Assembly (NCBI RefSeq): GCF_037154015.1
Contig: NZ_JBANRL010000001.1
Coordinates: 1,798,001-1,862,000, forward strand
Length of the DNA: 64,000 bases
Direction of reading: 5' to 3'
Origin: Altererythrobacter aquiaggeris
Lineage (GTDB): Bacteria; Pseudomonadota; Alphaproteobacteria; Sphingomonadales; Sphingomonadaceae
The translations under genes were made by a program, and so were the position numbers. Shown here piece by piece: positions 1 to 64,000 of this stretch. The number at the start of each line of letters is the position of its first letter. The stretch's first letter is position 1. The notes under the pieces were generated by a model. It had not been told where the DNA came from, did not search any database, and saw nothing but the letters and a program-made list of their open reading frames with translations.

Positions 1-1
1 C

Positions 2-460
2 GGCTTCGCCTCACCAGAGGAGGCGGCCGACGTGATCGCTCGCTACATGCCGCATCGTCCCAGGCGGGGCGCGAGCGATGGTCTGAAAAACTATCTGAGG
101 CAGAAGCCGGATGGGCGCTTCTATTGGCACTGGGACCCTGTGTTTATCCGTAATATAATGTCAGCCAGACAAGGCGACCCAGACAGCCAAGAACGTCAAT
201 CGGCAATGCTGAGCCAAGCTGCGGCGAATCTCACGCTTCCGCTTCACCTCATCCGAGGCGGCTCTAGCGATCTTGTTTCCGAAGAGGCCGTTTTGCATCT
301 GCGACAACTCGTCCCCCATGCAGAATACACCGATATTGCCGATGCCACGCACATGGTCGTGGGCGATGCGAACGATGCCTTTTCCGCCGCTATCGTCGAT
401 TTCCTAGGGCGCCATCACTCTCGCGATACGGCTCAGCCACAGGGGACGAGGGAGCTATGA
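2..460 (+). CDS. alpha/beta hydrolase, C-terminal part (5' end outside window)
   Basis: The frame is open from base 2, so the true start lies left of the window. The visible 152 residues read GFASPEEAADVIARYMPHRP and then a WHWDP stretch, which is the cap and C-terminal pattern of alpha/beta-fold hydrolases related to peroxidases and epoxide hydrolases. The segment LPLHLIRGGSSDLVS near the middle carries the acidic residue position, and ATHMVVGDAND holds the catalytic histidine. The nucleophile serine would be in the missing part. The stop overlaps the next start as ATGA, so the thioesterase is translationally coupled to it. The substrate cannot be told from sequence. Confidence 0.8.
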   Translation, partial: GFASPEEAADVIARYMPHRPRRGASDGLKNYLRQKPDGRFYWHWDPVFIRNIMSARQGDPDSQERQSAMLSQAAANLTLPLHLIRGGSSDLVSEEAVLHLRQLVPHAEYTDIADATHMVVGDANDAFSAAIVDFLGRHHSRDTAQPQGTREL

Positions 461-951
461 TCGATCGAGAGCGCTTGCAGGAAATGCTGCATATAGCGCC
501 GTTTCACCGATGGCTTGGGCTGGAGATTGCAACATGCTCCGACCAGGGAATCGCGATCACCATGCCATGGCGCGAAGAGATCGTGTCGAACCCTATGATT
601 GGGTCGGCGCATGGAGGGATCCTGGCTTCACTGGTCGACCTCACCGGGCTTTATACTCTGCTTGCGGCGGGCGTCGCGGCGAGAGCGACGGCCGATCTGC
701 ATGTCAATTACCACCGTTCTGCAACCTCAGGACCTCTCACTGCTCACGGACAGATCGTGAAGCTCGGGCGACAGATTTCGGTGGCGGAAACCCGGGTTCT
801 CGAGCCCGACGGCAAGTTGGTCGCCAGCGGCAGGGGCGCCTACTTCTCGTCAACCGGATCAATTGATCAGCGCGGCGGGACTATTGATCTCGAACAGGCT
901 CTTGCCACCCAAGGCCCAGCGACTTCTGCAGCGCAATCCACGCCAGCGTAA
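457..951 (+). CDS. PaaI-type hotdog thioesterase
   Basis: 164 residues with the hotdog-fold thioesterase signature: NPMIGSAHGGILASLVDLTG around residues 45-64 (HGG, then a helix with Asp), a middle strand with DLHVNYHRSA, and a final strand ending VASGRGAYFSS. The family hydrolyses acyl-CoA thioesters, often aromatic or medium-chain. The gene is coupled by a 4-bp overlap to the alpha/beta hydrolase, which suggests joint work on an activated acid. The last 24 codons run antisense into the 3' end of the convergent efflux gene and do not look conserved, so the tail after FSSTG may simply be read-through to the first stop. The substrate is unknown. Confidence 0.82.
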   Translation: MIDRERLQEMLHIAPFHRWLGLEIATCSDQGIAITMPWREEIVSNPMIGSAHGGILASLVDLTGLYTLLAAGVAARATADLHVNYHRSATSGPLTAHGQIVKLGRQISVAETRVLEPDGKLVASGRGAYFSSTGSIDQRGGTIDLEQALATQGPATSAAQSTPA

Positions 952-2341
952 GGGCGCCTTTTGCCCGGACGAGGTCTGCTGAGGCCTGCTGCTGTTCTCG
1001 CAGGGCCCGGTTGAGGTCAGCCTTCGAGATCGCTCCTGCAGCAAAACGTTGGCGGTTCAGGTCCGCCGCGACGTCAGCCTGCTTCTTGATTTGCATACTG
1101 GCAGCGAGCGCAACACGCTGCTGGCCGAAGCGAGCCAAGGCACGTTCGGCGTCTTGCAGTGCCAGAAGCACCGTCTGCTGGTAATTGGCGACTGCTTCGT
1201 TGCGCGCCGCCCCGGTTTGGTCGATCGCAGCGTCTACCCTGCCGAAATCCAGAAAATTCCACTGGAGGCGCGGGATCGCGAGTGCGGAGAATTCGCCGAC
1301 ATCGACAACGTCGTCCAACGAGGATCCGCCGAGGCCCAGGATCCCTGTGAAGGACAATTTCGGGAACCGCGCCGCCTCGGCCACCCCGATCCGCGCCGTC
1401 GACGCGGCAAGAGACCGTTCGGCCGCCCTTATGTCAGGCCGACGCGCCACCAGGCTTGCCGGATCGCCAATCGCGACCTGCTCTGGCGGCATGGGAATGG
1501 AGCGCACAGTCGTGAGCGCTGCATCAGCTGATCCCGGCACCTGTCCGGTCAGTATAGCGAGCGCATCAGACAGGACTGCGATATCCGCTTCAGCTTCGGC
1601 AAGTTGTGACTTGAGCACCTCCAGTTCGGCATTCGCGGTGCCTACCGGGAAAAGCGGCAATGCACCGCGCTGATAGCGTTGGTATGTCAGCGCCAGGATC
1701 TCTTCCTGCAACGAAATCTGCGCCTCAAATTGCTCTGCGCGGAATTGGGCCTCCCGCAAATTGACGTAGGTGCTGGCCACTTGGGCAGTCAACTGGACCT
1801 TTGCGTCCTCTGCATTGGCTACCGTTGCAGCAGCTTGGGCATTGCTGGCCTCAATACGCCTGCGCGAGCCACCGGCAAACTCCAGCTCCCAGTTCGCGTT
1901 AAGGCCCACATTGTAAAAGCTGAGCGAGTCATCGGTTTCTGCGTCAGGATTGGTTTGCTCTGACGGGGGGGGCGCCCCGCCTTGAAGGTCGAGACCAGGA
2001 AGCCGGCCCTGCACGGTAGTGGCCTGTGCCCCAAGCGTTGGCATTCGACCCGCACGGTCTTGCCTGATGGATGCCCGTGCCTGAGCAATGCGCGCCTGCG
2101 CTGCGGCGAGCGAGGGGTTGCCGGACAGCGCAGCCTCCACCAGCCGCGTCAACTCGGGATCGCCGAGCAGCAGCCACCATTGAGCGACAACCGGATCAGA
2201 TGCGCTCACATCGCTGCCAGCGCGCACAAAGCGAGCGCCCGTGTCTGCTGACACAACTTCCGGGGGGCCTGCATAATCGGGCCCTGCCGTGCATCCAGCT
2301 AGCAAGGCGAAAGTGACAAGCGGAGGTAGCAAGTGGCGCAT
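881..2341 (-). CDS. efflux outer-membrane lipoprotein, NodT/OprM type
   Basis: 486 residues. The chosen ATG at 2341 gives a lipoprotein signal, MRHLLPPLVTFALLAGCTAG, with lipobox LLAGC. An upstream in-frame ATG at 2404 lies inside the transporter gene and would spoil the signal. The body has two OEP repeats, each with a long coiled-coil part (AAQARIAQARASI; QLAEAEADIAVL) and the family mark VGVAxAARFPKLSFTG. It should trimerise as a TolC-like exit duct. It starts 10 bp after the stop of the DHA2 transporter, so adaptor, pump and duct are one operon. Confidence 0.9.
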   Translation of the reverse strand: MRHLLPPLVTFALLAGCTAGPDYAGPPEVVSADTGARFVRAGSDVSASDPVVAQWWLLLGDPELTRLVEAALSGNPSLAAAQARIAQARASIRQDRAGRMPTLGAQATTVQGRLPGLDLQGGAPPPSEQTNPDAETDDSLSFYNVGLNANWELEFAGGSRRRIEASNAQAAATVANAEDAKVQLTAQVASTYVNLREAQFRAEQFEAQISLQEEILALTYQRYQRGALPLFPVGTANAELEVLKSQLAEAEADIAVLSDALAILTGQVPGSADAALTTVRSIPMPPEQVAIGDPASLVARRPDIRAAERSLAASTARIGVAEAARFPKLSFTGILGLGGSSLDDVVDVGEFSALAIPRLQWNFLDFGRVDAAIDQTGAARNEAVANYQQTVLLALQDAERALARFGQQRVALAASMQIKKQADVAADLNRQRFAAGAISKADLNRALREQQQASADLVRAKGALTLAWIALQKSLGLGWQEPVRDQ

Positions 2342-2351
2342 AATCTCGGGC

Positions 2352-3923
2352 TCAGTGCATCGAAAGGGAGACATTTTTCGGGAGCGGCTTGAGGAACAGG
2401 GCAAGCGGGACCGTCGCGAGTGTGAGAAGTCCCATCACCAGAAAGACGTCATTGTAGGTCATGATGAACGCTTCGCGCTGGAGAGTGCCGCCGAGTGCCG
2501 CCATCGCTCGTTCCATATCGCCCAGGCTTCGCGCCAGTCCGTCGAGATAGGTCTGCAGCGAAACGCTGTTCGCATTCAGCGTTTCTTCCATGCGCCTCGT
2601 ATGGTGCCAAATTCGCTGGTCCTGGAACGAAGCGAGGGCCGAAAGGGCGAATGATCCGCCAAGATTGCGGGCCGCGTTGAAAATGCCCGAGGCATCGCCC
2701 GCGTCTTCCTTGGCCACCGACGCAACCGTTGCCTGATTCAGGAACATCATCGCAAGTATCATTCCGGCCCCGCGGATAAGCTGACTTTCAGTGAAGACAG
2801 CGCCGCCGGATTCGGCAGTCAGACTCGTGCTGACAAAGCAGCTGATCGCCATCAGCAGCATTCCGGTGCCGACGGCAATGCGGATGTCCACCTTGCGGAT
2901 CATCAGGGGCAGAACCGGCATCAGGAGAAAGGCCGGGACACCCATCCAGAAGATGACCAGTCCCGTCTGAAAAGCATTAAAGTCAGAGATGATCGCCAGA
3001 AACTGCGGAATGACATAGGTCGAACCATACATCACCATGCCCAGGGCGAGCGCCATGATCGCGACGCTGGCGAACTGTCGATTGAGCAGAAGCCGAAGTT
3101 TCAAGACCGGCTTGCTTGCTTTCACTTGTCCGTAAATCAAACAGGCAAAGCCGATAATGGTCACCACCGTTAGCCAGCGAATGAGTGAGGACTCGAACCA
3201 TTCCTCATGGTGCCCTTCCTCGAGTACAACAGTCAGACCGCCCAGTCCGAGGATCAGCCCGAGAATGCCAGCCCAATCGGCGTCCGTGAGATATTCCCAC
3301 TTGGGCTTCTCGTGAGGCAGCCCGATAAACAGCAGGAGCAGCAGGGTTGCGCAGACTGGCACATTGACGAAAAAGGCATAGTGCCAGCTCAGGTTCTCGG
3401 TCAGCCAGCCGCCGATCAATGGCCCCATCACGGGGCCAAGAACCACAGTCATGCCGAACAGGGCCATTCCGATTGGCTGTTGGTGCGGCGGCAATCGTTT
3501 AGCCACAATAGTCATTGCGGTCGGAATGAGGACACCGCCCGTGAAGCCCTGGCCCGTGCGGCCGATGATCATGGTAGTAAGGTCGGTGGCAACCCCGCAT
3601 AGCACCGAAAAAGCGGTGAACGCGCTGACCGCTATAATGAGAAGGGTTCGCAGACCGAACAGCCGTTCCAGCCAGGCGCTCAGCGGAATGACGACGATTT
3701 CAGCGACAAGAAACGAAGTTGCGATCCAGGTTCCTTCTGTCCCGCTGGCCCCGATCTCGCCCTGAATGACCGGAAGAGCCGAATTGACGATCGAGATGTC
3801 CAGCGTGGCGAGCATGGCGCCAAGCGCGCCCGCGGCCACAGCGACCCAGGCGGTAGCGTCTGCGTTCTTTCGGCTCCCGGCCGGCCCGATCGAAGTGTCC
3901 TGCGCTGCCAGTATCTCGGTCAT
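2352..3923 (-). CDS. DHA2-family MFS multidrug exporter (EmrB-like)
   Basis: 523 residues, the length of 14-helix DHA2 drug:proton antiporters. The first helix carries MLATLDISIVNSALPVIQGE, matching the DHA2 motif LD.TIVNVALP; later comes IGRTGQGFTGGVLIPTAMTI (motif C region) and LGPVMGPLIGGWLTENLSWHYAFFVNVP, a hallmark of EmrB/QacA. Its start overlaps the stop of the EmrA-like adaptor by 4 bp (ATGA). It would pump hydrophobic or cationic toxic compounds through the adaptor and the downstream outer-membrane duct. The drug range cannot be predicted. Confidence 0.92.
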   Translation of the reverse strand: MTEILAAQDTSIGPAGSRKNADATAWVAVAAGALGAMLATLDISIVNSALPVIQGEIGASGTEGTWIATSFLVAEIVVIPLSAWLERLFGLRTLLIIAVSAFTAFSVLCGVATDLTTMIIGRTGQGFTGGVLIPTAMTIVAKRLPPHQQPIGMALFGMTVVLGPVMGPLIGGWLTENLSWHYAFFVNVPVCATLLLLLFIGLPHEKPKWEYLTDADWAGILGLILGLGGLTVVLEEGHHEEWFESSLIRWLTVVTIIGFACLIYGQVKASKPVLKLRLLLNRQFASVAIMALALGMVMYGSTYVIPQFLAIISDFNAFQTGLVIFWMGVPAFLLMPVLPLMIRKVDIRIAVGTGMLLMAISCFVSTSLTAESGGAVFTESQLIRGAGMILAMMFLNQATVASVAKEDAGDASGIFNAARNLGGSFALSALASFQDQRIWHHTRRMEETLNANSVSLQTYLDGLARSLGDMERAMAALGGTLQREAFIMTYNDVFLVMGLLTLATVPLALFLKPLPKNVSLSMH

Positions 3924-5047
3924 TGAGTCCGACTCGAGATCTCTTCCAATTCGCCGGCAGCATTCCGGGTGTCGACAACAGCCACAACCGACATGCCGGG
4001 AACGAGCAATCTACGCACTTCAGGGGGAGCATCGATAGCGATGCGGACGGGTATCCGTTGAACGATCTTGGTAAAGTTGCCGGTGGCGTTTTCGGGGGGG
4101 AGGATGGAAAATTCCGCGCCCGTTCCTGGCGATATGCTGTCCACTCGTCCCGCGATCTCAAGGTCTGGCAGGGCGTCAACTTCGAGCCTGACGCTCTGGC
4201 CGGCCCGGATGAGGCCGACCTGAGTTTCTTTGAAGTTCGCGGTCACGTAGATCGCGCTCACCGGAACAACCGTCATCAAACGTTGACCCGGTTGCACGAA
4301 CTGGCCCACCCTCACCGAGAGATCGCCGACGCGGCCGGCCTTGCTGGCGCGCAGCAAGGTCGATTCAACCGTAAGGTCGGCTGTTTCCAGCTGAGCGCGA
4401 GCAGCGTCCGCCTGCGCCTGGGTCTGGCTGATCTGCTCGAACAGGGTCCCCCGGCGAGCGGTCGCGGCAGCCACCGCCGCCTGCGCAGCGGCGAGTTCGG
4501 CCCGCGCCTGCCGCGCCTGCGCCTCATACTGGTCTAGCTTTTCCCGCGGTTCGGCTCCTGTCGCGACAAGGGGCCGATATCGCGCCACCTGGTCGTTCGC
4601 GAGGTCGAGTGCTGCGCGCGCGGCGGCGAGTTGGCCCCGCGCCTGGCGAATGGCTGCATCCTGTTCGGCTACCTGAGAACGGATTGTGTCGGCACCGGCC
4701 AGGGTCGCAGCGATCTGTGCGCGCGCCTGTTGCGCTTGCGCCTGATAATCCCGCAGATCCAGTTGTACGAGGGCTCCGCCGCGAGCAACTTGCTCGTTCT
4801 CCCCCACGAAGACCTCTTCGACGTATCCCGCTACCTTGGAAGAGATAACGACGCTGTCGGCAGCGACATAGGCGTTATCGGTCGACTGCATGTACTGTCC
4901 GTAGGTTACGTGCCGGTAGTACCACCAGATCCCGCCAAGCAGCACGGCAAGACCAACGATGATTAGCACGATGCGCAAGCCACGCCGCGATTGCGGTTTC
5001 GTTGGGGTTGTGCCCTCCTGCTCCGGTTGGTTGGAGTTATCGGTCAT
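3920..5047 (-). CDS. EmrA/HlyD-type membrane fusion adaptor
   Basis: 375 residues. A short cytoplasmic N-terminus is followed by one membrane helix (LRIVLIIVGLAVLLGGIWWYY), a biotinyl-lipoyl half motif (DNAYVAADSVVISSKVAGYV), a long Ala/Gln/Arg-rich coiled coil at about residues 95-215, the second lipoyl half (LRASKAGRVGDLSVRVGQFV) and a beta-barrel domain. This order is that of EmrA adaptors, which link an inner-membrane MFS pump to a TolC-like duct. It is the first gene of the efflux operon, and the 125-bp gap to the divergent MarR gene must hold both promoters. Confidence 0.92.
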   Translation of the reverse strand: MTDNSNQPEQEGTTPTKPQSRRGLRIVLIIVGLAVLLGGIWWYYRHVTYGQYMQSTDNAYVAADSVVISSKVAGYVEEVFVGENEQVARGGALVQLDLRDYQAQAQQARAQIAATLAGADTIRSQVAEQDAAIRQARGQLAAARAALDLANDQVARYRPLVATGAEPREKLDQYEAQARQARAELAAAQAAVAAATARRGTLFEQISQTQAQADAARAQLETADLTVESTLLRASKAGRVGDLSVRVGQFVQPGQRLMTVVPVSAIYVTANFKETQVGLIRAGQSVRLEVDALPDLEIAGRVDSISPGTGAEFSILPPENATGNFTKIVQRIPVRIAIDAPPEVRRLLVPGMSVVAVVDTRNAAGELEEISSRTQ

Positions 5048-5109
5048 CTGATTCTTTCGGCAGCCTCAGTAAAAGGTGAACGCGTCTCGCGCCCTATGAG
5101 CCGTGAGTC

Positions 5110-5134
5110 AAATAGTAAAGGCGTTTAGCAGTTT
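5110..5134. promoter_or_regulatory. candidate MarR operator between efflux operon and marR gene
   Basis: The divergent 125-bp spacer holds an imperfect inverted repeat centred on TAAAGGCGTTTA, with flanking AAA and TTT. MarR-type regulators bind such short A/T-rich palindromes between their own gene and the genes they control. This is inference from position and symmetry only. Confidence 0.35.
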
Positions 5135-5172
5135 GCATTTGGGCATCCGAGGCTATCCGACTACACAGCGCT

Positions 5173-5664
5173 ATGGATGAAAAACCAGATACCATGTCAC
5201 GGTCTCAGCGTCGGCAGAAGGTCATCACCGATGATGACCGCATTCTCTATCTTATGGACGAGATCAGTCGCGGCGCGCGCAGAGTGTACGATGCGAGGGT
5301 CGCCAGGATCGGTCTCAATCAGACACAGTGGAGGATCATCGGACAACTTCTTCGCGATCCTGCCCTTACGCAGGCTGAAATCGCCAAGAAACTGGAACTG
5401 GAATCGGCGACCATCGGCCAGGCGGTTGCAGGTCTTTGCGCACGCGGGCTGATGAAAAGGCTTCGAGCTGAGACGGATCGGCGAGCGTGGCAGCTCATCC
5501 TCACGGAGCAGCTTGACGATCTGCTGCCCGAACTGAGAGGCTCCGCGGATGGGCTTCATGATCTTCTTTGGCGCGACATTGCCGCCGACGAGAAGCGAAC
5601 GTTGCAGCAGATTCTTGAAAGGGTATCGAAAAATCTGGACCAACTCCGGGCCGAGGCTGAGTAA
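5173..5664 (+). CDS. MarR-family transcriptional regulator
   Basis: 163 residues with the winged-helix layout of MarR proteins: a dimerisation helix (ILYLMDEISRGARRVYDARV), the fold LNQTQWRIIGQLLRDPALTQAEIAKKLELESATIGQAVAGL as helix-turn-helix at about residues 48-90, then the wing with RLRAETDRRAW. The DR.W wing motif is close to the classic DxR. It diverges from the efflux operon, the usual place for an EmrR/MprA-like repressor that lets go of DNA when it binds a pump substrate. The stop is only 4 bp before the next start, so it is probably co-transcribed with the ABC1 gene. Confidence 0.9.
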   Translation: MDEKPDTMSRSQRRQKVITDDDRILYLMDEISRGARRVYDARVARIGLNQTQWRIIGQLLRDPALTQAEIAKKLELESATIGQAVAGLCARGLMKRLRAETDRRAWQLILTEQLDDLLPELRGSADGLHDLLWRDIAADEKRTLQQILERVSKNLDQLRAEAE

Positions 5665-5668
5665 AATC

Positions 5669-7255
5669 ATGGCATCGCCCCCGGATAAGCCTATCGGCAG
5701 CATCGCTCGCGCCGCGGAGATCGGCCAAATCCTAATGAGGCACGGCGCGAAAAATCTCGCCGGAGCCCTCGGATTTATTCCCTCTTCGAGCAATGTCATC
5801 GATCCTCGCGAATTTCGTCCGGCCGCAGTTGTCGCGTTCCTCCGTGACATCGGGCCAGTTGGTATAAAGCTGGGGCAGCTCCTCGCCACCCGAAGCGATC
5901 TGTTTACCGAACACTGGATCACGGCATTCTCAACCCTGCACGATCAGGTGTCGCCAGTGCGCTTCGCAGATATCGAGCCCGTACTTGCTTCAAGCTGGGG
6001 TGAGGACTGGCGGAACGACTTTGCGCAGTTCGACGAACAGCCTTTGGCGTCCGCCTCGATTGCACAGACCTATTCCGCCAAGCTACAGGACGGTAGCGAG
6101 GTCATCGTGAAGGTTCGCCGCCCGGGCACCGCCGCGCGCATGGAAGCCGATGTGCGCCTGCTTGTGCGTCTTGCCGAGATCGCAGAAGCACGCTCGCCTG
6201 ACATCGCGCGTTACCGGCCAGTCGAGTTTCTGCGGACCTTCGGCCGCAATCTAGCCTGGGAGATGGACCTCGCTGCGGAATCCCGAGCCTGCGAGCGGAT
6301 CGGCGCATATCTCGATACCATCGGCGTCAGGACCCCGGCCATCCATTGGGAACTGACCGGGCTGCGGGTGAACGTTCAGGAACGCCTGTACGGCAGGCCC
6401 GCGTCTTCGCTGGGCAGCCCATCCGGCGACCCGCCGGTGGCGGCTTTCGCTAAAAGCTATGCCAACGCTGTCCTGCGCATGATCATCCTGAACGGCGAAT
6501 TCCACGGCGACCCTCATCCCGGCAATGTTTTCCTGATCGGCGAGCAGGATGTCGGCTTCATCGACTTCGGATCAGTCGGGACGCTCACCAAGACGAGGCG
6601 CGACGAGATCGTTCGGCTCGTGCTTGCGATCGCTGGCGAGGAAACGAGCGAAGTCGCGGATGTCCTGCTCGCATGGGCGGGGGCGCCGAAGGTGGATCGC
6701 GATGCGCTCGCGGTGGATCTCGATCATTTGATCGGAGAGTTCAGGGGGACCGTGCTTTCTGGAATCGAGTTCTCGCAAATTTTTTCCCGCGTTTTCGATC
6801 TTTTGCGGGATTATCAACTGGTCCTGCCACCCGATCTGGCCATCCTTCTGCGTACCTTGCTTACGGCAGAGGGTGTCGTCCGATCACTGGCACCCGACTA
6901 TAACATTGCCGAGGACACCCGGCCGATCATGACGGAGCTTTTCGCCGAGCGGTTCTCGCTCGCTAGCGCTCGGTCGGGTTTGAAGAAACTTCGCGGTCAG
7001 CTGCTGGGGTTGTCGGCGTCCTTGCCCGACATACTTGCCACTGCGAACTCGATCGCAAAGTCAGGATATGTGCCGGTTCAGCTCGATCCGCTCAGTATCG
7101 AGCAACTCGCAGGACTTCGCAATGAGCGTCAGTCCTTGAAAGGCCCTCTAGCTGCCGCATTGATCGTGGCTAGCGCATTGCTTGTCGATCAATCCTGGCT
7201 TCTGGCTGGCGGCGCGCTTGTGATTGCTGGGGTGGTGCTCATCCGAAAATCATAA
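5669..7255 (+). CDS. ABC1/UbiB-family atypical kinase-like protein
   Basis: 528 residues from ATG 5669; the frame is open further upstream but that part lies within marR. Family motifs are in order: GPVGIKLGQLLATRSDL (the KxGQ motif), EPLASASIAQTYSAKL (Ala-rich nucleotide loop), VIVKVRRPG (lysine), HGDPHPGNVFLIG and GFIDFGSVG (catalytic loop and metal site), and two C-terminal membrane helices ending VVLIRKS. UbiB/COQ8 proteins are ATPases that support quinone biosynthesis or lipid handling at the membrane. This copy sits beside an efflux regulator rather than with ubiE/ubiJ, so it may be a paralogue with another role. Confidence 0.85.
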   Translation: MASPPDKPIGSIARAAEIGQILMRHGAKNLAGALGFIPSSSNVIDPREFRPAAVVAFLRDIGPVGIKLGQLLATRSDLFTEHWITAFSTLHDQVSPVRFADIEPVLASSWGEDWRNDFAQFDEQPLASASIAQTYSAKLQDGSEVIVKVRRPGTAARMEADVRLLVRLAEIAEARSPDIARYRPVEFLRTFGRNLAWEMDLAAESRACERIGAYLDTIGVRTPAIHWELTGLRVNVQERLYGRPASSLGSPSGDPPVAAFAKSYANAVLRMIILNGEFHGDPHPGNVFLIGEQDVGFIDFGSVGTLTKTRRDEIVRLVLAIAGEETSEVADVLLAWAGAPKVDRDALAVDLDHLIGEFRGTVLSGIEFSQIFSRVFDLLRDYQLVLPPDLAILLRTLLTAEGVVRSLAPDYNIAEDTRPIMTELFAERFSLASARSGLKKLRGQLLGLSASLPDILATANSIAKSGYVPVQLDPLSIEQLAGLRNERQSLKGPLAAALIVASALLVDQSWLLAGGALVIAGVVLIRKS

Positions 7256-7528
7256 TGAAGGAGCAACTTAATTCGTGCACGGTCACGTTACGGCAAAGCC
7301 GAACTTAATGAGGATTTCATACGCCGCACTTCAGCGACCAAGACGCATCGCGAAAAAAATTTTTCGACCTATTGCGATTGAAGGCTTATTTTCCTCAATC
7401 AGACGAAACTATGGAACGGCAGCTTTCAGGCTTGTCCTCGCCTGACTTTATGGCCGCTATTAGGGCGCATTGCTGCCAAGCGAATTAGACCCCACGACAT
7501 TGAATTCGAATCTCTGGAGCGCGAAATC
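7256..7528. other. A/T-richer spacer at the left side of the recombinase pair
   Basis: No open frame of note. The stretch is visibly richer in A/T than its neighbours and contains a run of A and T around 7352-7364. It could hold an attachment site for the recombinase pair, but I see no copy of the tRNA-Met 3' end here. Confidence 0.4.
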
Positions 7529-8710
7529 TCACTGACGCCAGGGGGCTTCGGATAGCGCCAGTCTGCACGCGATTTCATCACCAATTTCGGTCGCAGCCTC
7601 AAGGAGGGAGGTATCATCCAAGTGTGCATACCGAGCTGTTGTCGAAACCTGCCTGTGGCCAAGGAGGCTTCCAATCATCGGCAAAGTCTCGGATGATCGC
7701 GCTGCCAGGCTGGCATAGTTGTGCCTCAGATCGTGGAGCCTGACGTCATCCAGACCGGCATCACGCCGAAGCTTGCGCCAGAACCAGTCGATCGCTGAAA
7801 CCGACTGCCCCTTGAACGGAAACACTAGCTCATCCTTCTTCCCACGCGGCAATCCATCGAGCACCGCCCTCGCCTCCTGGCCAAGCCAGACGATGCGCGG
7901 ACCTGTCTTGGAATCGGTCAGTTTGAGCTTCCGCCCCTGAACCTCGCCCCAGGTGAGGTTGAGGATTTCGCCGCGTCGGCATCCCGTCAACGTGAGCAGT
8001 GTGACTACCGCCGCCTCGACGGGCTGGTCAGCGCGTCGGTCGACAAGGGCTTTCCCGAGCCGCGCCATCTCGGCGTCGCTCAGAAACCGTTCGATCTTGC
8101 GCCCCCTGTTCTTCTTCACGCCTCGAAAGGGGTTTGAATGCTCCGGAATATAGCCCCAGGCCTCGGCCTTGGCGAACATGGCTTTCAGAATTTCCATGGC
8201 GCGGTTTGCCGCGCCCGGCCCTGCCGAGCGCGTTACCTCCGCGTGCCAGCGCACCGCATCGGCATGATCGATCTCGTCGATGAACTTGCCCGCAAACGCA
8301 TGGTCGAGATGGGTGCGGCGGTAGATGTCCTGGATCTCGCGCGTGGACTTCTTCCAGGTCGGTGCCGCCACATCCCAATACGACTGAAGGAACGCCGCAT
8401 AGGTCGGCGTCTTCGTGCCGCGCTTCTTCTTGTCTGCCGGGTTCTGCCCGAGCTCGATCCGGAGGATCAGCCGGCGGGCAACATCCTTCGCGATGCGCTC
8501 GGTAAGGATGGCGGCATCGCCGATCGTTATCAACCGCTGCTTGCCACCGATGGTCCGCTGGAGGACGTAGCTCTTGCGTCCTGAGCGGTGGATGCGCTCG
8601 CCAAAGCCCGGAAGCACGTAGTCAAACCTCGTCCGGCGCTTCCCAGCCTCTCCCGGAACAACGCGCGCGAGTTCCTCGGCCAGGATATGCTTCAGATCGT
8701 ATCCGGTCAC
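7529..8710 (-). CDS. tyrosine recombinase, second of a coupled pair
   Basis: 393 residues from a GTG at 8710 that overlaps the stop of the upstream recombinase as GTGA. The longer open frame to 9307 is antisense-like noise inside the neighbour. An N-terminal arm-binding region (RSGRKSYVLQRTIGGKQRLI) is followed by a core-binding SAM-like domain and the catalytic domain with TGCRRGEILNLTW (first Arg), DSKTGPR (Lys), HDLRHNYASLA (H..R), LLGHRQVSTTARYAHL (His and nucleophile Tyr). All catalytic residues look intact. It resembles its upstream partner in layout and in the SNPFRGV segment, so the pair probably arose by duplication or acts as a heteromer. Confidence 0.88.
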   Translation of the reverse strand: MTGYDLKHILAEELARVVPGEAGKRRTRFDYVLPGFGERIHRSGRKSYVLQRTIGGKQRLITIGDAAILTERIAKDVARRLILRIELGQNPADKKKRGTKTPTYAAFLQSYWDVAAPTWKKSTREIQDIYRRTHLDHAFAGKFIDEIDHADAVRWHAEVTRSAGPGAANRAMEILKAMFAKAEAWGYIPEHSNPFRGVKKNRGRKIERFLSDAEMARLGKALVDRRADQPVEAAVVTLLTLTGCRRGEILNLTWGEVQGRKLKLTDSKTGPRIVWLGQEARAVLDGLPRGKKDELVFPFKGQSVSAIDWFWRKLRRDAGLDDVRLHDLRHNYASLAARSSETLPMIGSLLGHRQVSTTARYAHLDDTSLLEAATEIGDEIACRLALSEAPWRQ

Positions 8711-9951
8711 GCCGCGATGCCCAGCGCACCGGCGAGGCTCGAACAAATCCGGTCGGCGCTCTCCGAGATGATGTCGTCTGCAAGATGCGCATAGCGCGCG
8801 GTCGTCTCGGGAAGCGCGTGCCCCAACAGCTTGCCGATGGTCGCGAGTGGAATGCCCTTGGCAATGGCCGCTGAGGCAAAGCTGTGGCGAAGATCGTGGA
8901 GCCGGACATCGGGAAGAGCGGCCTTGCGCCTGATCCTGATCCAGTGTTCTCCAAGATTGATTGGTCCCTCCCGATGCAACGCCGGAAAGACAAGCTGGTC
9001 GTCGGCCCGGCGGTCGAGGCCACTCAGAATTTCGATCGCTTGCGGGTTGAGATAAATGGTCTTCGGGCCGGTCTTGCTGTCGGGTAGCGCAAGTCGAGGA
9101 ATCTGGACGTAGCGCCAGCGCAAGGTCGCAATCTCCGAAGCACGTGCACCCGTGTAAACGAGCAAGAGAAGCGCGGGGATCACGAACGGGTTCGCAAACT
9201 CGTGATTGGCCAACGCGCGCCCGAGCCTGCGGTATTCGTCGGCGGAAAGGTAGCGCTCCGGGAGCTCGCGCTTGAAGCGGGACACACCGCGACACGGGTT
9301 GGAGCATTTGGCGCGATACCCGAGCTTTTCCGCATACTGCATCATGACAGACATGATCGGGATGGTGCGATTGAAGCTCCCTTCCCTCTTTGTCATGGTG
9401 TCGCGCCAGCGGTTGATGTCTGACCGTGCGATCATGTCGACCGGAAGTTCGCCGAAATGCGGAATGAGCAGCTGATCGATGCGCGAGCGCGAGCTCGTCC
9501 TGGTCGACGGCTTCCAGTGCGGCGAATAGTCGGTCCAGAATTCCTCGGCGAAGTCGACAAAGAGCGGGACCTTTTTCTGCTCGGGCGCAGACGGCAGGTC
9601 GGCAAGCGTAGCCCTGATGAGCAATCTGCGCGCGGCAGCGCGCGCGGCGGGAGCGCCCAGCGCACCTGCCGCCACTCCCGCGCGTCCCAGCGTCACCATC
9701 CTCTGCACGCCTCGGGGCCTGTACTTCACTATCCAGCTAAGGTGTCCGGACTTGCGCTTGCGCAGTCCGAAGCCAGGCAGTTCATTATCCCATGTAATCC
9801 CGAGCGGAAGTGAGGCTCGACGGGCCACATGACCGGTCAGTTTCAGCTTATTGGATTGGCGTTTGTGGGTGACGGCTGTGCCTTGCCCACCCACAGATTG
9901 CCGGTGGGTTAGAAATTTCGAACTATCTGTTTTTACTAGGTTTTGCTCCAT
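8707..9951 (-). CDS. tyrosine recombinase, first of a coupled pair
   Basis: 414 residues. The N-terminal part holds a DUF4102-like arm domain (WDNELPGFGLRKRKSGHLSWIVKYRPRGVQRM). The catalytic domain has YTGARASEIATL (first Arg), DSKTGPKTIYL (Lys), HDLRHSFASAA (H..R) and LLGHALPETTARYAHL (His and Tyr). The stop overlaps the second recombinase start by 4 bp, so both are made from one message in nearly equal amounts. Some catalytically paired recombinases are needed together for excision and integration; whether these serve the whole island or are the remains of a second element inside it is not settled by the sequence. Confidence 0.88.
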   Translation of the reverse strand: MEQNLVKTDSSKFLTHRQSVGGQGTAVTHKRQSNKLKLTGHVARRASLPLGITWDNELPGFGLRKRKSGHLSWIVKYRPRGVQRMVTLGRAGVAAGALGAPAARAAARRLLIRATLADLPSAPEQKKVPLFVDFAEEFWTDYSPHWKPSTRTSSRSRIDQLLIPHFGELPVDMIARSDINRWRDTMTKREGSFNRTIPIMSVMMQYAEKLGYRAKCSNPCRGVSRFKRELPERYLSADEYRRLGRALANHEFANPFVIPALLLLVYTGARASEIATLRWRYVQIPRLALPDSKTGPKTIYLNPQAIEILSGLDRRADDQLVFPALHREGPINLGEHWIRIRRKAALPDVRLHDLRHSFASAAIAKGIPLATIGKLLGHALPETTARYAHLADDIISESADRICSSLAGALGIAA

Positions 9952-10360
9952 AAATGCAGCTTAGGCTGCGTACGGTGTGCCAATTCTGTTCCCCATTGTG
10001 CGGCGAAATCCAGTGATCATGGTCGCTCCTTTCTCTAAGGCATTTTCCAACTGAGCCCTCGGAGGCGCGAGCATCCAGTTCGCGACCGTAATTGAGCCTG
10101 ATCTGCGTTTGAATGAATACCACGCACAAGGTCCGCACCCCCGCAAAGGCTGCGGCAAAGGAGCGCGTGCGGTGCCCGGGACCGGGGCCTGTCGGTTCCC
10201 GCGGCACCGCGCCGGTCCGACCCGCTGTCGTTCGGGCGTGCGTGCGGGGCCCAGAACAAGAAGGCCGCGCCCGCAGGAGCACCGCCGAAGGCGGGGCGGG
10301 ACCGAGCGCGACCCCAGCCCCGTTCCGCTTTTCGTCCCGCTCCAGTGCCAGCGAACACGA
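9952..10360. other. spacer upstream of the recombinase pair
   Basis: This stretch should carry the recombinase promoter close to 9952. The rest, from about 10150 to 10330, is very G/C-rich with overlapping open frames on both strands, none of which has a convincing start site or composition. I see no gene in it. Confidence 0.4.
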
Positions 10361-10395
10361 AAAAAGGGCAGGAACCGTCACCGGCTCCTGCCCTC
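10361..10395 (-). terminator. Rho-independent terminator after the 73-residue gene
   Basis: Read on the minus strand, GGGCAGGA pairs with TCCTGCCC across a 12-base loop and is followed by a run of six T. It lies 12 bp past the stop of the small acidic gene. Confidence 0.8.
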
Positions 10396-10404
10396 GTATG
10401 GTCG

Positions 10405-10626
10405 TCAGTATTCGTCCAGCATCGCCCCGTGGACCGTGTGCACCACACGGCTGGCGAGATGCGCAGGCAGTGCGTTGTAGTCACCCTCGTCCAGGGCGAA
10501 GTAGCCCAGGTCTTCATCTTCCACCACGTGCTGGTCGAAGAAACTGTGCAGGGCGCGCCTTTCGGCAACTGCAAGCGCTTCGAAATAACTGTGCGCGTTC
10601 GTGTCCAAGGTGCTGAGTGCAGTCAT
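10405..10626 (-). CDS. small acidic protein of unknown function
   Basis: 73 residues. The ATG at 10626 is set by a strong ribosome site (TCAGGAGG with 5-6 bases of spacing); the open frame upstream of it lacks one. It has 13 Asp/Glu against 3 Arg and no Lys, with a cluster VVEDEDLGYFALDEGDYNAL in the middle, so it is strongly negative. No family is recognised. It has its own leader and its own terminator, so it is a single-gene unit. Its position beside ssb and ArdC in a leading-region gene set makes an anti-defence or DNA-mimic role possible, but that is only inference. Confidence 0.7.
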   Translation of the reverse strand: MTALSTLDTNAHSYFEALAVAERRALHSFFDQHVVEDEDLGYFALDEGDYNALPAHLASRVVHTVHGAMLDEY

Positions 10627-10969
10627 GATATCCTCCTGAAACCTGTCGCTGAGACGACTGAAAACAGGCGGAAGGGCATGGGGCCGGCGGGTCAGGGATC
10701 GCCGTAATGGCGACCGCGAAGCGGCGGTGGGGGCAACGATTTTGTCAGACCGGAGCAAAGCGCAGGGGAGGCAAAATGGTGGGGCCCCGCCGTCCTTGAC
10801 GCGCCGGCCCTATGCCCATCACCCTTGGAACTCGGTGAGCCAGCCCCCTCCCCCGCTCCGTTACGTAGTGCAAGGGACGACCCGCGCGATTGGACTTTCC
10901 TACAGGCTGTGCCCGAGTGCATGTTGATCGAAGGGAGGATCCACCGAGGGGTGCAGGAAAGGAACCCCG
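10627..10969. other. divergent spacer between two small genes
   Basis: It should contain the promoters of the 73-residue gene (left) and the 88-residue gene (right). A small hairpin, CGCC-GTAAT-GGCG, lies near 10703. Open frames here overlap on both strands and none is convincing. Confidence 0.4.
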
Positions 10970-11236
10970 ATGCCAACCAAACGAAGCGCTGTCGCAGCAC
11001 TCCGGAAACTCGAGGCCGACCGGCTGGCACTTGCCGAGCGCCAGAAGCTACTTGAAGAGCAAGCCGCCCTAGAACTGGGACGCATCATCCTGGGAACGGG
11101 GCTTGAGACCTTCTCGAAGAAGGCGCTCGCAAGAGTTGCCGGAGAGCTCGGAAAGCTCGGCGAAGAGGCGTCTCTGCAGAAGCTGCTTCCACCGGCTCGC
11201 TCGTCTCCTCGCACCGAACAGCCATCCGGAGAGTAG
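10970..11236 (+). CDS. small charged helical protein, possible accessory mobilisation protein
   Basis: 88 residues, preceded by a good ribosome site (AGGAAAGGAA). The first half is an Ala/Leu/Glu/Lys helix likely to form a coiled coil (LRKLEADRLALAERQKLLEE), followed by ELGRIILGTGLETFSKK and a Pro/Ser tail. Similar short proteins occur in sphingomonad plasmids and conjugative elements, and the middle part is faintly like TraD/TraC-type accessory mobilisation proteins. I cannot assign a function. It is the only gene of this part on the plus strand besides the protease cassette, and it ends at a two-way terminator shared with ssb. Confidence 0.65.
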   Translation: MPTKRSAVAALRKLEADRLALAERQKLLEEQAALELGRIILGTGLETFSKKALARVAGELGKLGEEASLQKLLPPARSSPRTEQPSGE

Positions 11237-11245
11237 GAACAGCAA

Positions 11246-11278
11246 GAAGGGGCCCTGTCCGGTTGGACAGGACCCCTT
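11246..11278. terminator. two-way hairpin between the convergent 88-residue gene and ssb
   Basis: The arms AAGGGGCCCTGTCC and GGACAGGACCCCTT pair with one mismatch around a GGTT loop. It sits 10 bp past the plus-strand stop and 25 bp past the ssb stop, so it can end both messages. The T run is short on both sides. Confidence 0.7.
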
Positions 11279-11302
11279 CGGGAGGGAGATCGACGGAAGA
11301 GT

Positions 11303-11701
11303 TCAGTCGATATCGGGAGCGTCGGTGTTGTCGTTCTCGTCGGCCGACCCATTGCCGCGCGAGAGGAAGTCGACCTTGTCGGCGAGGATCTCGGTGCCGT
11401 AGCGCGTGACCCCGTCCTTGTCCTCCCATTGGGTGTAGTGGATGCGGCCCTGGACCGATACCAGCTGGCCCTTGGAGCAGTACTGACCGACGGTTTTGGC
11501 GAGGCCGTTGAAGCAGGTCACCCGGTGGAACTCGCTTTCCTTGGCGGTGTAGCCGTTCTCATCCTTGTAGGTCTTGCCGTCCTTGTCCCGTGCGGGGCGA
11601 TCGGTGACGATGGTGATCCCGGTGACATTGGTGCCGCCCTTGGTCTCGCGAGTTTCCGGATCGCGGGCGATGCGGCCAGTGAGGATTGCGATATTGGTCA
11701 T
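11303..11701 (-). CDS. ssb: single-stranded DNA-binding protein
   Basis: 132 residues with the OB fold of bacterial SSB: MTNIAILTGRIARDPETRET at the start, SEFHRVTCFNGLAKTVGQYCSKGQLVSVQGRI in the middle and YGTEILADKVDFLSR at the end. The C-terminal tail is acidic (ADENDNTDAPDID) but lacks the usual final DDDIPF, so contacts with host replication proteins may be weak or altered. Element-borne SSBs coat the strand that enters a recipient cell and help new plasmids get established. A hairpin CCGGAG-ACCAT-CTCCGG at 11728-11744 lies just upstream of its start. Confidence 0.93.
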   Translation of the reverse strand: MTNIAILTGRIARDPETRETKGGTNVTGITIVTDRPARDKDGKTYKDENGYTAKESEFHRVTCFNGLAKTVGQYCSKGQLVSVQGRIHYTQWEDKDGVTRYGTEILADKVDFLSRGNGSADENDNTDAPDID

Positions 11702-11982
11702 GATGAAAGTTCCTTCAGTTCCTCAAACCGGAGACCATCTCCGGCTTGCGAACATTCAGAAGAAGCAGGGCATGGGAGGACTGCACCGCAGGCCAGCAGA
11801 CATTGTCTGGGGGCCAAGGGAAACCTGTTCATGACGGGTGGTGCGGGCAGGCAGCGCAGCTGCCAACACGGCCGGTAAAGGAACGGGTTGCGGCTCCTCA
11901 GCTGACCTGGTTCAGGACTGTTCGCGAAGAAAGCCGGATGGGTATCGGGTGCGGGTCTGAAGGTTCCAAGACCCTGCTGCAA

Positions 11983-12252
11983 TCAGCTTGCGCCATCGCC
12001 TTCCGATGCCGCCAGGAGATCCATGAAGTTGCGAGCTGCTTCCCGGTCTTCCTCGTTCTCGAACGCCACGTCGAGGTCGGGGGCGGACCCGAACATGTGC
12101 AGGAACGACCACAGTGCAAAGCGCTTGCCCCGGTCCTCCTCAAGGCCGAGATCGACCCGGCAGTGCTCGATGCCGGCTGCAAAGGTGTCGGGAGAAACCC
12201 CGGAGAGGTCGGTGGTGGCGAAGTAGCGCTGTAGCAGATCGTCAAGTTGCAT
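11983..12252 (-). CDS. small acidic protein of unknown function
   Basis: 89 residues from ATG 12252; an earlier in-frame ATG at 12288 would add 12 residues and cannot be ruled out. Composition is strongly acidic, about 19 Asp/Glu against 7 Lys/Arg, with the stretch VAFENEEDREAARNFMDLL near the end. It appears to be one compact helical domain without signal or membrane segment. No family is recognised. It stands between ssb and a DUF2493 gene in the island's leading-region-like part. Negative charge and small size are compatible with a DNA-mimic or inhibitor role, but nothing in the sequence proves it. Confidence 0.65.
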   Translation of the reverse strand: MQLDDLLQRYFATTDLSGVSPDTFAAGIEHCRVDLGLEEDRGKRFALWSFLHMFGSAPDLDVAFENEEDREAARNFMDLLAASEGDGAS

Positions 12253-12321
12253 GACCGGTCCATAGTCGGGTCGGTGCCGAATGCACATCCATGCAATTCA
12301 TATATGGATGACGAAGGGCCC

Positions 12322-13257
12322 TCAGGACCCGGGAGAGGTACCTAAGAGGCCGCGACGATCGACTACGGTGATACGGCGCGCCTTGGCATCGATGACAAGC
12401 CGTTCGGTTACACCATTGCCCGGAAAGGCGACGACGTAACGCGGATTGAGCGAGAGCATCTGCTCGTTGCGCTTGAACCCGGCGCGGGCACCAAGCCGAC
12501 GATCGAGCGAATAGGTCAGCTGCTGGACTTCGCGGCGTTCGGCCCAGCTGGCGGCCAGGCGATCGGCACCCTTGCCGTCGCCGCCATGGACCAGGAAGAG
12601 ATCGGGAACCGCATCGCGAACCTTGTCCAGCGTCGCCCAGATATTGTCGGCATAAACGCGCGCGTCCTCGGCGCTTTCGAAGCTCTGGCGACCACCGGCA
12701 AAGACGATTGGAGTCCCTTCCGGGATCAAGGCTTGGCGCCGGTTCTCAGCACGTGCGCGAAGGAAATCGCGGGCATCAACTACGGCAGACGTGAGGTGGC
12801 GCGAATGGCTTGTCCGCGAGCCGGAAGCGGGCTTCCAAGAGGAACCGGTCTCGTCGCGATAAAGTGCTGCAGCAACCTCGCGCATCTGCTCGAACGCCAG
12901 CATGCTGGCTTCGGCGGCCTGTGCACGTTCGACCTGCTCTTCCAGATTGCTCGAGTGCACTTCGGAGCCATCGGCTGATGCGAGGAGGACCCGGATCTCG
13001 TCGCTGGCCCGGTCGAGCTGAGCGGACTTCCGGCTGGCGGCACGGTGAAAGAGATTGACCACGCCCCAGGCAATGTCCTCGGCATCAGCTTCCAAGGCCG
13101 TGTCGGAAAACATCGCGAAGAGGTCGGACCATACGGCGCCAAGCGTCTGCTCGATCGCGTCCTCGCAGGGAAAGTCGGTTTGGCTGAATGGGGCCGGCCT
13201 GATGCTGAGGCCTGAAAGGTCTAGGCCGCTCAACTGGTCGATGAAGCTGTCGTACAT
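12322..13257 (-). CDS. DUF2493 / SLOG-superfamily protein (YspA-like)
   Basis: 311 residues from ATG 13257, chosen because ATCAGGAG lies 7 bases upstream. The N-terminal 190 residues are acidic and helical without a known match. The C-terminal part is the DUF2493 domain: GTPIVFAGGRQSFESAEDAR, then LFLVHGGDGKGADRLAASWAERR (the nucleotide-binding GGA-type loop of SLOG/TIR-like folds), LGARAGFKRNEQML and RYVVAFPGNG. DUF2493 proteins are common on plasmids and phages next to replication or antirestriction genes; SLOG folds bind nucleotides or nucleotide-derived ligands. A hairpin after the stop, GGGTCC-TGA-GGGCCC on the minus strand, may terminate the message. Confidence 0.85.
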   Translation of the reverse strand: MYDSFIDQLSGLDLSGLSIRPAPFSQTDFPCEDAIEQTLGAVWSDLFAMFSDTALEADAEDIAWGVVNLFHRAASRKSAQLDRASDEIRVLLASADGSEVHSSNLEEQVERAQAAEASMLAFEQMREVAAALYRDETGSSWKPASGSRTSHSRHLTSAVVDARDFLRARAENRRQALIPEGTPIVFAGGRQSFESAEDARVYADNIWATLDKVRDAVPDLFLVHGGDGKGADRLAASWAERREVQQLTYSLDRRLGARAGFKRNEQMLSLNPRYVVAFPGNGVTERLVIDAKARRITVVDRRGLLGTSPGS

Positions 13258-13264
13258 GGGGTGT

Positions 13265-13305
13265 CTCCTGATCGCGGGGACAAGGAAAGGAGGCACCATT
13301 GCCTC
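13265..13305 (-). promoter_or_regulatory. leader of the DUF2493 gene: ATCAGGAG site and hairpin
   Basis: On the minus strand the 6-bp hairpin GAGGCA-ATGG-TGCCTC (13290-13305) precedes an ATCAGGAG ribosome site (13265-13272). The same 8-base site at the same 7-base spacing occurs before the ArdC-like and ParB-like genes. Confidence 0.55.
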
Positions 13306-13476
13306 GGCCCTGTCCGCCGGAGCCCGATCAGGGCCGGTAAAAGGGGCGTGACGCACCGCGCAGCGGGAAACCTGCGGCCCTAGGCTGGCGCGGGCAACAC
13401 GGGCCGACGGGCCGCAGGTTGCGGCGCGCCCTGACCGGCCCAAGGGCCTCTCCCGGCGGAGAGGGATGAGGCAGGA

Positions 13477-13917
13477 TCAGGACCCGGTGTCGCAGGTGGA
13501 TCGGGAGCGCTCGAAGATCGCTTCGCCATTCGAGAACCGCCCGACCAGGCGGAACTCACCAAACAGGTCGATGAACCTACCCGAGACCTGGCCAAGCCAT
13601 TGCCGTGCTTTCGCCGTTCGTGGGTTGTAGAAATCGGCCTCCCAGTACCGGGCATCGTCGCGCTCGGCGAGCCAGATCGCGGCGAGCCCGCAATAGGTCG
13701 ATATGCCGCAATCGGCGAAGGCGTTGCGCAGGAGAATACGGTCCTCGCGGCCGCGCCATCCGTCGAAGCGCTCGAAGGAAGGAAAGGCCGCCTTCGCGGT
13801 ATCGATGACCTCGTCGACGAGGCACTCGTAGACCCAGTCGACATCTTCGTTTTCGCCCTCATCAAGCAGGCGAAAGGCCACTACGGAGCCGGTCGGATAG
13901 CTGACTGAACGTCCCAT
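13477..13917 (-). CDS. hypothetical protein in an operon with ArdC
   Basis: 146 residues, start supported by GAGGAG shortly upstream, 11 bp after the ArdC stop. It contains two adjacent Cys/Gly stretches (DCGISTYCGLAAIWLAERDDARYWEADFY in overlapping parts), many Trp/Phe/Tyr and a negative net charge. No signal peptide or membrane helix is seen. I do not recognise the family. The tight spacing to the ArdC-like gene suggests that both are made together on entry of the element. An enzyme role is possible because of the paired Cys and conserved-looking aromatic stretches, but this is speculation. Confidence 0.7.
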   Translation of the reverse strand: MGRSVSYPTGSVVAFRLLDEGENEDVDWVYECLVDEVIDTAKAAFPSFERFDGWRGREDRILLRNAFADCGISTYCGLAAIWLAERDDARYWEADFYNPRTAKARQWLGQVSGRFIDLFGEFRLVGRFSNGEAIFERSRSTCDTGS

Positions 13918-13928
13918 CTCTCTGCTCC

Positions 13929-14858
13929 TCAGGCTGCATCAGCGAGATTGATGTCGGGCTTGCTTTCGTGGGATTGGCAACCACCCAGTTTGAGCAGCAG
14001 GCTTGCCGCTTCCTCGGCCTTGGCCGCAGCAGTGAGGATCGCGCGCTCGTCCGATTTGAGGATCTTTAGCCAGGAGGCGATGTAGCTGGCATGATGATCG
14101 AGGTGGGTGACCGGAAGACCCAGTTCAGCGCCGAGGATTGCCGACGAAAGTTCGGCGATCAGTTCCTCGGCAGCATAGGCGTCGCTGCCGAAACGGTTCT
14201 TGAGATCGCGACCGAGCCGCGAGGAATGCCCCGTCCAGTGCGACAGTTCATGTGCGAGTGTAGCGTAGTAGTGGTCGTAGGCTTCGAAAAGTTCTGCTGG
14301 CGGCATGGTGACGCGGTCGCGCAGCGGCTCGTAGTAGGCCTGCGCGCCCTGATGGCGCAGGTTGGCGCCCACTTGACCGAAAAAGGCATCGAGCCGGGCT
14401 TCGCGGCCTTCGGGTTCAAGCGCGGCAACGAGTGGCTTGGGATGGTAGAATGCAGCAAGGCCATCGCACTGATCCGCGTTGAACACGGCATAGGCCTTGA
14501 GCACGCGCCGGTTCTCGGTGTCCGCTGCGCCGTCTGCGGTCTCGACCTCCTTGGTGTAGCTCTTGTAGAAGATCGCGATCGTCGATTTTTCGCCCTTGCG
14601 GACCTGTCCGCCGAGCGCCTGACACTGGGGATAGGTCATCCAGTATGGCGAGGCGTAGCCGCAGCCATCGGCCACCATCCATAGCCAGAAGGTATTCATT
14701 CCGCGATAGGGCGTTCCGCAGGAGCGCAAGGGTCGCGAGACTGACACACCGCGCCACTGCTTGACCCAAGGCTTGGTGCCTTCTTCAAGCTTTTCGATAA
14801 TGGCGGCAGTGATGCGCTCAGCTGGCGAGGTCGAAGCAGTGCGGCGATACTTGGTCAT
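13929..14858 (-). CDS. ardC: ArdC-like antirestriction protein (ssDNA-binding plus zincin domain)
   Basis: 309 residues from ATG 14858 with ATCAGGAG 7 bases upstream. The N-terminal ArdC domain reads TAAIIEKLEEGTKPWVKQW, then PYRGMNTFWLWM and YPQCQALGGQVRKGEKST, the marks of ArdC/TraC-primase N-terminal domains that bind single-stranded DNA. The C-terminal part is a metallopeptidase-like domain with YATLAHELSHWTGHSSRL (HExxH zinc site, residues near 220) and AAEELIAELSSAILGAELGL, whose Glu is the likely third ligand. ArdC proteins protect incoming DNA from restriction. It is the first gene of a two-gene unit. Confidence 0.92.
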   Translation of the reverse strand: MTKYRRTASTSPAERITAAIIEKLEEGTKPWVKQWRGVSVSRPLRSCGTPYRGMNTFWLWMVADGCGYASPYWMTYPQCQALGGQVRKGEKSTIAIFYKSYTKEVETADGAADTENRRVLKAYAVFNADQCDGLAAFYHPKPLVAALEPEGREARLDAFFGQVGANLRHQGAQAYYEPLRDRVTMPPAELFEAYDHYYATLAHELSHWTGHSSRLGRDLKNRFGSDAYAAEELIAELSSAILGAELGLPVTHLDHHASYIASWLKILKSDERAILTAAAKAEEAASLLLKLGGCQSHESKPDINLADAA

Positions 14859-14865
14859 GGGAGCT

Positions 14866-14933
14866 CTCCTGATCGCCGGGACGGGCATGCCCCGGCTCAG
14901 GAAGAGCAAAGCTCCCTCCCCTCTCGTTTCCTG
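14866..14933 (-). promoter_or_regulatory. leader of the ArdC gene: polypurine motif, hairpins, ATCAGGAG site
   Basis: On the minus strand, GAGAGGGGAGGGAGC (within 14911-14925) is followed by hairpin GAGC-TTT-GCTC (14904-14914), a GGGCATGCCC palindrome (14883-14892) and ATCAGGAG (14866-14873). The polypurine block and hairpin recur before the ParB-like gene, and weaker versions precede the helicase and Toprim genes. Confidence 0.55.
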
Positions 14934-15319
14934 TTGGCCGCTTGGCGCCCTGTACTCAGCCGTTCGCGTCCACTGGCAATTTCCCCGAAAGCTGCCGCTC
15001 CCTTAGAGTGGCAAATTTGCGCTCTCAACCAAACCCTCGAAACCCTAATGTCGCGCCAACCGTTGCACCGATGGCAGACACGCAGCCAAATTTATCGATA
15101 TCACTTCCGAGTTTGATTGATGCGGGAAATATTTAGGCAAAGTCTGCCAAGGATGTGCGAGCGAATTCCATGCTTATCCCGCCGACTCTACGATACCGAA
15201 CTTTTTCAGACGTCACCCGACTACCCCAAAGCATGGAACCGTAATGGAGAATTTACGTTCATTTGAGTTGAATGGCGCGACCAATAAGGTTGCCACTACG
15301 CAAACATGGGACGTCTGGC
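14934..15319. other. divergent spacer between ArdC and the protease gene
   Basis: It must hold the protease promoter and perhaps part of the ArdC promoter. It becomes A/T-richer from about 15020 onward, matching the protease cassette rather than the island backbone, so the cassette border may lie here. No gene is seen. Confidence 0.4.
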
Positions 15320-16801
15320 ATGAAAATTTTCAAGAGCCTTCTTGTTCTTGGAACTGCACTCGCGGGTCCGAGTCTCCTTGCACAACAACCTCCCGGGCCA
15401 CCGGAGATTCCGGCAGCGGATTCGGCTCCCGTCGAAGTATCCAAGTCTCAAAAGGCACCCGGAGCTGGTTATCTGGCGAAGCGCTTCGGCCTCTCGGAGC
15501 TTGAGGCTAGGCAAAGACTTGCGCTAGACGAAAAGATTACCGAGAGTACTGCTTCTTTTGTAGAGGCGTTCGGCGATGATTTCGTCGGTGTGTTCATCGA
15601 CCATGAGCCGAACTATAGGGTCACTTACGTAATTGCGCGCGATGTACCGGTTGGTGATGCGCAGAAGATGGTGGCGCAGGAATTGCGGCGCTATGTAGCG
15701 GTCAAGCGAAGCAAATATACCGTCAGCGAACTCGATGTACTGAACAGGCGGATTGCCGATACCCTCGCGAATATGAAGTTGCCCGGAACGGTGGGCTATG
15801 ACTTTCGCACAGACAAGTTCGAAATCAGTGCTACCGAAACCGCCGGGCAGAAACTCATGCCCGCACTCCCAACGGATTTAAGATCGGTCGTCCGGTTCGT
15901 TCCGGGAGGTAAGCCTCAAACTGTGCAGACTGGCGCACGATCAGGCGATGTATTTTACGGCGGTTGGCAGTTCTTTCCCGCTCCGGGCACGGGCACCCCG
16001 ACCTGCACGTATGCGTTTTCGATCCGAACGGGCAGCGGGCAGGATGGGATGCTGACCGCTAGCTCGGGGCATTGCCAAGGCAATGCTGCATACAAATATC
16101 CTGACGGACACACCGTGACGCTGGTCACACCTGCGGAGGTTGACCGGTTCGTTTTCAACAATTCGGGTCGATCCTATGATTATCGCCAGGTGCGGACTGG
16201 AACAATTAAGCCTGGTCCATATGTCTGGTTTTGGAACAATCGAGGCGGGAACTATTATCAGAAAACGCTGAGTGGCTGGGAATACAAGAGTTGGGCAAAC
16301 GTAAACCCGAATTATCCGATTGAGGGCGGCTACTCGCAGGTCACCGGAGCGGTGCTTGGGTCTTCGGCTAACACGCAGAATTACAACCATGCCGCCGGTC
16401 AGACACGATGCCTCGGCGGCCAGACCACCGGAATTACCTGTGGCCTTATCACAGCGTCTTCGACCACCGCCGTCGAAGTATTGGACGATGGCTCCACGCG
16501 GCAATACTACGGATACGTGAAAGTCGAGGGTCAGGACTACATGGTCTTGGCAAACGGTGGGGACAGCGGCGGGCCGGCGGTCACCGAACCTGTGTGGAAT
16601 TCGACAGCAGGTTATTATCAGGTGAAGGCGGCGGGGATCGTTCTCATAGGATCCGTGCGCGATCGTGGAGACGGATATGATCGACCTTGTGTCATGCCGG
16701 GCGACCAGAGTTGCCCCGCATATTACATGCCGATTGACCGTATTAACGATCATGCTGCTGGCACGATTCTGACAACGACCGGTGCGGTGGCGGTGAACTG
16801 A
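15320..16801 (+). CDS. secreted chymotrypsin-fold serine protease with pro-region
   Basis: 493 residues from ATG 15320, chosen because it gives a signal peptide (MKIFKSLLVLGTALAGPSLL then AQQ). Residues 24 to about 200 look like an alpha-lytic-protease-type pro-region with ITESTASFVEAFGDDFVGVF and DYDFRTDK-like segments. The catalytic half carries TASSGHCQG (His 251), SYDYRQV (Asp 287) and NGGDSGGPAV (Ser 416), in the correct His-Asp-Ser order for the S1 family. Several Cys (CTYAFS, GHC, TRCLGG, TCGL, PCVMPG, SCPAYY) should form disulfides, so it acts outside the cytoplasm. It shares one base with the next gene, a lipoprotein. Confidence 0.85.
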   Translation: MKIFKSLLVLGTALAGPSLLAQQPPGPPEIPAADSAPVEVSKSQKAPGAGYLAKRFGLSELEARQRLALDEKITESTASFVEAFGDDFVGVFIDHEPNYRVTYVIARDVPVGDAQKMVAQELRRYVAVKRSKYTVSELDVLNRRIADTLANMKLPGTVGYDFRTDKFEISATETAGQKLMPALPTDLRSVVRFVPGGKPQTVQTGARSGDVFYGGWQFFPAPGTGTPTCTYAFSIRTGSGQDGMLTASSGHCQGNAAYKYPDGHTVTLVTPAEVDRFVFNNSGRSYDYRQVRTGTIKPGPYVWFWNNRGGNYYQKTLSGWEYKSWANVNPNYPIEGGYSQVTGAVLGSSANTQNYNHAAGQTRCLGGQTTGITCGLITASSTTAVEVLDDGSTRQYYGYVKVEGQDYMVLANGGDSGGPAVTEPVWNSTAGYYQVKAAGIVLIGSVRDRGDGYDRPCVMPGDQSCPAYYMPIDRINDHAAGTILTTTGAVAVN

Positions 16802-17283
16802 TGACTAAAGGGTTCGCCTCGATTCTGCTGGCCGTATCAGTCGCAGCATGCCAACCAGGTGGGATGGAAGAAAATAGGGTGCTATCCGATCCGGTAGACA
16901 ATCAGATTGTTGAGAACCTGTATGTCGTCGATCCGCCGGAAGGCACTACGTCGGCCGGAATGGGTGGCACTGCTGGCATCTTGCGACTTGACGGCCGCTG
17001 TTTGGTATTGTCGGTCGGTAGCGAGCACTTCACGCCAGTGTTCCGGGGCGGATCAGATCGGCTGGTTGTAGGGAGCGATAGATTGCAGGCATTTGGCCTG
17101 ACCGTGGATTACGGTGAAGATCTCTACTTTCCGAGAGCAACAGCGGGAAGCTTCGTGAATTTACCCGAAGGAAGCAGATGCCCCAAAAACGCGCTGTTCG
17201 TACCAATGATCGAGCGGCCTGACACTGAAAACATTGCTCCCGCGCCACCAACGCCCGCAGGCGCCTTGAAGGGCAAGTCCTGA
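16801..17283 (+). CDS. small lipoprotein coupled to the secreted protease
   Basis: 160 residues. The start overlaps the protease stop by one base (TGATG). A lipoprotein signal ends in VSVAAC, with Cys 17 as the lipid site. The mature part has a compact beta-rich domain (GILRLDGRCLVLSVGSEHFTPVFRGG, then SDRLQAFGLTVDYGEDLYF, then NLPEGSRCPKNALF) with two Cys that could bridge, and ends in a Pro/Ala tail. The pattern is that of small OB- or SH3-like lipoprotein domains, but no family is recognised. Coupling to the protease suggests that it holds, inhibits or guides the enzyme at the membrane; this is inference. Confidence 0.75.
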   Translation: MTKGFASILLAVSVAACQPGGMEENRVLSDPVDNQIVENLYVVDPPEGTTSAGMGGTAGILRLDGRCLVLSVGSEHFTPVFRGGSDRLVVGSDRLQAFGLTVDYGEDLYFPRATAGSFVNLPEGSRCPKNALFVPMIERPDTENIAPAPPTPAGALKGKS

Positions 17284-17404
17284 TCCCGTCGTTCGGACCA
17301 GTTGCTTAACACTAGCGGGCTGACCTGACAGCCGCCCAAGGCAGCTTGCCACTACTTTCTGACAGAACCCGACAAACTACAAACGGTCCAGAATTTGACA
17401 TGGA

Positions 17405-17438
17405 AAAGGCGGCCCATCCCGAGAGGGACGGACCGCCC
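17405..17438 (-). terminator. terminator of the ParB-like gene
   Basis: On the minus strand GGCGGTCCGTCCC pairs with GGGATGGGCCGCC if G-U pairs are allowed, with a TCTC loop, followed by TTTT. It lies 30 bp past the stop of the ParB-like gene. Confidence 0.75.
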
Positions 17439-17467
17439 ACCGAGTGGCATGGACCTGTCAGGAGGGG

Positions 17468-19441
17468 TCAGGCAGCCTGCTCGGCAATTTCACCAGCGGT
17501 GTCTTCGCTGACCGACTCTTCGCCGTCGGCGGCAATCGGTGCGACTTGCTCGGCACCGGCGAAACACATGATCGTCGGAACCCAAGCCAGCGCCCGTTCC
17601 TTGACCTCGGGCTCGCCAATGAAGTTGCCCGAGAAGATGCGTTCGGCAGCGCTCGCAAGCTCAGCCTTCTTCGATGCGGCATAACGACTGACGAGTTCGG
17701 GACCGCCGGCGGCGTCGAGCGCTTCGAGCGTGCGCGCCTTAGCCACCCGGTCGAAGTAGTTGTTCGCCGTGGGACGCCACCAATGCGCGGTCTCGATTTC
17801 GAGGAGCGAGCCGAGTGCCTCGTGCATCGGCACCGATCGTTCGCCTTCGCAGGCAAGGCTGGCAACCAGAGTGCGCGAGACGACATGGCCAAGCCATGCT
17901 GAGCGCGCCTCGTCGGAAAGCGCTCGGAATTTCGCGAACCGCTCGACATCGCTTTCACCCGCACGCCAGCTTTCATCGAGCGACCCGGCGAACTCGGCAA
18001 GCGCGGCACTCGCCGGCGCATCCTTCGCTTCGAACCCGGCGATAGGCCCGGACGCGACCGAGCCAACGAGGGTCGACGCTTTCTTGGCGCGCCAGTCGTG
18101 CCCATCGGCATCGGCGAGCGTGAAGACCATGAAGTCGAGCGCTAGTGCCGGGTCGTTGGCGAGATGGATTGCCAGGATGTCGCGGCGCTGCATTGCGAGT
18201 TCGTCGAGCAGGCGCTGGGAAAGCGAGCTCCCCTTGGGCTTAGCCGCACCGCTCTCTTCAATGGCCTCGACCACGCCTTCGTCAGCGATGACCTCGGTCT
18301 CGGTGTAGAACTGCGGGACCAGGGTCGGCTCGCCATTGCGCGAGAGGACGAGGAAGGCGCCAGCCTCCGGTTTCAGTTCGTCGGCGAGTACCGGCGGCCG
18401 GTCATTGAGCGCGCGCATGGCGCGGTCGATGACGACGAGTTCCTGTTCGGCCTTGGCGACCTCGTCCTCGTCGCTGTCTTCGTCTTCGAGCACGGCGGCG
18501 ACGCGGTCGTAGTCGGCCTCAAGTTCGCCGAGTTCCTGAGCTTGCTGTTCGGTCATCGGCGCAGGGTCGCAAGGCAGACGGCTCAGACCTTCGACGAGGT
18601 CGTGGCTGACGTAGTTGCCAAGGGTCGGGCGCACCCAGGCAAGGCCATATTCGAGCGCGGCCTTTTCTGCGGCTTCTTCCATGGCCTTGTGCGCGAGGTC
18701 TTCGAGCAGCGCGATATCGATCCAGCTCTCGCTGGCATCGTCGTCGAACAGTTCGCGTTCGATCCGGCCACCCGCAGTCAGGTAGGCATCGCGTCCGACG
18801 AGAACCGCTCGCGGATCGGAACCACGCACCGTGGCATCGAGCACCATGCGGCGGATAGTGTCAGGCGTGATTTGGTACCAAGCGTCCTGCAGCTCGGCAT
18901 AGACATGCGCTTGGCGCTCCACGTCGGAGATCGCGCCGTAGGCCTTGGCCATATCGAGCGTGATCGTGCCTTCGGCGAGCGCTTCGAAGACGCAAGGCGC
19001 GAGAGAGGCTAGGCGCAGACGTCCTTCGACGAACCGGACGGTGAGGCCGAAGCGGCGCGCCACGTCTTCGGGGGTAGCCCCTGCCTCGATGACGGAAGCG
19101 AAGGCCTGCGCCTCGTCGGCGGGGTTCATCGCGAGACGCTGGAAGTTTTCGGCAAGGCTGGCCTCGCGCACTTCGCTTTCCTCGCCTTCGATGACGAGGC
19201 AGGTAACCTCGTGGTTTTCGGGCAAGGTGCCCTCTTCGGCCAGCGCCTGCAGCGCGGCGAGACGGCGACCGCCGGCCTCGACCTCGAACTTGCCGCGCTT
19301 ACCTTTGCGCACGACGAGGTTCTGCAGCAGCCCGCGCGCAGCAATGTCTGCCCGCAGCTGGAGGTCGGCCAGCACGTCGCTCGACTTGCGAACGTTGCGC
19401 GGGCTCAGGACGAGCTTCTTCAAGGGAATCGACTGGATCAT
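17468..19441 (-). CDS. large ParB/RepB/Spo0J-family protein
   Basis: 657 residues from ATG 19441, with ATCAGGAG 7 bases upstream. The N-terminal ParB domain has IPLKKLVLSPRNVRK, EAGGRRLAALQAL (the nucleotide-binding GxRR box) and LAENFQRLAMNPADEAQAF (ENxQR motif), then a helix-turn-helix (GATPEDVARRFGLTVRFVEGRLRLASL). The C-terminal 400 residues are acidic and helical with no match to chromosomal ParB. Such long ParB-like proteins are frequent on plasmids and conjugative elements and usually lack a ParA partner, as here; they probably act in establishment or regulation rather than simple partition. Confidence 0.9.
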   Translation of the reverse strand: MIQSIPLKKLVLSPRNVRKSSDVLADLQLRADIAARGLLQNLVVRKGKRGKFEVEAGGRRLAALQALAEEGTLPENHEVTCLVIEGEESEVREASLAENFQRLAMNPADEAQAFASVIEAGATPEDVARRFGLTVRFVEGRLRLASLAPCVFEALAEGTITLDMAKAYGAISDVERQAHVYAELQDAWYQITPDTIRRMVLDATVRGSDPRAVLVGRDAYLTAGGRIERELFDDDASESWIDIALLEDLAHKAMEEAAEKAALEYGLAWVRPTLGNYVSHDLVEGLSRLPCDPAPMTEQQAQELGELEADYDRVAAVLEDEDSDEDEVAKAEQELVVIDRAMRALNDRPPVLADELKPEAGAFLVLSRNGEPTLVPQFYTETEVIADEGVVEAIEESGAAKPKGSSLSQRLLDELAMQRRDILAIHLANDPALALDFMVFTLADADGHDWRAKKASTLVGSVASGPIAGFEAKDAPASAALAEFAGSLDESWRAGESDVERFAKFRALSDEARSAWLGHVVSRTLVASLACEGERSVPMHEALGSLLEIETAHWWRPTANNYFDRVAKARTLEALDAAGGPELVSRYAASKKAELASAAERIFSGNFIGEPEVKERALAWVPTIMCFAGAEQVAPIAADGEESVSEDTAGEIAEQAA

Positions 19442-19448
19442 GGGTGTT

Positions 19449-19523
19449 CTCCTGATGGAATGAAGGCGCAGGTGAGGATCACGAGGCCCACAAGCCCAAA
19501 GGGCTCCCTCCACTCTCATTCCG
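19449..19523 (-). promoter_or_regulatory. leader of the ParB-like gene: polypurine motif, hairpin, ATCAGGAG site
   Basis: On the minus strand, GAGAGTGGAGGGAGCCC (within 19501-19517) runs into hairpin AGCCC-TTT-GGGCT (19493-19505) and then ATCAGGAG (19449-19456), 7 bases before the start. The arrangement copies that of the ArdC leader. Confidence 0.55.
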
Positions 19524-19545
19524 AGATTGGGGTCTGCCCGAGGGA

Positions 19546-22500
19546 TCAGGCGGTAAGCGCGGGGAGAACCGACGAGGCTCTCGGCACCGGGACGAATAGG
19601 CGCGTGCGATAGCGGATGATCTCGGTGAAGCAGCCCTTGTTCTTGTACCAGTCGAGCCGATCCGGCGAGAATCCGGTCAGTTCAAGGCGCTGTTCGCCTC
19701 CGACCAGCGAGCGCTTCACGGTAAGTGGATCATGGCTTGCGAGGCCCAGCGGTTTGCCGCTGGCCAAGACTAGGTCGCCGATCTGCTCTGGTGCCGGACC
19801 GGTGACTCCGGAAAGGCCAAAGGTCTCGGCGATCGCAGCGACATCCATATCGAGCACTTCGCGGCCGATGATCGACTGGCCGTCCTCGGCAACGAGCCGG
19901 GTGACCCGGACATGATCGCCGGGGAAGCGCTTCCAGACCGGAAGCAGAAGTCCGGTAGCGAAATGGACTCGCTCAGTTACCGGTGACTTGGCCGCCTCTT
20001 CTTCCTCAGCCCGCCAGGCGCTGGTGAACGCAGAGACGCCAATTTCCTCCCAGTGGCTCTCAGCGAGTGCCTCAAGCGTCCAGTTCGCGGACTTGAGCGG
20101 TCGCAGCAGGCGTCGGCGTTCGATCACGGCCCCGTCGTCGGCGATGAGGCGACGGGCGGGAACCGACAGCGCGACCTTGCCCGAACGCGCATTGCGCACC
20201 GGCATCGCGTGCAGGCTTCCAATCTCGTGCAGGCGTACGAGGCGCTGCAGGCGTATGGGCCGAAGGTGCCTCGTCACTTCGAGCGAGACGAGGCGGGTCT
20301 CGGCTCCGGTCACGGGGTCGGTGCGCAGGAGTTCATCTGCCAGGACCTTAAAGTGATCGACTCTGACGGTTTCCAGTCCCTGGTCAAGCGTTCCAGCCTC
20401 ACGCGCGGCTTCAATCCGCGCTTCGACGAGGCCGAGATATTCATCGAATATGGCGTTCTGGAGCGCAATCGGCAGCGCGAGGATGCGATTGAGCCAGCGC
20501 TGGATCGTGGGGAGATTGTCGGTCAGCCCGCCATCGGGGTTTTCGAGCCGGAGGCCGGTGCGCTCGACGAAGTTGCCAAAGGTGGTGGCTTCAAGCTTGC
20601 CGTCATAGAGCAGCTGGAACCAGCGGCTGAGCGCGTCGCGCGCATAGTCGCTTTCAAGATTGTCTGCCGGGTCGAACAGGTTCTGTCCGCCCGTCTGGCG
20701 CTGGCCGCGCGTCAGCGCGCCCAAAGCGTCGAGCCTTCGCGCAATAGTCGAGATGAACCGGCGCTCGCCCTTCACATCTGTGGTGACCGGGCGGAACAGC
20801 GGGGCCGAGGCCTGATTGGTGCGGTTCGTGCGACCAAGACCCTGGATCGCGTTGTCGGCGCGCCATCCCGGTTCAAGCAGGAAGTGAACCCGGCGCTGCT
20901 GGTTCCTGGCGCCCAAGTCGGCATGATAGGAACGCCCCGTGCCGCCCGCATCCGAAAAGACCAGGATGCGCTTGGTGCCTTCCATGAAGCTTTGTGCTTC
21001 GGCGACATTGGCCTTGGGGCTACGCCGTTCGAGGCGTTGCTGACCATCGCGGCCCAGGATCAGCCTGCGGGTACGGCCCGTGACCTCGGCAACGGCCTCA
21101 GTCCCGAAATGCTCAATGATCGCGTCGAGCGCGGTGGCAATCGGCGGCAACGCACAGAGTTGCTCGATCAACGCATCGCGCGCGGCCATAGCGCGTGAGC
21201 AGAAAACGGGATTGCCCTCCTCGTCGCTCATCGCCTCAGAGCGAAGATTGCCGTCCTCGTCGGTGAAGACCTGCATCAATCGCACCGGGAAACTCTTGGT
21301 GAGGTAGTCGATGACGTATTCACGCGGGGACAGATCGATATCGAGCGCTTCGCGTTCTTCGTCGGTGAGGTCGGCGAGACGCCGGTCGAGCATGGCCTCG
21401 GCGGTCGAGACCAGCTGCACCACCACCGAATGGTCTTCGCCAAGCGCTGCTTCCATCGCGGGGATCAGGCTCGGCAGTTTCATTGAGAGCAGGAGCTGGG
21501 CAAAGAAGCGCTGCTTGGTGCCCTCGAAAATCGACAGCGCTGCCGCCTTGGCATTGCGATTGAGCGTATCGCCGCTGTCCTCGTCGACCACTCGGGTTGC
21601 TTCGAGCGCAGCTTCGAGGTTGCGGTGAATGATCGCCCAGGCATCAGCATAGGCATCATAGATTTTTATCTGTGATTCCGTCAGGCTGTGTTCGAGGATC
21701 TCGTACTCGACCCCGGCAAAGGACAGCGCGCGAGCGAGATAGAGGCCCTGCGCCTTGAGGTCGCGGGCGACAAGCTCCATCGCTGCCACGCCGCCAGCGC
21801 GGATCTCGGTCATGAACGCCTCGTGGGTTGGGAAAGCGGTCTCGGGTCCCCACAGGCCAAGCCGGGAGGTGTAACCGAGGTTAGCGATATCCGAGGCGCC
21901 GGTGGCCGAAGCATAGAGCACCCGGGAGCGCGGCAAATGGTTCTGCAGCCTGAGGCCCGCCATCCCTTGTTCGGAGCCCTTGACCTTGCCGCGGGCTGAA
22001 GATCCCCCGAGCGCATTGGCCATGGCGTGGGCTTCGTCGAAGGCAATCACGCCGTCGAAATCCTCGCCCGCCCAGGCAAGGATCTGGTCGAGCCGAGTGT
22101 CTTCGGCGCGCCCCGAGCGCAGCGTCGGATAGGTGACGAAGAGGATGCCTTCGGACATCGTTACGGGATGGCCGAGTTTCCATCGTGAGAGTGGCTGGAT
22201 GTCGAGCGGCAGCCCGCCGAGTGCTTCCCAGTCGCGGCGTGCATCTTCGAGCAGCGCCTCGTTCTTGGTGATCCAGACGTGCCGACGCTCGCCTGCGAGC
22301 CAGCGGTCCATGATGACCGCTGCGATCTGCCTTCCTTTGCCCGCTCCGGTTCCGTCCCCGAGAAAGAAACCTTGGCGGTAGGCGTGCCCGTCTTCTGCCA
22401 GTTCCAGCGACGTGCCTTCCTGGCTGACCTTGAACTGGCCCGGCAGGTCGCGCGCAAATGCCTGCGCTGCATAGACCAGTGTCTCGCATTGGGCTTCGGA

Positions 22501-23793
22501 CAAGAGACTATCGGCCTGCCAGCCTGCGGGAAGGCGCGGGTTAACCTCCGGCTGGGGCGCCGCGACCGAACCCATGGCGACCGATTCCACGAGCGGCGTG
22601 GGGTGAACCGGCGCGCTTTCGAAAGCGATGCGGCTTGGCCGGTAAGGTAGGTAGATGCCTGTCTGTTCAGGCACCGGTGCGGGTTCGGCGAGGACCGAAT
22701 AGGCAAGGTCGATCGCATTCGCTGTGGCAGCTGGTGTCGACGAGAACGGCGCTGCCGGCCTGACTGGCGCCCGATGGGTCGACGTCTTGCCCCCGAGGCG
22801 CACTGGCTTGCGGACTGGGGTGCGGTGAATGTTGGCAGAGGTCCTTACGCGTGGAGGAAGCGCGGTGACAAGCTCGTAGAGCTCGATCAGATCGCAGATA
22901 TCTCCGGTGATTGCGGCCGATGACGCAGTCGGCACCTTGTCGACCACGACCAGGCGAACGGCGATCCCCGTCCCTGTCCGGCGAAACATCCGCTGCAGCC
23001 GGACATCGAGGAGCAACGACGCTTCGTCCTGAGCCTTGGCGAAAGTGGAGGCATCGAAGCCATCGGGCATGATCGCGACAATCCTCGCCCCAGCGGCAGC
23101 GGCCCGGATTGCACTGCGCAGATGGCGCTGCGCCGTCTCACCGTCCTTGCCACGTTCCTGGCTGCGGGCGAACGGCGGGTTCATCAGCACGGTCGACGGA
23201 ACAGGGCCGCGAAGCAGGTCGGAAATCAATTCCCCGTCATGCGCAGTGACCTTGGCCGAAGGGAAGACGTGGGCCAAGGCGTCTCGTCTTGCCGGATCGA
23301 TCTCGTTGAGGACCAACGAAGCGTTCTGGACACTGCCCCATACCGCAAGCGCACCATTGCCGGCGGATGGTTCGAGAAGCGTGTCTTGCGCAGCAACTGC
23401 TGCGGCCTTCGCCATCAGGCAGGCCAGCATTGGCGGGGTCGAGAACTGCTGTAGCTCGCCCTGTGTTTCGCTGCGCACGTGCCGCGGCGGCAAGGCTGCT
23501 TCGAGCCAGTCGAACCGCGCCTCTGCTTCGTGCACGCTTGTCGCCAGATCGATGCGTGAAGATTCCCGTAGCCACAGCATTGCGCCGATCTCGACCGCGT
23601 TGTTGTAGTCATCGATGGTCCAGGCGCTTCCCCAGTCCAGGACGCCGGTCTCATCGGCGAACAGCCCGGAAATGTCGGTACGGGTAAGGTGACGACCCGA
23701 AGCAAGAAGCGCGGCAACTCTGGCGCCAACAGCGAAAGCCAACGGCACTGTCGGCAACTGCTCGCCGGCGGGAAACAGGTCTGATTGAAACAT
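19546..23793 (-). CDS. strawberry-notch-type helicase with N-terminal methylase-like domain
   Basis: 1415 residues from ATG 23793. The N-terminal 350 residues look like a Rossmann methyltransferase: LLEPSAGNGALAVWGS (SAM motif I) and LMNPPFARSQERGKDGE near residue 205 (catalytic NPPF). The middle is a superfamily 2 helicase of the strawberry-notch group: GDGTGAGKGRQIAAVI near residue 478 (Walker A), FVTYPTLRSG and AFDEAHAMAN near residue 584 (DEAH box). The C-terminal half has RVHFLLEPGWRADNAIQGLG and RTNRTNQ (motif VI). Such proteins are carried on plasmids and phages; a role in DNA modification or protection on entry is plausible but not proven. Confidence 0.9.
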   Translation of the reverse strand: MFQSDLFPAGEQLPTVPLAFAVGARVAALLASGRHLTRTDISGLFADETGVLDWGSAWTIDDYNNAVEIGAMLWLRESSRIDLATSVHEAEARFDWLEAALPPRHVRSETQGELQQFSTPPMLACLMAKAAAVAAQDTLLEPSAGNGALAVWGSVQNASLVLNEIDPARRDALAHVFPSAKVTAHDGELISDLLRGPVPSTVLMNPPFARSQERGKDGETAQRHLRSAIRAAAAGARIVAIMPDGFDASTFAKAQDEASLLLDVRLQRMFRRTGTGIAVRLVVVDKVPTASSAAITGDICDLIELYELVTALPPRVRTSANIHRTPVRKPVRLGGKTSTHRAPVRPAAPFSSTPAATANAIDLAYSVLAEPAPVPEQTGIYLPYRPSRIAFESAPVHPTPLVESVAMGSVAAPQPEVNPRLPAGWQADSLLSEAQCETLVYAAQAFARDLPGQFKVSQEGTSLELAEDGHAYRQGFFLGDGTGAGKGRQIAAVIMDRWLAGERRHVWITKNEALLEDARRDWEALGGLPLDIQPLSRWKLGHPVTMSEGILFVTYPTLRSGRAEDTRLDQILAWAGEDFDGVIAFDEAHAMANALGGSSARGKVKGSEQGMAGLRLQNHLPRSRVLYASATGASDIANLGYTSRLGLWGPETAFPTHEAFMTEIRAGGVAAMELVARDLKAQGLYLARALSFAGVEYEILEHSLTESQIKIYDAYADAWAIIHRNLEAALEATRVVDEDSGDTLNRNAKAAALSIFEGTKQRFFAQLLLSMKLPSLIPAMEAALGEDHSVVVQLVSTAEAMLDRRLADLTDEEREALDIDLSPREYVIDYLTKSFPVRLMQVFTDEDGNLRSEAMSDEEGNPVFCSRAMAARDALIEQLCALPPIATALDAIIEHFGTEAVAEVTGRTRRLILGRDGQQRLERRSPKANVAEAQSFMEGTKRILVFSDAGGTGRSYHADLGARNQQRRVHFLLEPGWRADNAIQGLGRTNRTNQASAPLFRPVTTDVKGERRFISTIARRLDALGALTRGQRQTGGQNLFDPADNLESDYARDALSRWFQLLYDGKLEATTFGNFVERTGLRLENPDGGLTDNLPTIQRWLNRILALPIALQNAIFDEYLGLVEARIEAAREAGTLDQGLETVRVDHFKVLADELLRTDPVTGAETRLVSLEVTRHLRPIRLQRLVRLHEIGSLHAMPVRNARSGKVALSVPARRLIADDGAVIERRRLLRPLKSANWTLEALAESHWEEIGVSAFTSAWRAEEEEAAKSPVTERVHFATGLLLPVWKRFPGDHVRVTRLVAEDGQSIIGREVLDMDVAAIAETFGLSGVTGPAPEQIGDLVLASGKPLGLASHDPLTVKRSLVGGEQRLELTGFSPDRLDWYKNKGCFTEIIRYRTRLFVPVPRASSVLPALTA

Positions 23794-23804
23794 GGCAATT
23801 CGTC

Positions 23805-23874
23805 CTCCTGATGGGGGCATCGGGACACGCCCTCTGCCGGATCAAGAAATCGAGAAGCCATCTCTCCTCTAACG
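23805..23874 (-). promoter_or_regulatory. leader of the strawberry-notch gene
   Basis: On the minus strand, AGAGGAGAGATGG with hairpin GAGA-TGGCT-TCTC (23852-23864) precedes ATCAGGAG (23805-23812), here 11 bases from the start. The upstream end overlaps the last codons of the Toprim gene. Confidence 0.45.
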
Positions 23875-24783
23875 CGCCGCTTTGCGGCGCAGCCATGCTG
23901 TAAGTTCATCGTTCCAATCGGTACCGCGTGATGACGGCTTGCGAACGTGGATCGTGCGTCCATCGCGGGCATAGGCGGCCAGGGCACGAGAAGCGGCCAA
24001 CTTGCCGCCAGCATCGTGATCGACGAAGAGGTGGAGTTCGGTCACACTCTCGGGAATGCTTACGAGACCGAAACGCTCATTCCCAAGGGTCGCCCAAACG
24101 GGAATGCCGGTGAGCGCATAGGCTGACAACGCGCTCTCGATCCCCTCGGCAAGGCCGAGCTTCCCGGAAACCGGAGCAAAGAGACGGACAGCAGCTTCAC
24201 CGAGCGAGCCAAGCGCGCGCTTTGGCTTGTCGAAGGTGGCCTTGGTTGAAGCCTCGGTGGACAAAAACGTGCGGTGGGTCGCGATCGGCCCCTCGTCGAG
24301 GCTGACCGCCGCAATCATAGCGGGAAGAAAGCGGGCCTGTCCTTTCGGCCCGAGCGGCGTTTGCGGATGAAAGCGAAGAGCTGAAGATGCGGCCAGGATG
24401 CCGCGGCTCTCGAGGTAGGCCTTCGCCGGACTGGCACCCAATGGTTCCGCTTCGCGCCAGATCCTCAACGCTGCTGCCGAGGGTGTGCGTAGCCTTGTTG
24501 GCTCGATCTGATCCTCGGCCGAAGAACCCGAGAAAAACCTGGCCACCTCGAAACCTTCGCGCGCCATTGCGGAAAGCACGCTCTGTTGATCGCAGCCCGC
24601 AAAGCAATGGAAGAGAATAGCCTTTCGGCCGAGCGTCACGCCGAGCGAAGGTGTGCGGTCATCATGCGCGGGACAGCACGCCATCCCCTTTGTGCCTGAC
24701 CATTTGCCCCCTCGGCTTTCGCAGATGTTGCGGGCGGTGTCCTCAAGCGAGGTACGTGACAGGGTTGAATTCGAAACAGGCAT
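23869..24783 (-). CDS. Toprim-domain protein with CHC2-like zinc finger (plasmid primase-like)
   Basis: 304 residues. The N-terminus has a zinc-finger pattern of the CHC2 primase type (CCPAHDDRTPSLGV, then LFHCFAGCDQQSVL), followed by a linker with ALRIWREAEPL and AKAYLESRGI typical of DUF7146 proteins. The C-terminal Toprim fold shows LGLAEGIESALSAYALTG (catalytic Glu near residue 210) and LHLFVDHDAGGKLAASRAL (DxD near residue 255). Family members on plasmids act as primase-like or DNA-transaction enzymes. Polypurine CCGAGAGGAGAGGGG (24823-24837, minus strand) lies upstream as in the other leaders. It is divergent from the lytic transglycosylase. Confidence 0.88.
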   Translation of the reverse strand: MPVSNSTLSRTSLEDTARNICESRGGKWSGTKGMACCPAHDDRTPSLGVTLGRKAILFHCFAGCDQQSVLSAMAREGFEVARFFSGSSAEDQIEPTRLRTPSAAALRIWREAEPLGASPAKAYLESRGILAASSALRFHPQTPLGPKGQARFLPAMIAAVSLDEGPIATHRTFLSTEASTKATFDKPKRALGSLGEAAVRLFAPVSGKLGLAEGIESALSAYALTGIPVWATLGNERFGLVSIPESVTELHLFVDHDAGGKLAASRALAAYARDGRTIHVRKPSSRGTDWNDELTAWLRRKAAR

Positions 24784-24923
24784 ACCGGCTCCATCGCCTC
24801 ACAATTGCCCCCTCCAGACGAACCCCTCTCCTCTCGGATAAACTTGCAAAAAAAACGTTTTCCTACACCCATTCGTTCTATTTATGTTCTCTTGCGGATC
24901 GAGGCAAGGTGAAAGGTGATTCA

Positions 24924-25514
24924 ATGCGAATGTCTCTGGTGGCTTGCGGTTGCGGTGCGCTCGCGATTGCGATTTCGGGATCCGCGCACGCGCAGGAGTT
25001 TCAGGTCTTCGACCATGACCTCGGCACAGTTGAGGTTACAAACGACAAAGGGCGCGCTTTCAACCCGACTGCAATCCACTTGGGCAAGCCAGATGGCGGC
25101 GCGGCCTATATCGATAGAAGCTTCAAGGAAGCCTTGTATGAGCCACACATCCGGCAAGCTGAAGCGCGATACCAATTGCCGCCTCGACTGCTTCAGGCCC
25201 TGATTTGGCAGGAATCGCGGTTCAACCCGATGGCAATCAGTCCGGCTGGCGCCGCTGGGCTCGCTCAACTCATGCCGGGAACGGCAAGAGAACTTGGTGT
25301 CAGCAATCGCCACGATCCGGCTGAGAACATCGATGGCGGCGCGCGGTATCTGAAGCAGATGCTAGAGCGCTTCGGTGCGATCCATCTCGCGCTGGCCGCA
25401 TACAATGCTGGTCCCGGCGCCGTGTCGCGAGCCGGCGGAATACCGAAAAATCGTGAAACACCTGGATATGTGAAGAGCGTTATCGACCGATGGATGGCAT
25501 ACGGTTCGATATGA
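24924..25514 (+). CDS. lytic transglycosylase (SLT domain, VirB1-like)
   Basis: 196 residues from ATG 24924, behind the ribosome site AAGGTGA. Signal peptide MRMSLVACGCGALAIAISGS ends at AHA-Q. The SLT domain includes LLQALIWQESRFNPMAIS (catalytic Glu), AGAAGLAQLMPGTARELGV and IHLALAAYNAGPGAV, all standard. It cuts peptidoglycan in the periplasm. On conjugative elements such proteins open the wall for the transfer channel, like VirB1. No other transfer channel gene is visible nearby. The last base triplet overlaps the next gene as ATGA. Confidence 0.92.
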   Translation: MRMSLVACGCGALAIAISGSAHAQEFQVFDHDLGTVEVTNDKGRAFNPTAIHLGKPDGGAAYIDRSFKEALYEPHIRQAEARYQLPPRLLQALIWQESRFNPMAISPAGAAGLAQLMPGTARELGVSNRHDPAENIDGGARYLKQMLERFGAIHLALAAYNAGPGAVSRAGGIPKNRETPGYVKSVIDRWMAYGSI

Positions 25515-25714
25515 CTACGAATCGGAAAAGGATCAGCGGACGGCTCGAGCACCTTCCTCGGGGAGCCGTAATTGTAACCGATGCCGGAGATCATTGGGTT
25601 CTCGAAGACTACGAACCCTCAAACAACGACTTTGGATTTGAGGTTACCGCAGAGGGTATCGTTGTCGGGTTCGACCGCCTTCGCGTCGAATGGCTGGGGC
25701 AGGTGCCCGCCTAG
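25511..25714 (+). CDS. small DUF5818-like protein
   Basis: 67 residues from ATG 25511, overlapping the transglycosylase stop by 4 bp; a longer start at 25490 would lie inside that gene. The sequence SGRLEHLPRGAVIVTDAGDH, WVLED and VTAEGIVVGFDRLRVEWLG resembles short beta-rich DUF5818 proteins (GxL..G...V...GG.W.LD....V..G...GFD.L.V). This is a recognition by pattern only. It ends 7 bp from the stop of the convergent integrase. It has no signal, so it is presumably cytoplasmic. Confidence 0.7.
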   Translation: MTTNRKRISGRLEHLPRGAVIVTDAGDHWVLEDYEPSNNDFGFEVTAEGIVVGFDRLRVEWLGQVPA

Positions 25715-25721
25715 GAGCAGG

Positions 25722-26975
25722 TCAAGCGGCTCTCAAAACAGCAATGTTTTGCGCTTTGCCGCCGATGGAATCGAGGAAGTCTGCCCAATCCTGCAGCATT
25801 GCACGACGGGGAGCGAGATATTCGGCAGCATTGTATGCCCCGCGAACCTCGTTCTCTTCGCTGTGTGCCAATTGCAGTTCGACCCAGTCTTCATGATATC
25901 TGCGGATCCACATCGGTGGTTCGCCGACCTCGACCAGCTGCTCATTCGCCCAGGTGCTCGCCAGACCCCTGAAGCCGTGAACAGTTTGTCGCCCGTGGTA
26001 ACCGAGGCGATAGAGGCCATAGATCATCGTATTCTCGGAAAGCGGCATCTTGGGCTTCTGGCCTGGAAAGACGTATTCGCCTTCGGACTTGCTGATCATA
26101 TCTTGAGCAAGAGAAGCGGCTTGTCGCGACAAAGGCACGATATGCTCGCGGCCCATTTTCATCCGATCAGCGCCAATGCGCCAAACTGGTAAATCTCCGA
26201 CTAGACCTTCAAACTCGTGCTTCTTGGCGAACCGGAGTTCCTTGGTCCGGACCCATGTAAGAAGAGCAAAGGTCAATGCCGCCCGCGTAATTTCGGATCG
26301 TCTCTCACCCTCTTCCTGGTATCGCTCCATCTTGATGATGAGTTCGGGTAGCTGTGCCAGAGGTAGCTTCGCCATATGCTTGACCCGAGGACGTGGCTTC
26401 AAAGCCCCCCGAAGATGCGCCGTTGGATCGGAATCGCAAAGTCCGCTGGCAATCGCGAACTGGAATACCTGACCAATGCATTGCTTGGCCCGTCGACTGA
26501 TGTCGAGCGCGCCGCGCTCCTCGATCTTCCGAATGACCTTCAGGACTTCTGGTGGAGTTATCTCATGCATCATGAGCTCGCCTAAGACAGGAAGCACGTC
26601 CTGCTCCATCCGCGACCACACGCGCTTCGCATGGGCGGGATTGAGACTACTTACTCTGTTCTCATGCCACATGGTGGCAATCGCCCTGAAGGTCTTAGCC
26701 TCTTCGAAGTCCCGACCCGTTTTGTGAACCATCGGGTCCCTGCCTTCGGCCAGCACACCCTTGGCAGCTCTCTTGAGTTCTCTTGCGGCCGCTATTCCGA
26801 CTTCGGGGTAGGCACCGAAAGAAAGCAGCTTCTCCTTCCCGTGGTACCGGTATTTCAGCCGCCAGAGCTTCGAGCCGTTCTTTTGCACCAGGAGGAATAA
26901 CCCCTCCCCATCCGCAAGCTTGTATGGACGCTCAGCCGCCTTCGCTTTTTTGATCTGAATCTCACTCAAGGCCAT
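25722..26975 (-). CDS. P4-type tyrosine integrase at the tRNA end of the island
   Basis: 417 residues. The N-terminal DUF4102 arm domain is typical: MALSEIQIKKAKAAERPYKL, ADGEGLFLLVQKNGSKLWRL, KYRYHGKEKLLSFGAYPEV. The catalytic domain carries LLTWVRTKELRFAK (first Arg), HGFRGLASTWANE (H..R) and AHSEENEVRGAYNAAEYL (His and nucleophile Tyr). P4-type integrases insert elements into the 3' end of tRNA genes, and here the tRNA-Met 3' end lies 178 bp upstream of the start. The gene points away from the tRNA, into the island. Catalytic residues look intact, so the enzyme is probably active. Confidence 0.94.
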   Translation of the reverse strand: MALSEIQIKKAKAAERPYKLADGEGLFLLVQKNGSKLWRLKYRYHGKEKLLSFGAYPEVGIAAARELKRAAKGVLAEGRDPMVHKTGRDFEEAKTFRAIATMWHENRVSSLNPAHAKRVWSRMEQDVLPVLGELMMHEITPPEVLKVIRKIEERGALDISRRAKQCIGQVFQFAIASGLCDSDPTAHLRGALKPRPRVKHMAKLPLAQLPELIIKMERYQEEGERRSEITRAALTFALLTWVRTKELRFAKKHEFEGLVGDLPVWRIGADRMKMGREHIVPLSRQAASLAQDMISKSEGEYVFPGQKPKMPLSENTMIYGLYRLGYHGRQTVHGFRGLASTWANEQLVEVGEPPMWIRRYHEDWVELQLAHSEENEVRGAYNAAEYLAPRRAMLQDWADFLDSIGGKAQNIAVLRAA

Positions 26976-26976
26976 T

Positions 26977-27136
26977 GGGGGTATCGCTCCTTTTCGCTAC
27001 CCCCGGAAAATACCCCCAAAATACCCCCACACCAAATCCGGCTTCAAGCGAATGCATGCGCACGCAAGCGGACGCGAATCACTCACATCATTCTGTTTTA
27101 ATTGAAGTTTACGGATGTATGCGGAAGCAAGCGAAC
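26977..27136. repeat. direct and inverted repeats between integrase and tRNA (candidate arm sites)
   Basis: TACCCCC occurs three times (26998-27004, 27011-27017, 27022-27028) with an inverted GGGGGTA at 26977-26983 near the integrase start. Further right an imperfect 18-base direct repeat, ATGCGCACGCAAGCGGAC (27056-27073) and ATGCGGAAGCAAGCGAAC (27119-27136), is spaced 63 bp. Integrase arm sites are often such repeats beside the attachment core. Function is inferred. Confidence 0.5.
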
Positions 27137-27153
27137 CCATGCGGATTCGAGAT

Positions 27154-27230
27154 TGGTAGCGGAGGAGGGACTTGAACCCCCGACACGCGGATTATGATTC
27201 CGCTGCTCTAACCAGCTGAGCTACTCCGCC
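27154..27230 (-). tRNA. tRNA-Met (anticodon CAT), elongator type
   Basis: 77 bases on the minus strand including an encoded CCA. Acceptor stem GGCGGAG pairs with CTCCGCT (one G-U), D arm GCTC/GAGC, anticodon stem GCGGA/TCCGC with loop ATCATAA (anticodon CAT), and T arm GGGGG-TTCAAGT-CCCTC. The presence of CCA and the arm lengths fit elongator tRNA-Met of alphaproteobacteria. Its 3' end is the likely attachment site of the island. Confidence 0.95.
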
Positions 27231-27299
27231 CCGTGGGCAGCGCGAAGGGCAGTAATACCCCCGGCAAGGCGGCGCTATTAGGACCGCATCTTCGCGGGG

Positions 27300-27833
27300 T
27301 CAAGCAGCTGTGTTACCCCGAAATGGCCAGCGCTTCACAAACTCCCATGGACCGCCGCGATAGATGTGCAATTCCAACGCAGGAAATGCGATGGCGCGCG
27401 GTGCGATCTGGTCGTCCAGCCGGGCCTGAAGTGCCTTGGCTTCGGCGGGCGAAACCTTGTTCTGGATGGTCACGTGCAAACGCGGGTGGTGGCTGTCCTG
27501 CGGCGATAGCGACCCGTGAAAATGGTCCGCGATATCCCGTCTGATGTTCAGAAGTTCCTGGCTGGACAGGCGGAGCGCAGTACCCCGGCCCAGCGACATC
27601 AAGCCCTCCAACCGACCCGCAGGCGCAGAATGTCGTTTGACCAATTCAGCCAGCAAATCGCACAATTCATCTTCGCAGGAAGGCGGCAAGGCGTGAAACA
27701 GCGTGACGTGGGCGTCGAGGAAATTGCGTTCCGGCGGGAAATACTCGCGGCGCAGGGCGGTGGCCCAGGATGCCATGTCGGGCGGCAATGCCGCTGTCAT
27801 GATGAAAGGCGCGTCACCTTTCTGCAGGTTCAC
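27300..27833 (-). CDS. 2'-5' RNA ligase / phosphoesterase family protein
   Basis: 177 residues from a GTG at 27833 that overlaps the mltG stop by 4 bp; ATG 27800 would cut off the conserved first strand APFIMTAALPPD. The two HxT motifs of the 2H superfamily are present: NFLDAHVTLFHALP and HPRLHVTIQNKV. Members act on 2',5' or 2',3'-cyclic phosphodiester bonds in RNA. It is coupled to mltG, but no shared pathway is known to me. It is the first gene outside the island. Confidence 0.85.
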   Translation of the reverse strand: MNLQKGDAPFIMTAALPPDMASWATALRREYFPPERNFLDAHVTLFHALPPSCEDELCDLLAELVKRHSAPAGRLEGLMSLGRGTALRLSSQELLNIRRDIADHFHGSLSPQDSHHPRLHVTIQNKVSPAEAKALQARLDDQIAPRAIAFPALELHIYRGGPWEFVKRWPFRGNTAA

Positions 27834-28801
27834 ATTTCGCCCCGCTTGCGGCGTATCGCAAACCATTTTTCGACATTGGCATTATGTTCGCCGAGCGTAT
27901 TGCCAAATGCGTGCCCGCCTGTCCCGTCGGCAACCATATACAGCGCCTCTGTCTTGTCCGGATCGAGCACTGCCGCGATCGAAGCGCGGCCGGGATTGGT
28001 GATCGGCCCCTTGGGCAGACCAACCATGGAATACGTATTGTAATCGTTGATGGCGGAAATTTCGGACTGTCTGATCCGCCGGCCAAGCGGCTTGCCCTTT
28101 GTGATGGGGTAGATAATCGTCGGGTCGGCTTGCAGCATCATGCCCGTTTTCACGCGGTTCGAATATAGCCCCGCGACCATCCCCCGCTCGGATGCGATCC
28201 CGGTTTCCTTCTCGACAATCGACGCCAGAATGACCGCTTCTTGCGGCGTCGAAACGGCGATGTCCTTGCCTCTGGCCTTCCACAATTCGGCCAGCGCCTG
28301 CTGCATCGCCGCGGTCATGCGCTTCACCACATCCGCGCGCGCTTCGCCGCGTTCGAAATCATAGGTGTCCGGCAGGATGGAGCCTTCTGGCGGGATGGAA
28401 ATTTCGCCGGTCAGGTTCTGTTCGGCCATCAGTGTTTCGAACACCAGAATCGAAGGTGTCCCCTCGGGTATGGTGATGAACCGGCGGATCACGTCGCCGC
28501 TTTGCAACATGTTCAGGATGCTGCCGGGGCTGGCGCCCGCGGGCAACAGGAACTCGCCGGCCTGAACGGGGTCGCTACCGCCGAAAATCTTTGCGCGCAG
28601 CAGAAAGGCGTCGGCACTGCCGATGGCGCCGTCATCCTCAAGCTGGTTGGCAATCGCCGTCAGTGTGGAGCCGGACGAGACGATGAACGGTTTTTCCTCG
28701 TCCAGCGGGCCCGACCCGAACCAGCCTGCAATAAGGTAAGTGGCAGCTGCAGCAACGATCAGCGCTGCGGCGGCCATTACCAGATAACCTCCGCGCAGCA
28801 T
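27830..28801 (-). CDS. mltG: endolytic murein transglycosylase MltG
   Basis: 323 residues of the YceG/MltG family. One N-terminal membrane helix (LVMAAAALIVAAAATYLIAG) is followed by a LysM-like part and the catalytic domain with VILASIVEKETGIASERGMV (catalytic Glu), RVKTGMMLQADPTIIYPI and GLPKGPITNPGRASI. MltG cuts nascent glycan strands in the periplasm and helps set their length. The start abuts the stop of fabF with no gap, the usual order in sphingomonads and relatives. Confidence 0.95.
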   Translation of the reverse strand: MLRGGYLVMAAAALIVAAAATYLIAGWFGSGPLDEEKPFIVSSGSTLTAIANQLEDDGAIGSADAFLLRAKIFGGSDPVQAGEFLLPAGASPGSILNMLQSGDVIRRFITIPEGTPSILVFETLMAEQNLTGEISIPPEGSILPDTYDFERGEARADVVKRMTAAMQQALAELWKARGKDIAVSTPQEAVILASIVEKETGIASERGMVAGLYSNRVKTGMMLQADPTIIYPITKGKPLGRRIRQSEISAINDYNTYSMVGLPKGPITNPGRASIAAVLDPDKTEALYMVADGTGGHAFGNTLGEHNANVEKWFAIRRKRGEM

Positions 28802-30061
28802 TCAATCCGCCTTCTTCATCACCAGACTTGCATTGGTGCCGCCAAAGCCGAAGCTGTTGTTCAACACCGCGCGCACCTCACGCTTTTTCGCTGTATGCGG
28901 GACGAGATCGACCCCGTCGGTCCCCTCGTCGGGATTGTCGAGGTTGAGCGTGGGAGGGACGATCTGGTCGCGCAGTGCCAGAATGCAGAAAATAGCTTCG
29001 ACGGCCCCTGCCCCGCCCAGCAGATGGCCGATCGCCGATTTCGTCGAGCTCATCGAAACATTGGCAATCTCATCGCCGAACAGGCGTTTGACCGAAGCCA
29101 GCTCGATCGTATCGGCCATCGTCGATGTGCCGTGCGCGTTGATATAATCGATATCAGCGGGGGTCATACCCGCTTTTTTCAGCGCCATTGCCATCGCATT
29201 ATAGGCCCCGAGTCCCTCGGGATGCGGCGCGGTTACGTGATAGGCGTCGCCCGAAAGACCGTATCCGGTTACTTCAGCGTAAATCGTCGCGCCGCGTGCC
29301 TTGGCATGTTCGTATTCTTCCAGCACGACCACTCCCGCACCCTCGCCCATCACAAACCCGTCGCGGTCTTTGTCATAAGGTCGGCTGGCGGCTTCGGGCC
29401 GGTCGTTATAGGTCATGTTCAGTGCGCGCGCCTGTGCGAATCCGGCGATGCCCAGCGGGCACACCGTCCCCTCCGCGCCGCCCGCCAGCATGACATCGGC
29501 ATCATCGTCGCGGATCATCCGCGCTGCATCACCAATGGAATGCGCCCCTGTGGAACAGGCAGTCACTACCGCATGGTTGGGGCCCATCAGACCGTATTTT
29601 ATCGAAACCTGACCGGAAATCAGATTGATCAACCGGCCATGGACAAAATGCGGGCTGACCCGCCCCGGCCCCTTTTCGGCCAGCACCAGCGCTTCGCTTT
29701 CGATGCCGGGTAATCCGCCGATACCCGAACCGATCGAACAACCGGCGCGAAACCGCTGTGCTTCGGTCATTTCGGTCAGCCCGGCGTCTTCGAGCGCCTG
29801 TCCCGCCGCATCGATCCCGTAGATGATGAAGGGATCCACTTGCCGCTGGACTTTGTGATCGACACGTTTGTCCGGGTCAAAGCCGTATTCATGCTCCTTG
29901 GGCTTGACCTCGCACGCGATCGTGCATTTGTAACCCGTGGCATCGAATCTGGTAATCGGGCCCGCACCGCTTTTGCTCGCCAGAATATTGGCCCAGGTAG
30001 TCTCGACATCGCCGCCCAGAGGAGTGACAAGCCCAAGACCGGTTACGACAACACGACGCAT
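28802..30061 (-). CDS. fabF: beta-ketoacyl-ACP synthase II
   Basis: 419 residues with the full catalytic set of FabF: VVTACSTGAHSIGDAARMI (nucleophile Cys), INAHGTSTMADTIEL (first His), STKSAIGHLLGGAGAVEAI (Lys and second His) and the closing FGFGGTNASLVMKK. It condenses malonyl-ACP with acyl-ACP in fatty acid elongation. It follows acpP, with a hairpin in the 99-bp gap, and precedes mltG directly. Confidence 0.97.
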   Translation of the reverse strand: MRRVVVTGLGLVTPLGGDVETTWANILASKSGAGPITRFDATGYKCTIACEVKPKEHEYGFDPDKRVDHKVQRQVDPFIIYGIDAAGQALEDAGLTEMTEAQRFRAGCSIGSGIGGLPGIESEALVLAEKGPGRVSPHFVHGRLINLISGQVSIKYGLMGPNHAVVTACSTGAHSIGDAARMIRDDDADVMLAGGAEGTVCPLGIAGFAQARALNMTYNDRPEAASRPYDKDRDGFVMGEGAGVVVLEEYEHAKARGATIYAEVTGYGLSGDAYHVTAPHPEGLGAYNAMAMALKKAGMTPADIDYINAHGTSTMADTIELASVKRLFGDEIANVSMSSTKSAIGHLLGGAGAVEAIFCILALRDQIVPPTLNLDNPDEGTDGVDLVPHTAKKREVRAVLNNSFGFGGTNASLVMKKAD

Positions 30062-30080
30062 GTGGTTCTCCAGAAAGTGA

Positions 30081-30113
30081 ACAGGCCCAGACCCGTTAAG
30101 GGGCTGAGCCTGT
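30081..30113 (-). promoter_or_regulatory. hairpin between acpP and fabF
   Basis: ACAGGCTCAGCCCC and GGGTCTGGGCCTGT (minus strand) pair over 14 positions with G-U pairs, 20 bp ahead of fabF. No T run follows, so it is more likely an RNA processing or attenuation element that lets acpP be expressed above fabF. Confidence 0.5.
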
Positions 30114-30160
30114 CAAATCCCGCCGCAACGCGGCAGTCGCAATGGGCGGGATGGGGCCAA

Positions 30161-30397
30161 TCAGCCCTTGTTTTCTTCGATGAAAGTGATCGCATCACCA
30201 ACCGAGGTAATCTTTTCGGCGGCATCGTCAGGAATTTCGACGCCGAATTCTTCTTCGAACGCCATCACCAGTTCGACGATATCCAGGCTGTCTGCGCCCA
30301 GATCATCAATGAAGCTGGCTTCCTTGGTAACCTTGTCGGCTTCTACGCCAAGATGCTCGACTACAATCTTCTTAACGCGTTCAGCGGTATCGCTCAT
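30161..30397 (-). CDS. acpP: acyl carrier protein
   Basis: 78 residues; the much longer open frame reaching 31156 is antisense noise. The phosphopantetheine serine lies in [20 protein letters not shown] (the DSL motif), and the protein is acidic as usual, ending [16 protein letters not shown]. It carries growing acyl chains for FabF and other fatty acid enzymes. It leads the acpP-fabF-mltG run. Confidence 0.98.
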
Positions 30398-30613
30398 ATT
30401 CTTCCCTCTCGAATTGGGGGGTGATTGGTTGTCTTTCGCCCTAATGAACGCATCAACCGCTGGCAAGTGCCATACGCTCGCAAATTCCAGCTTGGGCAAC
30501 GCGTTGTGCAGGCGTCTGTTCGGTAAAACGCGGGGTCGCGCTTGGCGATTTCCACATTTTTCACCAACACCGGCATAATATGTGGCAAAAGGTATCGATT
30601 GGAAGGAGCTGTT

Positions 30614-31306
30614 TTGGACGAAGACGCGGGCATCTCGGCCGATTGGGCCAGCAGGAAACAGCTGTGGATGGCCGCTGCGGGGCTTGCCGTCACCGCGTCT
30701 GCGATCGCCTGGGTTTCGCTGGGTACATTCACGCGGATGTGGGACGATAATCTTGAAGCGGGCTATTACCCGGTACGCGTTTCGCTGCCTTCGCCGACCG
30801 CGCTGGCCGGCAGATTTCTTGACAAGGAAGCGGTTGCCCAGCCGGGGTTCGCGGAAGACCTGACAGCGCCCGCAGAGGAAGATGGCACCACCGCGGCAGA
30901 AAGTCCGGGCCGGCGCAGTTTGATCCAAGGCGATTTTCTCGATTCCGCAGATTCTGCACTGCCGCCGCAGAAGGTGAAGATGACTTCCGAAGGGCTGATG
31001 GCAGTCGATTTCGATCTGTCCGATGGATCGGCCACCGCAGGTGCAACCGCTTCGAGCATCGAAATTACAAAACCTGTCGAAATCAATGGCCGCGATGCAG
31101 GACGCATCGCGCTGAGAATCGATGGCCGATCGACGATCCTTGCCTCGACCTCGCAACTGCTGTCGCTGATCACGGGACAGGGCGATGCCGCACCCGATTT
31201 GCCCAAGGGTGAAGGCGGCTTTGCCACTTTCGGTGCCTTGCGAAAAGCGGGCCTAGAAGTGCGTTACGACGCGGCGCGCGACCGCATCCTGGTCACAACG
31301 TCCTGA
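30614..31306 (+). CDS. membrane-anchored protein of unknown function
   Basis: 230 residues from TTG 30614, chosen for the ribosome site GGAAGGAG 5 bases upstream; a frame start at 30542 has none. One N-terminal membrane helix ([20 protein letters not shown]) is followed by a flexible Pro/Ala/Glu part and a C-terminal domain with [20 protein letters not shown] and [20 protein letters not shown]. The C-terminal part should be in the periplasm. The beta-strand pattern resembles small copper-amine-oxidase-N-like or aspartyl-protease-like modules, but key residues are absent. The family is not recognised. It is divergent from acpP and convergent with aspS. Confidence 0.75.
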
Positions 31307-31326
31307 TTGCCGCGTTTCCGGAGTGA

Positions 31327-33126
31327 TTAACCAGCCGGTCCGCCGGTTGCCGGTTTGGGCTGTTCGACAATCCGGATGCCCAGCTCCTTCAACTGCTTCA
31401 TATTGGCCGTGCTGGGTGCGCCCATCATCAAATCTTCGCCCTTCTGGTTCAGCGGAAAAGCGATGACTTCACGGATGTTCGGCTCGTCCGCCAGCAACAT
31501 CACGATCCGGTCGATACCCGGCGCGGAACCGCCATGCGGCGGCGCGCCATACTTGAATGCATTAAGCATTCCGCCGAAATTGTCCTCGACATCCTGTTTG
31601 CCATAGCCCGCGATTTCGAACGCCTTGTACATGATGTCAGGCCGGTGGTTCCGGATCGCGCCGGACGATAGCTCATAGCCGTTGCAGACAATGTCATACT
31701 GCCACGCCAGAATATCGAGCGGGTCCATCGTCTCCAGCGCTTCCATTTCGCCCTGCGGCATGGAGAACGGGTTATGGCTGAAATCGACCTTTTTCTGCTC
31801 CTCGTCATATTCGAACATCGGGAAATCGACGATCCAGCAGAATTTGAAGCACCCCTGCTCGATCAGCTCCAGTTCCTCCGCGCAGCGTGTGCGCGCAGCA
31901 CCCGCGAGCTTGGCGGCTTCCTTTTCCTTGCCCGCTGCAAAGAACAAACCGTCATTCTCGCCAAGCCCCAGCTCGTCATACAGCTTGGCCATCAATTCGG
32001 GCCCGTGATTCTTGGCAATCGGACCGCCGAACTCGCCGCCCTTGCGTGTCACATAACCCAGCCCGGCAAAGCCTTCGCCGCGTGCCCAGTTGTTCATGTC
32101 GTCGAAGAACTTACGGCTTTTCTCATGCGTATTCGGCGCAGGGATCACGCGGACCACGCCGCCGCCGCCGACAATTTTCTCGAACAGGCCAAAGCCCGAC
32201 CTCTCGAAATGGGCGGTAACATCGGCAATCATCAGCGGGTTGCGCAAATCGGGCTTGTCGCTGCCATATTTCAGCATTGCTTCCTTGTAGGGAATGCGCG
32301 GAAATTCGCCCGATCTGGTAACAGTCTTTTCGCCCGAAAATTCATCGAACACGCCTGCAAGAACAGGCTCCAGCGCATCGAACACATCGTCCTGCGTCAC
32401 AAAGCTCATTTCCAGATCGAGCTGGTAAAATTCCAGACTGCGGTCGGCGCGCAAATCTTCATCGCGGAAACATGGCGCAATCTGGAAATAGCGGTCGAAA
32501 CCCGACACCATCAGCAATTGCTTGAACATCTGCGGCGCCTGCGGGAGCGCATAGAATTTGCCATTATGCATCCGGCTCGGCACAAGGAAATCGCGCGCGC
32601 CTTCGGGGCTGGATGCGGTCAGGATCGGTGTCTGGATTTCATTGAACCCGAGATCGGTCATCCGCTTGCGCAGCGAAGCGATCACCTGGCTGCGCAGCAC
32701 CACATTGCGGTGCATCGTCTCGCGCCGCAAATCGAGGAAGCGGTTCTTGAGGCGGATATCCTCGGGATAATCCTGTTCCCCGGCAACCGGCATCGGCAGT
32801 TCTTCCGCCCTGGACTGGACGGTGACAGAACGCGCGAAAACTTCGATCTGGCCGGTCGGCAGGCTGTCATTTGCAGTGCCATCGGCGCGGGCTTTCACTT
32901 CGCCATCGATGGTGACTACACTTTCCACGCGCAGCGATTCAAAAACCGCCAGAGCCGGACTGTCTTCGTCGGCGACGATTTGCGTCATGCCGTAATGGTC
33001 ACGCAAATCGATGAACAGAACACCGCCATGATCGCGCTTGCGGTGGATCCAGCCCGACAGGCGAACCGTTTCGCCGACATCGGCCTGTGTCAGGGCAGCG
33101 CAATTATGGGTGCGATAAGCATGCAT
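31327..33126 (-). CDS. aspS: aspartyl-tRNA synthetase
   Basis: 599 residues, normal for bacterial AspRS. An N-terminal OB fold ([20 protein letters not shown]) is followed by class II motifs: motif 1 around [19 protein letters not shown], motif 2 around [20 protein letters not shown], the GAD insertion and motif 3 near [20 protein letters not shown]. Archaeal-type or nondiscriminating AspRS is possible in alphaproteobacteria that use transamidation, but that cannot be decided here. It is divergent from rnd. Confidence 0.97.
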
Positions 33127-33325
33127 GGCAGATTTGGTCTTTCAATCGGAAATATCAGATGTCGCGGCGATGGGACCGGTCATAGCATCGCGGCGCGAAA
33201 AGCGCGCCCCTAACAGCGATGCGGGGGCCTTTTGTCAAGGTTGGCGGCACTTGTCCCCCGCCTATACGCCCCCACACGCCCTTGCGGGCTGGTTGCGCGC
33301 TGTGGCGGCGCTATAAGCATTTCCC

Positions 33326-34519
33326 ATGAAAATCCATCCGCTGATTACCGACAGCAAATCCGTCGCCGAAATTTGTGAACGTTTCTCGACTGCGGATTTC
33401 GTCTGCGTCGATACCGAGTTCATGCGTGAAAACACCTATTGGCCGATCTTGTGTCTGGTCCAGATTTCCGACGGCAAGGAAGCAGCCGCGATCGATCCGC
33501 TGGCGGAAGGCATCGATCTCAAGCCGCTGCTCGATCTGATGACCGAAAATGACGATGTCCTCAAAATTTTCCATGCCGGTGGGCAGGATGTCGAAATCAT
33601 CGTCAATCTGACAGGCAAGACGCCGCACCCGATTTTCGACACCCAGATCGCGATGATGGCGATCAGCCAGTCCGAACAGATCGGTTATGCCAATCTGGTC
33701 GATGCGTGGCTGGGTATAACCGTGGACAAGGGCGCGCGCTTTACCGACTGGAGCCGTCGGCCGCTGACCGAACGGCAGATCGAATATGCGATCGGCGATG
33801 TGACCTATCTGGCGCAGATTTTCCCCAAAATGCTCGAGAGACTTGTCAAAACCGGGCGCGGCGGCTGGCTGGATATCGAGATGGAAAAACTTGCCCAGGT
33901 GAGCAATTACCAGACCGATCTCGACACCGCGTGGCAGCGGGTGCGCGCACCGTCGCGCAATGCCCAGGTGCTTGGCCGCTTGAAAGCTCTCGCCGCGTGG
34001 CGCGAGACTGAAGCGCAGCACAAGGATATTCCGCGCGGGCGGATCATGCGGGATGAAACACTGGCAGACATTGCCGGAAATCCGCCGAAAAACCAGGCTG
34101 ATCTGGCCAAGGTGCGCGGATTGTCGGCCGCCTGGAAACAGAACGATATCGGGCAGCGCATGATGAAAGTCATCGCCGATGCCCAGCCGCTTCCGGCCAG
34201 CGAAATGCCCGAAAAGAACAAGCGCGGCGCGCCCTTGGGCAAGGAAGGCGCACTGGTTGCCGATTTGCTCAAACTGCTGCTGAAAATCCGCAGCCGGGAA
34301 ATCGATATAGCAAGCCGTTTGCTGACCAAATCGGACGAGCTGGAAGCGCTGGCCGCGGGGATGCGCGATCTGCCCATTCTCAACACCTGGCGGTACGAAG
34401 TGTTTGGCAAGGACGCGCTCGAGCTGGTCGAAGGCCGGCTGGCTTTCGCAGTCGAAGCCGGCAAGCTGAAAATGACGCATCTGAGCGAAACCGCGGAAGG
34501 TGACGCGCCCGAGGTATGA
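33326..34519 (+). CDS. rnd: ribonuclease D
   Basis: 397 residues with the DEDD exonuclease motifs: FVCVDTEFMRE (ExoI, Asp-Glu), KIFHAGGQDVEIIVN (ExoII, Asp), and IEYAIGDVTYLAQIF (ExoIII, Tyr-Asp). Two HRDC-type helical domains follow. RNase D trims tRNA and other stable RNA 3' ends. The stop overlaps the oxyR start as ATGA, so the two genes are translationally coupled, an uncommon pairing. Confidence 0.95.
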   Translation: MKIHPLITDSKSVAEICERFSTADFVCVDTEFMRENTYWPILCLVQISDGKEAAAIDPLAEGIDLKPLLDLMTENDDVLKIFHAGGQDVEIIVNLTGKTPHPIFDTQIAMMAISQSEQIGYANLVDAWLGITVDKGARFTDWSRRPLTERQIEYAIGDVTYLAQIFPKMLERLVKTGRGGWLDIEMEKLAQVSNYQTDLDTAWQRVRAPSRNAQVLGRLKALAAWRETEAQHKDIPRGRIMRDETLADIAGNPPKNQADLAKVRGLSAAWKQNDIGQRMMKVIADAQPLPASEMPEKNKRGAPLGKEGALVADLLKLLLKIRSREIDIASRLLTKSDELEALAAGMRDLPILNTWRYEVFGKDALELVEGRLAFAVEAGKLKMTHLSETAEGDAPEV

Positions 34520-35412
34520 GTTCCTACCTGCCCACGATCAAGCAGCTGCAATATCTGGTTGCGTTGCATGAACACGGGCATTTCGGACGCGCCGCAGAAG
34601 CCAGCTTCGTCTCGCAGTCCACCCTGTCCGCAGGTATCAGAGAGCTTGAATCGCTGCTCGGCGTTACATTGGTCGAGCGAACCCGCCGCGTGGTGCGGTT
34701 CACCCCGCTGGGCAATCAGGTCGTGGCCAAAGCGCACCGGCTGCTGCGCGAGGCTGAGGACCTGACCGATCTGGTGCAGGCATCGGGCCAGCCCTTGTCC
34801 GGCGAACTGCGCATGAGCGTGATCCCGACGGTTGCGCCCTTCCTGCTGCCGCGTATCCTGCCGCGGCTGCGCAAGGAACGCCCTGCGCTCAAACTGTTTT
34901 TGCGCGAAGAACCTAGCGCGGCGGCGATCGAATCGCTCAACAGCGGGCGGGCGGATTGTGTGCTGCTCGCGCTGCCCTTCGCCACCGGCGATGTGGATCA
35001 GGCGCATATTTGCGATGACAGATTGTTTGTGGCTTTTCCGAAAGATGATCCGGTGGATTTGCCCGAAACCGTTACCTCCGCCATGATCGACGAAGGCAAA
35101 CTGCTGTTACTGGAAGATGGCCATTGCCTGAAAGAACACGCGCTGGCGGCCTGTAACCGGCCCGAACTGCGCGGCAATTCGCTGATGATCGGCACCAGCC
35201 TGCATACTCTGGTGCAAATGGTCGATAACGGACTTGGCGTCACGATGTTGCCTGAAATGGCTATCGACGCCGGGATATTGCACGAAACCGAAGTGGTCGC
35301 GCGCCCGCTATCCGCCGACAACGCCAGCCGCGAAATTGCGCTGGTCTGGCGCAAAGGCTCCCCGCGCGGCGAAGAATTCGATCTCCTGGCCGAGGAATTA
35401 AGGGCGGGTTGA
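34516..35412 (+). CDS. oxyR: LysR-type peroxide-sensing regulator OxyR
   Basis: 298 residues. The N-terminal helix-turn-helix is HFGRAAEASFVSQSTLSAGI. The effector domain holds the two redox cysteines in DGHCLKEHALAAC, at residues 204 and 213; the nine-residue spacing equals that of Cys199/Cys208 in E. coli OxyR. Oxidation by hydrogen peroxide forms a disulfide that turns on defence genes such as catalase and alkyl hydroperoxide reductase. No such target is next to it here. It is coupled by a 4-bp overlap to rnd. Confidence 0.93.
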   Translation: MSSYLPTIKQLQYLVALHEHGHFGRAAEASFVSQSTLSAGIRELESLLGVTLVERTRRVVRFTPLGNQVVAKAHRLLREAEDLTDLVQASGQPLSGELRMSVIPTVAPFLLPRILPRLRKERPALKLFLREEPSAAAIESLNSGRADCVLLALPFATGDVDQAHICDDRLFVAFPKDDPVDLPETVTSAMIDEGKLLLLEDGHCLKEHALAACNRPELRGNSLMIGTSLHTLVQMVDNGLGVTMLPEMAIDAGILHETEVVARPLSADNASREIALVWRKGSPRGEEFDLLAEELRAG

Positions 35413-35837
35413 GCCTGTCGGAGACAATGTCCGCCGCAGGCCCATATCCAGCCGGAAATCCGGTTTGACCGTAAATCTGTGCTGTGGCGTAATAGGGGTT
35501 GTGTTGTAGCTGTGCCGCGCGAGAGGTTGAGGCAGCCGAAAAGGCCCCGCGCCGATCATCCACGCATCGTGTCGATCCTGCCTTTGCCCGAACGCCTGCG
35601 CCGCTAGATCGAGATAGCTCCAATTCGTTGCTGATCGGCAACGGCTGCCGGGCGAATTGAAAGTTTCCACGAACAGTAAATTGACCCCGCAGCACTTCGT
35701 TGCAAATGCTGGCCGAGGTTGCAATTTCATGACTTGATTCGCTTGTGTTTTCGCTGCTTGATTGACTGCTCGGCGATAAATTCACCCTCGCGGGGTGCGG
35801 CATAGGTGGTTCGCAAAATCGAATGAGGGCAAACATA
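35413..35837. other. spacer between oxyR and the TonB-dependent receptor
   Basis: No convincing gene. A small hairpin CCGG-AAAT-CCGG lies near 35451-35462, too short to be a sure terminator. The last 80 bases should carry the receptor promoter. Confidence 0.4.
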
Positions 35838-38189
35838 ATGTCATTGGCACGGTTTTTTACGACTTCCGCGATCGTCCCGATTGCAGCAATGCTGACAGTC
35901 GCTGCACCCGCAGCCGCACAATCCACTGATTCAGAGCAGGAGGCGGCTGCCGAACAAAGCGGTGTTCGCACCATCATCGTCACAGCGCAGCGGCGCGAGC
36001 AGGACATTCAGGACGTCCCCGTATCGGTGACAGCCATCAATCAGGACACGCTGGCTGCGATAAACAGCAGCGGCCAGGACATTCGCGTCTTGTCCGCCCG
36101 CGTTCCCAGCCTGATTGTCGAATCTTCCTTCGGACGGACCTTTCCGCGTTTCTACATCCGCGGCCTGGGCAACACGGACTTCGACTTCAACGCGTCGCAA
36201 CCGGTCAGTCTTGTTCTAGATGATGTCGTGCTGGAAAATCCGATCCTCAAAGGTTTTCCGATTTTTGATGTCCAGCAGGTCGAGGTTTTGCGCGGCCCGC
36301 AGGGAACATTGTTCGGTCGCAACACGCCTGCCGGCATCGTAAAGTTCGATTCGGTAAAACCGCGTGATTACGCCGATGGCTATGCAAGCGTGAGCGTGGG
36401 CCGGTTTGGCAATATCAATACCGAAGCAGCCGTCGGCGGGCCGCTGGGTGATCAGGTTAATGTCCGCCTATCCGCGCTGTACCAGCGCCAGGACGATTAC
36501 GTTGATAATGTCCTTCCCGGCGGCACAACCGAGAACGCGCTGGGCGGGTTCGACGAATTCGCCTTCCGCGCACAGTTCGATTTTGAACTGACCGACAATT
36601 TCGATCTGCTTCTGACCGGGCAGTTGCGCGATCTTGACGGAACGGCCCGAATTTTCCGGGCGAACAATTTCACGCGCGGGCAGTCCGGCCTGAACGAAAA
36701 CTTCAGCCGCAGCACTGTCTCGGTCGATGGCCAGAACGAGCAGACCGTTCAAACAAGCAATGCTTCGGCCCGCGCGACGTGGGATGTCGGGCCGGTCTCG
36801 GTCATTGCGGTTACCAGCTACTGGAATGGCCGCGCCGCATCGGTTGGCGACGTCGATGGCGGATTCGGCGCGAACTTCCTGCCGCCCGCCTTAACCGGCC
36901 CCGGCCAAATTCCGTTCACTGCAGAAACGCAGGATACGATCCCCAACCTTGACCAGTTTACGCAGGAACTGCGGATTGCCAGCAACGGCAATGGCCCGTT
37001 GAGCTATCAGGCGGGCATCTTCTATTTTGACGAATCGCTGGAAATTGTCAGCAACAACTTCTCGACGCTAGGCGATCCGCTCAACGCGCCGGGCGGCATC
37101 AACATCGTCGTATCGCAAGAACAACAGAGCGAGGCTCTGGGTATTTTCGGTTCGTTGACTTACGAATTGTCCGACCAGCTCAGCATCAGTGGCGGGGTCC
37201 GCTACAATGACGATTCACGCGATTTCGTGGTCGTGCGCAGTCAGGACACGCAGTTCCCGACATTCCTGCAAAACCCGCTCGGGACGGTCACCCGCTCGGT
37301 TAGCGATGATACGATCACATGGGATCTGAGCGCGACATACGCGGCAAGCAACGATGTCAATCTGTACGCAAAAGTAGCGCGCGGCTATCGCGCGCCGAGC
37401 ATTCAGGGCCGCGTCCTGTTCCCGCCAGCGACGCCCACCCCGCTTGAAGACGGCGTGACCATCGGCGATTCGGAGACAATCACTTCTTACGAAGCCGGGA
37501 TCAAATCGACATTCCTCGATGGCCGGGCGCGGGTGAACCTTTCGGGTTTCTATTTCAATCTCAACGATGCCCAACTCACCGCGGTGGGCGGTTCGGTTAA
37601 CGCAAACCGTTTGATCAATGCCGATAATGTGCGCGGCTATGGTTTTGAGCTGGACGCGGAACTGGCGCCGACAGACAATCTGCTTCTGACAGCCGGCCTT
37701 AGTTACAACCACACCGAGATTCAGGATGCGGGCCTGACCACCGCTGCGTGCGGCGCGGTGCGCGTTGATACCTTCCCCGATGTCTCCTTGTGTACAATCC
37801 TTGATCCGATTGTGACGCCCGCGGCTCCGTTCTCGGCAGCGATCGTAAGCATCGATGGCAATTCTTTGCCGCAGGCTCCGCGCTGGATCGCCAACTGGAC
37901 CGCGCGCTACAGCATCCCGGTTGGCAATGGCGAAATCTATGCCTTCACCGACTGGGCCTATCGCTCGCGGATCAACTTCTTTTTGTATGAAGCGCTTGAA
38001 TTCCAGGATGCAAGCCAGCTCGAAGGCGGCGTTCGCGCAGGCTACAAGACTGACGCTTTCGAGGTGGCTGCCTTTGTGCGCAACATAACCGATGACGCGT
38101 CCGCTGTCGGTGCAATCGACTTCAATAATCTGACGGCGCTGATCAACGAACCCCGCGTCTGGGGCGTGTCGGCAGCGATCAATTTCTAA
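35838..38189 (+). CDS. TonB-dependent outer-membrane receptor
   Basis: 783 residues from ATG 35838, which has GAGGG 8 bases upstream and gives the signal peptide MSLARFFTTSAIVPIAAMLT ending in AAAQ. The TonB box is probably IIVTAQRREQDIQDVPVSV. The plug domain runs to about residue 170 (VEVLRGPQGTLFGRNTPAGIV), and the 22-strand barrel ends in INEPRVWGVSAAINF with terminal Phe. The subfamily with QRRE.DIQDVPVSV is very frequent in sphingomonads and imports siderophores, vitamin B12 or plant-type compounds. No regulator or enzyme nearby tells the substrate. Confidence 0.94.
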   Translation: MSLARFFTTSAIVPIAAMLTVAAPAAAQSTDSEQEAAAEQSGVRTIIVTAQRREQDIQDVPVSVTAINQDTLAAINSSGQDIRVLSARVPSLIVESSFGRTFPRFYIRGLGNTDFDFNASQPVSLVLDDVVLENPILKGFPIFDVQQVEVLRGPQGTLFGRNTPAGIVKFDSVKPRDYADGYASVSVGRFGNINTEAAVGGPLGDQVNVRLSALYQRQDDYVDNVLPGGTTENALGGFDEFAFRAQFDFELTDNFDLLLTGQLRDLDGTARIFRANNFTRGQSGLNENFSRSTVSVDGQNEQTVQTSNASARATWDVGPVSVIAVTSYWNGRAASVGDVDGGFGANFLPPALTGPGQIPFTAETQDTIPNLDQFTQELRIASNGNGPLSYQAGIFYFDESLEIVSNNFSTLGDPLNAPGGINIVVSQEQQSEALGIFGSLTYELSDQLSISGGVRYNDDSRDFVVVRSQDTQFPTFLQNPLGTVTRSVSDDTITWDLSATYAASNDVNLYAKVARGYRAPSIQGRVLFPPATPTPLEDGVTIGDSETITSYEAGIKSTFLDGRARVNLSGFYFNLNDAQLTAVGGSVNANRLINADNVRGYGFELDAELAPTDNLLLTAGLSYNHTEIQDAGLTTAACGAVRVDTFPDVSLCTILDPIVTPAAPFSAAIVSIDGNSLPQAPRWIANWTARYSIPVGNGEIYAFTDWAYRSRINFFLYEALEFQDASQLEGGVRAGYKTDAFEVAAFVRNITDDASAVGAIDFNNLTALINEPRVWGVSAAINF

Positions 38190-38208
38190 GCACCTTCGTC
38201 GGCATGAA

Positions 38209-38244
38209 ATGGGCCCCGTATCGCAGGATGCGGGGCCCATTTTT
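38209..38244 (+). terminator. strong Rho-independent terminator after the receptor gene
   Basis: ATGGGCCCCG pairs with CGGGGCCCAT around a 12-base loop and is followed by TTTTT. It lies 19 bp past the receptor stop. Confidence 0.9.
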
Positions 38245-38314
38245 CATGACGTCAAGGCTGGCCCTGCGCCGCGTTAATTTGCGACACAGCCAACTGCGGA
38301 AATTCTACCAGAAA

Positions 38315-38381
38315 CGGACTGGCAGCTTTCCGGGCATTTCAGATAAAAGCGGCCTGTCTGCTAACGACCCCGAAGCGGACA
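38315..38381. repeat. possible degenerate intergenic repeat, copy 1
   Basis: The segment has ACTGGCAGCTTTCC followed later by GCGGACAT. A related pair, ACTGGAAGCTTTCC and GCGGACAT, stands at 49264-49293, and a shorter ACGGCAGCTTTC lies near 7415. All three are in non-coding DNA. The match is short and its meaning uncertain. Confidence 0.35.
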
Positions 38382-38568
38382 TCGCTGACAGCAAGTTTCT
38401 TTCCCTAAATCTGCCATTTAATCAGACAGAACTTAAAGGCCGAAATTAGGCCGGTATCGGAATGGCGGTGTGTGGCCGTTGCAGATTACAAACCCGCCAG
38501 ACGACTTTTGGTTTGCTTCCCTTCCGCGCTGATCGGCGACCCTGGCTTGTAAAGCTTTCCCCCGGCAC

Positions 38569-41500
38569 TCAGAAACTCACCCGCACTCCTGCCCGCAACC
38601 CCATGCTATTGTAGTCGCCGGAAATATCGCCTTCGATCTGGAAGAAACCGGAGATTGGGCTTGTGCCATCAAGCGACAGGCCTGCTTCGAGATGCGCATA
38701 AGTTTCGATCGGATTGTTACTGAAACTCAAAACGTCAGGGCCGGCAATGAACCGTGCGGTGCCGTCGCCTCCGAATTCAATTACCGCACTGGCATTCAGA
38801 TGATAGCCGATCACCATGCCGCTGGCCCGATCCGCTTGTCCGCCCATCCTCAGGCCTGCGATGCCGCGCAGGCCGTCCATCGTATCGAACGCGAAGCTGT
38901 GAACGTCGATGGCAATATTATCGAGTTTGCTTTGCTGGAATTCGATGCTCGCTTGCGGTTCCAGGAAGAATGCGCCGCCGCCAGTTCGATAACCCATCTG
39001 GATACGTCCGCCATAGGCATTGCCATCCGCCTTCCCGTTGAATGCGCCCGCCGTCGGATCGTTCAAATCCCCCTTTATGAAATCATATTTGAGCAGTGCT
39101 TCGGCAAATAAGCCACCTTGCCGATAGCTGGCCGATGCCCCCAGGTTGAACACGCCGAAATCGGCACCGTTGCCATTGGCCGCAAACTTTAGCTGCGACG
39201 ACAGGTAACCTGCCGTCAGGCCAAAGGCGGAAGCATCCCCTCGGGCAAAATCAAGTCCGGCCTGAAGCCCGAAATAATCCTGTGAGTAATCGAGCACCGC
39301 ATCGACGCGGGCGAGCCCCACCGTCTGGGAAAATTCCTCATCACGATCAGAAGTTGCCCCGTAAAATGTCAGCCACAGGGGCTGATTGGCCTCCGCCTGG
39401 CGTGCATGTACACGGTGATCGGCCCAGGCATCGGCGCTGCGATACCATAGCGACGACGCAGCCTCCGCAAGCTTGGTCGCCTCGAAAACGCGCGCTGTGA
39501 CCGTCCTGCCAAATACGAAGTCGGAATTGCGCACATCATAATCGAACGAGTAGGCCAGGAAGGGCGTGACGTTCAGATCATCTGATGACAGCACGAACGC
39601 GGTTTCATCTGTTCCTGCTGAAGCGTCAACCACTACAATTGTGTCGCCCAGTCCGAGCCCAGAGGTCAGATTGTTAATCTGGATGACGGTGGTGCCAGTC
39701 GCAGAACCAGAGACGACCAACCGGTCGGCCGTTCCGGCATTGAAATCGACGTCAAGCGCAAGGCTGCCCCCCAGTCCGACAAAATTTCCGGTGGTGGTGA
39801 GCGAACCGCCAGCCTGTCCGTTCATCAGGGTGATCGAGCCACTATTGGACAGCGTCTCCAGACCAGTGAACGTGGCAGTGGAAGCAACCGACAGAATGCC
39901 GCTGTTGAGTAGCTTGTCGTTACCGCCGCCAAAATCGCTCGCGCCATCAGCGATGAATGTGCCGGAATTGTCGAAGGTGTCGTCGCCACCGGCAAAAAGA
40001 ATGGCAGATCCGGTCAAACCGCTGTTGGTCAGAGTAATCGGGCCGGTTGCAGCCGAACTGGCAAAAACCGCGTAATTGCTCCCAGACAGCGTACCGCTGT
40101 TGGCAATGTTTGCTGCGCCGCCAACCGTTGACACAGCAACGCCTGCATTGCCGCCAAAAGTCGTTCCGGACAGATTGAGTGTAATGATCCCGCTGCCGCC
40201 GGTCACGGCTGAAACGCCGGCAAGCGACCCCATGATGTCGCCATTGCCGGAAACGAGGACATCGCCGCCTGTGCCGCCCGAAGCATTGGCCAGAATCCCA
40301 TTGCCGCCAAAGCCGAATATCTCATCTACATCGGTGACAGAAATCGCGCCGCCATTCGAAGCAAGATTGGCACCATCTCCGGCATTGCCGCGCACCAAGT
40401 CAAGATTATTAATAATAATATCCGCGCCAGCCGTGGTGATCGCAATACCATCGGTGCCGCCAGTAATGTTGCCCGAGCTGCCTTGCACAGTAATGTGAGC
40501 CGTTGCGCCTGTGGAAACAGCGTAAATGCCCTGCGCGCCGGTACCCACCACGTCGGCGGTGGAGGCCAGTGTGACCGTGGTGGTGCCATCGGTCGCCAAA
40601 GTGCGGATACCGGCATTGCCGCCCGTCACATCATCCATGTTCAGCACGATCGCGCCTGCGCCCAAATCTCGCGCGTCGATTCCGCTTTCGCCGCCCGTTA
40701 CACTCCCGGCGCGGCTATCTACTGTAACGCCGCCACCATTGGAGAAGGCATTGATCCCGTTATAGCGAGATCCCGTGACATCGCCCGTAATTATCCGGAC
40801 AGCGCCTGCACCGTCATTGCCCGCGAGTATCCCGAAGCCCCCGCCAGCCACGCTGCCCGCAGTGCTGTCCACGGTGATCGCGCCGCTGTCGGAGAAGGCG
40901 CTGATGCCATTGTAGTTTGTGCCGGTCACATCGGCTGTCGTCAACGAAACCTCCCCAGCGCCAATCGACCGCGCGTAGATGCCGCTGTTGCCGCCCATGA
41001 CGCTGCCCGCGCTGGTATCAACCGTAATCGCGCCGCCTTTGTTGGAGCGAGCAAAGATGCCGAAGCCGGCGGCGCCGGTGACATCGCCGATTGCGGCGGC
41101 GCCGCCAATATCAATCTCGCCGTTGCCGACAGCCACGATGCCGCTGCCGTTGAGGCCGTAAAAGCTTCCCCCACCAACCGTCAGCATGCCATATTTGCCA
41201 TTGCCGGAGACCCCGCCAACCAAGCCGCTGCCCTGGATCGAGATGTTGCCAGTGCTCGCGCTCGCCACGATGCCGTTGCCGCCGATGCCAAGGATGGCGC
41301 TGACTGCATTGACTGTGATGTCTCCGCCATTTGACGCAAGGTCCAGACCATCACCGCTCTGTCCGGTCACACTGCCAAAATTATCGACCAGTAGATCCGC
41401 GCCAGCCGTGGTTATCGCGATACCATCGGTCCCTCCGGTGACGTTGCCCGACATTCCCCGCACGGTGATATTTGCCAGCGTACCCGCTGAAGATGCGGAG

Positions 41501-44500
41501 ATGCCTCTACCATCGATGCCAATGACATCGGCAGTCGATCCCAGCGTAATCGTGGTCGCACCGGTTTCCGCATAGCTTAGGATGCCGTCGCCGCCGCTGG
41601 TCACATCATTGACGGTGATGGTAAGGTCTCCGCTGCCGTAATTTCCAGCAAAGATGCCTCTGACGCGGCCAACCACTGTGCCCGCACTGCTATCGACCGT
41701 CAGATCGGTGCCAAAGTTGAACGCAGCGATGCCAGATGCGAAAGTCCCGGTCGCATCCGCGCTGGTGATGCTCAGCGCGCCGCTACCGGTGTTGCGAGCA
41801 TTGATGCCATAACCTCGGCCCAACACGCTGCCGGCGCTGCTGTCGATGGTGAGATCGGTGCCGGAGCTCAAAGCACGGATACCTGAACCCTTTGTCCCGG
41901 TCACATCCGCGATGGTGAGGCTCAGCACCCCGCTGCCAAAGTTGTTAGCGACGATGCCATAGCTGTTGCCCAACACGCTGCCCGCGCTGCTGTCGATGAT
42001 GAGATCGGTGCCGTAGTTGCGCGCGAACACGCCGGTTGCGTAACTTCCGGTCACATCGGCGCTGGTGATGCTCAACAAGCCGCTACCGTTATTGGCTGCG
42101 TAAATGCCATAATAGCCACCCGCCACGCTGCCCGCGCTGCTGTCGATGACGATGCCGCCCATGCCGCCAGTGGTCTGCGCAAATATGCCGTTTGCATTGG
42201 TGCTGGTAACATCGCCGATTGCAGCGGTGCCGCCAATATCAATGCTGCCACTGGTGACCGCCACAATGCCGGCGCCATTGACGCCGTAAACTGGCAGGCC
42301 GCCAATCACGAGACTGCTGCGGGCACCTGTACCGGCGATCCCGCCAACCAGGCCGCTGCCCTGGATCGAGATATCGCCCGTGCCCGCGTCAGCCACAATA
42401 CCATTGCCGCCGGTGCCGAGGATCGTGTCGACCGCATTAACCGTGATGCTGCCGCCGTTTGACGCAAGGTTCAGACCATCGCCGTTCTGGCCGGTCACGC
42501 TGTCGAGATTATCGACCAGTATGTCCGCGCCCATGGTGCTGATCGCAATTCCGTCGGTGCCGCCAGTCACATCGCCCGACAACCCCTGCACGGCGATGCT
42601 GGCCAGCGCGCCGCTTGAAGATGCCGATATCCCCTCAGCAGTGGTGCTGATGACATTGGCAGTTGATCCCAGCGCGATCGTGGTCGCACCGGTTCTGGAA
42701 TAGCTGCGGATGCCGATGGTATCGCCGGCGACGTCATCGACCGTGATTGACAGTGCGCCGCTGCCGTAATTGCGGGCACTGATGCCAATATCACCGCCCG
42801 CAATGCTGCCCGCGCTGCTGTCAATGGTGAGATCGGTGCCGCTATTTTGCGCATCAATGCCATTACCGTTCATCGCGGTCACATGCGCGCTGGTAATGCC
42901 TAGCGCGCCGCTGCCATAGTTGGCGGCAGTGATGCCACCCGTCACGCTGCCCGCAATGCTGTTGATCTGTATTCCAGTACCGAAATTGAAGGCACGGATG
43001 CCATCACCTCTTGGACCGGTACTTGCCACATCAGCGCTGGTGATGCTTATCATTCCGGTTCCGAAGTTGAACGCAGAGATGCCATTCTCGCTGCCTGATA
43101 CCCTGCCCGCGCTGCTGTCGACGATGAGATCAGTGCCAAAATTGTTCGCGCGGATGCCTTCAGCCCTTGCGCTTGATCCCGTCACATCAGCGCTCGTGAT
43201 CCTCAGCACGCCGCCATAGTTCTCGGCACGGATGCCGGTCACGCCTGATATGCTGCCCGCTGCGCTGTCGATGGTCAGGTTGGTGCCATCGTTGCGCGCG
43301 AAGATGCCAGTTCCGACCATCCCGGTTACATCTGCACTGGTAATGCTCAGCGCGCCGCTGCCGATGTTGATAGCCGCAATGCCAGTACCATAACCGGCAA
43401 CGCTGCCCGCGCTGCTGTTGATGGTGATGCCGCCCATGCCGCCGGTGGTCTGCGCGAATATTCCGGAAGCGTTGGTGCTGGTGACATCTCCAATGGCGGT
43501 TGCGCCGCCGATATCGATGCTGCCGCTGGTGACCGCCACAATGCCAGAGCCATTCACGCCATATACTGTCGTGCCGCCAACAGTAATGTCGCCCCGCGGG
43601 CCAGTCCCGGTAATCCCGCCAACCAGGCCGCTGCCCTGGATGGAAATGTCGCCTCCGTCGGCAAATGCGAAGATGCCGTTGCCGATCGTGCCGGTAATCG
43701 TATCAACCGCATTTATCGTTATGTTTCCGCCGTTCGACTGCGCGTTGATACCATCGCCGTTCAGACTGGTTACCCGGCCGAGATTGTCGACCAGAATATC
43801 CGCGCCCACCGTTTCGATGCCCACACCATCGGTCGCGCCAGTGATCGTGCCGGACATGCCCTGCACGGTGATGCCGGCTGAAGCGCCCGTGGACGCCGCC
43901 CGGATGCCCTGGGCGCCCGCACCCACAACATCGGCGTTGGACGCAAGCGAAATCGAGGTCGCACCTTCGGATGCTTGCGTAAAGATGCCGGCCCTTCCGG
44001 CGTTGACATCATTCGCATACAGCTGGATCGCACCTGCGTCGGTATCTTCCGCAAAAATCCCCGTGGCACCGCTTGTTACGCGGCCTCCGCTGCTATCCAA
44101 GGTGACACCGCCGCCGGTGGAAAAGGCAAAGATGCCTACGCTTCTGGCAGTAACATCTGCCGTTGTAACCGAGACTGCGCCCCCGCCCAGCGCTGTTGCC
44201 ACCAGTCCGAAATAGCCCAAGACACTGCCCGCGCTGCTGTCCACGGTAACTGCGCCGCCGTTGGAATAGGCATTGATGCCGAAATTCTCTGTGCCGGTGA
44301 CATCTGCCGTAGTGACCGAGACCGCGCCCGCCCCAAAATCTTGCGCAAACACCCCGCTGAAGTAACCCGACACACTGCCCGCACTGCTGTCGATAGTTAT
44401 CCCGCCGCCATTGGAGCGAGCAAGGATGCCAAGGCCATTGTTGCCGGTAACATCGCCGATCGCAGCCACGCCGCCGATATTGATCGCACCGTCGCTGACC

Positions 44501-47500
44501 GCCACTATGCCGCTGCCGCCGGCACCGAACAGTGTCTGAGCGCCTAGCATTATATCGCCAGACGGCCCCGTGCCGGTAATCCCGCCAACCAGGCCGCTGC
44601 CCTGGATCGAGATATCGCCCGTGACAGCATCGGCCACAATACCGGTTCCGCCGAGGCCAAGGACGGTGTCGACCGCATTGACAGTAATGCTGCCGCCGTT
44701 TGACGCAAGGTTCAGACCATCACCGTTCTGGCCGGTTACACTGTCGAGATTATCGACCACTATGTCCGCGCCCATGGTATCTATCGCGATGCCATCGGTG
44801 CCGCCGGTCACATTGCCTGACATCCCCTGCACGGTGATGCTGGCGAGCGCGGCTCTTGAAGAAGCCAGGATACCCGCGCCGGTCGCGCCGACAACATCGG
44901 AAACCGTCAGCACTACCGTGCCAGCGCCTTGTTCCACAGCGGTTATACCCGAACTCCCACCGGTTACCGTTCCTGCGCTGCTATCCAACGCGATCCCTCC
45001 ACCTGCGGAGAGGACAAATATTCCGGAAGCGCCGCTTCCCGATACATCAGCCGTCGTAACGGTAACTGCTGAACCACCATAATTGCGCGCATTGATCCCG
45101 AATGTTTCCCCCGTGACTGTGCCGCGTGTGCTGTCCACCCGGGTGAACGCATCCGAAAACACCGCGATGCCATCACCGTTCGAGCTGGTTACATCAGCGG
45201 TCGTTACATCAACTGCGCCTGTAAAATTGGCTGCACTTATGCCGTAAGTAGCACCATTTACCCTGCCGGCGGTCGTATCGATGGAAATTACATTGCCATA
45301 GGCGCGTGCGATGATGCCGGTTCCGTTCGTACCGGTCACATCCGCGCTGGTGATGCTCAGCGCGCCGCTGCCGGTGTTGTTCGCAGAGATGCCAGAATCG
45401 CCGCCCGCCACGCTGCCTGCGCTGCTGTCGATCGTGAGATCGGTGCCGCGATTGTCAGCAAGAATGCCCGATCCGTTGGCACCGGTCACATCCGCGCTGG
45501 TGATGCTCAGCGCGCCGCTGCCGCCGTTGATCGCAGAGATACCATCACTGCCACCCGCCACGCTGCCCGCGCCGCTGTCGATCGTGAGATCGGTGCCGCG
45601 ATTGCTGGCAAAAATGCCGAATTGGGTCTTTCCGGTAACATCCGCGCTGGTGAGTCTCAGCGCCCCGCTGCCATTGTTGCTAGCGAGGATGCCATTGCGG
45701 GAGCCGGTGACGCTGCCCGCGCTGCTGTCGATTGTGAGATCGGTGCCGACGTTGAGCGCATAGACACCGAATGAGACTGCCCCGGTCACGTCCGCGCTGG
45801 TGATGCTCAACCCCCCGCTGCCGAAATTGAATGCACGGATGCCGCCATACCCGCCAGCCACGCTGCCCGCGCTGCTGTCGATGACGAGATCGGTGCCGCG
45901 ATTGTTGGCAGTAATGCCGAATCGGCTATTACTGGTAACATCCGCACTGGTGATGCTGATCATCCCGCTGCCATAGTTGAGCCCGATGATGCCAGAGGCG
46001 GCACCCGACACACTGCCTGCGCTGCTGTCGATGGCGATGTCGCCCATGCCGCCGCTGGTCCGTGCAAGTATGCCGTATCCGTTGGCGCTGGTAACATCGC
46101 CAATTGCAGTGGTGCCGCCAATATCGATGTTGCCGCTGGTAACCGCAAGAATGCCCGATCCATTGGCGCCCAAAAGTGCTGTGCCGCCAAATGTGATCGT
46201 GCCGTAAGCACCGGTGCCGGTAATCCCGCCAACCAGGCCGCTGCCCTGGATCGAGATATCGCCCGCCCCTGCGTCAGCCACAATACCGTTGCCGCCGGTG
46301 CCAAGGATGGTGCCCACCCCGGTTATGGCGATGTTGCCGCCGCTTGACGCAAGGTTCAGGCCATCGCCCGCATTTCCGGTGACGCTGTCCAGGTCGCGGA
46401 CCAGAATATCTGCACCCACCGTACCGATCGCCAGACCACCAGTCCCGCCGGTCACACTGCCCCCGCTGCCTTGCACGGTAATGTCCGCCGCAGCGCCGGT
46501 GGAGGTAGCGCGGATACCTTGCACATTCGTTCCCACCACATCGGCGGTTGACGCCAAAGTGATCGTGGTCGCGCCATCGGCCGCCAGCGTGCTGATGCCG
46601 ATCCGGGCACCGGTTACATCGTCCACATTCAGCGCGATTGCGCCTGCGCCAGTATCTTGCGCCCTGACGCCGATACGCCCTCCGCTGACCTTTCCGCCGG
46701 TGCTATCTACCGTGATCCCGCCGCCATCCGACGTGGCGCTGATGCCGTGATAGCTTTGGCCAGTTACATTGGCGGCGATAATGCTGATCGCACCTCCGCC
46801 GACAGCGTAGGCCTGTATGCCTTCAATCCCGCTGATGACCGTGCCCGCGCTACTGTCGATCGTAATCCTGCCGCCATCCGTGGAAGCAGAGATGCCATTG
46901 TTACCCCCGGTTCTCAGGTAGGCTGTGGTTATGTCCACCGACCCTCCACCTATGTCCCTCGCAACTATTCCGCCGCGCCCGGTGATGATGTCGCCCGCGC
47001 TGGTATCCACCGTCACACCGCCGCCATCGGAGAAAGCTGCAACTGCAAAGCCGCCAGCGGTCGTCACATTGCCGGTCGTTACGCTGACCGCCCCGGCGCC
47101 AGTATCTCTTGCACGGACGCCATCGATCCTGGCTGTAACGGTGCCGTTGCTGCTGTCGATGCTGAGACCGCCGCCAGACGAGGTGGCCAGGATGCCGGTA
47201 TCGGCTGTTGTGCTGAGATTCGTGGGCGTTGTGTCATCGCCAATGATAATGGTCAGATCATCAACAGCCACATCGATTTTGCCGACCGGCGTGGGCGATA
47301 CGCACAGGATGGTGCTTCCCGCAGCCAGCGGGTTTGGCGTGACCGTGCATTCGGCCGGCACTTCTTGTGCTGCTGCCGGGGCCGAAATCGCAATCGCCAT
47401 CGCGCTTGCGGCGGCGGTCAGGGGCATTATGCCTTTTCTGAATAATGCGTCTGTTACCGCGCAAACTGTAGCGCCGAATGCATCCTTCTCGCATCCGGCC

Positions 47501-47667
47501 GCTACCAGGCCCATTTCGGGCGAATAGCTGGCCACAATCTTGTTGCATTTCGTTAAGCGGCCACCGCGCACCATACCAAAACCGAACCAGCTGCGCCGGT
47601 TGCGGTCCTGATCGATGATGGTGTTAAATGTATGCTCGCAGTCGGAAACCTGGCCCAAATCAGTCAT
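38569..47667 (-). CDS. giant repetitive autotransporter adhesin
   Basis: About 3030 residues. The start is unsure: 47667 has AGGGG upstream, while ATGs at 47709 and 47574 are alternatives. The secretion signal is best seen as LFRKGIMPLTAAASAMAIAI ending SAPAAAQ, so the N-terminal 80 residues may form a long leader. The passenger is a predicted beta-helix of about 2600 residues of Gly/Ser/Thr/Asp repeats with the core SITSADVTG...TDLTIDSSAGSV at a 50-residue period. The last 280 residues form an autotransporter barrel (LWLTFYGATSDRDEEFSQTV) ending in LRAGVRVSF with terminal Phe. It should be surface-exposed and serve adhesion or biofilm formation. Confidence 0.9.
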   Translation of the reverse strand: MTDLGQVSDCEHTFNTIIDQDRNRRSWFGFGMVRGGRLTKCNKIVASYSPEMGLVAAGCEKDAFGATVCAVTDALFRKGIMPLTAAASAMAIAISAPAAAQEVPAECTVTPNPLAAGSTILCVSPTPVGKIDVAVDDLTIIIGDDTTPTNLSTTADTGILATSSGGGLSIDSSNGTVTARIDGVRARDTGAGAVSVTTGNVTTAGGFAVAAFSDGGGVTVDTSAGDIITGRGGIVARDIGGGSVDITTAYLRTGGNNGISASTDGGRITIDSSAGTVISGIEGIQAYAVGGGAISIIAANVTGQSYHGISATSDGGGITVDSTGGKVSGGRIGVRAQDTGAGAIALNVDDVTGARIGISTLAADGATTITLASTADVVGTNVQGIRATSTGAAADITVQGSGGSVTGGTGGLAIGTVGADILVRDLDSVTGNAGDGLNLASSGGNIAITGVGTILGTGGNGIVADAGAGDISIQGSGLVGGITGTGAYGTITFGGTALLGANGSGILAVTSGNIDIGGTTAIGDVTSANGYGILARTSGGMGDIAIDSSAGSVSGAASGIIGLNYGSGMISITSADVTSNSRFGITANNRGTDLVIDSSAGSVAGGYGGIRAFNFGSGGLSITSADVTGAVSFGVYALNVGTDLTIDSSAGSVTGSRNGILASNNGSGALRLTSADVTGKTQFGIFASNRGTDLTIDSGAGSVAGGSDGISAINGGSGALSITSADVTGANGSGILADNRGTDLTIDSSAGSVAGGDSGISANNTGSGALSITSADVTGTNGTGIIARAYGNVISIDTTAGRVNGATYGISAANFTGAVDVTTADVTSSNGDGIAVFSDAFTRVDSTRGTVTGETFGINARNYGGSAVTVTTADVSGSGASGIFVLSAGGGIALDSSAGTVTGGSSGITAVEQGAGTVVLTVSDVVGATGAGILASSRAALASITVQGMSGNVTGGTDGIAIDTMGADIVVDNLDSVTGQNGDGLNLASNGGSITVNAVDTVLGLGGTGIVADAVTGDISIQGSGLVGGITGTGPSGDIMLGAQTLFGAGGSGIVAVSDGAINIGGVAAIGDVTGNNGLGILARSNGGGITIDSSAGSVSGYFSGVFAQDFGAGAVSVTTADVTGTENFGINAYSNGGAVTVDSSAGSVLGYFGLVATALGGGAVSVTTADVTARSVGIFAFSTGGGVTLDSSGGRVTSGATGIFAEDTDAGAIQLYANDVNAGRAGIFTQASEGATSISLASNADVVGAGAQGIRAASTGASAGITVQGMSGTITGATDGVGIETVGADILVDNLGRVTSLNGDGINAQSNGGNITINAVDTITGTIGNGIFAFADGGDISIQGSGLVGGITGTGPRGDITVGGTTVYGVNGSGIVAVTSGSIDIGGATAIGDVTSTNASGIFAQTTGGMGGITINSSAGSVAGYGTGIAAINIGSGALSITSADVTGMVGTGIFARNDGTNLTIDSAAGSISGVTGIRAENYGGVLRITSADVTGSSARAEGIRANNFGTDLIVDSSAGRVSGSENGISAFNFGTGMISITSADVASTGPRGDGIRAFNFGTGIQINSIAGSVTGGITAANYGSGALGITSAHVTAMNGNGIDAQNSGTDLTIDSSAGSIAGGDIGISARNYGSGALSITVDDVAGDTIGIRSYSRTGATTIALGSTANVISTTAEGISASSSGALASIAVQGLSGDVTGGTDGIAISTMGADILVDNLDSVTGQNGDGLNLASNGGSITVNAVDTILGTGGNGIVADAGTGDISIQGSGLVGGIAGTGARSSLVIGGLPVYGVNGAGIVAVTSGSIDIGGTAAIGDVTSTNANGIFAQTTGGMGGIVIDSSAGSVAGGYYGIYAANNGSGLLSITSADVTGSYATGVFARNYGTDLIIDSSAGSVLGNSYGIVANNFGSGVLSLTIADVTGTKGSGIRALSSGTDLTIDSSAGSVLGRGYGINARNTGSGALSITSADATGTFASGIAAFNFGTDLTVDSSAGTVVGRVRGIFAGNYGSGDLTITVNDVTSGGDGILSYAETGATTITLGSTADVIGIDGRGISASSAGTLANITVRGMSGNVTGGTDGIAITTAGADLLVDNFGSVTGQSGDGLDLASNGGDITVNAVSAILGIGGNGIVASASTGNISIQGSGLVGGVSGNGKYGMLTVGGGSFYGLNGSGIVAVGNGEIDIGGAAAIGDVTGAAGFGIFARSNKGGAITVDTSAGSVMGGNSGIYARSIGAGEVSLTTADVTGTNYNGISAFSDSGAITVDSTAGSVAGGGFGILAGNDGAGAVRIITGDVTGSRYNGINAFSNGGGVTVDSRAGSVTGGESGIDARDLGAGAIVLNMDDVTGGNAGIRTLATDGTTTVTLASTADVVGTGAQGIYAVSTGATAHITVQGSSGNITGGTDGIAITTAGADIIINNLDLVRGNAGDGANLASNGGAISVTDVDEIFGFGGNGILANASGGTGGDVLVSGNGDIMGSLAGVSAVTGGSGIITLNLSGTTFGGNAGVAVSTVGGAANIANSGTLSGSNYAVFASSAATGPITLTNSGLTGSAILFAGGDDTFDNSGTFIADGASDFGGGNDKLLNSGILSVASTATFTGLETLSNSGSITLMNGQAGGSLTTTGNFVGLGGSLALDVDFNAGTADRLVVSGSATGTTVIQINNLTSGLGLGDTIVVVDASAGTDETAFVLSSDDLNVTPFLAYSFDYDVRNSDFVFGRTVTARVFEATKLAEAASSLWYRSADAWADHRVHARQAEANQPLWLTFYGATSDRDEEFSQTVGLARVDAVLDYSQDYFGLQAGLDFARGDASAFGLTAGYLSSQLKFAANGNGADFGVFNLGASASYRQGGLFAEALLKYDFIKGDLNDPTAGAFNGKADGNAYGGRIQMGYRTGGGAFFLEPQASIEFQQSKLDNIAIDVHSFAFDTMDGLRGIAGLRMGGQADRASGMVIGYHLNASAVIEFGGDGTARFIAGPDVLSFSNNPIETYAHLEAGLSLDGTSPISGFFQIEGDISGDYNSMGLRAGVRVSF
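41218..46260 (-). repeat. nested repeats in the autotransporter passenger
   Basis: A near-identical 30-bp block encoding DISIQGSGLVGG begins at 41218, 42346, 43621, 44587 and 46231. It marks five copies of a larger module (an LASTADVVG part, a VDNLDSVTG part, an AVDTILG part and an IGDVT part). Between modules lie variable numbers of 150-bp units that encode SITSADVTG and IDSSAGSV. A sixth, diverged module lies near 40250-40620. Confidence 0.85.
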
Positions 47668-47786
47668 TATAGCCCCTGTGGCGGTGACAGCCGCAGGAGC
47701 GCCCACCATGTTTTATTTTTTTGGCAACGCGGCCGATTTTGCGGCCTTGAAGCTGCGTATAGATAGCACTCGTTAGCGCAAGAAAA

Positions 47787-48881
47787 TTAGTCTTCAATTG
47801 TGATAAGCGTCGCTGCGTCAGGCGAATTTGGCGAAACTGTCATCGAGCAATGAAATCCCTCGACCACACAGACATCGTAAAGCTCGCCAATCTCCCCATC
47901 GATCCGGAACCAGTCGACGCAGGCCCCGCTTTCCAGATCGATCACCTGCACACCGCACCACGGCTCGCTGTCAGCGTCCTTCAGTTTCTGATCGAGCGAC
48001 AGCCCCTCGAACCGCTTATATCGCGGACGGGACAACCCCACGAAGGCAAACTTTCCGTGGAAGGCCAGGCCGCGCAGGAAACCGGGACAAAATGCAAGGG
48101 GAACAAAGGTGCCCATTGTGGCTTTGCCCTTTGGCAACTCGACATGGCCCAGCTCTCCGCTGCCCGAATTGAGTACCCATAGCCTGCCATCATGCCAGCG
48201 CGGCGAATGCGGCATGGACAGGCCCTCGCACACGATTTCATCTGTCTGCACATCGATCACCACGCCGCCATCGGCGCGGCGATCGCGCCAGCCATCGATC
48301 GTATTTGACCGCGATACAGCGGTAACAAAGGCAGCCTTGCCTTCGCGCATTGCCAAACCGTTCAAGTGACAGCGGTCTTCATCCACAATGTCGGTAATGA
48401 AGGGCGGCTTCCAGATTGGCTTGAACGAATGCCTGTCCGATATCGCGGCGAGGCAATTGTAACGTGTGTTGACGAAGACAATCCGCCCGTCACTTTCCAC
48501 GCCCACGTCATGCGCGTCGATCTGGCCGGTCAGGTAGGTTGTGCGCGGCATGAAGCAGGCGTCGTAAATCTGATTGATGCGCTGCTCTGGCTCCAGCACG
48601 TTAACCAACCGCGTTATCTGGGCGCCTGCGGAGAGAACAAGGTGGCCGCTGCCATCCGTGCACAATCCCATCGGCTTGGGCATAGCCGATTGGTGAAGCT
48701 GGGCGGCACCCTGCGGATTGCCGCCCAGCATGTACAGCAAGCCGGATTGGTAGGAAGTGAAGGCCAGCGACGCCCTCATCGCAATAAGCCGGGCAATGAA
48801 TCCGCTCGACAGCGAATATTCCACTTTCGGCGGTGCTGCGCTCACCTGACTTGCTACGACCTGTTGCCCCGGCGCTTCCAT
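47787..48881 (-). CDS. TIGR03032-family protein (beta-propeller-like, unknown function)
   Basis: 364 residues with good ribosome site GGAGAAAAT. The pattern MGLCTDGSGHLVLSAGAQI, HDVGVESDGRIVFVNTRYNC, CHLNGLAMREGKAAFVTAVS, FCPGFLRGLAFHGKFAFVGL and GELYDVCVVEGF matches the TIGR03032/DUF4915 family as I remember it, a propeller-like protein. Homologues often lie near large repetitive surface proteins or tetratricopeptide glycosyltransferases. Its place next to a giant autotransporter gene on the same strand fits this. No signal peptide is seen, so it is probably cytoplasmic. Function is unknown. Confidence 0.8.
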   Translation of the reverse strand: MEAPGQQVVASQVSAAPPKVEYSLSSGFIARLIAMRASLAFTSYQSGLLYMLGGNPQGAAQLHQSAMPKPMGLCTDGSGHLVLSAGAQITRLVNVLEPEQRINQIYDACFMPRTTYLTGQIDAHDVGVESDGRIVFVNTRYNCLAAISDRHSFKPIWKPPFITDIVDEDRCHLNGLAMREGKAAFVTAVSRSNTIDGWRDRRADGGVVIDVQTDEIVCEGLSMPHSPRWHDGRLWVLNSGSGELGHVELPKGKATMGTFVPLAFCPGFLRGLAFHGKFAFVGLSRPRYKRFEGLSLDQKLKDADSEPWCGVQVIDLESGACVDWFRIDGEIGELYDVCVVEGFHCSMTVSPNSPDAATLITIED

Positions 48882-49690
48882 ATTTTCTCCAAAGCGGCCT
48901 CATTGTTGAACGGCGGCCGCACCCGCCGCGTCAGGTGGCCGATAAGACTGGCCTGGTAAAGGAAATCCCGAGATTGAGCGCGCGATGTTATTTGTTTTGC
49001 GGGGCGAGCATCGCACGGTTAAATCAAAGGGCGCTTAAATTGATGGCGGTTCTCGTACTCAACAGACGCCGGCGATGGCGTTGAATGAAGAATGTGGCCG
49101 CGTACATAAGGGCACTTCAACCGTCTGCGCCGGTGTTGGCAGCAGTAAGCGTACCCCTTCGAAATCTAAAAAAGCAAAGCCGAAGGTCTTGGAAGGAGCG
49201 CGTTGCAGCCGAGCGGGCCAATCGGCTGAACGTCCGGTTACACGGCTTAGCATCCTGAAAGCAGACTGGAAGCTTTCCACCCCAATGCGGACATTTGATA
49301 GCGGATTGAATATCACCAAAAGCGGACCAGCAGCTATTGTCACGTTCAAAACAATGCAGACGGTCGGCTATCGAAGCGATGGGGGACCTTCAATAGCGCG
49401 AGAGTACCAATGACTGCTTACGGCGGCCTGGCAAACGGGTCTTGGATCGTTTCCTACAAGCCATCGCCGCGCTAATGTGGTTGCGGCTCTTTCACATCAT
49501 CAATCACGCAAATCCGCTTTTCGCGCGTGACGCCGTAATCTGTCACCCTGCTTTTTCAGCAAGCAACCAGATGATTATAAACCATAAATTCCCGGCGGAC
49601 ACAGGGTGACAGGGTGTAACTAGTGTAACCCTGATCAGCTTTTCCACTTTCGTCATTTTCGCGAACGCACGAATGGCAAACCTGTTCGGA
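48882..49690. other. 809-bp spacer without a convincing gene
   Basis: An open frame at 49075-49413 (plus) is overlapped by antisense frames, has no ribosome site and an implausible composition, so I reject it. The segment includes a copy of the short ACTGG.AGCTTTCC repeat near 49264 and an inverted pair CAGGGT/ACCCTG with a tandem GTGTAAC at 49610-49633. Confidence 0.5.
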
Positions 49691-50311
49691 TCAATCCATA
49701 TGTGCGAGACCGGCCCGCAGATAATCCCAACCGGTGATCACGGTCAGTACCGCTGCAGCCCACAGGCAGGTCAGGCTGGCAACATGGATCCAGCTATCGG
49801 CAAAGGCAGCGCATTGTTCGGCGAGTGATTGGCCCAGCGATTGACAGGGTTGGCCGTGAACCGCCCCGCCCAGAATCAACCCGCCCAAAGCGAGCAATTG
49901 AAAGGTGGTTTTCCATTTGGCGAGTTTACTGACCGGGACCGAAACCTGCAGTCCGCCGAGGAATTCGCGCAGGCCCGATACGGCAATCTCGCGCATCAGG
50001 ATGATCAGACCCGCGATCACGTGCATATCGCCGACATAGGGCCCGCGCAAAAAACCCTGCGCGGTGAGCACCAGAATGACCGCAGCGATCATCAGCTTGT
50101 CGGCAATCGGATCGAGGAACTGGCCCAGTTTCGATACCGCCCCGCTCGCCCGCGCCAGATAGCCGTCGAAATAGTCGGTAATCGCCATCAGGGCATAAAG
50201 CCCCCAGGCCAGCCAATAGCCAAACTGCCAGTCGGGCCACCATAGCAGATAGACCAGCAGCGGGATCGCGACGATGCGCGACATGGTGAGGATATTGGGC
50301 AAGCTCCACAT
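49691..50311 (-). CDS. pgsA: CDP-diacylglycerol--glycerol-3-phosphate 3-phosphatidyltransferase
   Basis: 206 residues from ATG 50311, the second of two close ATGs; AGGGA abuts the first one at 50320 but is well spaced for the second, which also gives the usual MWSLPNILTMSRI start. The CDP-alcohol phosphotransferase motif is complete: DYFDGYLARASGAVSKLGQF then LDPIADK (D..D..AR...G...D...D). Five to six membrane helices are visible. It makes phosphatidylglycerophosphate for phosphatidylglycerol and cardiolipin. Confidence 0.95.
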   Translation of the reverse strand: MWSLPNILTMSRIVAIPLLVYLLWWPDWQFGYWLAWGLYALMAITDYFDGYLARASGAVSKLGQFLDPIADKLMIAAVILVLTAQGFLRGPYVGDMHVIAGLIILMREIAVSGLREFLGGLQVSVPVSKLAKWKTTFQLLALGGLILGGAVHGQPCQSLGQSLAEQCAAFADSWIHVASLTCLWAAAVLTVITGWDYLRAGLAHMD

Positions 50312-50424
50312 TCTGTGCATTCCCTAGCGGCAGTTGGTCCGGTGCAAAAGCGTGCGCTTGCCCTTGTCCCCCGCTGCCACTCCTATAGGAGGACCGCTCC
50401 GCACAGGTTGCATGACGAGAATCA

Positions 50425-51744
50425 ATGACAACAACCCCGCATTTGTTGGCTCGCAGGCGGTTTCTGCCGCTGTTCGTGACGCAACTTTTCAACGCCTTTA
50501 ATGACAATCTGTTCAAGACCGCGATGGTCCTGTTCGTGGTTTACGGCGTGTATGCATCGGAAAGCGCGGAAGGCATCTTCAGCGCGGTGGCTTCTTTCCT
50601 GTTCATTCTGCCGTTTTTCCTGCTCTCTGCACTGGCGGGACAACTCGCCGACATGCGCGACAAGGCCGCCATCGTCCGCAAGGTGAAAGCGGCAGAGATC
50701 ATCCTGATGGTGATCGGCGCTGCAGGCCTCGTGCTGGCATGGCAGGGCATTGCGGTGCACACGCTGGCTATTCCGCTGATGCTGCTCGCGCTGTTTCTCA
50801 CCGGCGTGCAATCGACATTTCTGGGGCCGATCAAATACGCAATCCTGCCGCAGCATCTGAAGAAGGAAGAAGTGCTGGCGGGCACCGGCCTGGTCGAAGC
50901 CGGCACCTATATCGCCATACTTTCCGGCACCATATTGGCGGGCTGGATCCCGGTGGAATGGGCCGCCGGGTTGACCATCGTCACGTCGATCACGGCGTAT
51001 TTCATCAGCCGCCAGATACCCGACGCCCCGCCGCTCGGCCATGTTGACGAGAAGATCGACTGGAACATCTTCCGCGCATCTTACGTGCTGATCCGCAATA
51101 CGATGCATGACCGGCAGGTGTTTTACGCTATTCTTGCGATCAGCTTCTTCTGGACCATCGGCGCGGTGCTGATCATCCAGTTCCCGCCACTGGCCAAGAA
51201 TATCATCATGGCATCGAAGGAAGTGGCCAGCCTGTTTCTGGTGGTATTTTCTATCGGGATCGCGATCGGTTCGGTTTCGGTCAATGCGCTGCTGAAGGGC
51301 ACGGTTTCGGCCAGATACTCCCCGATATCGGTGATTTTCATGGGGCTGTTCGTGGTGGCGTTCTATTTCGTCTGCCGCCTGTGGCAAATGGATCAACCGA
51401 CGCAATTGCTCAGCGTTGCCGAATTCATCGTCTGGCCGATGGCAATCGTGCTGCTGCTGTGCCTGCTGGGAATTGCCATTGCGGGCGGAATGTTCGTGGT
51501 GCCGCTATATGCGTTTTTGACCACCAAGGTCCGCCCGGAACAGGCGGCGCGCACGATTGCGGCCAATAACATCGTCAATTCAGGTGCGATGGTGGCTGGT
51601 TCGGTCCTCGCCATGGGGCTAAGCATGGTGGGCGTCTCGACAACCGAACAATTGCTGCTGAGCGCGGGTATGTGCATTGTTTCGGCATGGCTTGGCCGGC
51701 GGCTCTACCGCGCCGAACAGGACCATATTCCCGTCACGCTATAA
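50425..51744 (+). CDS. MFS transporter of the LplT/Aas type
   Basis: 439 residues, 12 membrane helices. The start RRFLPLFVTQLFNAFNDNLF is the signature of the lysophospholipid transporter group (LplT) and of the MFS half of Aas-type acyltransferases; here no acyltransferase half follows. Further marks are FLTGVQSTFLGPIKYAILPQ and EVLAGTGLVEAGTYIAILSG. It probably flips lysophospholipids across the inner membrane for re-acylation. Divergent placement from pgsA fits a phospholipid theme. It overlaps the next small convergent gene by 11 bp. Confidence 0.85.
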   Translation: MTTTPHLLARRRFLPLFVTQLFNAFNDNLFKTAMVLFVVYGVYASESAEGIFSAVASFLFILPFFLLSALAGQLADMRDKAAIVRKVKAAEIILMVIGAAGLVLAWQGIAVHTLAIPLMLLALFLTGVQSTFLGPIKYAILPQHLKKEEVLAGTGLVEAGTYIAILSGTILAGWIPVEWAAGLTIVTSITAYFISRQIPDAPPLGHVDEKIDWNIFRASYVLIRNTMHDRQVFYAILAISFFWTIGAVLIIQFPPLAKNIIMASKEVASLFLVVFSIGIAIGSVSVNALLKGTVSARYSPISVIFMGLFVVAFYFVCRLWQMDQPTQLLSVAEFIVWPMAIVLLLCLLGIAIAGGMFVVPLYAFLTTKVRPEQAARTIAANNIVNSGAMVAGSVLAMGLSMVGVSTTEQLLLSAGMCIVSAWLGRRLYRAEQDHIPVTL

Positions 51745-51925
51745 AGATGCTCGCCGCCATGAAACACGCGCAATAGGCCATCAGGAAGTCTTTCACATCC
51801 TGCGTGCCAATCCGCCAGCGCGGCACCTCGTCACGCCGCGCGCCTCCGGTGCGGATATGCGGCGGCAGCGTCGCCAAGAACGGGTGACGGGCCATTTCAT
51901 CGGTCAGAACCAAGGTGTTTCTCAT
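51734..51925 (-). CDS. small protein with C-terminal membrane helix
   Basis: 63 residues. The N-terminal part (LVLTDEMARHPFLATLPPHI, then RRDEVPRWRIGTQDVKDF) is basic and the C-terminus LMAYCACFMAASIFIA is a likely membrane helix. The coherent layout suggests a real gene, conserved in relatives as far as I recall, but the ribosome site is weak and the 3' end overlaps the transporter by 11 bp. Function unknown. Confidence 0.55.
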   Translation of the reverse strand: MRNTLVLTDEMARHPFLATLPPHIRTGGARRDEVPRWRIGTQDVKDFLMAYCACFMAASIFIA

Positions 51926-52082
51926 CCGGCAGAATTAACCCGGCCCTAACCATAATGCGATGCGGCAATCCGCACCGTCGCGCTGTGGGACATTAACCTG
52001 GTCTGGTAACCAGACCGCATTTTCGCCGCCGCGGGGCGTGCTTTCGATTGAAGCAGCGGTTGCGGGCGGTTAGGGCGTGCCC

Positions 52083-53762
52083 ATGAACACTGCGCCCCAA
52101 AAGACCGCCGCCAGCCTGCTGGTAGAATGCCTCGCCGAACAGGGCTGCGACCGCATCTTTACCGTCCCGGGCGAAAGTTTCCTCTCGGTGCTCGATTCGC
52201 TGCACGACACAGGCGGGATCGAGACTGTGGTGTGCCGGCAGGAAGGCGGCGCATCCTTCATGGCTTGTGCCGACGGCGCGATGACACAGCGGCCCGGCAT
52301 TTGTTTTGTCACGCGCGGTCCGGGTGCCACCAACGCGACGATCGGGGTGCATGTCGCGATGCAGGATTCGCAGCCGATGATCCTGTTTATCGGCGACGTG
52401 GACAGCCGGATGCGTGACCGCGAGGGCTTTCAGGAAGTCGATTTCCCGGCATTCTTCACACCAATCGCCAAATGGGCCACACGGATAGACGACGAACACC
52501 GTATTCCCGAATATATCGCACGCGCGTGGTCGGTCGCAGTTTCCGGCCGCCCCGGTCCGGTGGTCGTCGCCCTGCCCGAAGATATGCTGGCGCGAATGGT
52601 CAGCGGATCGCCGCGTCCGGCGGTTGCCCGGCCCGCGCAGGCTGTTTGCCCCGCTGCGATGCAGGACATGATGCGAATGATCGGTGATGCAGCTTCGCCG
52701 CTGGCCATTGTTGGCGGTGCAGGGTGGGACAGGACCGCGCGCGAGCATTTCACGGTGTTTGCTGAACGGATCGGAATACCGGTGGCGACGGCATTCCGCC
52801 GGCAGGATGCCGTTCCGCCTTCCTCCACCGTTTATGCGGGTAATCTGGGTTATGGCCCCAATCCCGAACTGGTCGAGCGCGTCAAACAAGCTGACGTACT
52901 GCTGGTAGTCGGTGCGAGAATGGGAGAAGCCACAACCGATGGCTACGAACTGGTCACGCCCGACCATCCGGATCAGATCATCATTCACGTGCATCCTGAT
53001 CCGAATGAACTGGGCCGGGTTTACCGGACCGATCTGGCGCTTTGCGCAGACATGGCCGAATTTGCCCGAAGCGCGGCACTTTGGGACGGCGATATGCCCG
53101 CTTCCGGCTCAGGTGCAGAGGCGCACGATCAATGGACGCGGTGGTCCACCCCGGCCCCTCGACCTGCAGATTTCGATACCACGCTCGACCTGGCGGCCTG
53201 TGTGGGGATCATGCGCGACCAGTTGCCGGCCGACACGATCATCTGCAACGGCGCGGGCAATTTCTCGGGCTGGTGGCACCGCTACTGGCCCTACGAAGGC
53301 TATCCCAGCCAGCTGGCGCCAACCGCCGGTGCAATGGGTTATGGTGTCCCCGCAGCCGTGGCGGCAACTTTCCGCCATCCCGAACGCAGCGTAGTCGCCG
53401 TCGCTGGTGACGGCGATTTTCTGATGAATGGGCAGGAACTGGCGACAGCCGTCCAATACGGGCGCGATCTGTTGGTCATCGTGGTCGATAATGGCGCCTA
53501 CGGCACGATCCGGATGCATCAGGAGCGCGAGTATCCCGGCCGCGTATCGGCAACGCAGCTGGTCAATCCGGACTTTGCCAAATTCGGCGAATCATTTGGC
53601 GGCTGGACGCAGCGCGTCACGACGACCGGCGAATTCGCAGACGCTCTTGCCGAAGCAAAGGGCCGCAAGGGCTTACGCCTCCTCCATCTCGTAACCGACA
53701 TCGAAAAACTGACTGCCGGCGGCGTAACCCTGTCGGCGCTGCGATCCAGAGGCGGCGGCTAA
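52083..53762 (+). CDS. thiamine-diphosphate-dependent enzyme, acetolactate synthase-like
   Basis: 559 residues from ATG 52083 (a GTG two codons earlier is possible). Domain order is that of the POX/ALS family: pyrimidine-binding domain with RIFTVPGESFLSVLDSLHD (catalytic Glu) and CFVTRGPGATNATIGVHVAM, a middle domain, and the ThDP-binding domain with AVAGDGDFLMNGQELATAVQ and DNGAYGTIRMHQEREYPGR (GDG...N motif). No ilvN small subunit or other branched-chain gene is adjacent, so it may be a decarboxylase, oxalyl-CoA-type or benzoylformate-type relative rather than the anabolic acetolactate synthase. Its stop overlaps the convergent EVE gene by 4 bp. Confidence 0.88.
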   Translation: MNTAPQKTAASLLVECLAEQGCDRIFTVPGESFLSVLDSLHDTGGIETVVCRQEGGASFMACADGAMTQRPGICFVTRGPGATNATIGVHVAMQDSQPMILFIGDVDSRMRDREGFQEVDFPAFFTPIAKWATRIDDEHRIPEYIARAWSVAVSGRPGPVVVALPEDMLARMVSGSPRPAVARPAQAVCPAAMQDMMRMIGDAASPLAIVGGAGWDRTAREHFTVFAERIGIPVATAFRRQDAVPPSSTVYAGNLGYGPNPELVERVKQADVLLVVGARMGEATTDGYELVTPDHPDQIIIHVHPDPNELGRVYRTDLALCADMAEFARSAALWDGDMPASGSGAEAHDQWTRWSTPAPRPADFDTTLDLAACVGIMRDQLPADTIICNGAGNFSGWWHRYWPYEGYPSQLAPTAGAMGYGVPAAVAATFRHPERSVVAVAGDGDFLMNGQELATAVQYGRDLLVIVVDNGAYGTIRMHQEREYPGRVSATQLVNPDFAKFGESFGGWTQRVTTTGEFADALAEAKGRKGLRLLHLVTDIEKLTAGGVTLSALRSRGGG

Positions 53763-54172
53763 TCTTTTTCCATTTCGAGGATCATGGCCCATTCTTCCGG
53801 CGTAACCTCGCTGACGGACAGGCGTGACAAACGGACCAGCTCCATTTCGGTAAGCCGCGGATCTGCCTTGACCTGCTTTAGAGTGACGGGGTTTTCCAGC
53901 TTGCGTTTGGGAATGATTTTTACCGCATTCCATTTCTGCTCGGGATCGGTCGGATCCATGATGCCATCGGCGCTGATCTCGGCAATCCCGACGATCTCCA
54001 GCCCCTCGCGCGAGTGGTAGAAAAACGCCTGCTCGCCCTTCTTCATCGCTGCGAGATTGTTCTTGGCGCGGTGGTTGCGCACACCGTCCCACGTGCCTTC
54101 CTTTTCCGCCACAAGATCATCCCAACCGTATTTGAACGGTTCCGACTTCAACAACCAATATCGCTTCGCCAA
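53759..54172 (-). CDS. EVE-domain protein
   Basis: 137 residues from TTG 54172, behind GAGGG at 8 bases; no ATG or GTG fits. The EVE fold is clear: YWLLKSEPFKYGWDDLVAEK, TWDGVRNHRAKNNLAAMKKG, EQAFFYHSREGLEIVGIAEI and the terminal SVSEVTPEEWAMILEME. EVE and related PUA-like domains bind modified bases in RNA or DNA, such as methylated cytosine. In bacteria the stand-alone form is widespread and its role is not settled. It stands alone here and converges on the ThDP gene. Confidence 0.93.
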   Translation of the reverse strand: MAKRYWLLKSEPFKYGWDDLVAEKEGTWDGVRNHRAKNNLAAMKKGEQAFFYHSREGLEIVGIAEISADGIMDPTDPEQKWNAVKIIPKRKLENPVTLKQVKADPRLTEMELVRLSRLSVSEVTPEEWAMILEMEKD

Positions 54173-54301
54173 AAAAATTTCCCTCTGCCTGTTTCAGGCT
54201 GTCTTATAAACAAATTGGCGGCTGCGGCCACATCGGGCGGATTAACTGTATCTTCAGTCTCCAATGTCACTTTAACGGCCTGAATCACGGGGGATTTGCG
54301 T

Positions 54302-55990
54302 GTGAATACGCAGTTCGAAGACGGCTTTAAAAAGGATAAACGCTTGGGGAAAGCCGAAGGTGACCTTGTCGCCTTGGGGATAGCAGTAGCCGCAATTATC
54401 CTGTTTCTGGGCACCGGCAGTTCGGTCCTGTCGCAAGTTGCGCGGGCCTGGCAGGGAACCGGCCTTCCGCCCGAACCTGTGCTGGTCAACGCCCTGCTGC
54501 TCAATATTGCGCTGATCATATTCGGTTGGCGGCGGTATTCCGAACTGACCAAGGAAATTGCCGAACGCCGCAAGGCGGAAGAATCGGCGCGCATCCTTTC
54601 CGAAACAGATGAACTGACGGGGTGCCTTAACCGGCGTTCGATCGGTCCGGCCAGCGAAGCGATTATCCAGGCATCGTCTGCATCGGGTATGGCCAATGCA
54701 TTCTTGATGATCGATCTCGACAATTTCAAACAGGTCAACGATCTGAACGGTCATCTGGCCGGAGACGACATTCTGCAGACCACAGCCAAACGCATCACAG
54801 ACGAATTGCCACGCGGTGCCATTCTGGCGCGGTTGGGCGGTGACGAGTTCGCCTGTTTGGTAAGTTACGAACCCCGCGGCGAAGCATCGGTCAGCAAAAT
54901 TGCCGGAAACATCATCGAAGCCGTATCCCAGCCGATCGAACACGGTGAACAGACGTTGGAAGTCACGGTTTCGGTCGGAATTTCTACCACGGAAACCAGC
55001 GATCAGGGTACGGCAGCAGGCCGCGAAAACCGGGCAAAATCGCTGCTGCACCGCGCAGATGTCGCGATGTATCATGCAAAAAAAGATGGCCGTAACCGGT
55101 ATTTCTGGTTCGAATCGCCGATGGAAAACGAACTCAAATATCGCGCTGAACTGGAAGCCGGCATCCGCCGCGGTCTGCAGAACGATGAATTCGTCCCTTA
55201 TTTCGAACAACAGATCGATCTGGATAGCGGCGAGCTTGTGGGCTTCGAAATGCTGGCGCGGTGGCAGTCGCCCGAATTGGGGTTGGTCGGGCCCGATATC
55301 TTTATCCCGGTGGCCGAAGATATGGGCGTGATTGCCGAATTGTCCGAAACGCTTATTTCCAAAGCGCTGGACCATGCGAAAGACTGGGACGCTTCGCTGA
55401 CGCTGTCGGTAAATATTTCCCCGGTTCAATTGCGCGATCCGTGGTTTTCGCAAAAGATCCTGAAATTGCTGACCGGCCACGGCTTTCCGCCCAACCGTCT
55501 TGAAATCGAAATCACCGAAAGCTGTCTCCACGAAAATGTCGCTGCCGTACGCACCATGATTACCAGCCTGAAAAATCAGGGCGTTTCGATCAGCCTCGAC
55601 GATTTCGGGACGGGATATTCCAGCCTAGCCCAGCTCCGTTCGCTACCGTTCGACAGGATCAAGATCGACCGCAGTTTCGTAACCGAAATGAACAGCAATC
55701 CCGGCAATTCGAAAATTGTCGATGCCATCATTTCGCTTGGCGAAGGGCTCAAACTGCCGATCACAGCCGAAGGGATCGAAACAGAGGAAGTACGCGGCCT
55801 GTTGAGCAGGCTTGGCCCGCTCAAGGGCCAGGGCTACCTTTACGGGCAGCCAGAGAATGCCGCCACGGTGCACGACCGGCTTGCGCTGCAGGGGCGACTT
55901 TCCGGCGCAGAAGCCTATCAAAAGGCTGCACAGGACAGCGCGGCGGAAGAACCCGCTACGGCGGATTTCCAAAACCGGAATACTGCCTGA
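54302..55990 (+). CDS. membrane GGDEF-EAL cyclic-di-GMP protein
   Basis: 562 residues from GTG 54302, which is 7 bases from GGGGGA; a TTG at 54296 is too close to that site. Two membrane helices (LVALGIAVAAIILFLGTG; VLVNALLLNIALIIFGW) lead to a GGDEF domain (DELTGCLNRRS, LDNFKQVNDLNGHLAGDD, LARLGGDEFA) and an EAL domain (GFEMLARW in place of EAL, LEIEITESCL, SLDDFGTGYSSLAQL, IKIDRSF, ITAEGIETEEV, GQGYLYG). Active-site residues of both domains are present, while the inhibitory RxxD site before GGDEF is absent. It may make, break or both make and break cyclic di-GMP. Confidence 0.93.
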   Translation: MNTQFEDGFKKDKRLGKAEGDLVALGIAVAAIILFLGTGSSVLSQVARAWQGTGLPPEPVLVNALLLNIALIIFGWRRYSELTKEIAERRKAEESARILSETDELTGCLNRRSIGPASEAIIQASSASGMANAFLMIDLDNFKQVNDLNGHLAGDDILQTTAKRITDELPRGAILARLGGDEFACLVSYEPRGEASVSKIAGNIIEAVSQPIEHGEQTLEVTVSVGISTTETSDQGTAAGRENRAKSLLHRADVAMYHAKKDGRNRYFWFESPMENELKYRAELEAGIRRGLQNDEFVPYFEQQIDLDSGELVGFEMLARWQSPELGLVGPDIFIPVAEDMGVIAELSETLISKALDHAKDWDASLTLSVNISPVQLRDPWFSQKILKLLTGHGFPPNRLEIEITESCLHENVAAVRTMITSLKNQGVSISLDDFGTGYSSLAQLRSLPFDRIKIDRSFVTEMNSNPGNSKIVDAIISLGEGLKLPITAEGIETEEVRGLLSRLGPLKGQGYLYGQPENAATVHDRLALQGRLSGAEAYQKAAQDSAAEEPATADFQNRNTA

Positions 55991-56047
55991 ACTCCCTCGC
56001 CTTGGCACTGGACGCCGCAGCACCCACGCAATAGATGCAGGCGCGAA

Positions 56048-56857
56048 ATGCGCATCCCCTTCACCAAAATGCACGGCCTCGGTAATGATTTCATCGTGCT
56101 CGATGCGCGGGCCGAGCCGCTGCCCGACATGACGCGGCATATCGCAGCGTCTCTGGCCGATCGCAAAACGGGTATCGGCTGCGATCAGTTGGTCGTGCTG
56201 GAGCCATCCGTCAGCGCGGATTTCCGGATGCGAATATTCAATTCTGACGGCGGCGAAGTCGAAGCCTGCGGCAACGCAGCCCGGGCAATTGCACTCATGC
56301 ACGGCGGGCCTGCCCGGATCGAAACCGGCGGCGGCATAATCCATGTCGAACCGGCCCCGGGCGGCGCCAAGGTCGATATGGGGATCCCCCGCTTCCAATG
56401 GCAGGATATTCCGCTGGAATATGCCATGGACACGGCGGCGCTGCCGCTTTCATGGGACGATCTGGCCAATCCTGCAGCCATCAATGTCGGCAACCCGCAC
56501 CTTGTCTTTTTTGTGGCCGACACCAGCTCCGTACCGCTGGCCGATCTGGGTCCGCAGATCGAAACGGACCCCGTGTTCACTCAGGGCGTGAACGTTAACG
56601 TGGCGACAATCGTCGATCGCAGCCACATCGCGCTCCGCGTGTGGGAGCGCGGCGCGGGGCTGACACGCGCCTGCGGTACTGGTGCATGTGCAACCGCCGT
56701 CGCCGCGATCCGCGCCGGGCTGGTCGATAACCGCGTGCAGGTGTCATTACCGGGCGGAAAACTTTGCATCGAATGGACAGCGGGCAGCGGCATCATGATG
56801 GAGGGGCCGGCGCAGGAAAGTTTCAGCGGAAGTTTCAACTGGGACGACTTTGCATGA
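56048..56857 (+). CDS. dapF: diaminopimelate epimerase
   Basis: 269 residues. The two catalytic cysteines are in EACGNAARAIALMH and TRACGTGACATAVAAI; the start MRIPFTKMHGLGNDFIVLDA is textbook. It turns LL- into meso-diaminopimelate for lysine and peptidoglycan. It starts a run of four genes joined by overlaps (ATGA to mtaB). Confidence 0.97.
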   Translation: MRIPFTKMHGLGNDFIVLDARAEPLPDMTRHIAASLADRKTGIGCDQLVVLEPSVSADFRMRIFNSDGGEVEACGNAARAIALMHGGPARIETGGGIIHVEPAPGGAKVDMGIPRFQWQDIPLEYAMDTAALPLSWDDLANPAAINVGNPHLVFFVADTSSVPLADLGPQIETDPVFTQGVNVNVATIVDRSHIALRVWERGAGLTRACGTGACATAVAAIRAGLVDNRVQVSLPGGKLCIEWTAGSGIMMEGPAQESFSGSFNWDDFA

Positions 56858-58038
56858 CCAACGCCAAAGGCGCAGAAGTCATATCGCTTGGCTGCCGGCT
56901 TAATATCTCCGAAAGCGAACGGATCCGCGAAATGCTCGGGGGCGAAAGTGATGTCGTGGTTGTGAACAGCTGCGCGGTCACATCCGAAGCAGTGCGCGCC
57001 ACGCGGCAAGCCATCCGCCGCGCGCGGCGCGATCGGCCCGATGCGCGATTGCTGGTTACGGGATGTGCCGCCGATATCGAACGAGACGCGATTGCGGCCA
57101 TGCCCGAAGTGGACGGGTTGATCGCAAACACGCACAAACTCGATCCGCGCGCCTGGAATGTGCCCGCGCAGCCCGTCGCTGTGCCAGCGCGCCGGACCCG
57201 CGCATTCGTCGCGGTCCAGAACGGCTGCGACCATGCCTGCACCTTTTGCGTGATACCACAGGGCCGCGGGCCCAGTGTTTCCCTCACAATCAGCCAGGTC
57301 CTGGCCGAAATCGAACGCCATCTGCTGGCAGGGGCACCTGAAATCGTGCTGACGGGTGTGGATGTGACGTCGTGGGGTCATGATCTGGACGGCCACCCGC
57401 CGCTCGGTAAACTGGTGCTGGCGATTCTGGACGAGTTTCCCCGGTTATCAAGGCTGCGCATGTCCTCGCTCGACGGAATTGAAATCGACCCGTTGTTATT
57501 CGAACTGTTCGCCGGCGAACAACGCCTGATGCCGCATTTGCATCTCAGCCTGCAGCATGGTCACGATCTGATTTTGAAACGGATGAAGCGCCGCCACAGC
57601 CGCGCCGATGCGGCCGCGCTGGTTGACCGGCTGCGGGCGCGGCGGCCCGGTATCGCGATCGGTGCCGATCTGATTGCCGGTTTTCCGACGGAAGATGCCG
57701 CCATGCATGCGGCAAACCGCGCGATCATCGCTGATCTGGGCATCGTTCACGGACACATCTTTCCCTATTCGCCGCGGCCGCAGACACCCGCGGCGCGGAT
57801 GCCGCAACTTGGCCGGCCGATTGTAAAACAGCGTGCTGCGGAACTGCGCGCTGATGCCGCGCATCAACGCGCCGCCTGGCTGGCCAGCCTTATCGGCAGC
57901 GAGCTGTCGGTGCTCGCCGAACGCGACGGCAGCGGCTATTCGCACGAATATGCCCGCGTAGGTCTGCCCGCGGGTGTTCCGGCAGGTGCTATCGTGCAAA
58001 TGCGCCCGGCCAATATCGAAGAAGGATTGCTCGTATGA
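56854..58038 (+). CDS. mtaB: tRNA t6A37 methylthiotransferase MtaB
   Basis: 394 residues from ATG 56854 overlapping the dapF stop; the longer frame upstream lies inside dapF. The N-terminal MTTase domain has the three cluster-binding cysteines in ISLGCRLN, VVNSCAVTSEA and LLVTGCAAD. The radical SAM triad is NGCDHACTFCVIPQGRG (CxxxCxxC). A C-terminal TRAM-like part ends the protein. It adds a methylthio group to t6A at position 37 of ANN-decoding tRNAs. Coupled to ftsY by ATGA. Confidence 0.95.
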   Translation: MTNAKGAEVISLGCRLNISESERIREMLGGESDVVVVNSCAVTSEAVRATRQAIRRARRDRPDARLLVTGCAADIERDAIAAMPEVDGLIANTHKLDPRAWNVPAQPVAVPARRTRAFVAVQNGCDHACTFCVIPQGRGPSVSLTISQVLAEIERHLLAGAPEIVLTGVDVTSWGHDLDGHPPLGKLVLAILDEFPRLSRLRMSSLDGIEIDPLLFELFAGEQRLMPHLHLSLQHGHDLILKRMKRRHSRADAAALVDRLRARRPGIAIGADLIAGFPTEDAAMHAANRAIIADLGIVHGHIFPYSPRPQTPAARMPQLGRPIVKQRAAELRADAAHQRAAWLASLIGSELSVLAERDGSGYSHEYARVGLPAGVPAGAIVQMRPANIEEGLLV

Positions 58039-58958
58039 GCGACACCAGCTGGTCCGAACGTCTGTTTGGCGGTTTCCGCAAGACATCGGAACGCCTGTCC
58101 GAAAATCTCACCGGAGTTGTCGGCACGGCAAAGCTGGATAATGCAACGCTGGACGATGTCGAAGATGCGTTGATCCTGTCCGACCTCGGTCCGTCCGCCG
58201 CGGCACGGATTCGGGCAAAACTGGCGGAGAAGCGTTTTGGCCTCGCGATCACCGAACGCGAGCTGAAAGAGGCTGTGGCGGAAGAAATTGCAGAAATTCT
58301 GCGCCCGGTGGCCGTACCGCTCGAGGTGACTGCATTTCCCCGCCCGCAGGTGGTGCTGGTCATCGGTGTGAACGGCAGCGGTAAAACCACCACCATCGCC
58401 AAGCTTGCGCATCTGTTCCAGGAAGATGACTATGGCGTCATGCTGGCGGCAGGTGACACATTCCGCGCCGCCGCCATCGGACAATTGAAAGTCTGGGCCG
58501 ACCGGTTAGGCATTCCGATTATCAGCGGGGCCGAGGGCGGCGACCCGGCCAGCATTGTGTTCGATGCAGTCAGGGAAGCGACCGATACGGGCATCGACGC
58601 CTTGATTGTCGATACGGCCGGACGCCTGCAGAACAAACGCGAATTGATGGACGAGCTGGCCAAGATCCGCCGGGTTCTGGGCCGCCTGAACGAAGCCGCA
58701 CCGCACGATGTGGTGCTGGTGCTGGACGCCACAAACGGGCAAAATGCGCTTAGCCAGATCAAGACCTTCCAGGAGGTTGCCGGTGTTACCGGACTGATCA
58801 TGACGAAGCTGGACGGTACAGCGCGCGGCGGTGTGCTGGTTGCCGCAGCCGAACAATTCGGCCTGCCGATCCATGCGATCGGTGTTGGCGAGAAAATTGA
58901 CGACTTACGGCCATTCGACCCCGATCTGGTGGCCCGTGTCATTGCAGGAGTGGCCTGA
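58035..58958 (+). CDS. ftsY: signal recognition particle receptor FtsY
   Basis: 307 residues, the short alphaproteobacterial form made only of the N and G domains without the acidic A domain. GTPase motifs are VIGVNGSGKTTTIAKLAH (G1), AAGDTFRAAAIGQL (G2/insertion), IVDTAGRLQNKRELMDEL (G3), TKLDGTARGG (G4) and AIGVGEKIDDLRPF. It docks ribosome-SRP complexes at the inner membrane. It shares one base with ispZ (TGATG). Confidence 0.97.
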   Translation: MSDTSWSERLFGGFRKTSERLSENLTGVVGTAKLDNATLDDVEDALILSDLGPSAAARIRAKLAEKRFGLAITERELKEAVAEEIAEILRPVAVPLEVTAFPRPQVVLVIGVNGSGKTTTIAKLAHLFQEDDYGVMLAAGDTFRAAAIGQLKVWADRLGIPIISGAEGGDPASIVFDAVREATDTGIDALIVDTAGRLQNKRELMDELAKIRRVLGRLNEAAPHDVVLVLDATNGQNALSQIKTFQEVAGVTGLIMTKLDGTARGGVLVAAAEQFGLPIHAIGVGEKIDDLRPFDPDLVARVIAGVA

Positions 58959-59620
58959 TGGCTGACGAAATTTCGCAGAAGAAAACAGGATCCGGCTGGC
59001 TAAACGTGCTGGTCGATTACGGTCCGCTGCTGGTGTTTCTGGGGGTCTATAAATATTATTCGCCCGACGAAAGCGATCCCATCGGCGAAGTGGCGGCGGT
59101 TATCCGCGGGACATTGGCATTTATCATCGCGGCGATCGTTGCACTGGGTTTTTCCAAGTGGCGGCTTGGCAAGGTATCACCGATGTTGTGGTTTTCCACT
59201 GCGCTGATCGTCGGCTTTGGCACATTGACGGTAATTTTCGGTGATCCGACATTCGTGCAGCTGAAACCGTCGATCATCTACAGTTTCTTCGGCGTCGCTC
59301 TGCTGGCCGGTTACGCCAAAGGCAAAGCCCTTCTGAAATATCTTCTCGAAACGGCTTTCGAAGGATTGAGCGACGATGGCTGGCTAAAACTCAGCCGGAA
59401 CTGGGGCATATTCTTTCTGGCGCTGGCGGTTTTGAATGAGACGCTGCGCTTTCTCTACAATGTCGAAAACGGCACTTTCGAAACCTGGCTATGGGCCAAA
59501 TTCTGGGTGTTCATGCCGCTGTCTTTTCTGTTCACATTCAGCCAGATCCCGATGCTGCTGAAGCACGGGCTGGCGGTGGGAGAATCGGACGAAGTCGTCC
59601 AGAACCCGCCAATCGACTAG
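58958..59620 (+). CDS. ispZ: inner-membrane protein YciB/IspZ (intracellular septation protein A)
   Basis: 220 residues with five or six membrane helices. Recognisable parts are [20 protein letters not shown] near the start, [19 protein letters not shown] in the middle and [21 protein letters not shown]. These are the family marks. The protein interacts with the elongation and division machinery in E. coli. It ends the dapF-mtaB-ftsY-ispZ run and overlaps the convergent kup stop by 4 bp. Confidence 0.93.
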
Positions 59621-61518
59621 ATTTTCATCTGACTGCCCAGTTCCACCACCCGGTTGGTGGGCAGGCGGAAGAAGTCCATCGGCGTCGCTGCATTACGCAT
59701 CATCCATGCGAACAGTTTTTCGCGCCAGATCGCCATACCCGGTTCGTCCGAGCTGAGCAGCGTCTGGCGGCTGAGGAAGAAGCTGGTCTTCATCATGTCG
59801 AACGGGCCGCCGCACATATCCTGCCGGGTGATTGCCGCCACCACATCGGTTTCTTCCATAAAGCCGTAGCGCAGCGTGACGCGGAAGAACCCGTCGCCAA
59901 GGTTGGTGATCGAACAACGTTCGGCCTCTTCGACATAGGGGACTTCGTCGATCTCTACCGTCAGCACCACCACACGTTCGTGCAGCACCTTGTTGTGCTT
60001 GATATTATGCAGCAGCGCGGACGGCACGCCCTTGTTCGATGATGCCATGAAAATCGCGGTGCCCGATACGCGCGTCGCGCTGCCATGCGCGCTTTTCGCA
60101 AACACATCGAGCGGCAAGGCGGCTTCGGTCATCCTGCTGCGCATGAGTTTGCGGCCGCGCGCCCAAGTCGTCAGCAGGATGAATATCACCCCGCCCATCA
60201 CCAGCGGAAACCAGCCCCCATCCGGAACTTTCATCAGGTTTGCGGCGAAATATGCGCCATCGACAATGAAGAAGATGACCAGCACGGGAATTGCAATCCA
60301 CAACTTCCATTTCCACACGGCAATCAGCAACACGCCCATCAGCGCGGTATCGATAAGCATCGCGCCGGTAACGGCGATACCGTACGCGGACGCCAGATTG
60401 GACGAATTGCGGAATGTCAGAACCAGAATGACAACCGCCAACAGCAGCGCCCAATTGATCGCGGGGATGTAAATCTGGCCGGCTTCGCGCTCACTGGTAT
60501 GCTGCGTGGTCAGGCGCGGGATAAAGCCCAGCTGGATTGCCTGATGCGTAATCGAAAACGCGCCCGAAATAACCGCCTGGCTCGCGATGAATGTCGCAAA
60601 TGTTGCCAGTATCACCAGCGGAAGGCGCAGCCATTCGTCAGCCATGAAGAAGAACGGGCTCTGGATTGCTTCGGCCGCACCCGCACTGTCGAGCGAAATT
60701 ATCATCGCGCCCTGGCCGAAATAGTTGAGCAACAGGCATGGCATGACAAACCCGAACCACGACAGCCGCATCGGCCCGGGGCCGAAATGGCCCATGTCCG
60801 AATACAGCGCCTCTGACCCGGTCACCGCCAGAACCACCGATCCCAGCGCAAGAAACGCCAGAGTGCCGTCGGTCATGAAAAACTGCAGCGCGTAATAGGG
60901 GTTCAGCGCCATCAGGATGCCGGGCTGATTGATTATCTGGATTATGCCCAGCGTAGCAATGACCGTAAAGTAGACAATCATCACCGGTGCAAACAATGCG
61001 CCGACCTTGGCGGTGCCGCGCTTCTGGATAAAAAACAGCAGCACCAGCAGCACCAGCGCGATCGGGATAACCAGCGGGTCGAGCCGGTGATTTACCACTG
61101 TCAGGCCCTCTACCGCAGACAACACCGAAATCGCGGGCGTGATCATGCTGTCGCCGTAAAACAGTGCCGTCGCGAAGACGCCGAGCAAAACGGTCAGCCA
61201 GCCATATTTGGTTCTGCCGACACTGCGGGTCAGCAGCGCGACCAGCGCAAGGCTACCGCCCTGCCCCTTGTTATCCGCACGCATCAGAATGCTGACATAC
61301 TGGATCGAGACAATCAGCGTCATCGACCAGAAGATCAGGCTGACCACGCCAAGAATGTGCAATTTGTCCAGTTCGAGCGGATGCGGCCCGACGAAAGTCT
61401 CCCGGAATGCGTAAAGCGGGCTGGTTCCGATATCGCCAAACACGATACCGATTGCGCCGGCGGCCATCTTGGCGATGTCCGAATTGCGGCGCTCTGCTGG
61501 GTTTAGTGGCTGAGACAT
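59617..61518 (-). CDS. kup: Kup-type low-affinity potassium uptake protein
   Basis: 633 residues, about 12 membrane helices and a C-terminal cytoplasmic domain, as in Kup/Trk-D proteins. The start [20 protein letters not shown] is the family signature (GDIGTSPLY); others are [15 protein letters not shown] and [13 protein letters not shown]. It takes up K+ with protons. Alphaproteobacteria often have two or more copies. The gene is alone between ispZ and the ccm cluster. Confidence 0.96.
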
Positions 61519-61613
61519 AGGCTAGGCGGGTTTCCCGGCGAGGCTACGACGCGCGTTATGCGCCAGCCTACAAAGATCGCGGCCCCTAGCAGCCATCCAC
61601 CGACCCTGCAATA

Positions 61614-62264
61614 TCATGGTAATGGTGGCTGATCCGCCGCCCCGGATGCAGCAAGCAATTCATCAAGCCGCGCGATACGGAACTGAAGATCGCCGCGCCA
61701 CGGCGCATCATCGGGTGTTCTGGCCAGCATTTCGCCCCAGATTGCGCGGGTGCGAAGCGGATCGCCTGCGCGCAGATAGGCGATGCCCAGGAAATATCCC
61801 GGCGCAGGACTGTCGGATCGGGTTTCGATGGCGCGCGAAAAAGCGTCAAGCGCTGCGGGCGACACTTGCCCCTCGGCGTGCTCGACAAGCGCAATGGCCA
61901 TCGCCAGCCACGCTTCGGAATCGCCGGGATTTTGCGCGACCGCACCCTGTAACAGACCCGCAGCATCAGCAAACTGCCCTTTGCGCGCAAACCCGTCGGC
62001 AATCGTGACGAACCGTGATGGCGGGTATCCATCATCCAGCATTTCGCGCCGTGCAGTTACCAGCGCTTCGCCGTTATGCGCCGCCTTGCCCCCCACCGCC
62101 GCCGGCGCGCCGGGCTGAAGCGGCGATCCCTGAAGCGCATAACCCGCCAGCCCCAGCGCCATGACGGTGCCGAACATCGCCCAGAGGCTGCGCGGCAGAT
62201 CGAGGAAATAGACCGCTGACCCGAATACCAGCAGCGCCATTGATATAAGAGCGATCCAGATCAT
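61614..62264 (-). CDS. CcmI-like TPR protein of cytochrome c maturation
   Basis: 216 residues from ATG 62264 behind GGATGAG. Two N-terminal membrane helices (MIWIALISMALLVFGSAVYF; LWAMFGTVMALGLAGYAL) are followed by tetratricopeptide-like repeats: FARKGQFADAAGLLQGAVAQ, PGDSEAWLAMAIALVEHAEG, PAPGYFLGIAYLRAGDPLRT. The position just after ccmH is that of ccmI/cycH, whose TPR part holds apocytochrome c for haem attachment. It is shorter than the classic CcmI. Confidence 0.82.
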   Translation of the reverse strand: MIWIALISMALLVFGSAVYFLDLPRSLWAMFGTVMALGLAGYALQGSPLQPGAPAAVGGKAAHNGEALVTARREMLDDGYPPSRFVTIADGFARKGQFADAAGLLQGAVAQNPGDSEAWLAMAIALVEHAEGQVSPAALDAFSRAIETRSDSPAPGYFLGIAYLRAGDPLRTRAIWGEMLARTPDDAPWRGDLQFRIARLDELLAASGAADQPPLP

Positions 62265-62271
62265 GTTCCGC

Positions 62272-62697
62272 TCATCCTTCGGGCCTGCTCCGGCGGCCCA
62301 GCCTGCTACGCAATATCGCCATACCCGCCACCAGCAGCACCAGCGGCAGTGCGAACAGCGGCCAGGTGCTGGCTGATACTTGCGGCTTGTAACTGACATA
62401 TTCGCCGTATCGTTCGACCAGCCACGCGCGAATTTCATCGGCGTTCTGCCCTGCCAGCATTCGCGTGCGGACCTGATGGCGCATATCACCTGCCATCGGG
62501 GCATCGCTGTCAGCGATCGACTGGCTCTGGCATTTGAGACAGCGCAGCGTGAACATCAGCTCCTGCGCCTCGGCCTCCAAAGCCGGATCTGCCAGCTGCT
62601 GATTGGCATAGGGCGCGGGCGGCATGGAATCCTGCGCCCGCACAGGCCCTGAAAGCAAAACCGCAAAAACCAGCAGCGTATGGACCAGCAGTTTCAC
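62272..62697 (-). CDS. ccmH: cytochrome c maturation protein CcmH
   Basis: 141 residues. Signal peptide MKLLVHTLLVFAVLLSGPVR ends at AQ; the redox motif LRCLKCQSQSIADSDAPMAG (CxxC in LRCxxC) is diagnostic, and one C-terminal membrane helix follows (WPLFALPLVLLVAGMAIL). CcmH reduces or handles the apocytochrome CxxCH cysteines. It overlaps ccmG by 4 bp. Confidence 0.96.
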   Translation of the reverse strand: MKLLVHTLLVFAVLLSGPVRAQDSMPPAPYANQQLADPALEAEAQELMFTLRCLKCQSQSIADSDAPMAGDMRHQVRTRMLAGQNADEIRAWLVERYGEYVSYKPQVSASTWPLFALPLVLLVAGMAILRSRLGRRSRPEG

Positions 62698-63227
62698 TGT
62701 GCCGCCTCCGCAAGCTGTTCGAGCAACACGGGCACATGTTCAGCCCTGACATCGCCGATATGCTGGTAAGTGATCACACCCTTACCATCCACGACAAAGG
62801 TTTCAGGCACACCGGACGAGCCGATCTCCAGTTGCAATTCAGACAGATCATCCGCGCCGATGCGGCTGTAAGGATTGCCGTTGCGGACCAGAAAAGCCGC
62901 CACATCCGCCGGCTTATCGCGGATCGCGATGCCGATGATCTGCGCGCCGTTTTGTTTGAGCGTTTCGAGATGCGGCGCCTCCGCTATGCAAGGCACACAC
63001 CAACTGGCCCACACATTAAGCAGTTTGGGCTTCCCGTCGGTAAAATCGGCGCGCGAGGCTCCGCGCATTTCGGGGGCCGCCGGCTTGAGTGAAAATTCGG
63101 GCAGCGGCTTGCCGATCATCCGGCTCGCCACTTCGCGATCCGCCGGCCGGTTCAACCCTGCGGCAACCAGCACCAGAAAGCCGAGAAAGCCGAGCAAGGG
63201 CAACCACAGATACCAGCGCCGGATCAT
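62694..63227 (-). CDS. ccmG: thiol:disulfide interchange protein CcmG/DsbE
   Basis: 177 residues from ATG 63227, which overlaps the ccmF stop as ATGA; the longer frame reaches into ccmF. A membrane anchor (LWLPLLGFLGFLVLVAAGL) is followed by a thioredoxin fold with NVWASWCVPCIAEAPHLETL (CVPC) and GVPETFVVDGKGVI with the conserved cis-Pro. It supplies electrons for haem ligation in the periplasm. Confidence 0.96.
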   Translation of the reverse strand: MIRRWYLWLPLLGFLGFLVLVAAGLNRPADREVASRMIGKPLPEFSLKPAAPEMRGASRADFTDGKPKLLNVWASWCVPCIAEAPHLETLKQNGAQIIGIAIRDKPADVAAFLVRNGNPYSRIGADDLSELQLEIGSSGVPETFVVDGKGVITYQHIGDVRAEHVPVLLEQLAEAAQ

Positions 63228-64000
63228 GCGGCAATCTCGCTGCGGCGCTCGGCACTGCGGCGGCGCACGTAATGGCGCTTCAGATCGGCCGCCAGCCGCC
63301 CGATCAGTGCGAGCAGACCGCCCAATGCGATCAGAACGCCGCCAAACCAGATCATGGTGACAAACGGTTTCCACCACAGGCGAAGCTGGCGCCGGCCATC
63401 CTGCGTTCCGCTGCCCATGACCGCGTAAAGCTGTCCGTTCCAGCGCGTCGATAATGCGCTTTCGGCAGTTTCGCGTTCGGGCGACCAGAAGCTGCGCGAT
63501 TGCGGCGTCAGCCCGATAGCTGCGCCGCCCTTGTAGCGCGCTTGCAAATTGGCCTGCAGCGCAGTCCAGTTGGGCCCGACTGCGGGAACCACGCTATCAA
63601 GCTCGACGGTCCACGGCCCCACCTGCGTCACATCGCCAGCTTTTGCTGCGACCAGCTTTTCGACAGAAAATGCGCTTTCGCTCGCCATTCCGAACAGCGC
63701 CGTGGCAATCCCCAGATGGGCCAGAACCATGCCCCAGATTGCCAGCGGCGTGCGCAGCAAGTTCCGGCCTTTGAGCGGAAGAACGCTGCCAACTGCCAGT
63801 GCGGCCGAAAATCCCAGGCCCAAAACCGCCAGCACATTCGCATCGCTGAGAAACGCCGCAAATAGACAGGTGACGATTGCCAGACTGGCAATGAAAGCAG
63901 CAGGTTTGGTGATTCTCTTGACACCGTCCCTGCGCCAGCGAAGCAGCGGGCCGACTGCCATCACGGCCAGCATCGGCATCACGAAAATGGCACCGACGGG
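63224..64000 (-). CDS. ccmF: haem lyase CcmF, C-terminal part (5' end outside window)
   Basis: The frame stays open through base 64000, so only the last 258 residues are seen. They include three or four membrane helices, the periplasmic CcmF C-terminal domain (WTVELDSVVPAVGPNWTALQ, SFWSPERETAESALSTRWNG) and the final helix WFGGVLIALGGLLALIGRL. CcmF carries out haem attachment to apocytochrome c with CcmH. It leads the visible ccmF-ccmG-ccmH-ccmI-like run. Confidence 0.94.
   Translation of the reverse strand, partial: PVGAIFVMPMLAVMAVGPLLRWRRDGVKRITKPAAFIASLAIVTCLFAAFLSDANVLAVLGLGFSAALAVGSVLPLKGRNLLRTPLAIWGMVLAHLGIATALFGMASESAFSVEKLVAAKAGDVTQVGPWTVELDSVVPAVGPNWTALQANLQARYKGGAAIGLTPQSRSFWSPERETAESALSTRWNGQLYAVMGSGTQDGRRQLRLWWKPFVTMIWFGGVLIALGGLLALIGRLAADLKRHYVRRRSAERRSEIAA

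Follow-up and report, generated by a model that had tools for sequence, protein, structure and literature searches.

A predicted alpha-lytic-type serine protease and its conserved lipoprotein partner, a candidate inhibitor, carried as island cargo in Altererythrobacter aquiaggeris

Results

The gene pair

We analyzed a 64,000-nucleotide stretch of the Altererythrobacter aquiaggeris genome (the window), which is part of a chromosome-sized contig. Two adjoining genes on its plus strand encode a putative exported protease and a lipoprotein. In window coordinates, the pair comprises the following features.

15320..16801, plus strand: protease gene, predicted alpha-lytic-protease-type S1 serine protease, 493 aa
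15320..15382, plus strand: Sec signal peptide MKIFKSLLVLGTALAGPSLLA, assigned by eye
15461..15934, plus strand: pro region, residues about 48-205, placed by the fold match of the model
15953..16759, plus strand: catalytic domain, residues about 212-480, placed by profile similarity and invariant cysteines
16070..16072, plus strand: predicted catalytic His251, invariant
16178..16180, plus strand: predicted catalytic Asp287, invariant
16565..16567, plus strand: predicted catalytic Ser416 (GDSGGP), invariant
16799..16803, plus strand: TGATG, overlap of protease stop and lipoprotein start, 1 base common to both
16801..17283, plus strand: partner lipoprotein gene, 160 aa, new family
16849..16851, plus strand: lipobox Cys17 (SVAAC), invariant Cys in the family

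The stop codon (16799-16801) and the start codon (16801-16803) meet in TGATG, where the A of TGA is also the A of ATG. A first-pass annotation of this DNA had noted the one-base overlap, both open reading frames and their strand, and the sequence bears these out. The same is true of its remarks that the pair runs opposite to the flanking ArdC and ParB-like genes and is richer in A/T than its neighbors, with a G+C content of 55.9% over the pair compared with 63.1% in the left and 63.8% in the right flank. An in-frame ATG is also present at 15272 while only the start at 15320 leaves the signal peptide N-terminal. Promoter and terminator scans yielded no signal above chance.

The signal peptide, pro-region and His251-Asp287-Ser416 order of an S1 protease, likewise read from the sequence at first pass, were confirmed, with H251, D287 and S416 being invariant among 11 relatives (alignment of 11 sequences) and arranged in chymotrypsin order with GDSGGP. 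Further, C229, C252, C364 and C374 were invariant in the same 11 sequences. Searches of Pfam, PADLOC and PHROGs returned no match for either window protein, NCBIfam gave only an irrelevant chance match for the protease and none for the lipoprotein, and a single-sequence PDB search with the window protease found no protease. Using a profile built from eight relatives, the 22 best matches were all bacterial proteases of the alpha-lytic/streptogrisin type (best E 3.6e-13), ranking above ordinary trypsins. The AlphaFold model of the protease was poor overall, and only its pro region (pLDDT about 60) could be used; the top six PDB matches of this region in Foldseek were all alpha-lytic pro regions (2pro/3pro/4pro; best E 4e-4, probability 1.00). 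Based on sequence, we assign the window protein to the alpha-lytic protease/streptogrisin-type S1 serine proteases, with catalysis predicted. It shares with them the triad, GDSGGP, a CxSGxTTGxxCG-type motif and the pro-region fold while differing in its partner lipoprotein, in lying below Pfam detection and in its longer His-to-Ser loops. Besides its part in folding, the alpha-lytic pro region is a tight inhibitor of its own protease. Its role as a foldase (steric chaperone) is described in PMC3352829.

In case of the lipoprotein, an alignment of ten sequences, chosen from positions adjoining protease genes, showed C17, G59, C67, G116 and C127 to be invariant, with family members sharing about 17-23% identity with the window protein. 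The earlier description as a two-cysteine lipoprotein is correct only beyond the anchor (Cys67 and Cys127), as there are three cysteines when the lipobox Cys17 is included. The lipobox +2 residue of the window lipoprotein is Gln, not Asp, which makes anchoring in the outer membrane probable. No relative was found in Pfam, NCBIfam or the PDB, and an AlphaFold model based on seven sequences reached a pLDDT of 37, too low for comparison with a TIMP-like fold. Lone lipoproteins of the family exist directly downstream of dnaA (L105:3431-3859) and at L099:3799-4254. The family extends beyond the protease and is not tied to proteases everywhere.

Insertion in a mobile island

The following island features surround the pair.

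13929..14909, minus strand: ArdC (PF08401/PF18818), island backbone, from Pfam
14910..17467, no strand: cargo insert flanked by ArdC and the ParB-like gene, relative to empty sites in four plasmids
17468..19519, minus strand: ParB-like gene (PF17762/PF02195), island backbone, from Pfam
19546..23820, minus strand: strawberry-notch-type helicase, island backbone
25722..26975, minus strand: tyrosine integrase adjoining tRNA-Met
27154..27230, minus strand: tRNA-Met, taken as right island edge

Homology to two sister genomes ends at 27149-27153, the tRNA end, and we therefore took tRNA-Met as the right edge of the island. In four sphingomonad plasmids, the helicase-ParB-ArdC order is kept and ParB and ArdC are 137-142 bp apart with nothing between them. 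These empty sites mark the pair as inserted cargo and bear out the two-gene cassette proposed at first pass. The proposed location in a conjugative leading region is not supported, since no relaxase or T4SS gene was seen among the island ORFs examined. The island adjoins tRNA-Met and has three integrase genes. Two of the latter, overlapping tyrosine integrase genes at 7529-9951 of the window, suggest a second or composite island edge. The tRNA-Met end does not recur within the window or in the 13 kb upstream of it. Loci in G009 and G249, considered as sharing the helicase backbone of the window, were ruled out as their large ORFs encode RpoB and TamB.

Relatives of the pair occupy varied locations. 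On sphingomonad plasmids they lie near a toxin-antitoxin pair, and in the pDC01 copy protease and lipoprotein are split by insertion elements. A search of a viral collection with a single relative identified two virus-labelled contigs in which the pair is found close to an endolysin gene, while no match was found in phage records. In the virus-labelled L118:1914-7433, a PAAR-motif gene, lipoproteins, the protease and two more family lipoproteins are located near a GH108 endolysin. Other relatives are chromosomal, for example on a contig adjoining rpoB.

Recurrence of the pair

Both families occur together in 11 further independent loci besides the window, the hosts being sphingomonad genomes, plasmids and virus-labelled contigs. 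The first relatives were found by protease searches alone, and the lipoproteins were then noticed alongside. Among these early loci, an adjoining lipoprotein of one kind was present in L005 (two copies), L006, L007, L008, L010, L018 and L021, with the genes in most cases overlapping by 1 or 4 bp or separated by a gap of about 9 bp. For loci with placeable starts, intergenic spacing ranged from about -23 to +9 bp. The lipoprotein precedes the protease in L005, L006, L007, L008, L010, L118 and L140 and follows it in the window, L018, L021, L109 and L110. Two copies precede the protease in L005, whereas in L118 one copy precedes and two follow it. This independent adjacency in both orders and with tight spacing indicates that making both proteins matters, not their order. 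Chance co-travel of genes with no common function could be argued from the wider distribution of the lipoprotein family, but is very unlikely given the same adjacency and few-base spacing in unrelated genomic places. It is further contradicted by the pair being re-found with proteases that had no part in building the lipoprotein profile (G167, G131, G040 and the two virus-labelled contigs).

The co-occurrence search suggested at first pass was carried out on a tree of 36 proteases. Pairing was found in 12 of the 15 members of one well-supported clade, which is centered on the window protease because candidates were initially picked by similarity to it, and in 0 of the 21 members of the sister clade; the pDC01 copy was scored as paired despite the insertion elements now between its genes. 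The partner trait required 3 label changes on the tree compared with about 10 expected, and none of 500 shuffles gave a value as low. The three partnerless clade members are a Methylobacterium plasmid copy; G675, a relative from outside the family that carries a C-terminal extension; and a long-branch Streptomyces copy. Protease and lipoprotein distances were correlated across 12 pairs (Mantel r 0.43, p 0.005), a result reflecting co-inheritance as much as interaction, with lipoprotein distances near saturation. Taken as a whole, a specific and conserved protease-lipoprotein partnership is well supported.

In three loci, a broken protease is accompanied by an intact lipoprotein: L018, L159 (S. 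paucimobilis, IS5) and L033 (pDC01). The reverse, an intact protease with a broken lipoprotein, was not encountered among the loci seen, although the number of cases is small and damage has a three times larger target in the protease.

Several other loci were considered. The gene following the Methylobacterium plasmid protease (L036) was tested as a stand-alone pro region, which was not supported. At L117:6140-6595 (G249), a different-looking lipoprotein, META-like by eye and perhaps another partner type, closely precedes a protease that is interrupted by TAG and located at a contig end. A 6.3-kb contig in a Verrucomicrobiales MAG (L003) is nearly identical to the cassette region of the window and is probably a mis-binned fragment of the same or a near strain, not an independent case. 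L004, from the same scan of genome contigs, was an unrelated chance match.

A serpin operon in the same genome

A tight operon elsewhere in the same genome (L120:5836-11191; G000:C1, about 395.8-401.2 kb) encodes a serpin (PF00079, E 2.8e-83) along with an exported protein of 787 aa. The N-terminus of the latter is homologous to the window protease pro region (HHalign 98%, E 2.5e-13), and is followed by a domain weakly similar to the lipoprotein (64%, E 6.5e-5), a similarity that is suggestive only. Neither a protease domain nor a Pfam name could be assigned to the 787-788 aa protein. A similar operon is present in G194 (L103:640-7571), where the large protein has 787-788 aa and the serpin is a lipoprotein judging by its lipobox. 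This arrangement looks like a chromosomal anti-protease operon, and would place pro-region-like and lipoprotein-like domain types in a protease-inhibitor setting.

Discussion

Our preferred interpretation, to which we assign a probability of roughly 50%, is that the lipoprotein, lipid-anchored in the periplasm, inhibits the adjoining protease and so acts as an immunity protein. What the sequences show directly is the family to which the protease belongs, its catalytic residues and pro-region fold, the lipobox, the conserved adjacency and the cargo insertion. The protease would be exported by Sec as a zymogen whose pro region, by analogy with alpha-lytic protease, would fold and block it, with maturation presumably taking place outside the inner membrane. 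The lipoprotein would face the periplasm from its lipid anchor, which is probably in the outer membrane, and its domain, probably disulfide-bonded, could bind and inhibit protease that matures early or diffuses back. Cells that carry the pair, and sister cells whose lipoprotein is identical or related, would then survive a protease that may cut envelope or competitor proteins. Of anchoring, inhibition and activation, among which the first pass did not choose, we favor inhibition because the pro region likely already serves as foldase, because the sister clade has the same pro region and does without a lipoprotein, and because three loci keep the lipoprotein beside a broken protease with none showing the reverse. 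Further, the partner is duplicated on both sides of the protease, and the extra copies in L118 and L005 resemble the co-transcribed bfi1A-bfp1-bfi1B layout of Bacteroides (PMC2873492). The serpin operon in the same genome is a further pointer in this direction.

In Bacteroides fragilis, Bfp C10 proteases pair with staphostatin-like Bfi inhibitors, small and mostly lipoproteins, whose genes directly flank that of the exported protease on either side or on both and are co-transcribed with it (PMC2873492, PMC3462683). Two of the Bfp protease genes are carried on a conjugative-transposon-like element and a prophage (PMC2873492, PMC3462683). The window pair resembles this system in the lipoprotein gene lying directly beside the protease gene, on either side, and in mobile-element carriage. 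However, Bfp is a cysteine protease of another fold and itself a lipoprotein whereas the window protease belongs to the S1 serine type, and Bfi proteins resemble staphostatins while the window lipoprotein is without a recognized relative, so that the likeness is one in the way of working only. A more distant comparison is Inh/AprI, a small periplasmic inhibitor of serralysins that is also encoded beside a secreted protease but is soluble and acts on a metalloprotease exported by type I secretion (PMC3034196).

Alternatively, the lipoprotein could help the protease to fold or to be secreted, as a membrane-tethered chaperone or foldase comparable to CpaB for CpaA or Lif for lipase. Tight gene coupling would fit this role, as would the precedent of membrane-tethered periplasmic partners encoded beside secreted enzymes: CpaB is encoded beside CpaA and is required for its secretion (PMC4713064), and Lif acts as a steric chaperone, as pro regions do (PMC3352829). 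We nevertheless regard a chaperone as unlikely, and less likely than an inhibitor. The window protease has its own alpha-lytic-type pro region, a sister clade of identical architecture lacks the lipoprotein, and partner copies on both sides would be odd for a chaperone. CpaB is anchored by a transmembrane helix, not a lipobox, and serves a T2SS substrate. The absence of a GspF match in the host speaks against a T2SS chaperone; all GspD matches were below cut-off, one of them in a cluster that is Tad-pilus-like by eye.

A third explanation, which appears quite unlikely, is that the lipoprotein acts as a substrate, docking site or co-factor that is either cleaved and released or holds the protease at the surface. 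The model here is Mtz-Tim of Listeria, in which a secreted protease linked to a mobile element of phage type adjoins a lipoprotein with a proposed inhibitor-like (TIMP-like) fold and is reported to cleave it, with the effect needing both proteins (PMC8235301). The proximity of the pair to an endolysin gene on two virus-labelled contigs would be in line with such a role. However, Mtz is a metzincin metalloprotease of a Gram-positive host and thus of a different protease family, and the three intact lipoproteins beside broken proteases would be left unexplained. The first-pass statement that no described system has this form was too strong, as Bfp-Bfi (PMC2873492, PMC3462683) and Mtz-Tim (PMC8235301) share it with other protease families. 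A lipoprotein partner of an alpha-lytic-type serine protease was not found described in the open-access literature.

As a special case of inhibition, the protease might be an interbacterial weapon that hits competitors; the lipoprotein would then be its immunity protein, and counter-defense would come from lone lipoproteins together with the serpin operon. Mobile locations and duplicated and lone lipoproteins are compatible with this idea, as is a PAAR gene in L118, located four genes upstream of the protease. Its probability is lower still, given that a PAAR gene was seen near L118 only, that PADLOC gives no match and that the Sec signal peptide assigned by eye sets the protease apart from typical T6SS effector-immunity cargo. 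More broadly, one might imagine a previously undescribed Gram-negative mobile antagonism module in which alpha-lytic-type proteases would be diffusible anti-competitor weapons, cysteine-containing lipoprotein inhibitors would act as cognate and lone immunity, and the chromosomal serpin and pro-region-like operon would provide counter-defense in the same genomes. We consider this scenario a rather doubtful one.

In conclusion, co-encoded lipoprotein partners of proteases on mobile elements were known for C10 cysteine proteases and a metzincin, and the pair described here adds a predicted alpha-lytic-type serine protease with an undescribed partner family. The partnership provides a first linked function for a lipoprotein family without a Pfam or NCBIfam match. 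If the lipoprotein indeed inhibits, a protease paired with an inhibitor on a lipid anchor would be a design that recurs on mobile DNA, reached separately for cysteine and serine proteases and perhaps for a metalloprotease, and the family would represent a new source of serine protease inhibitors.
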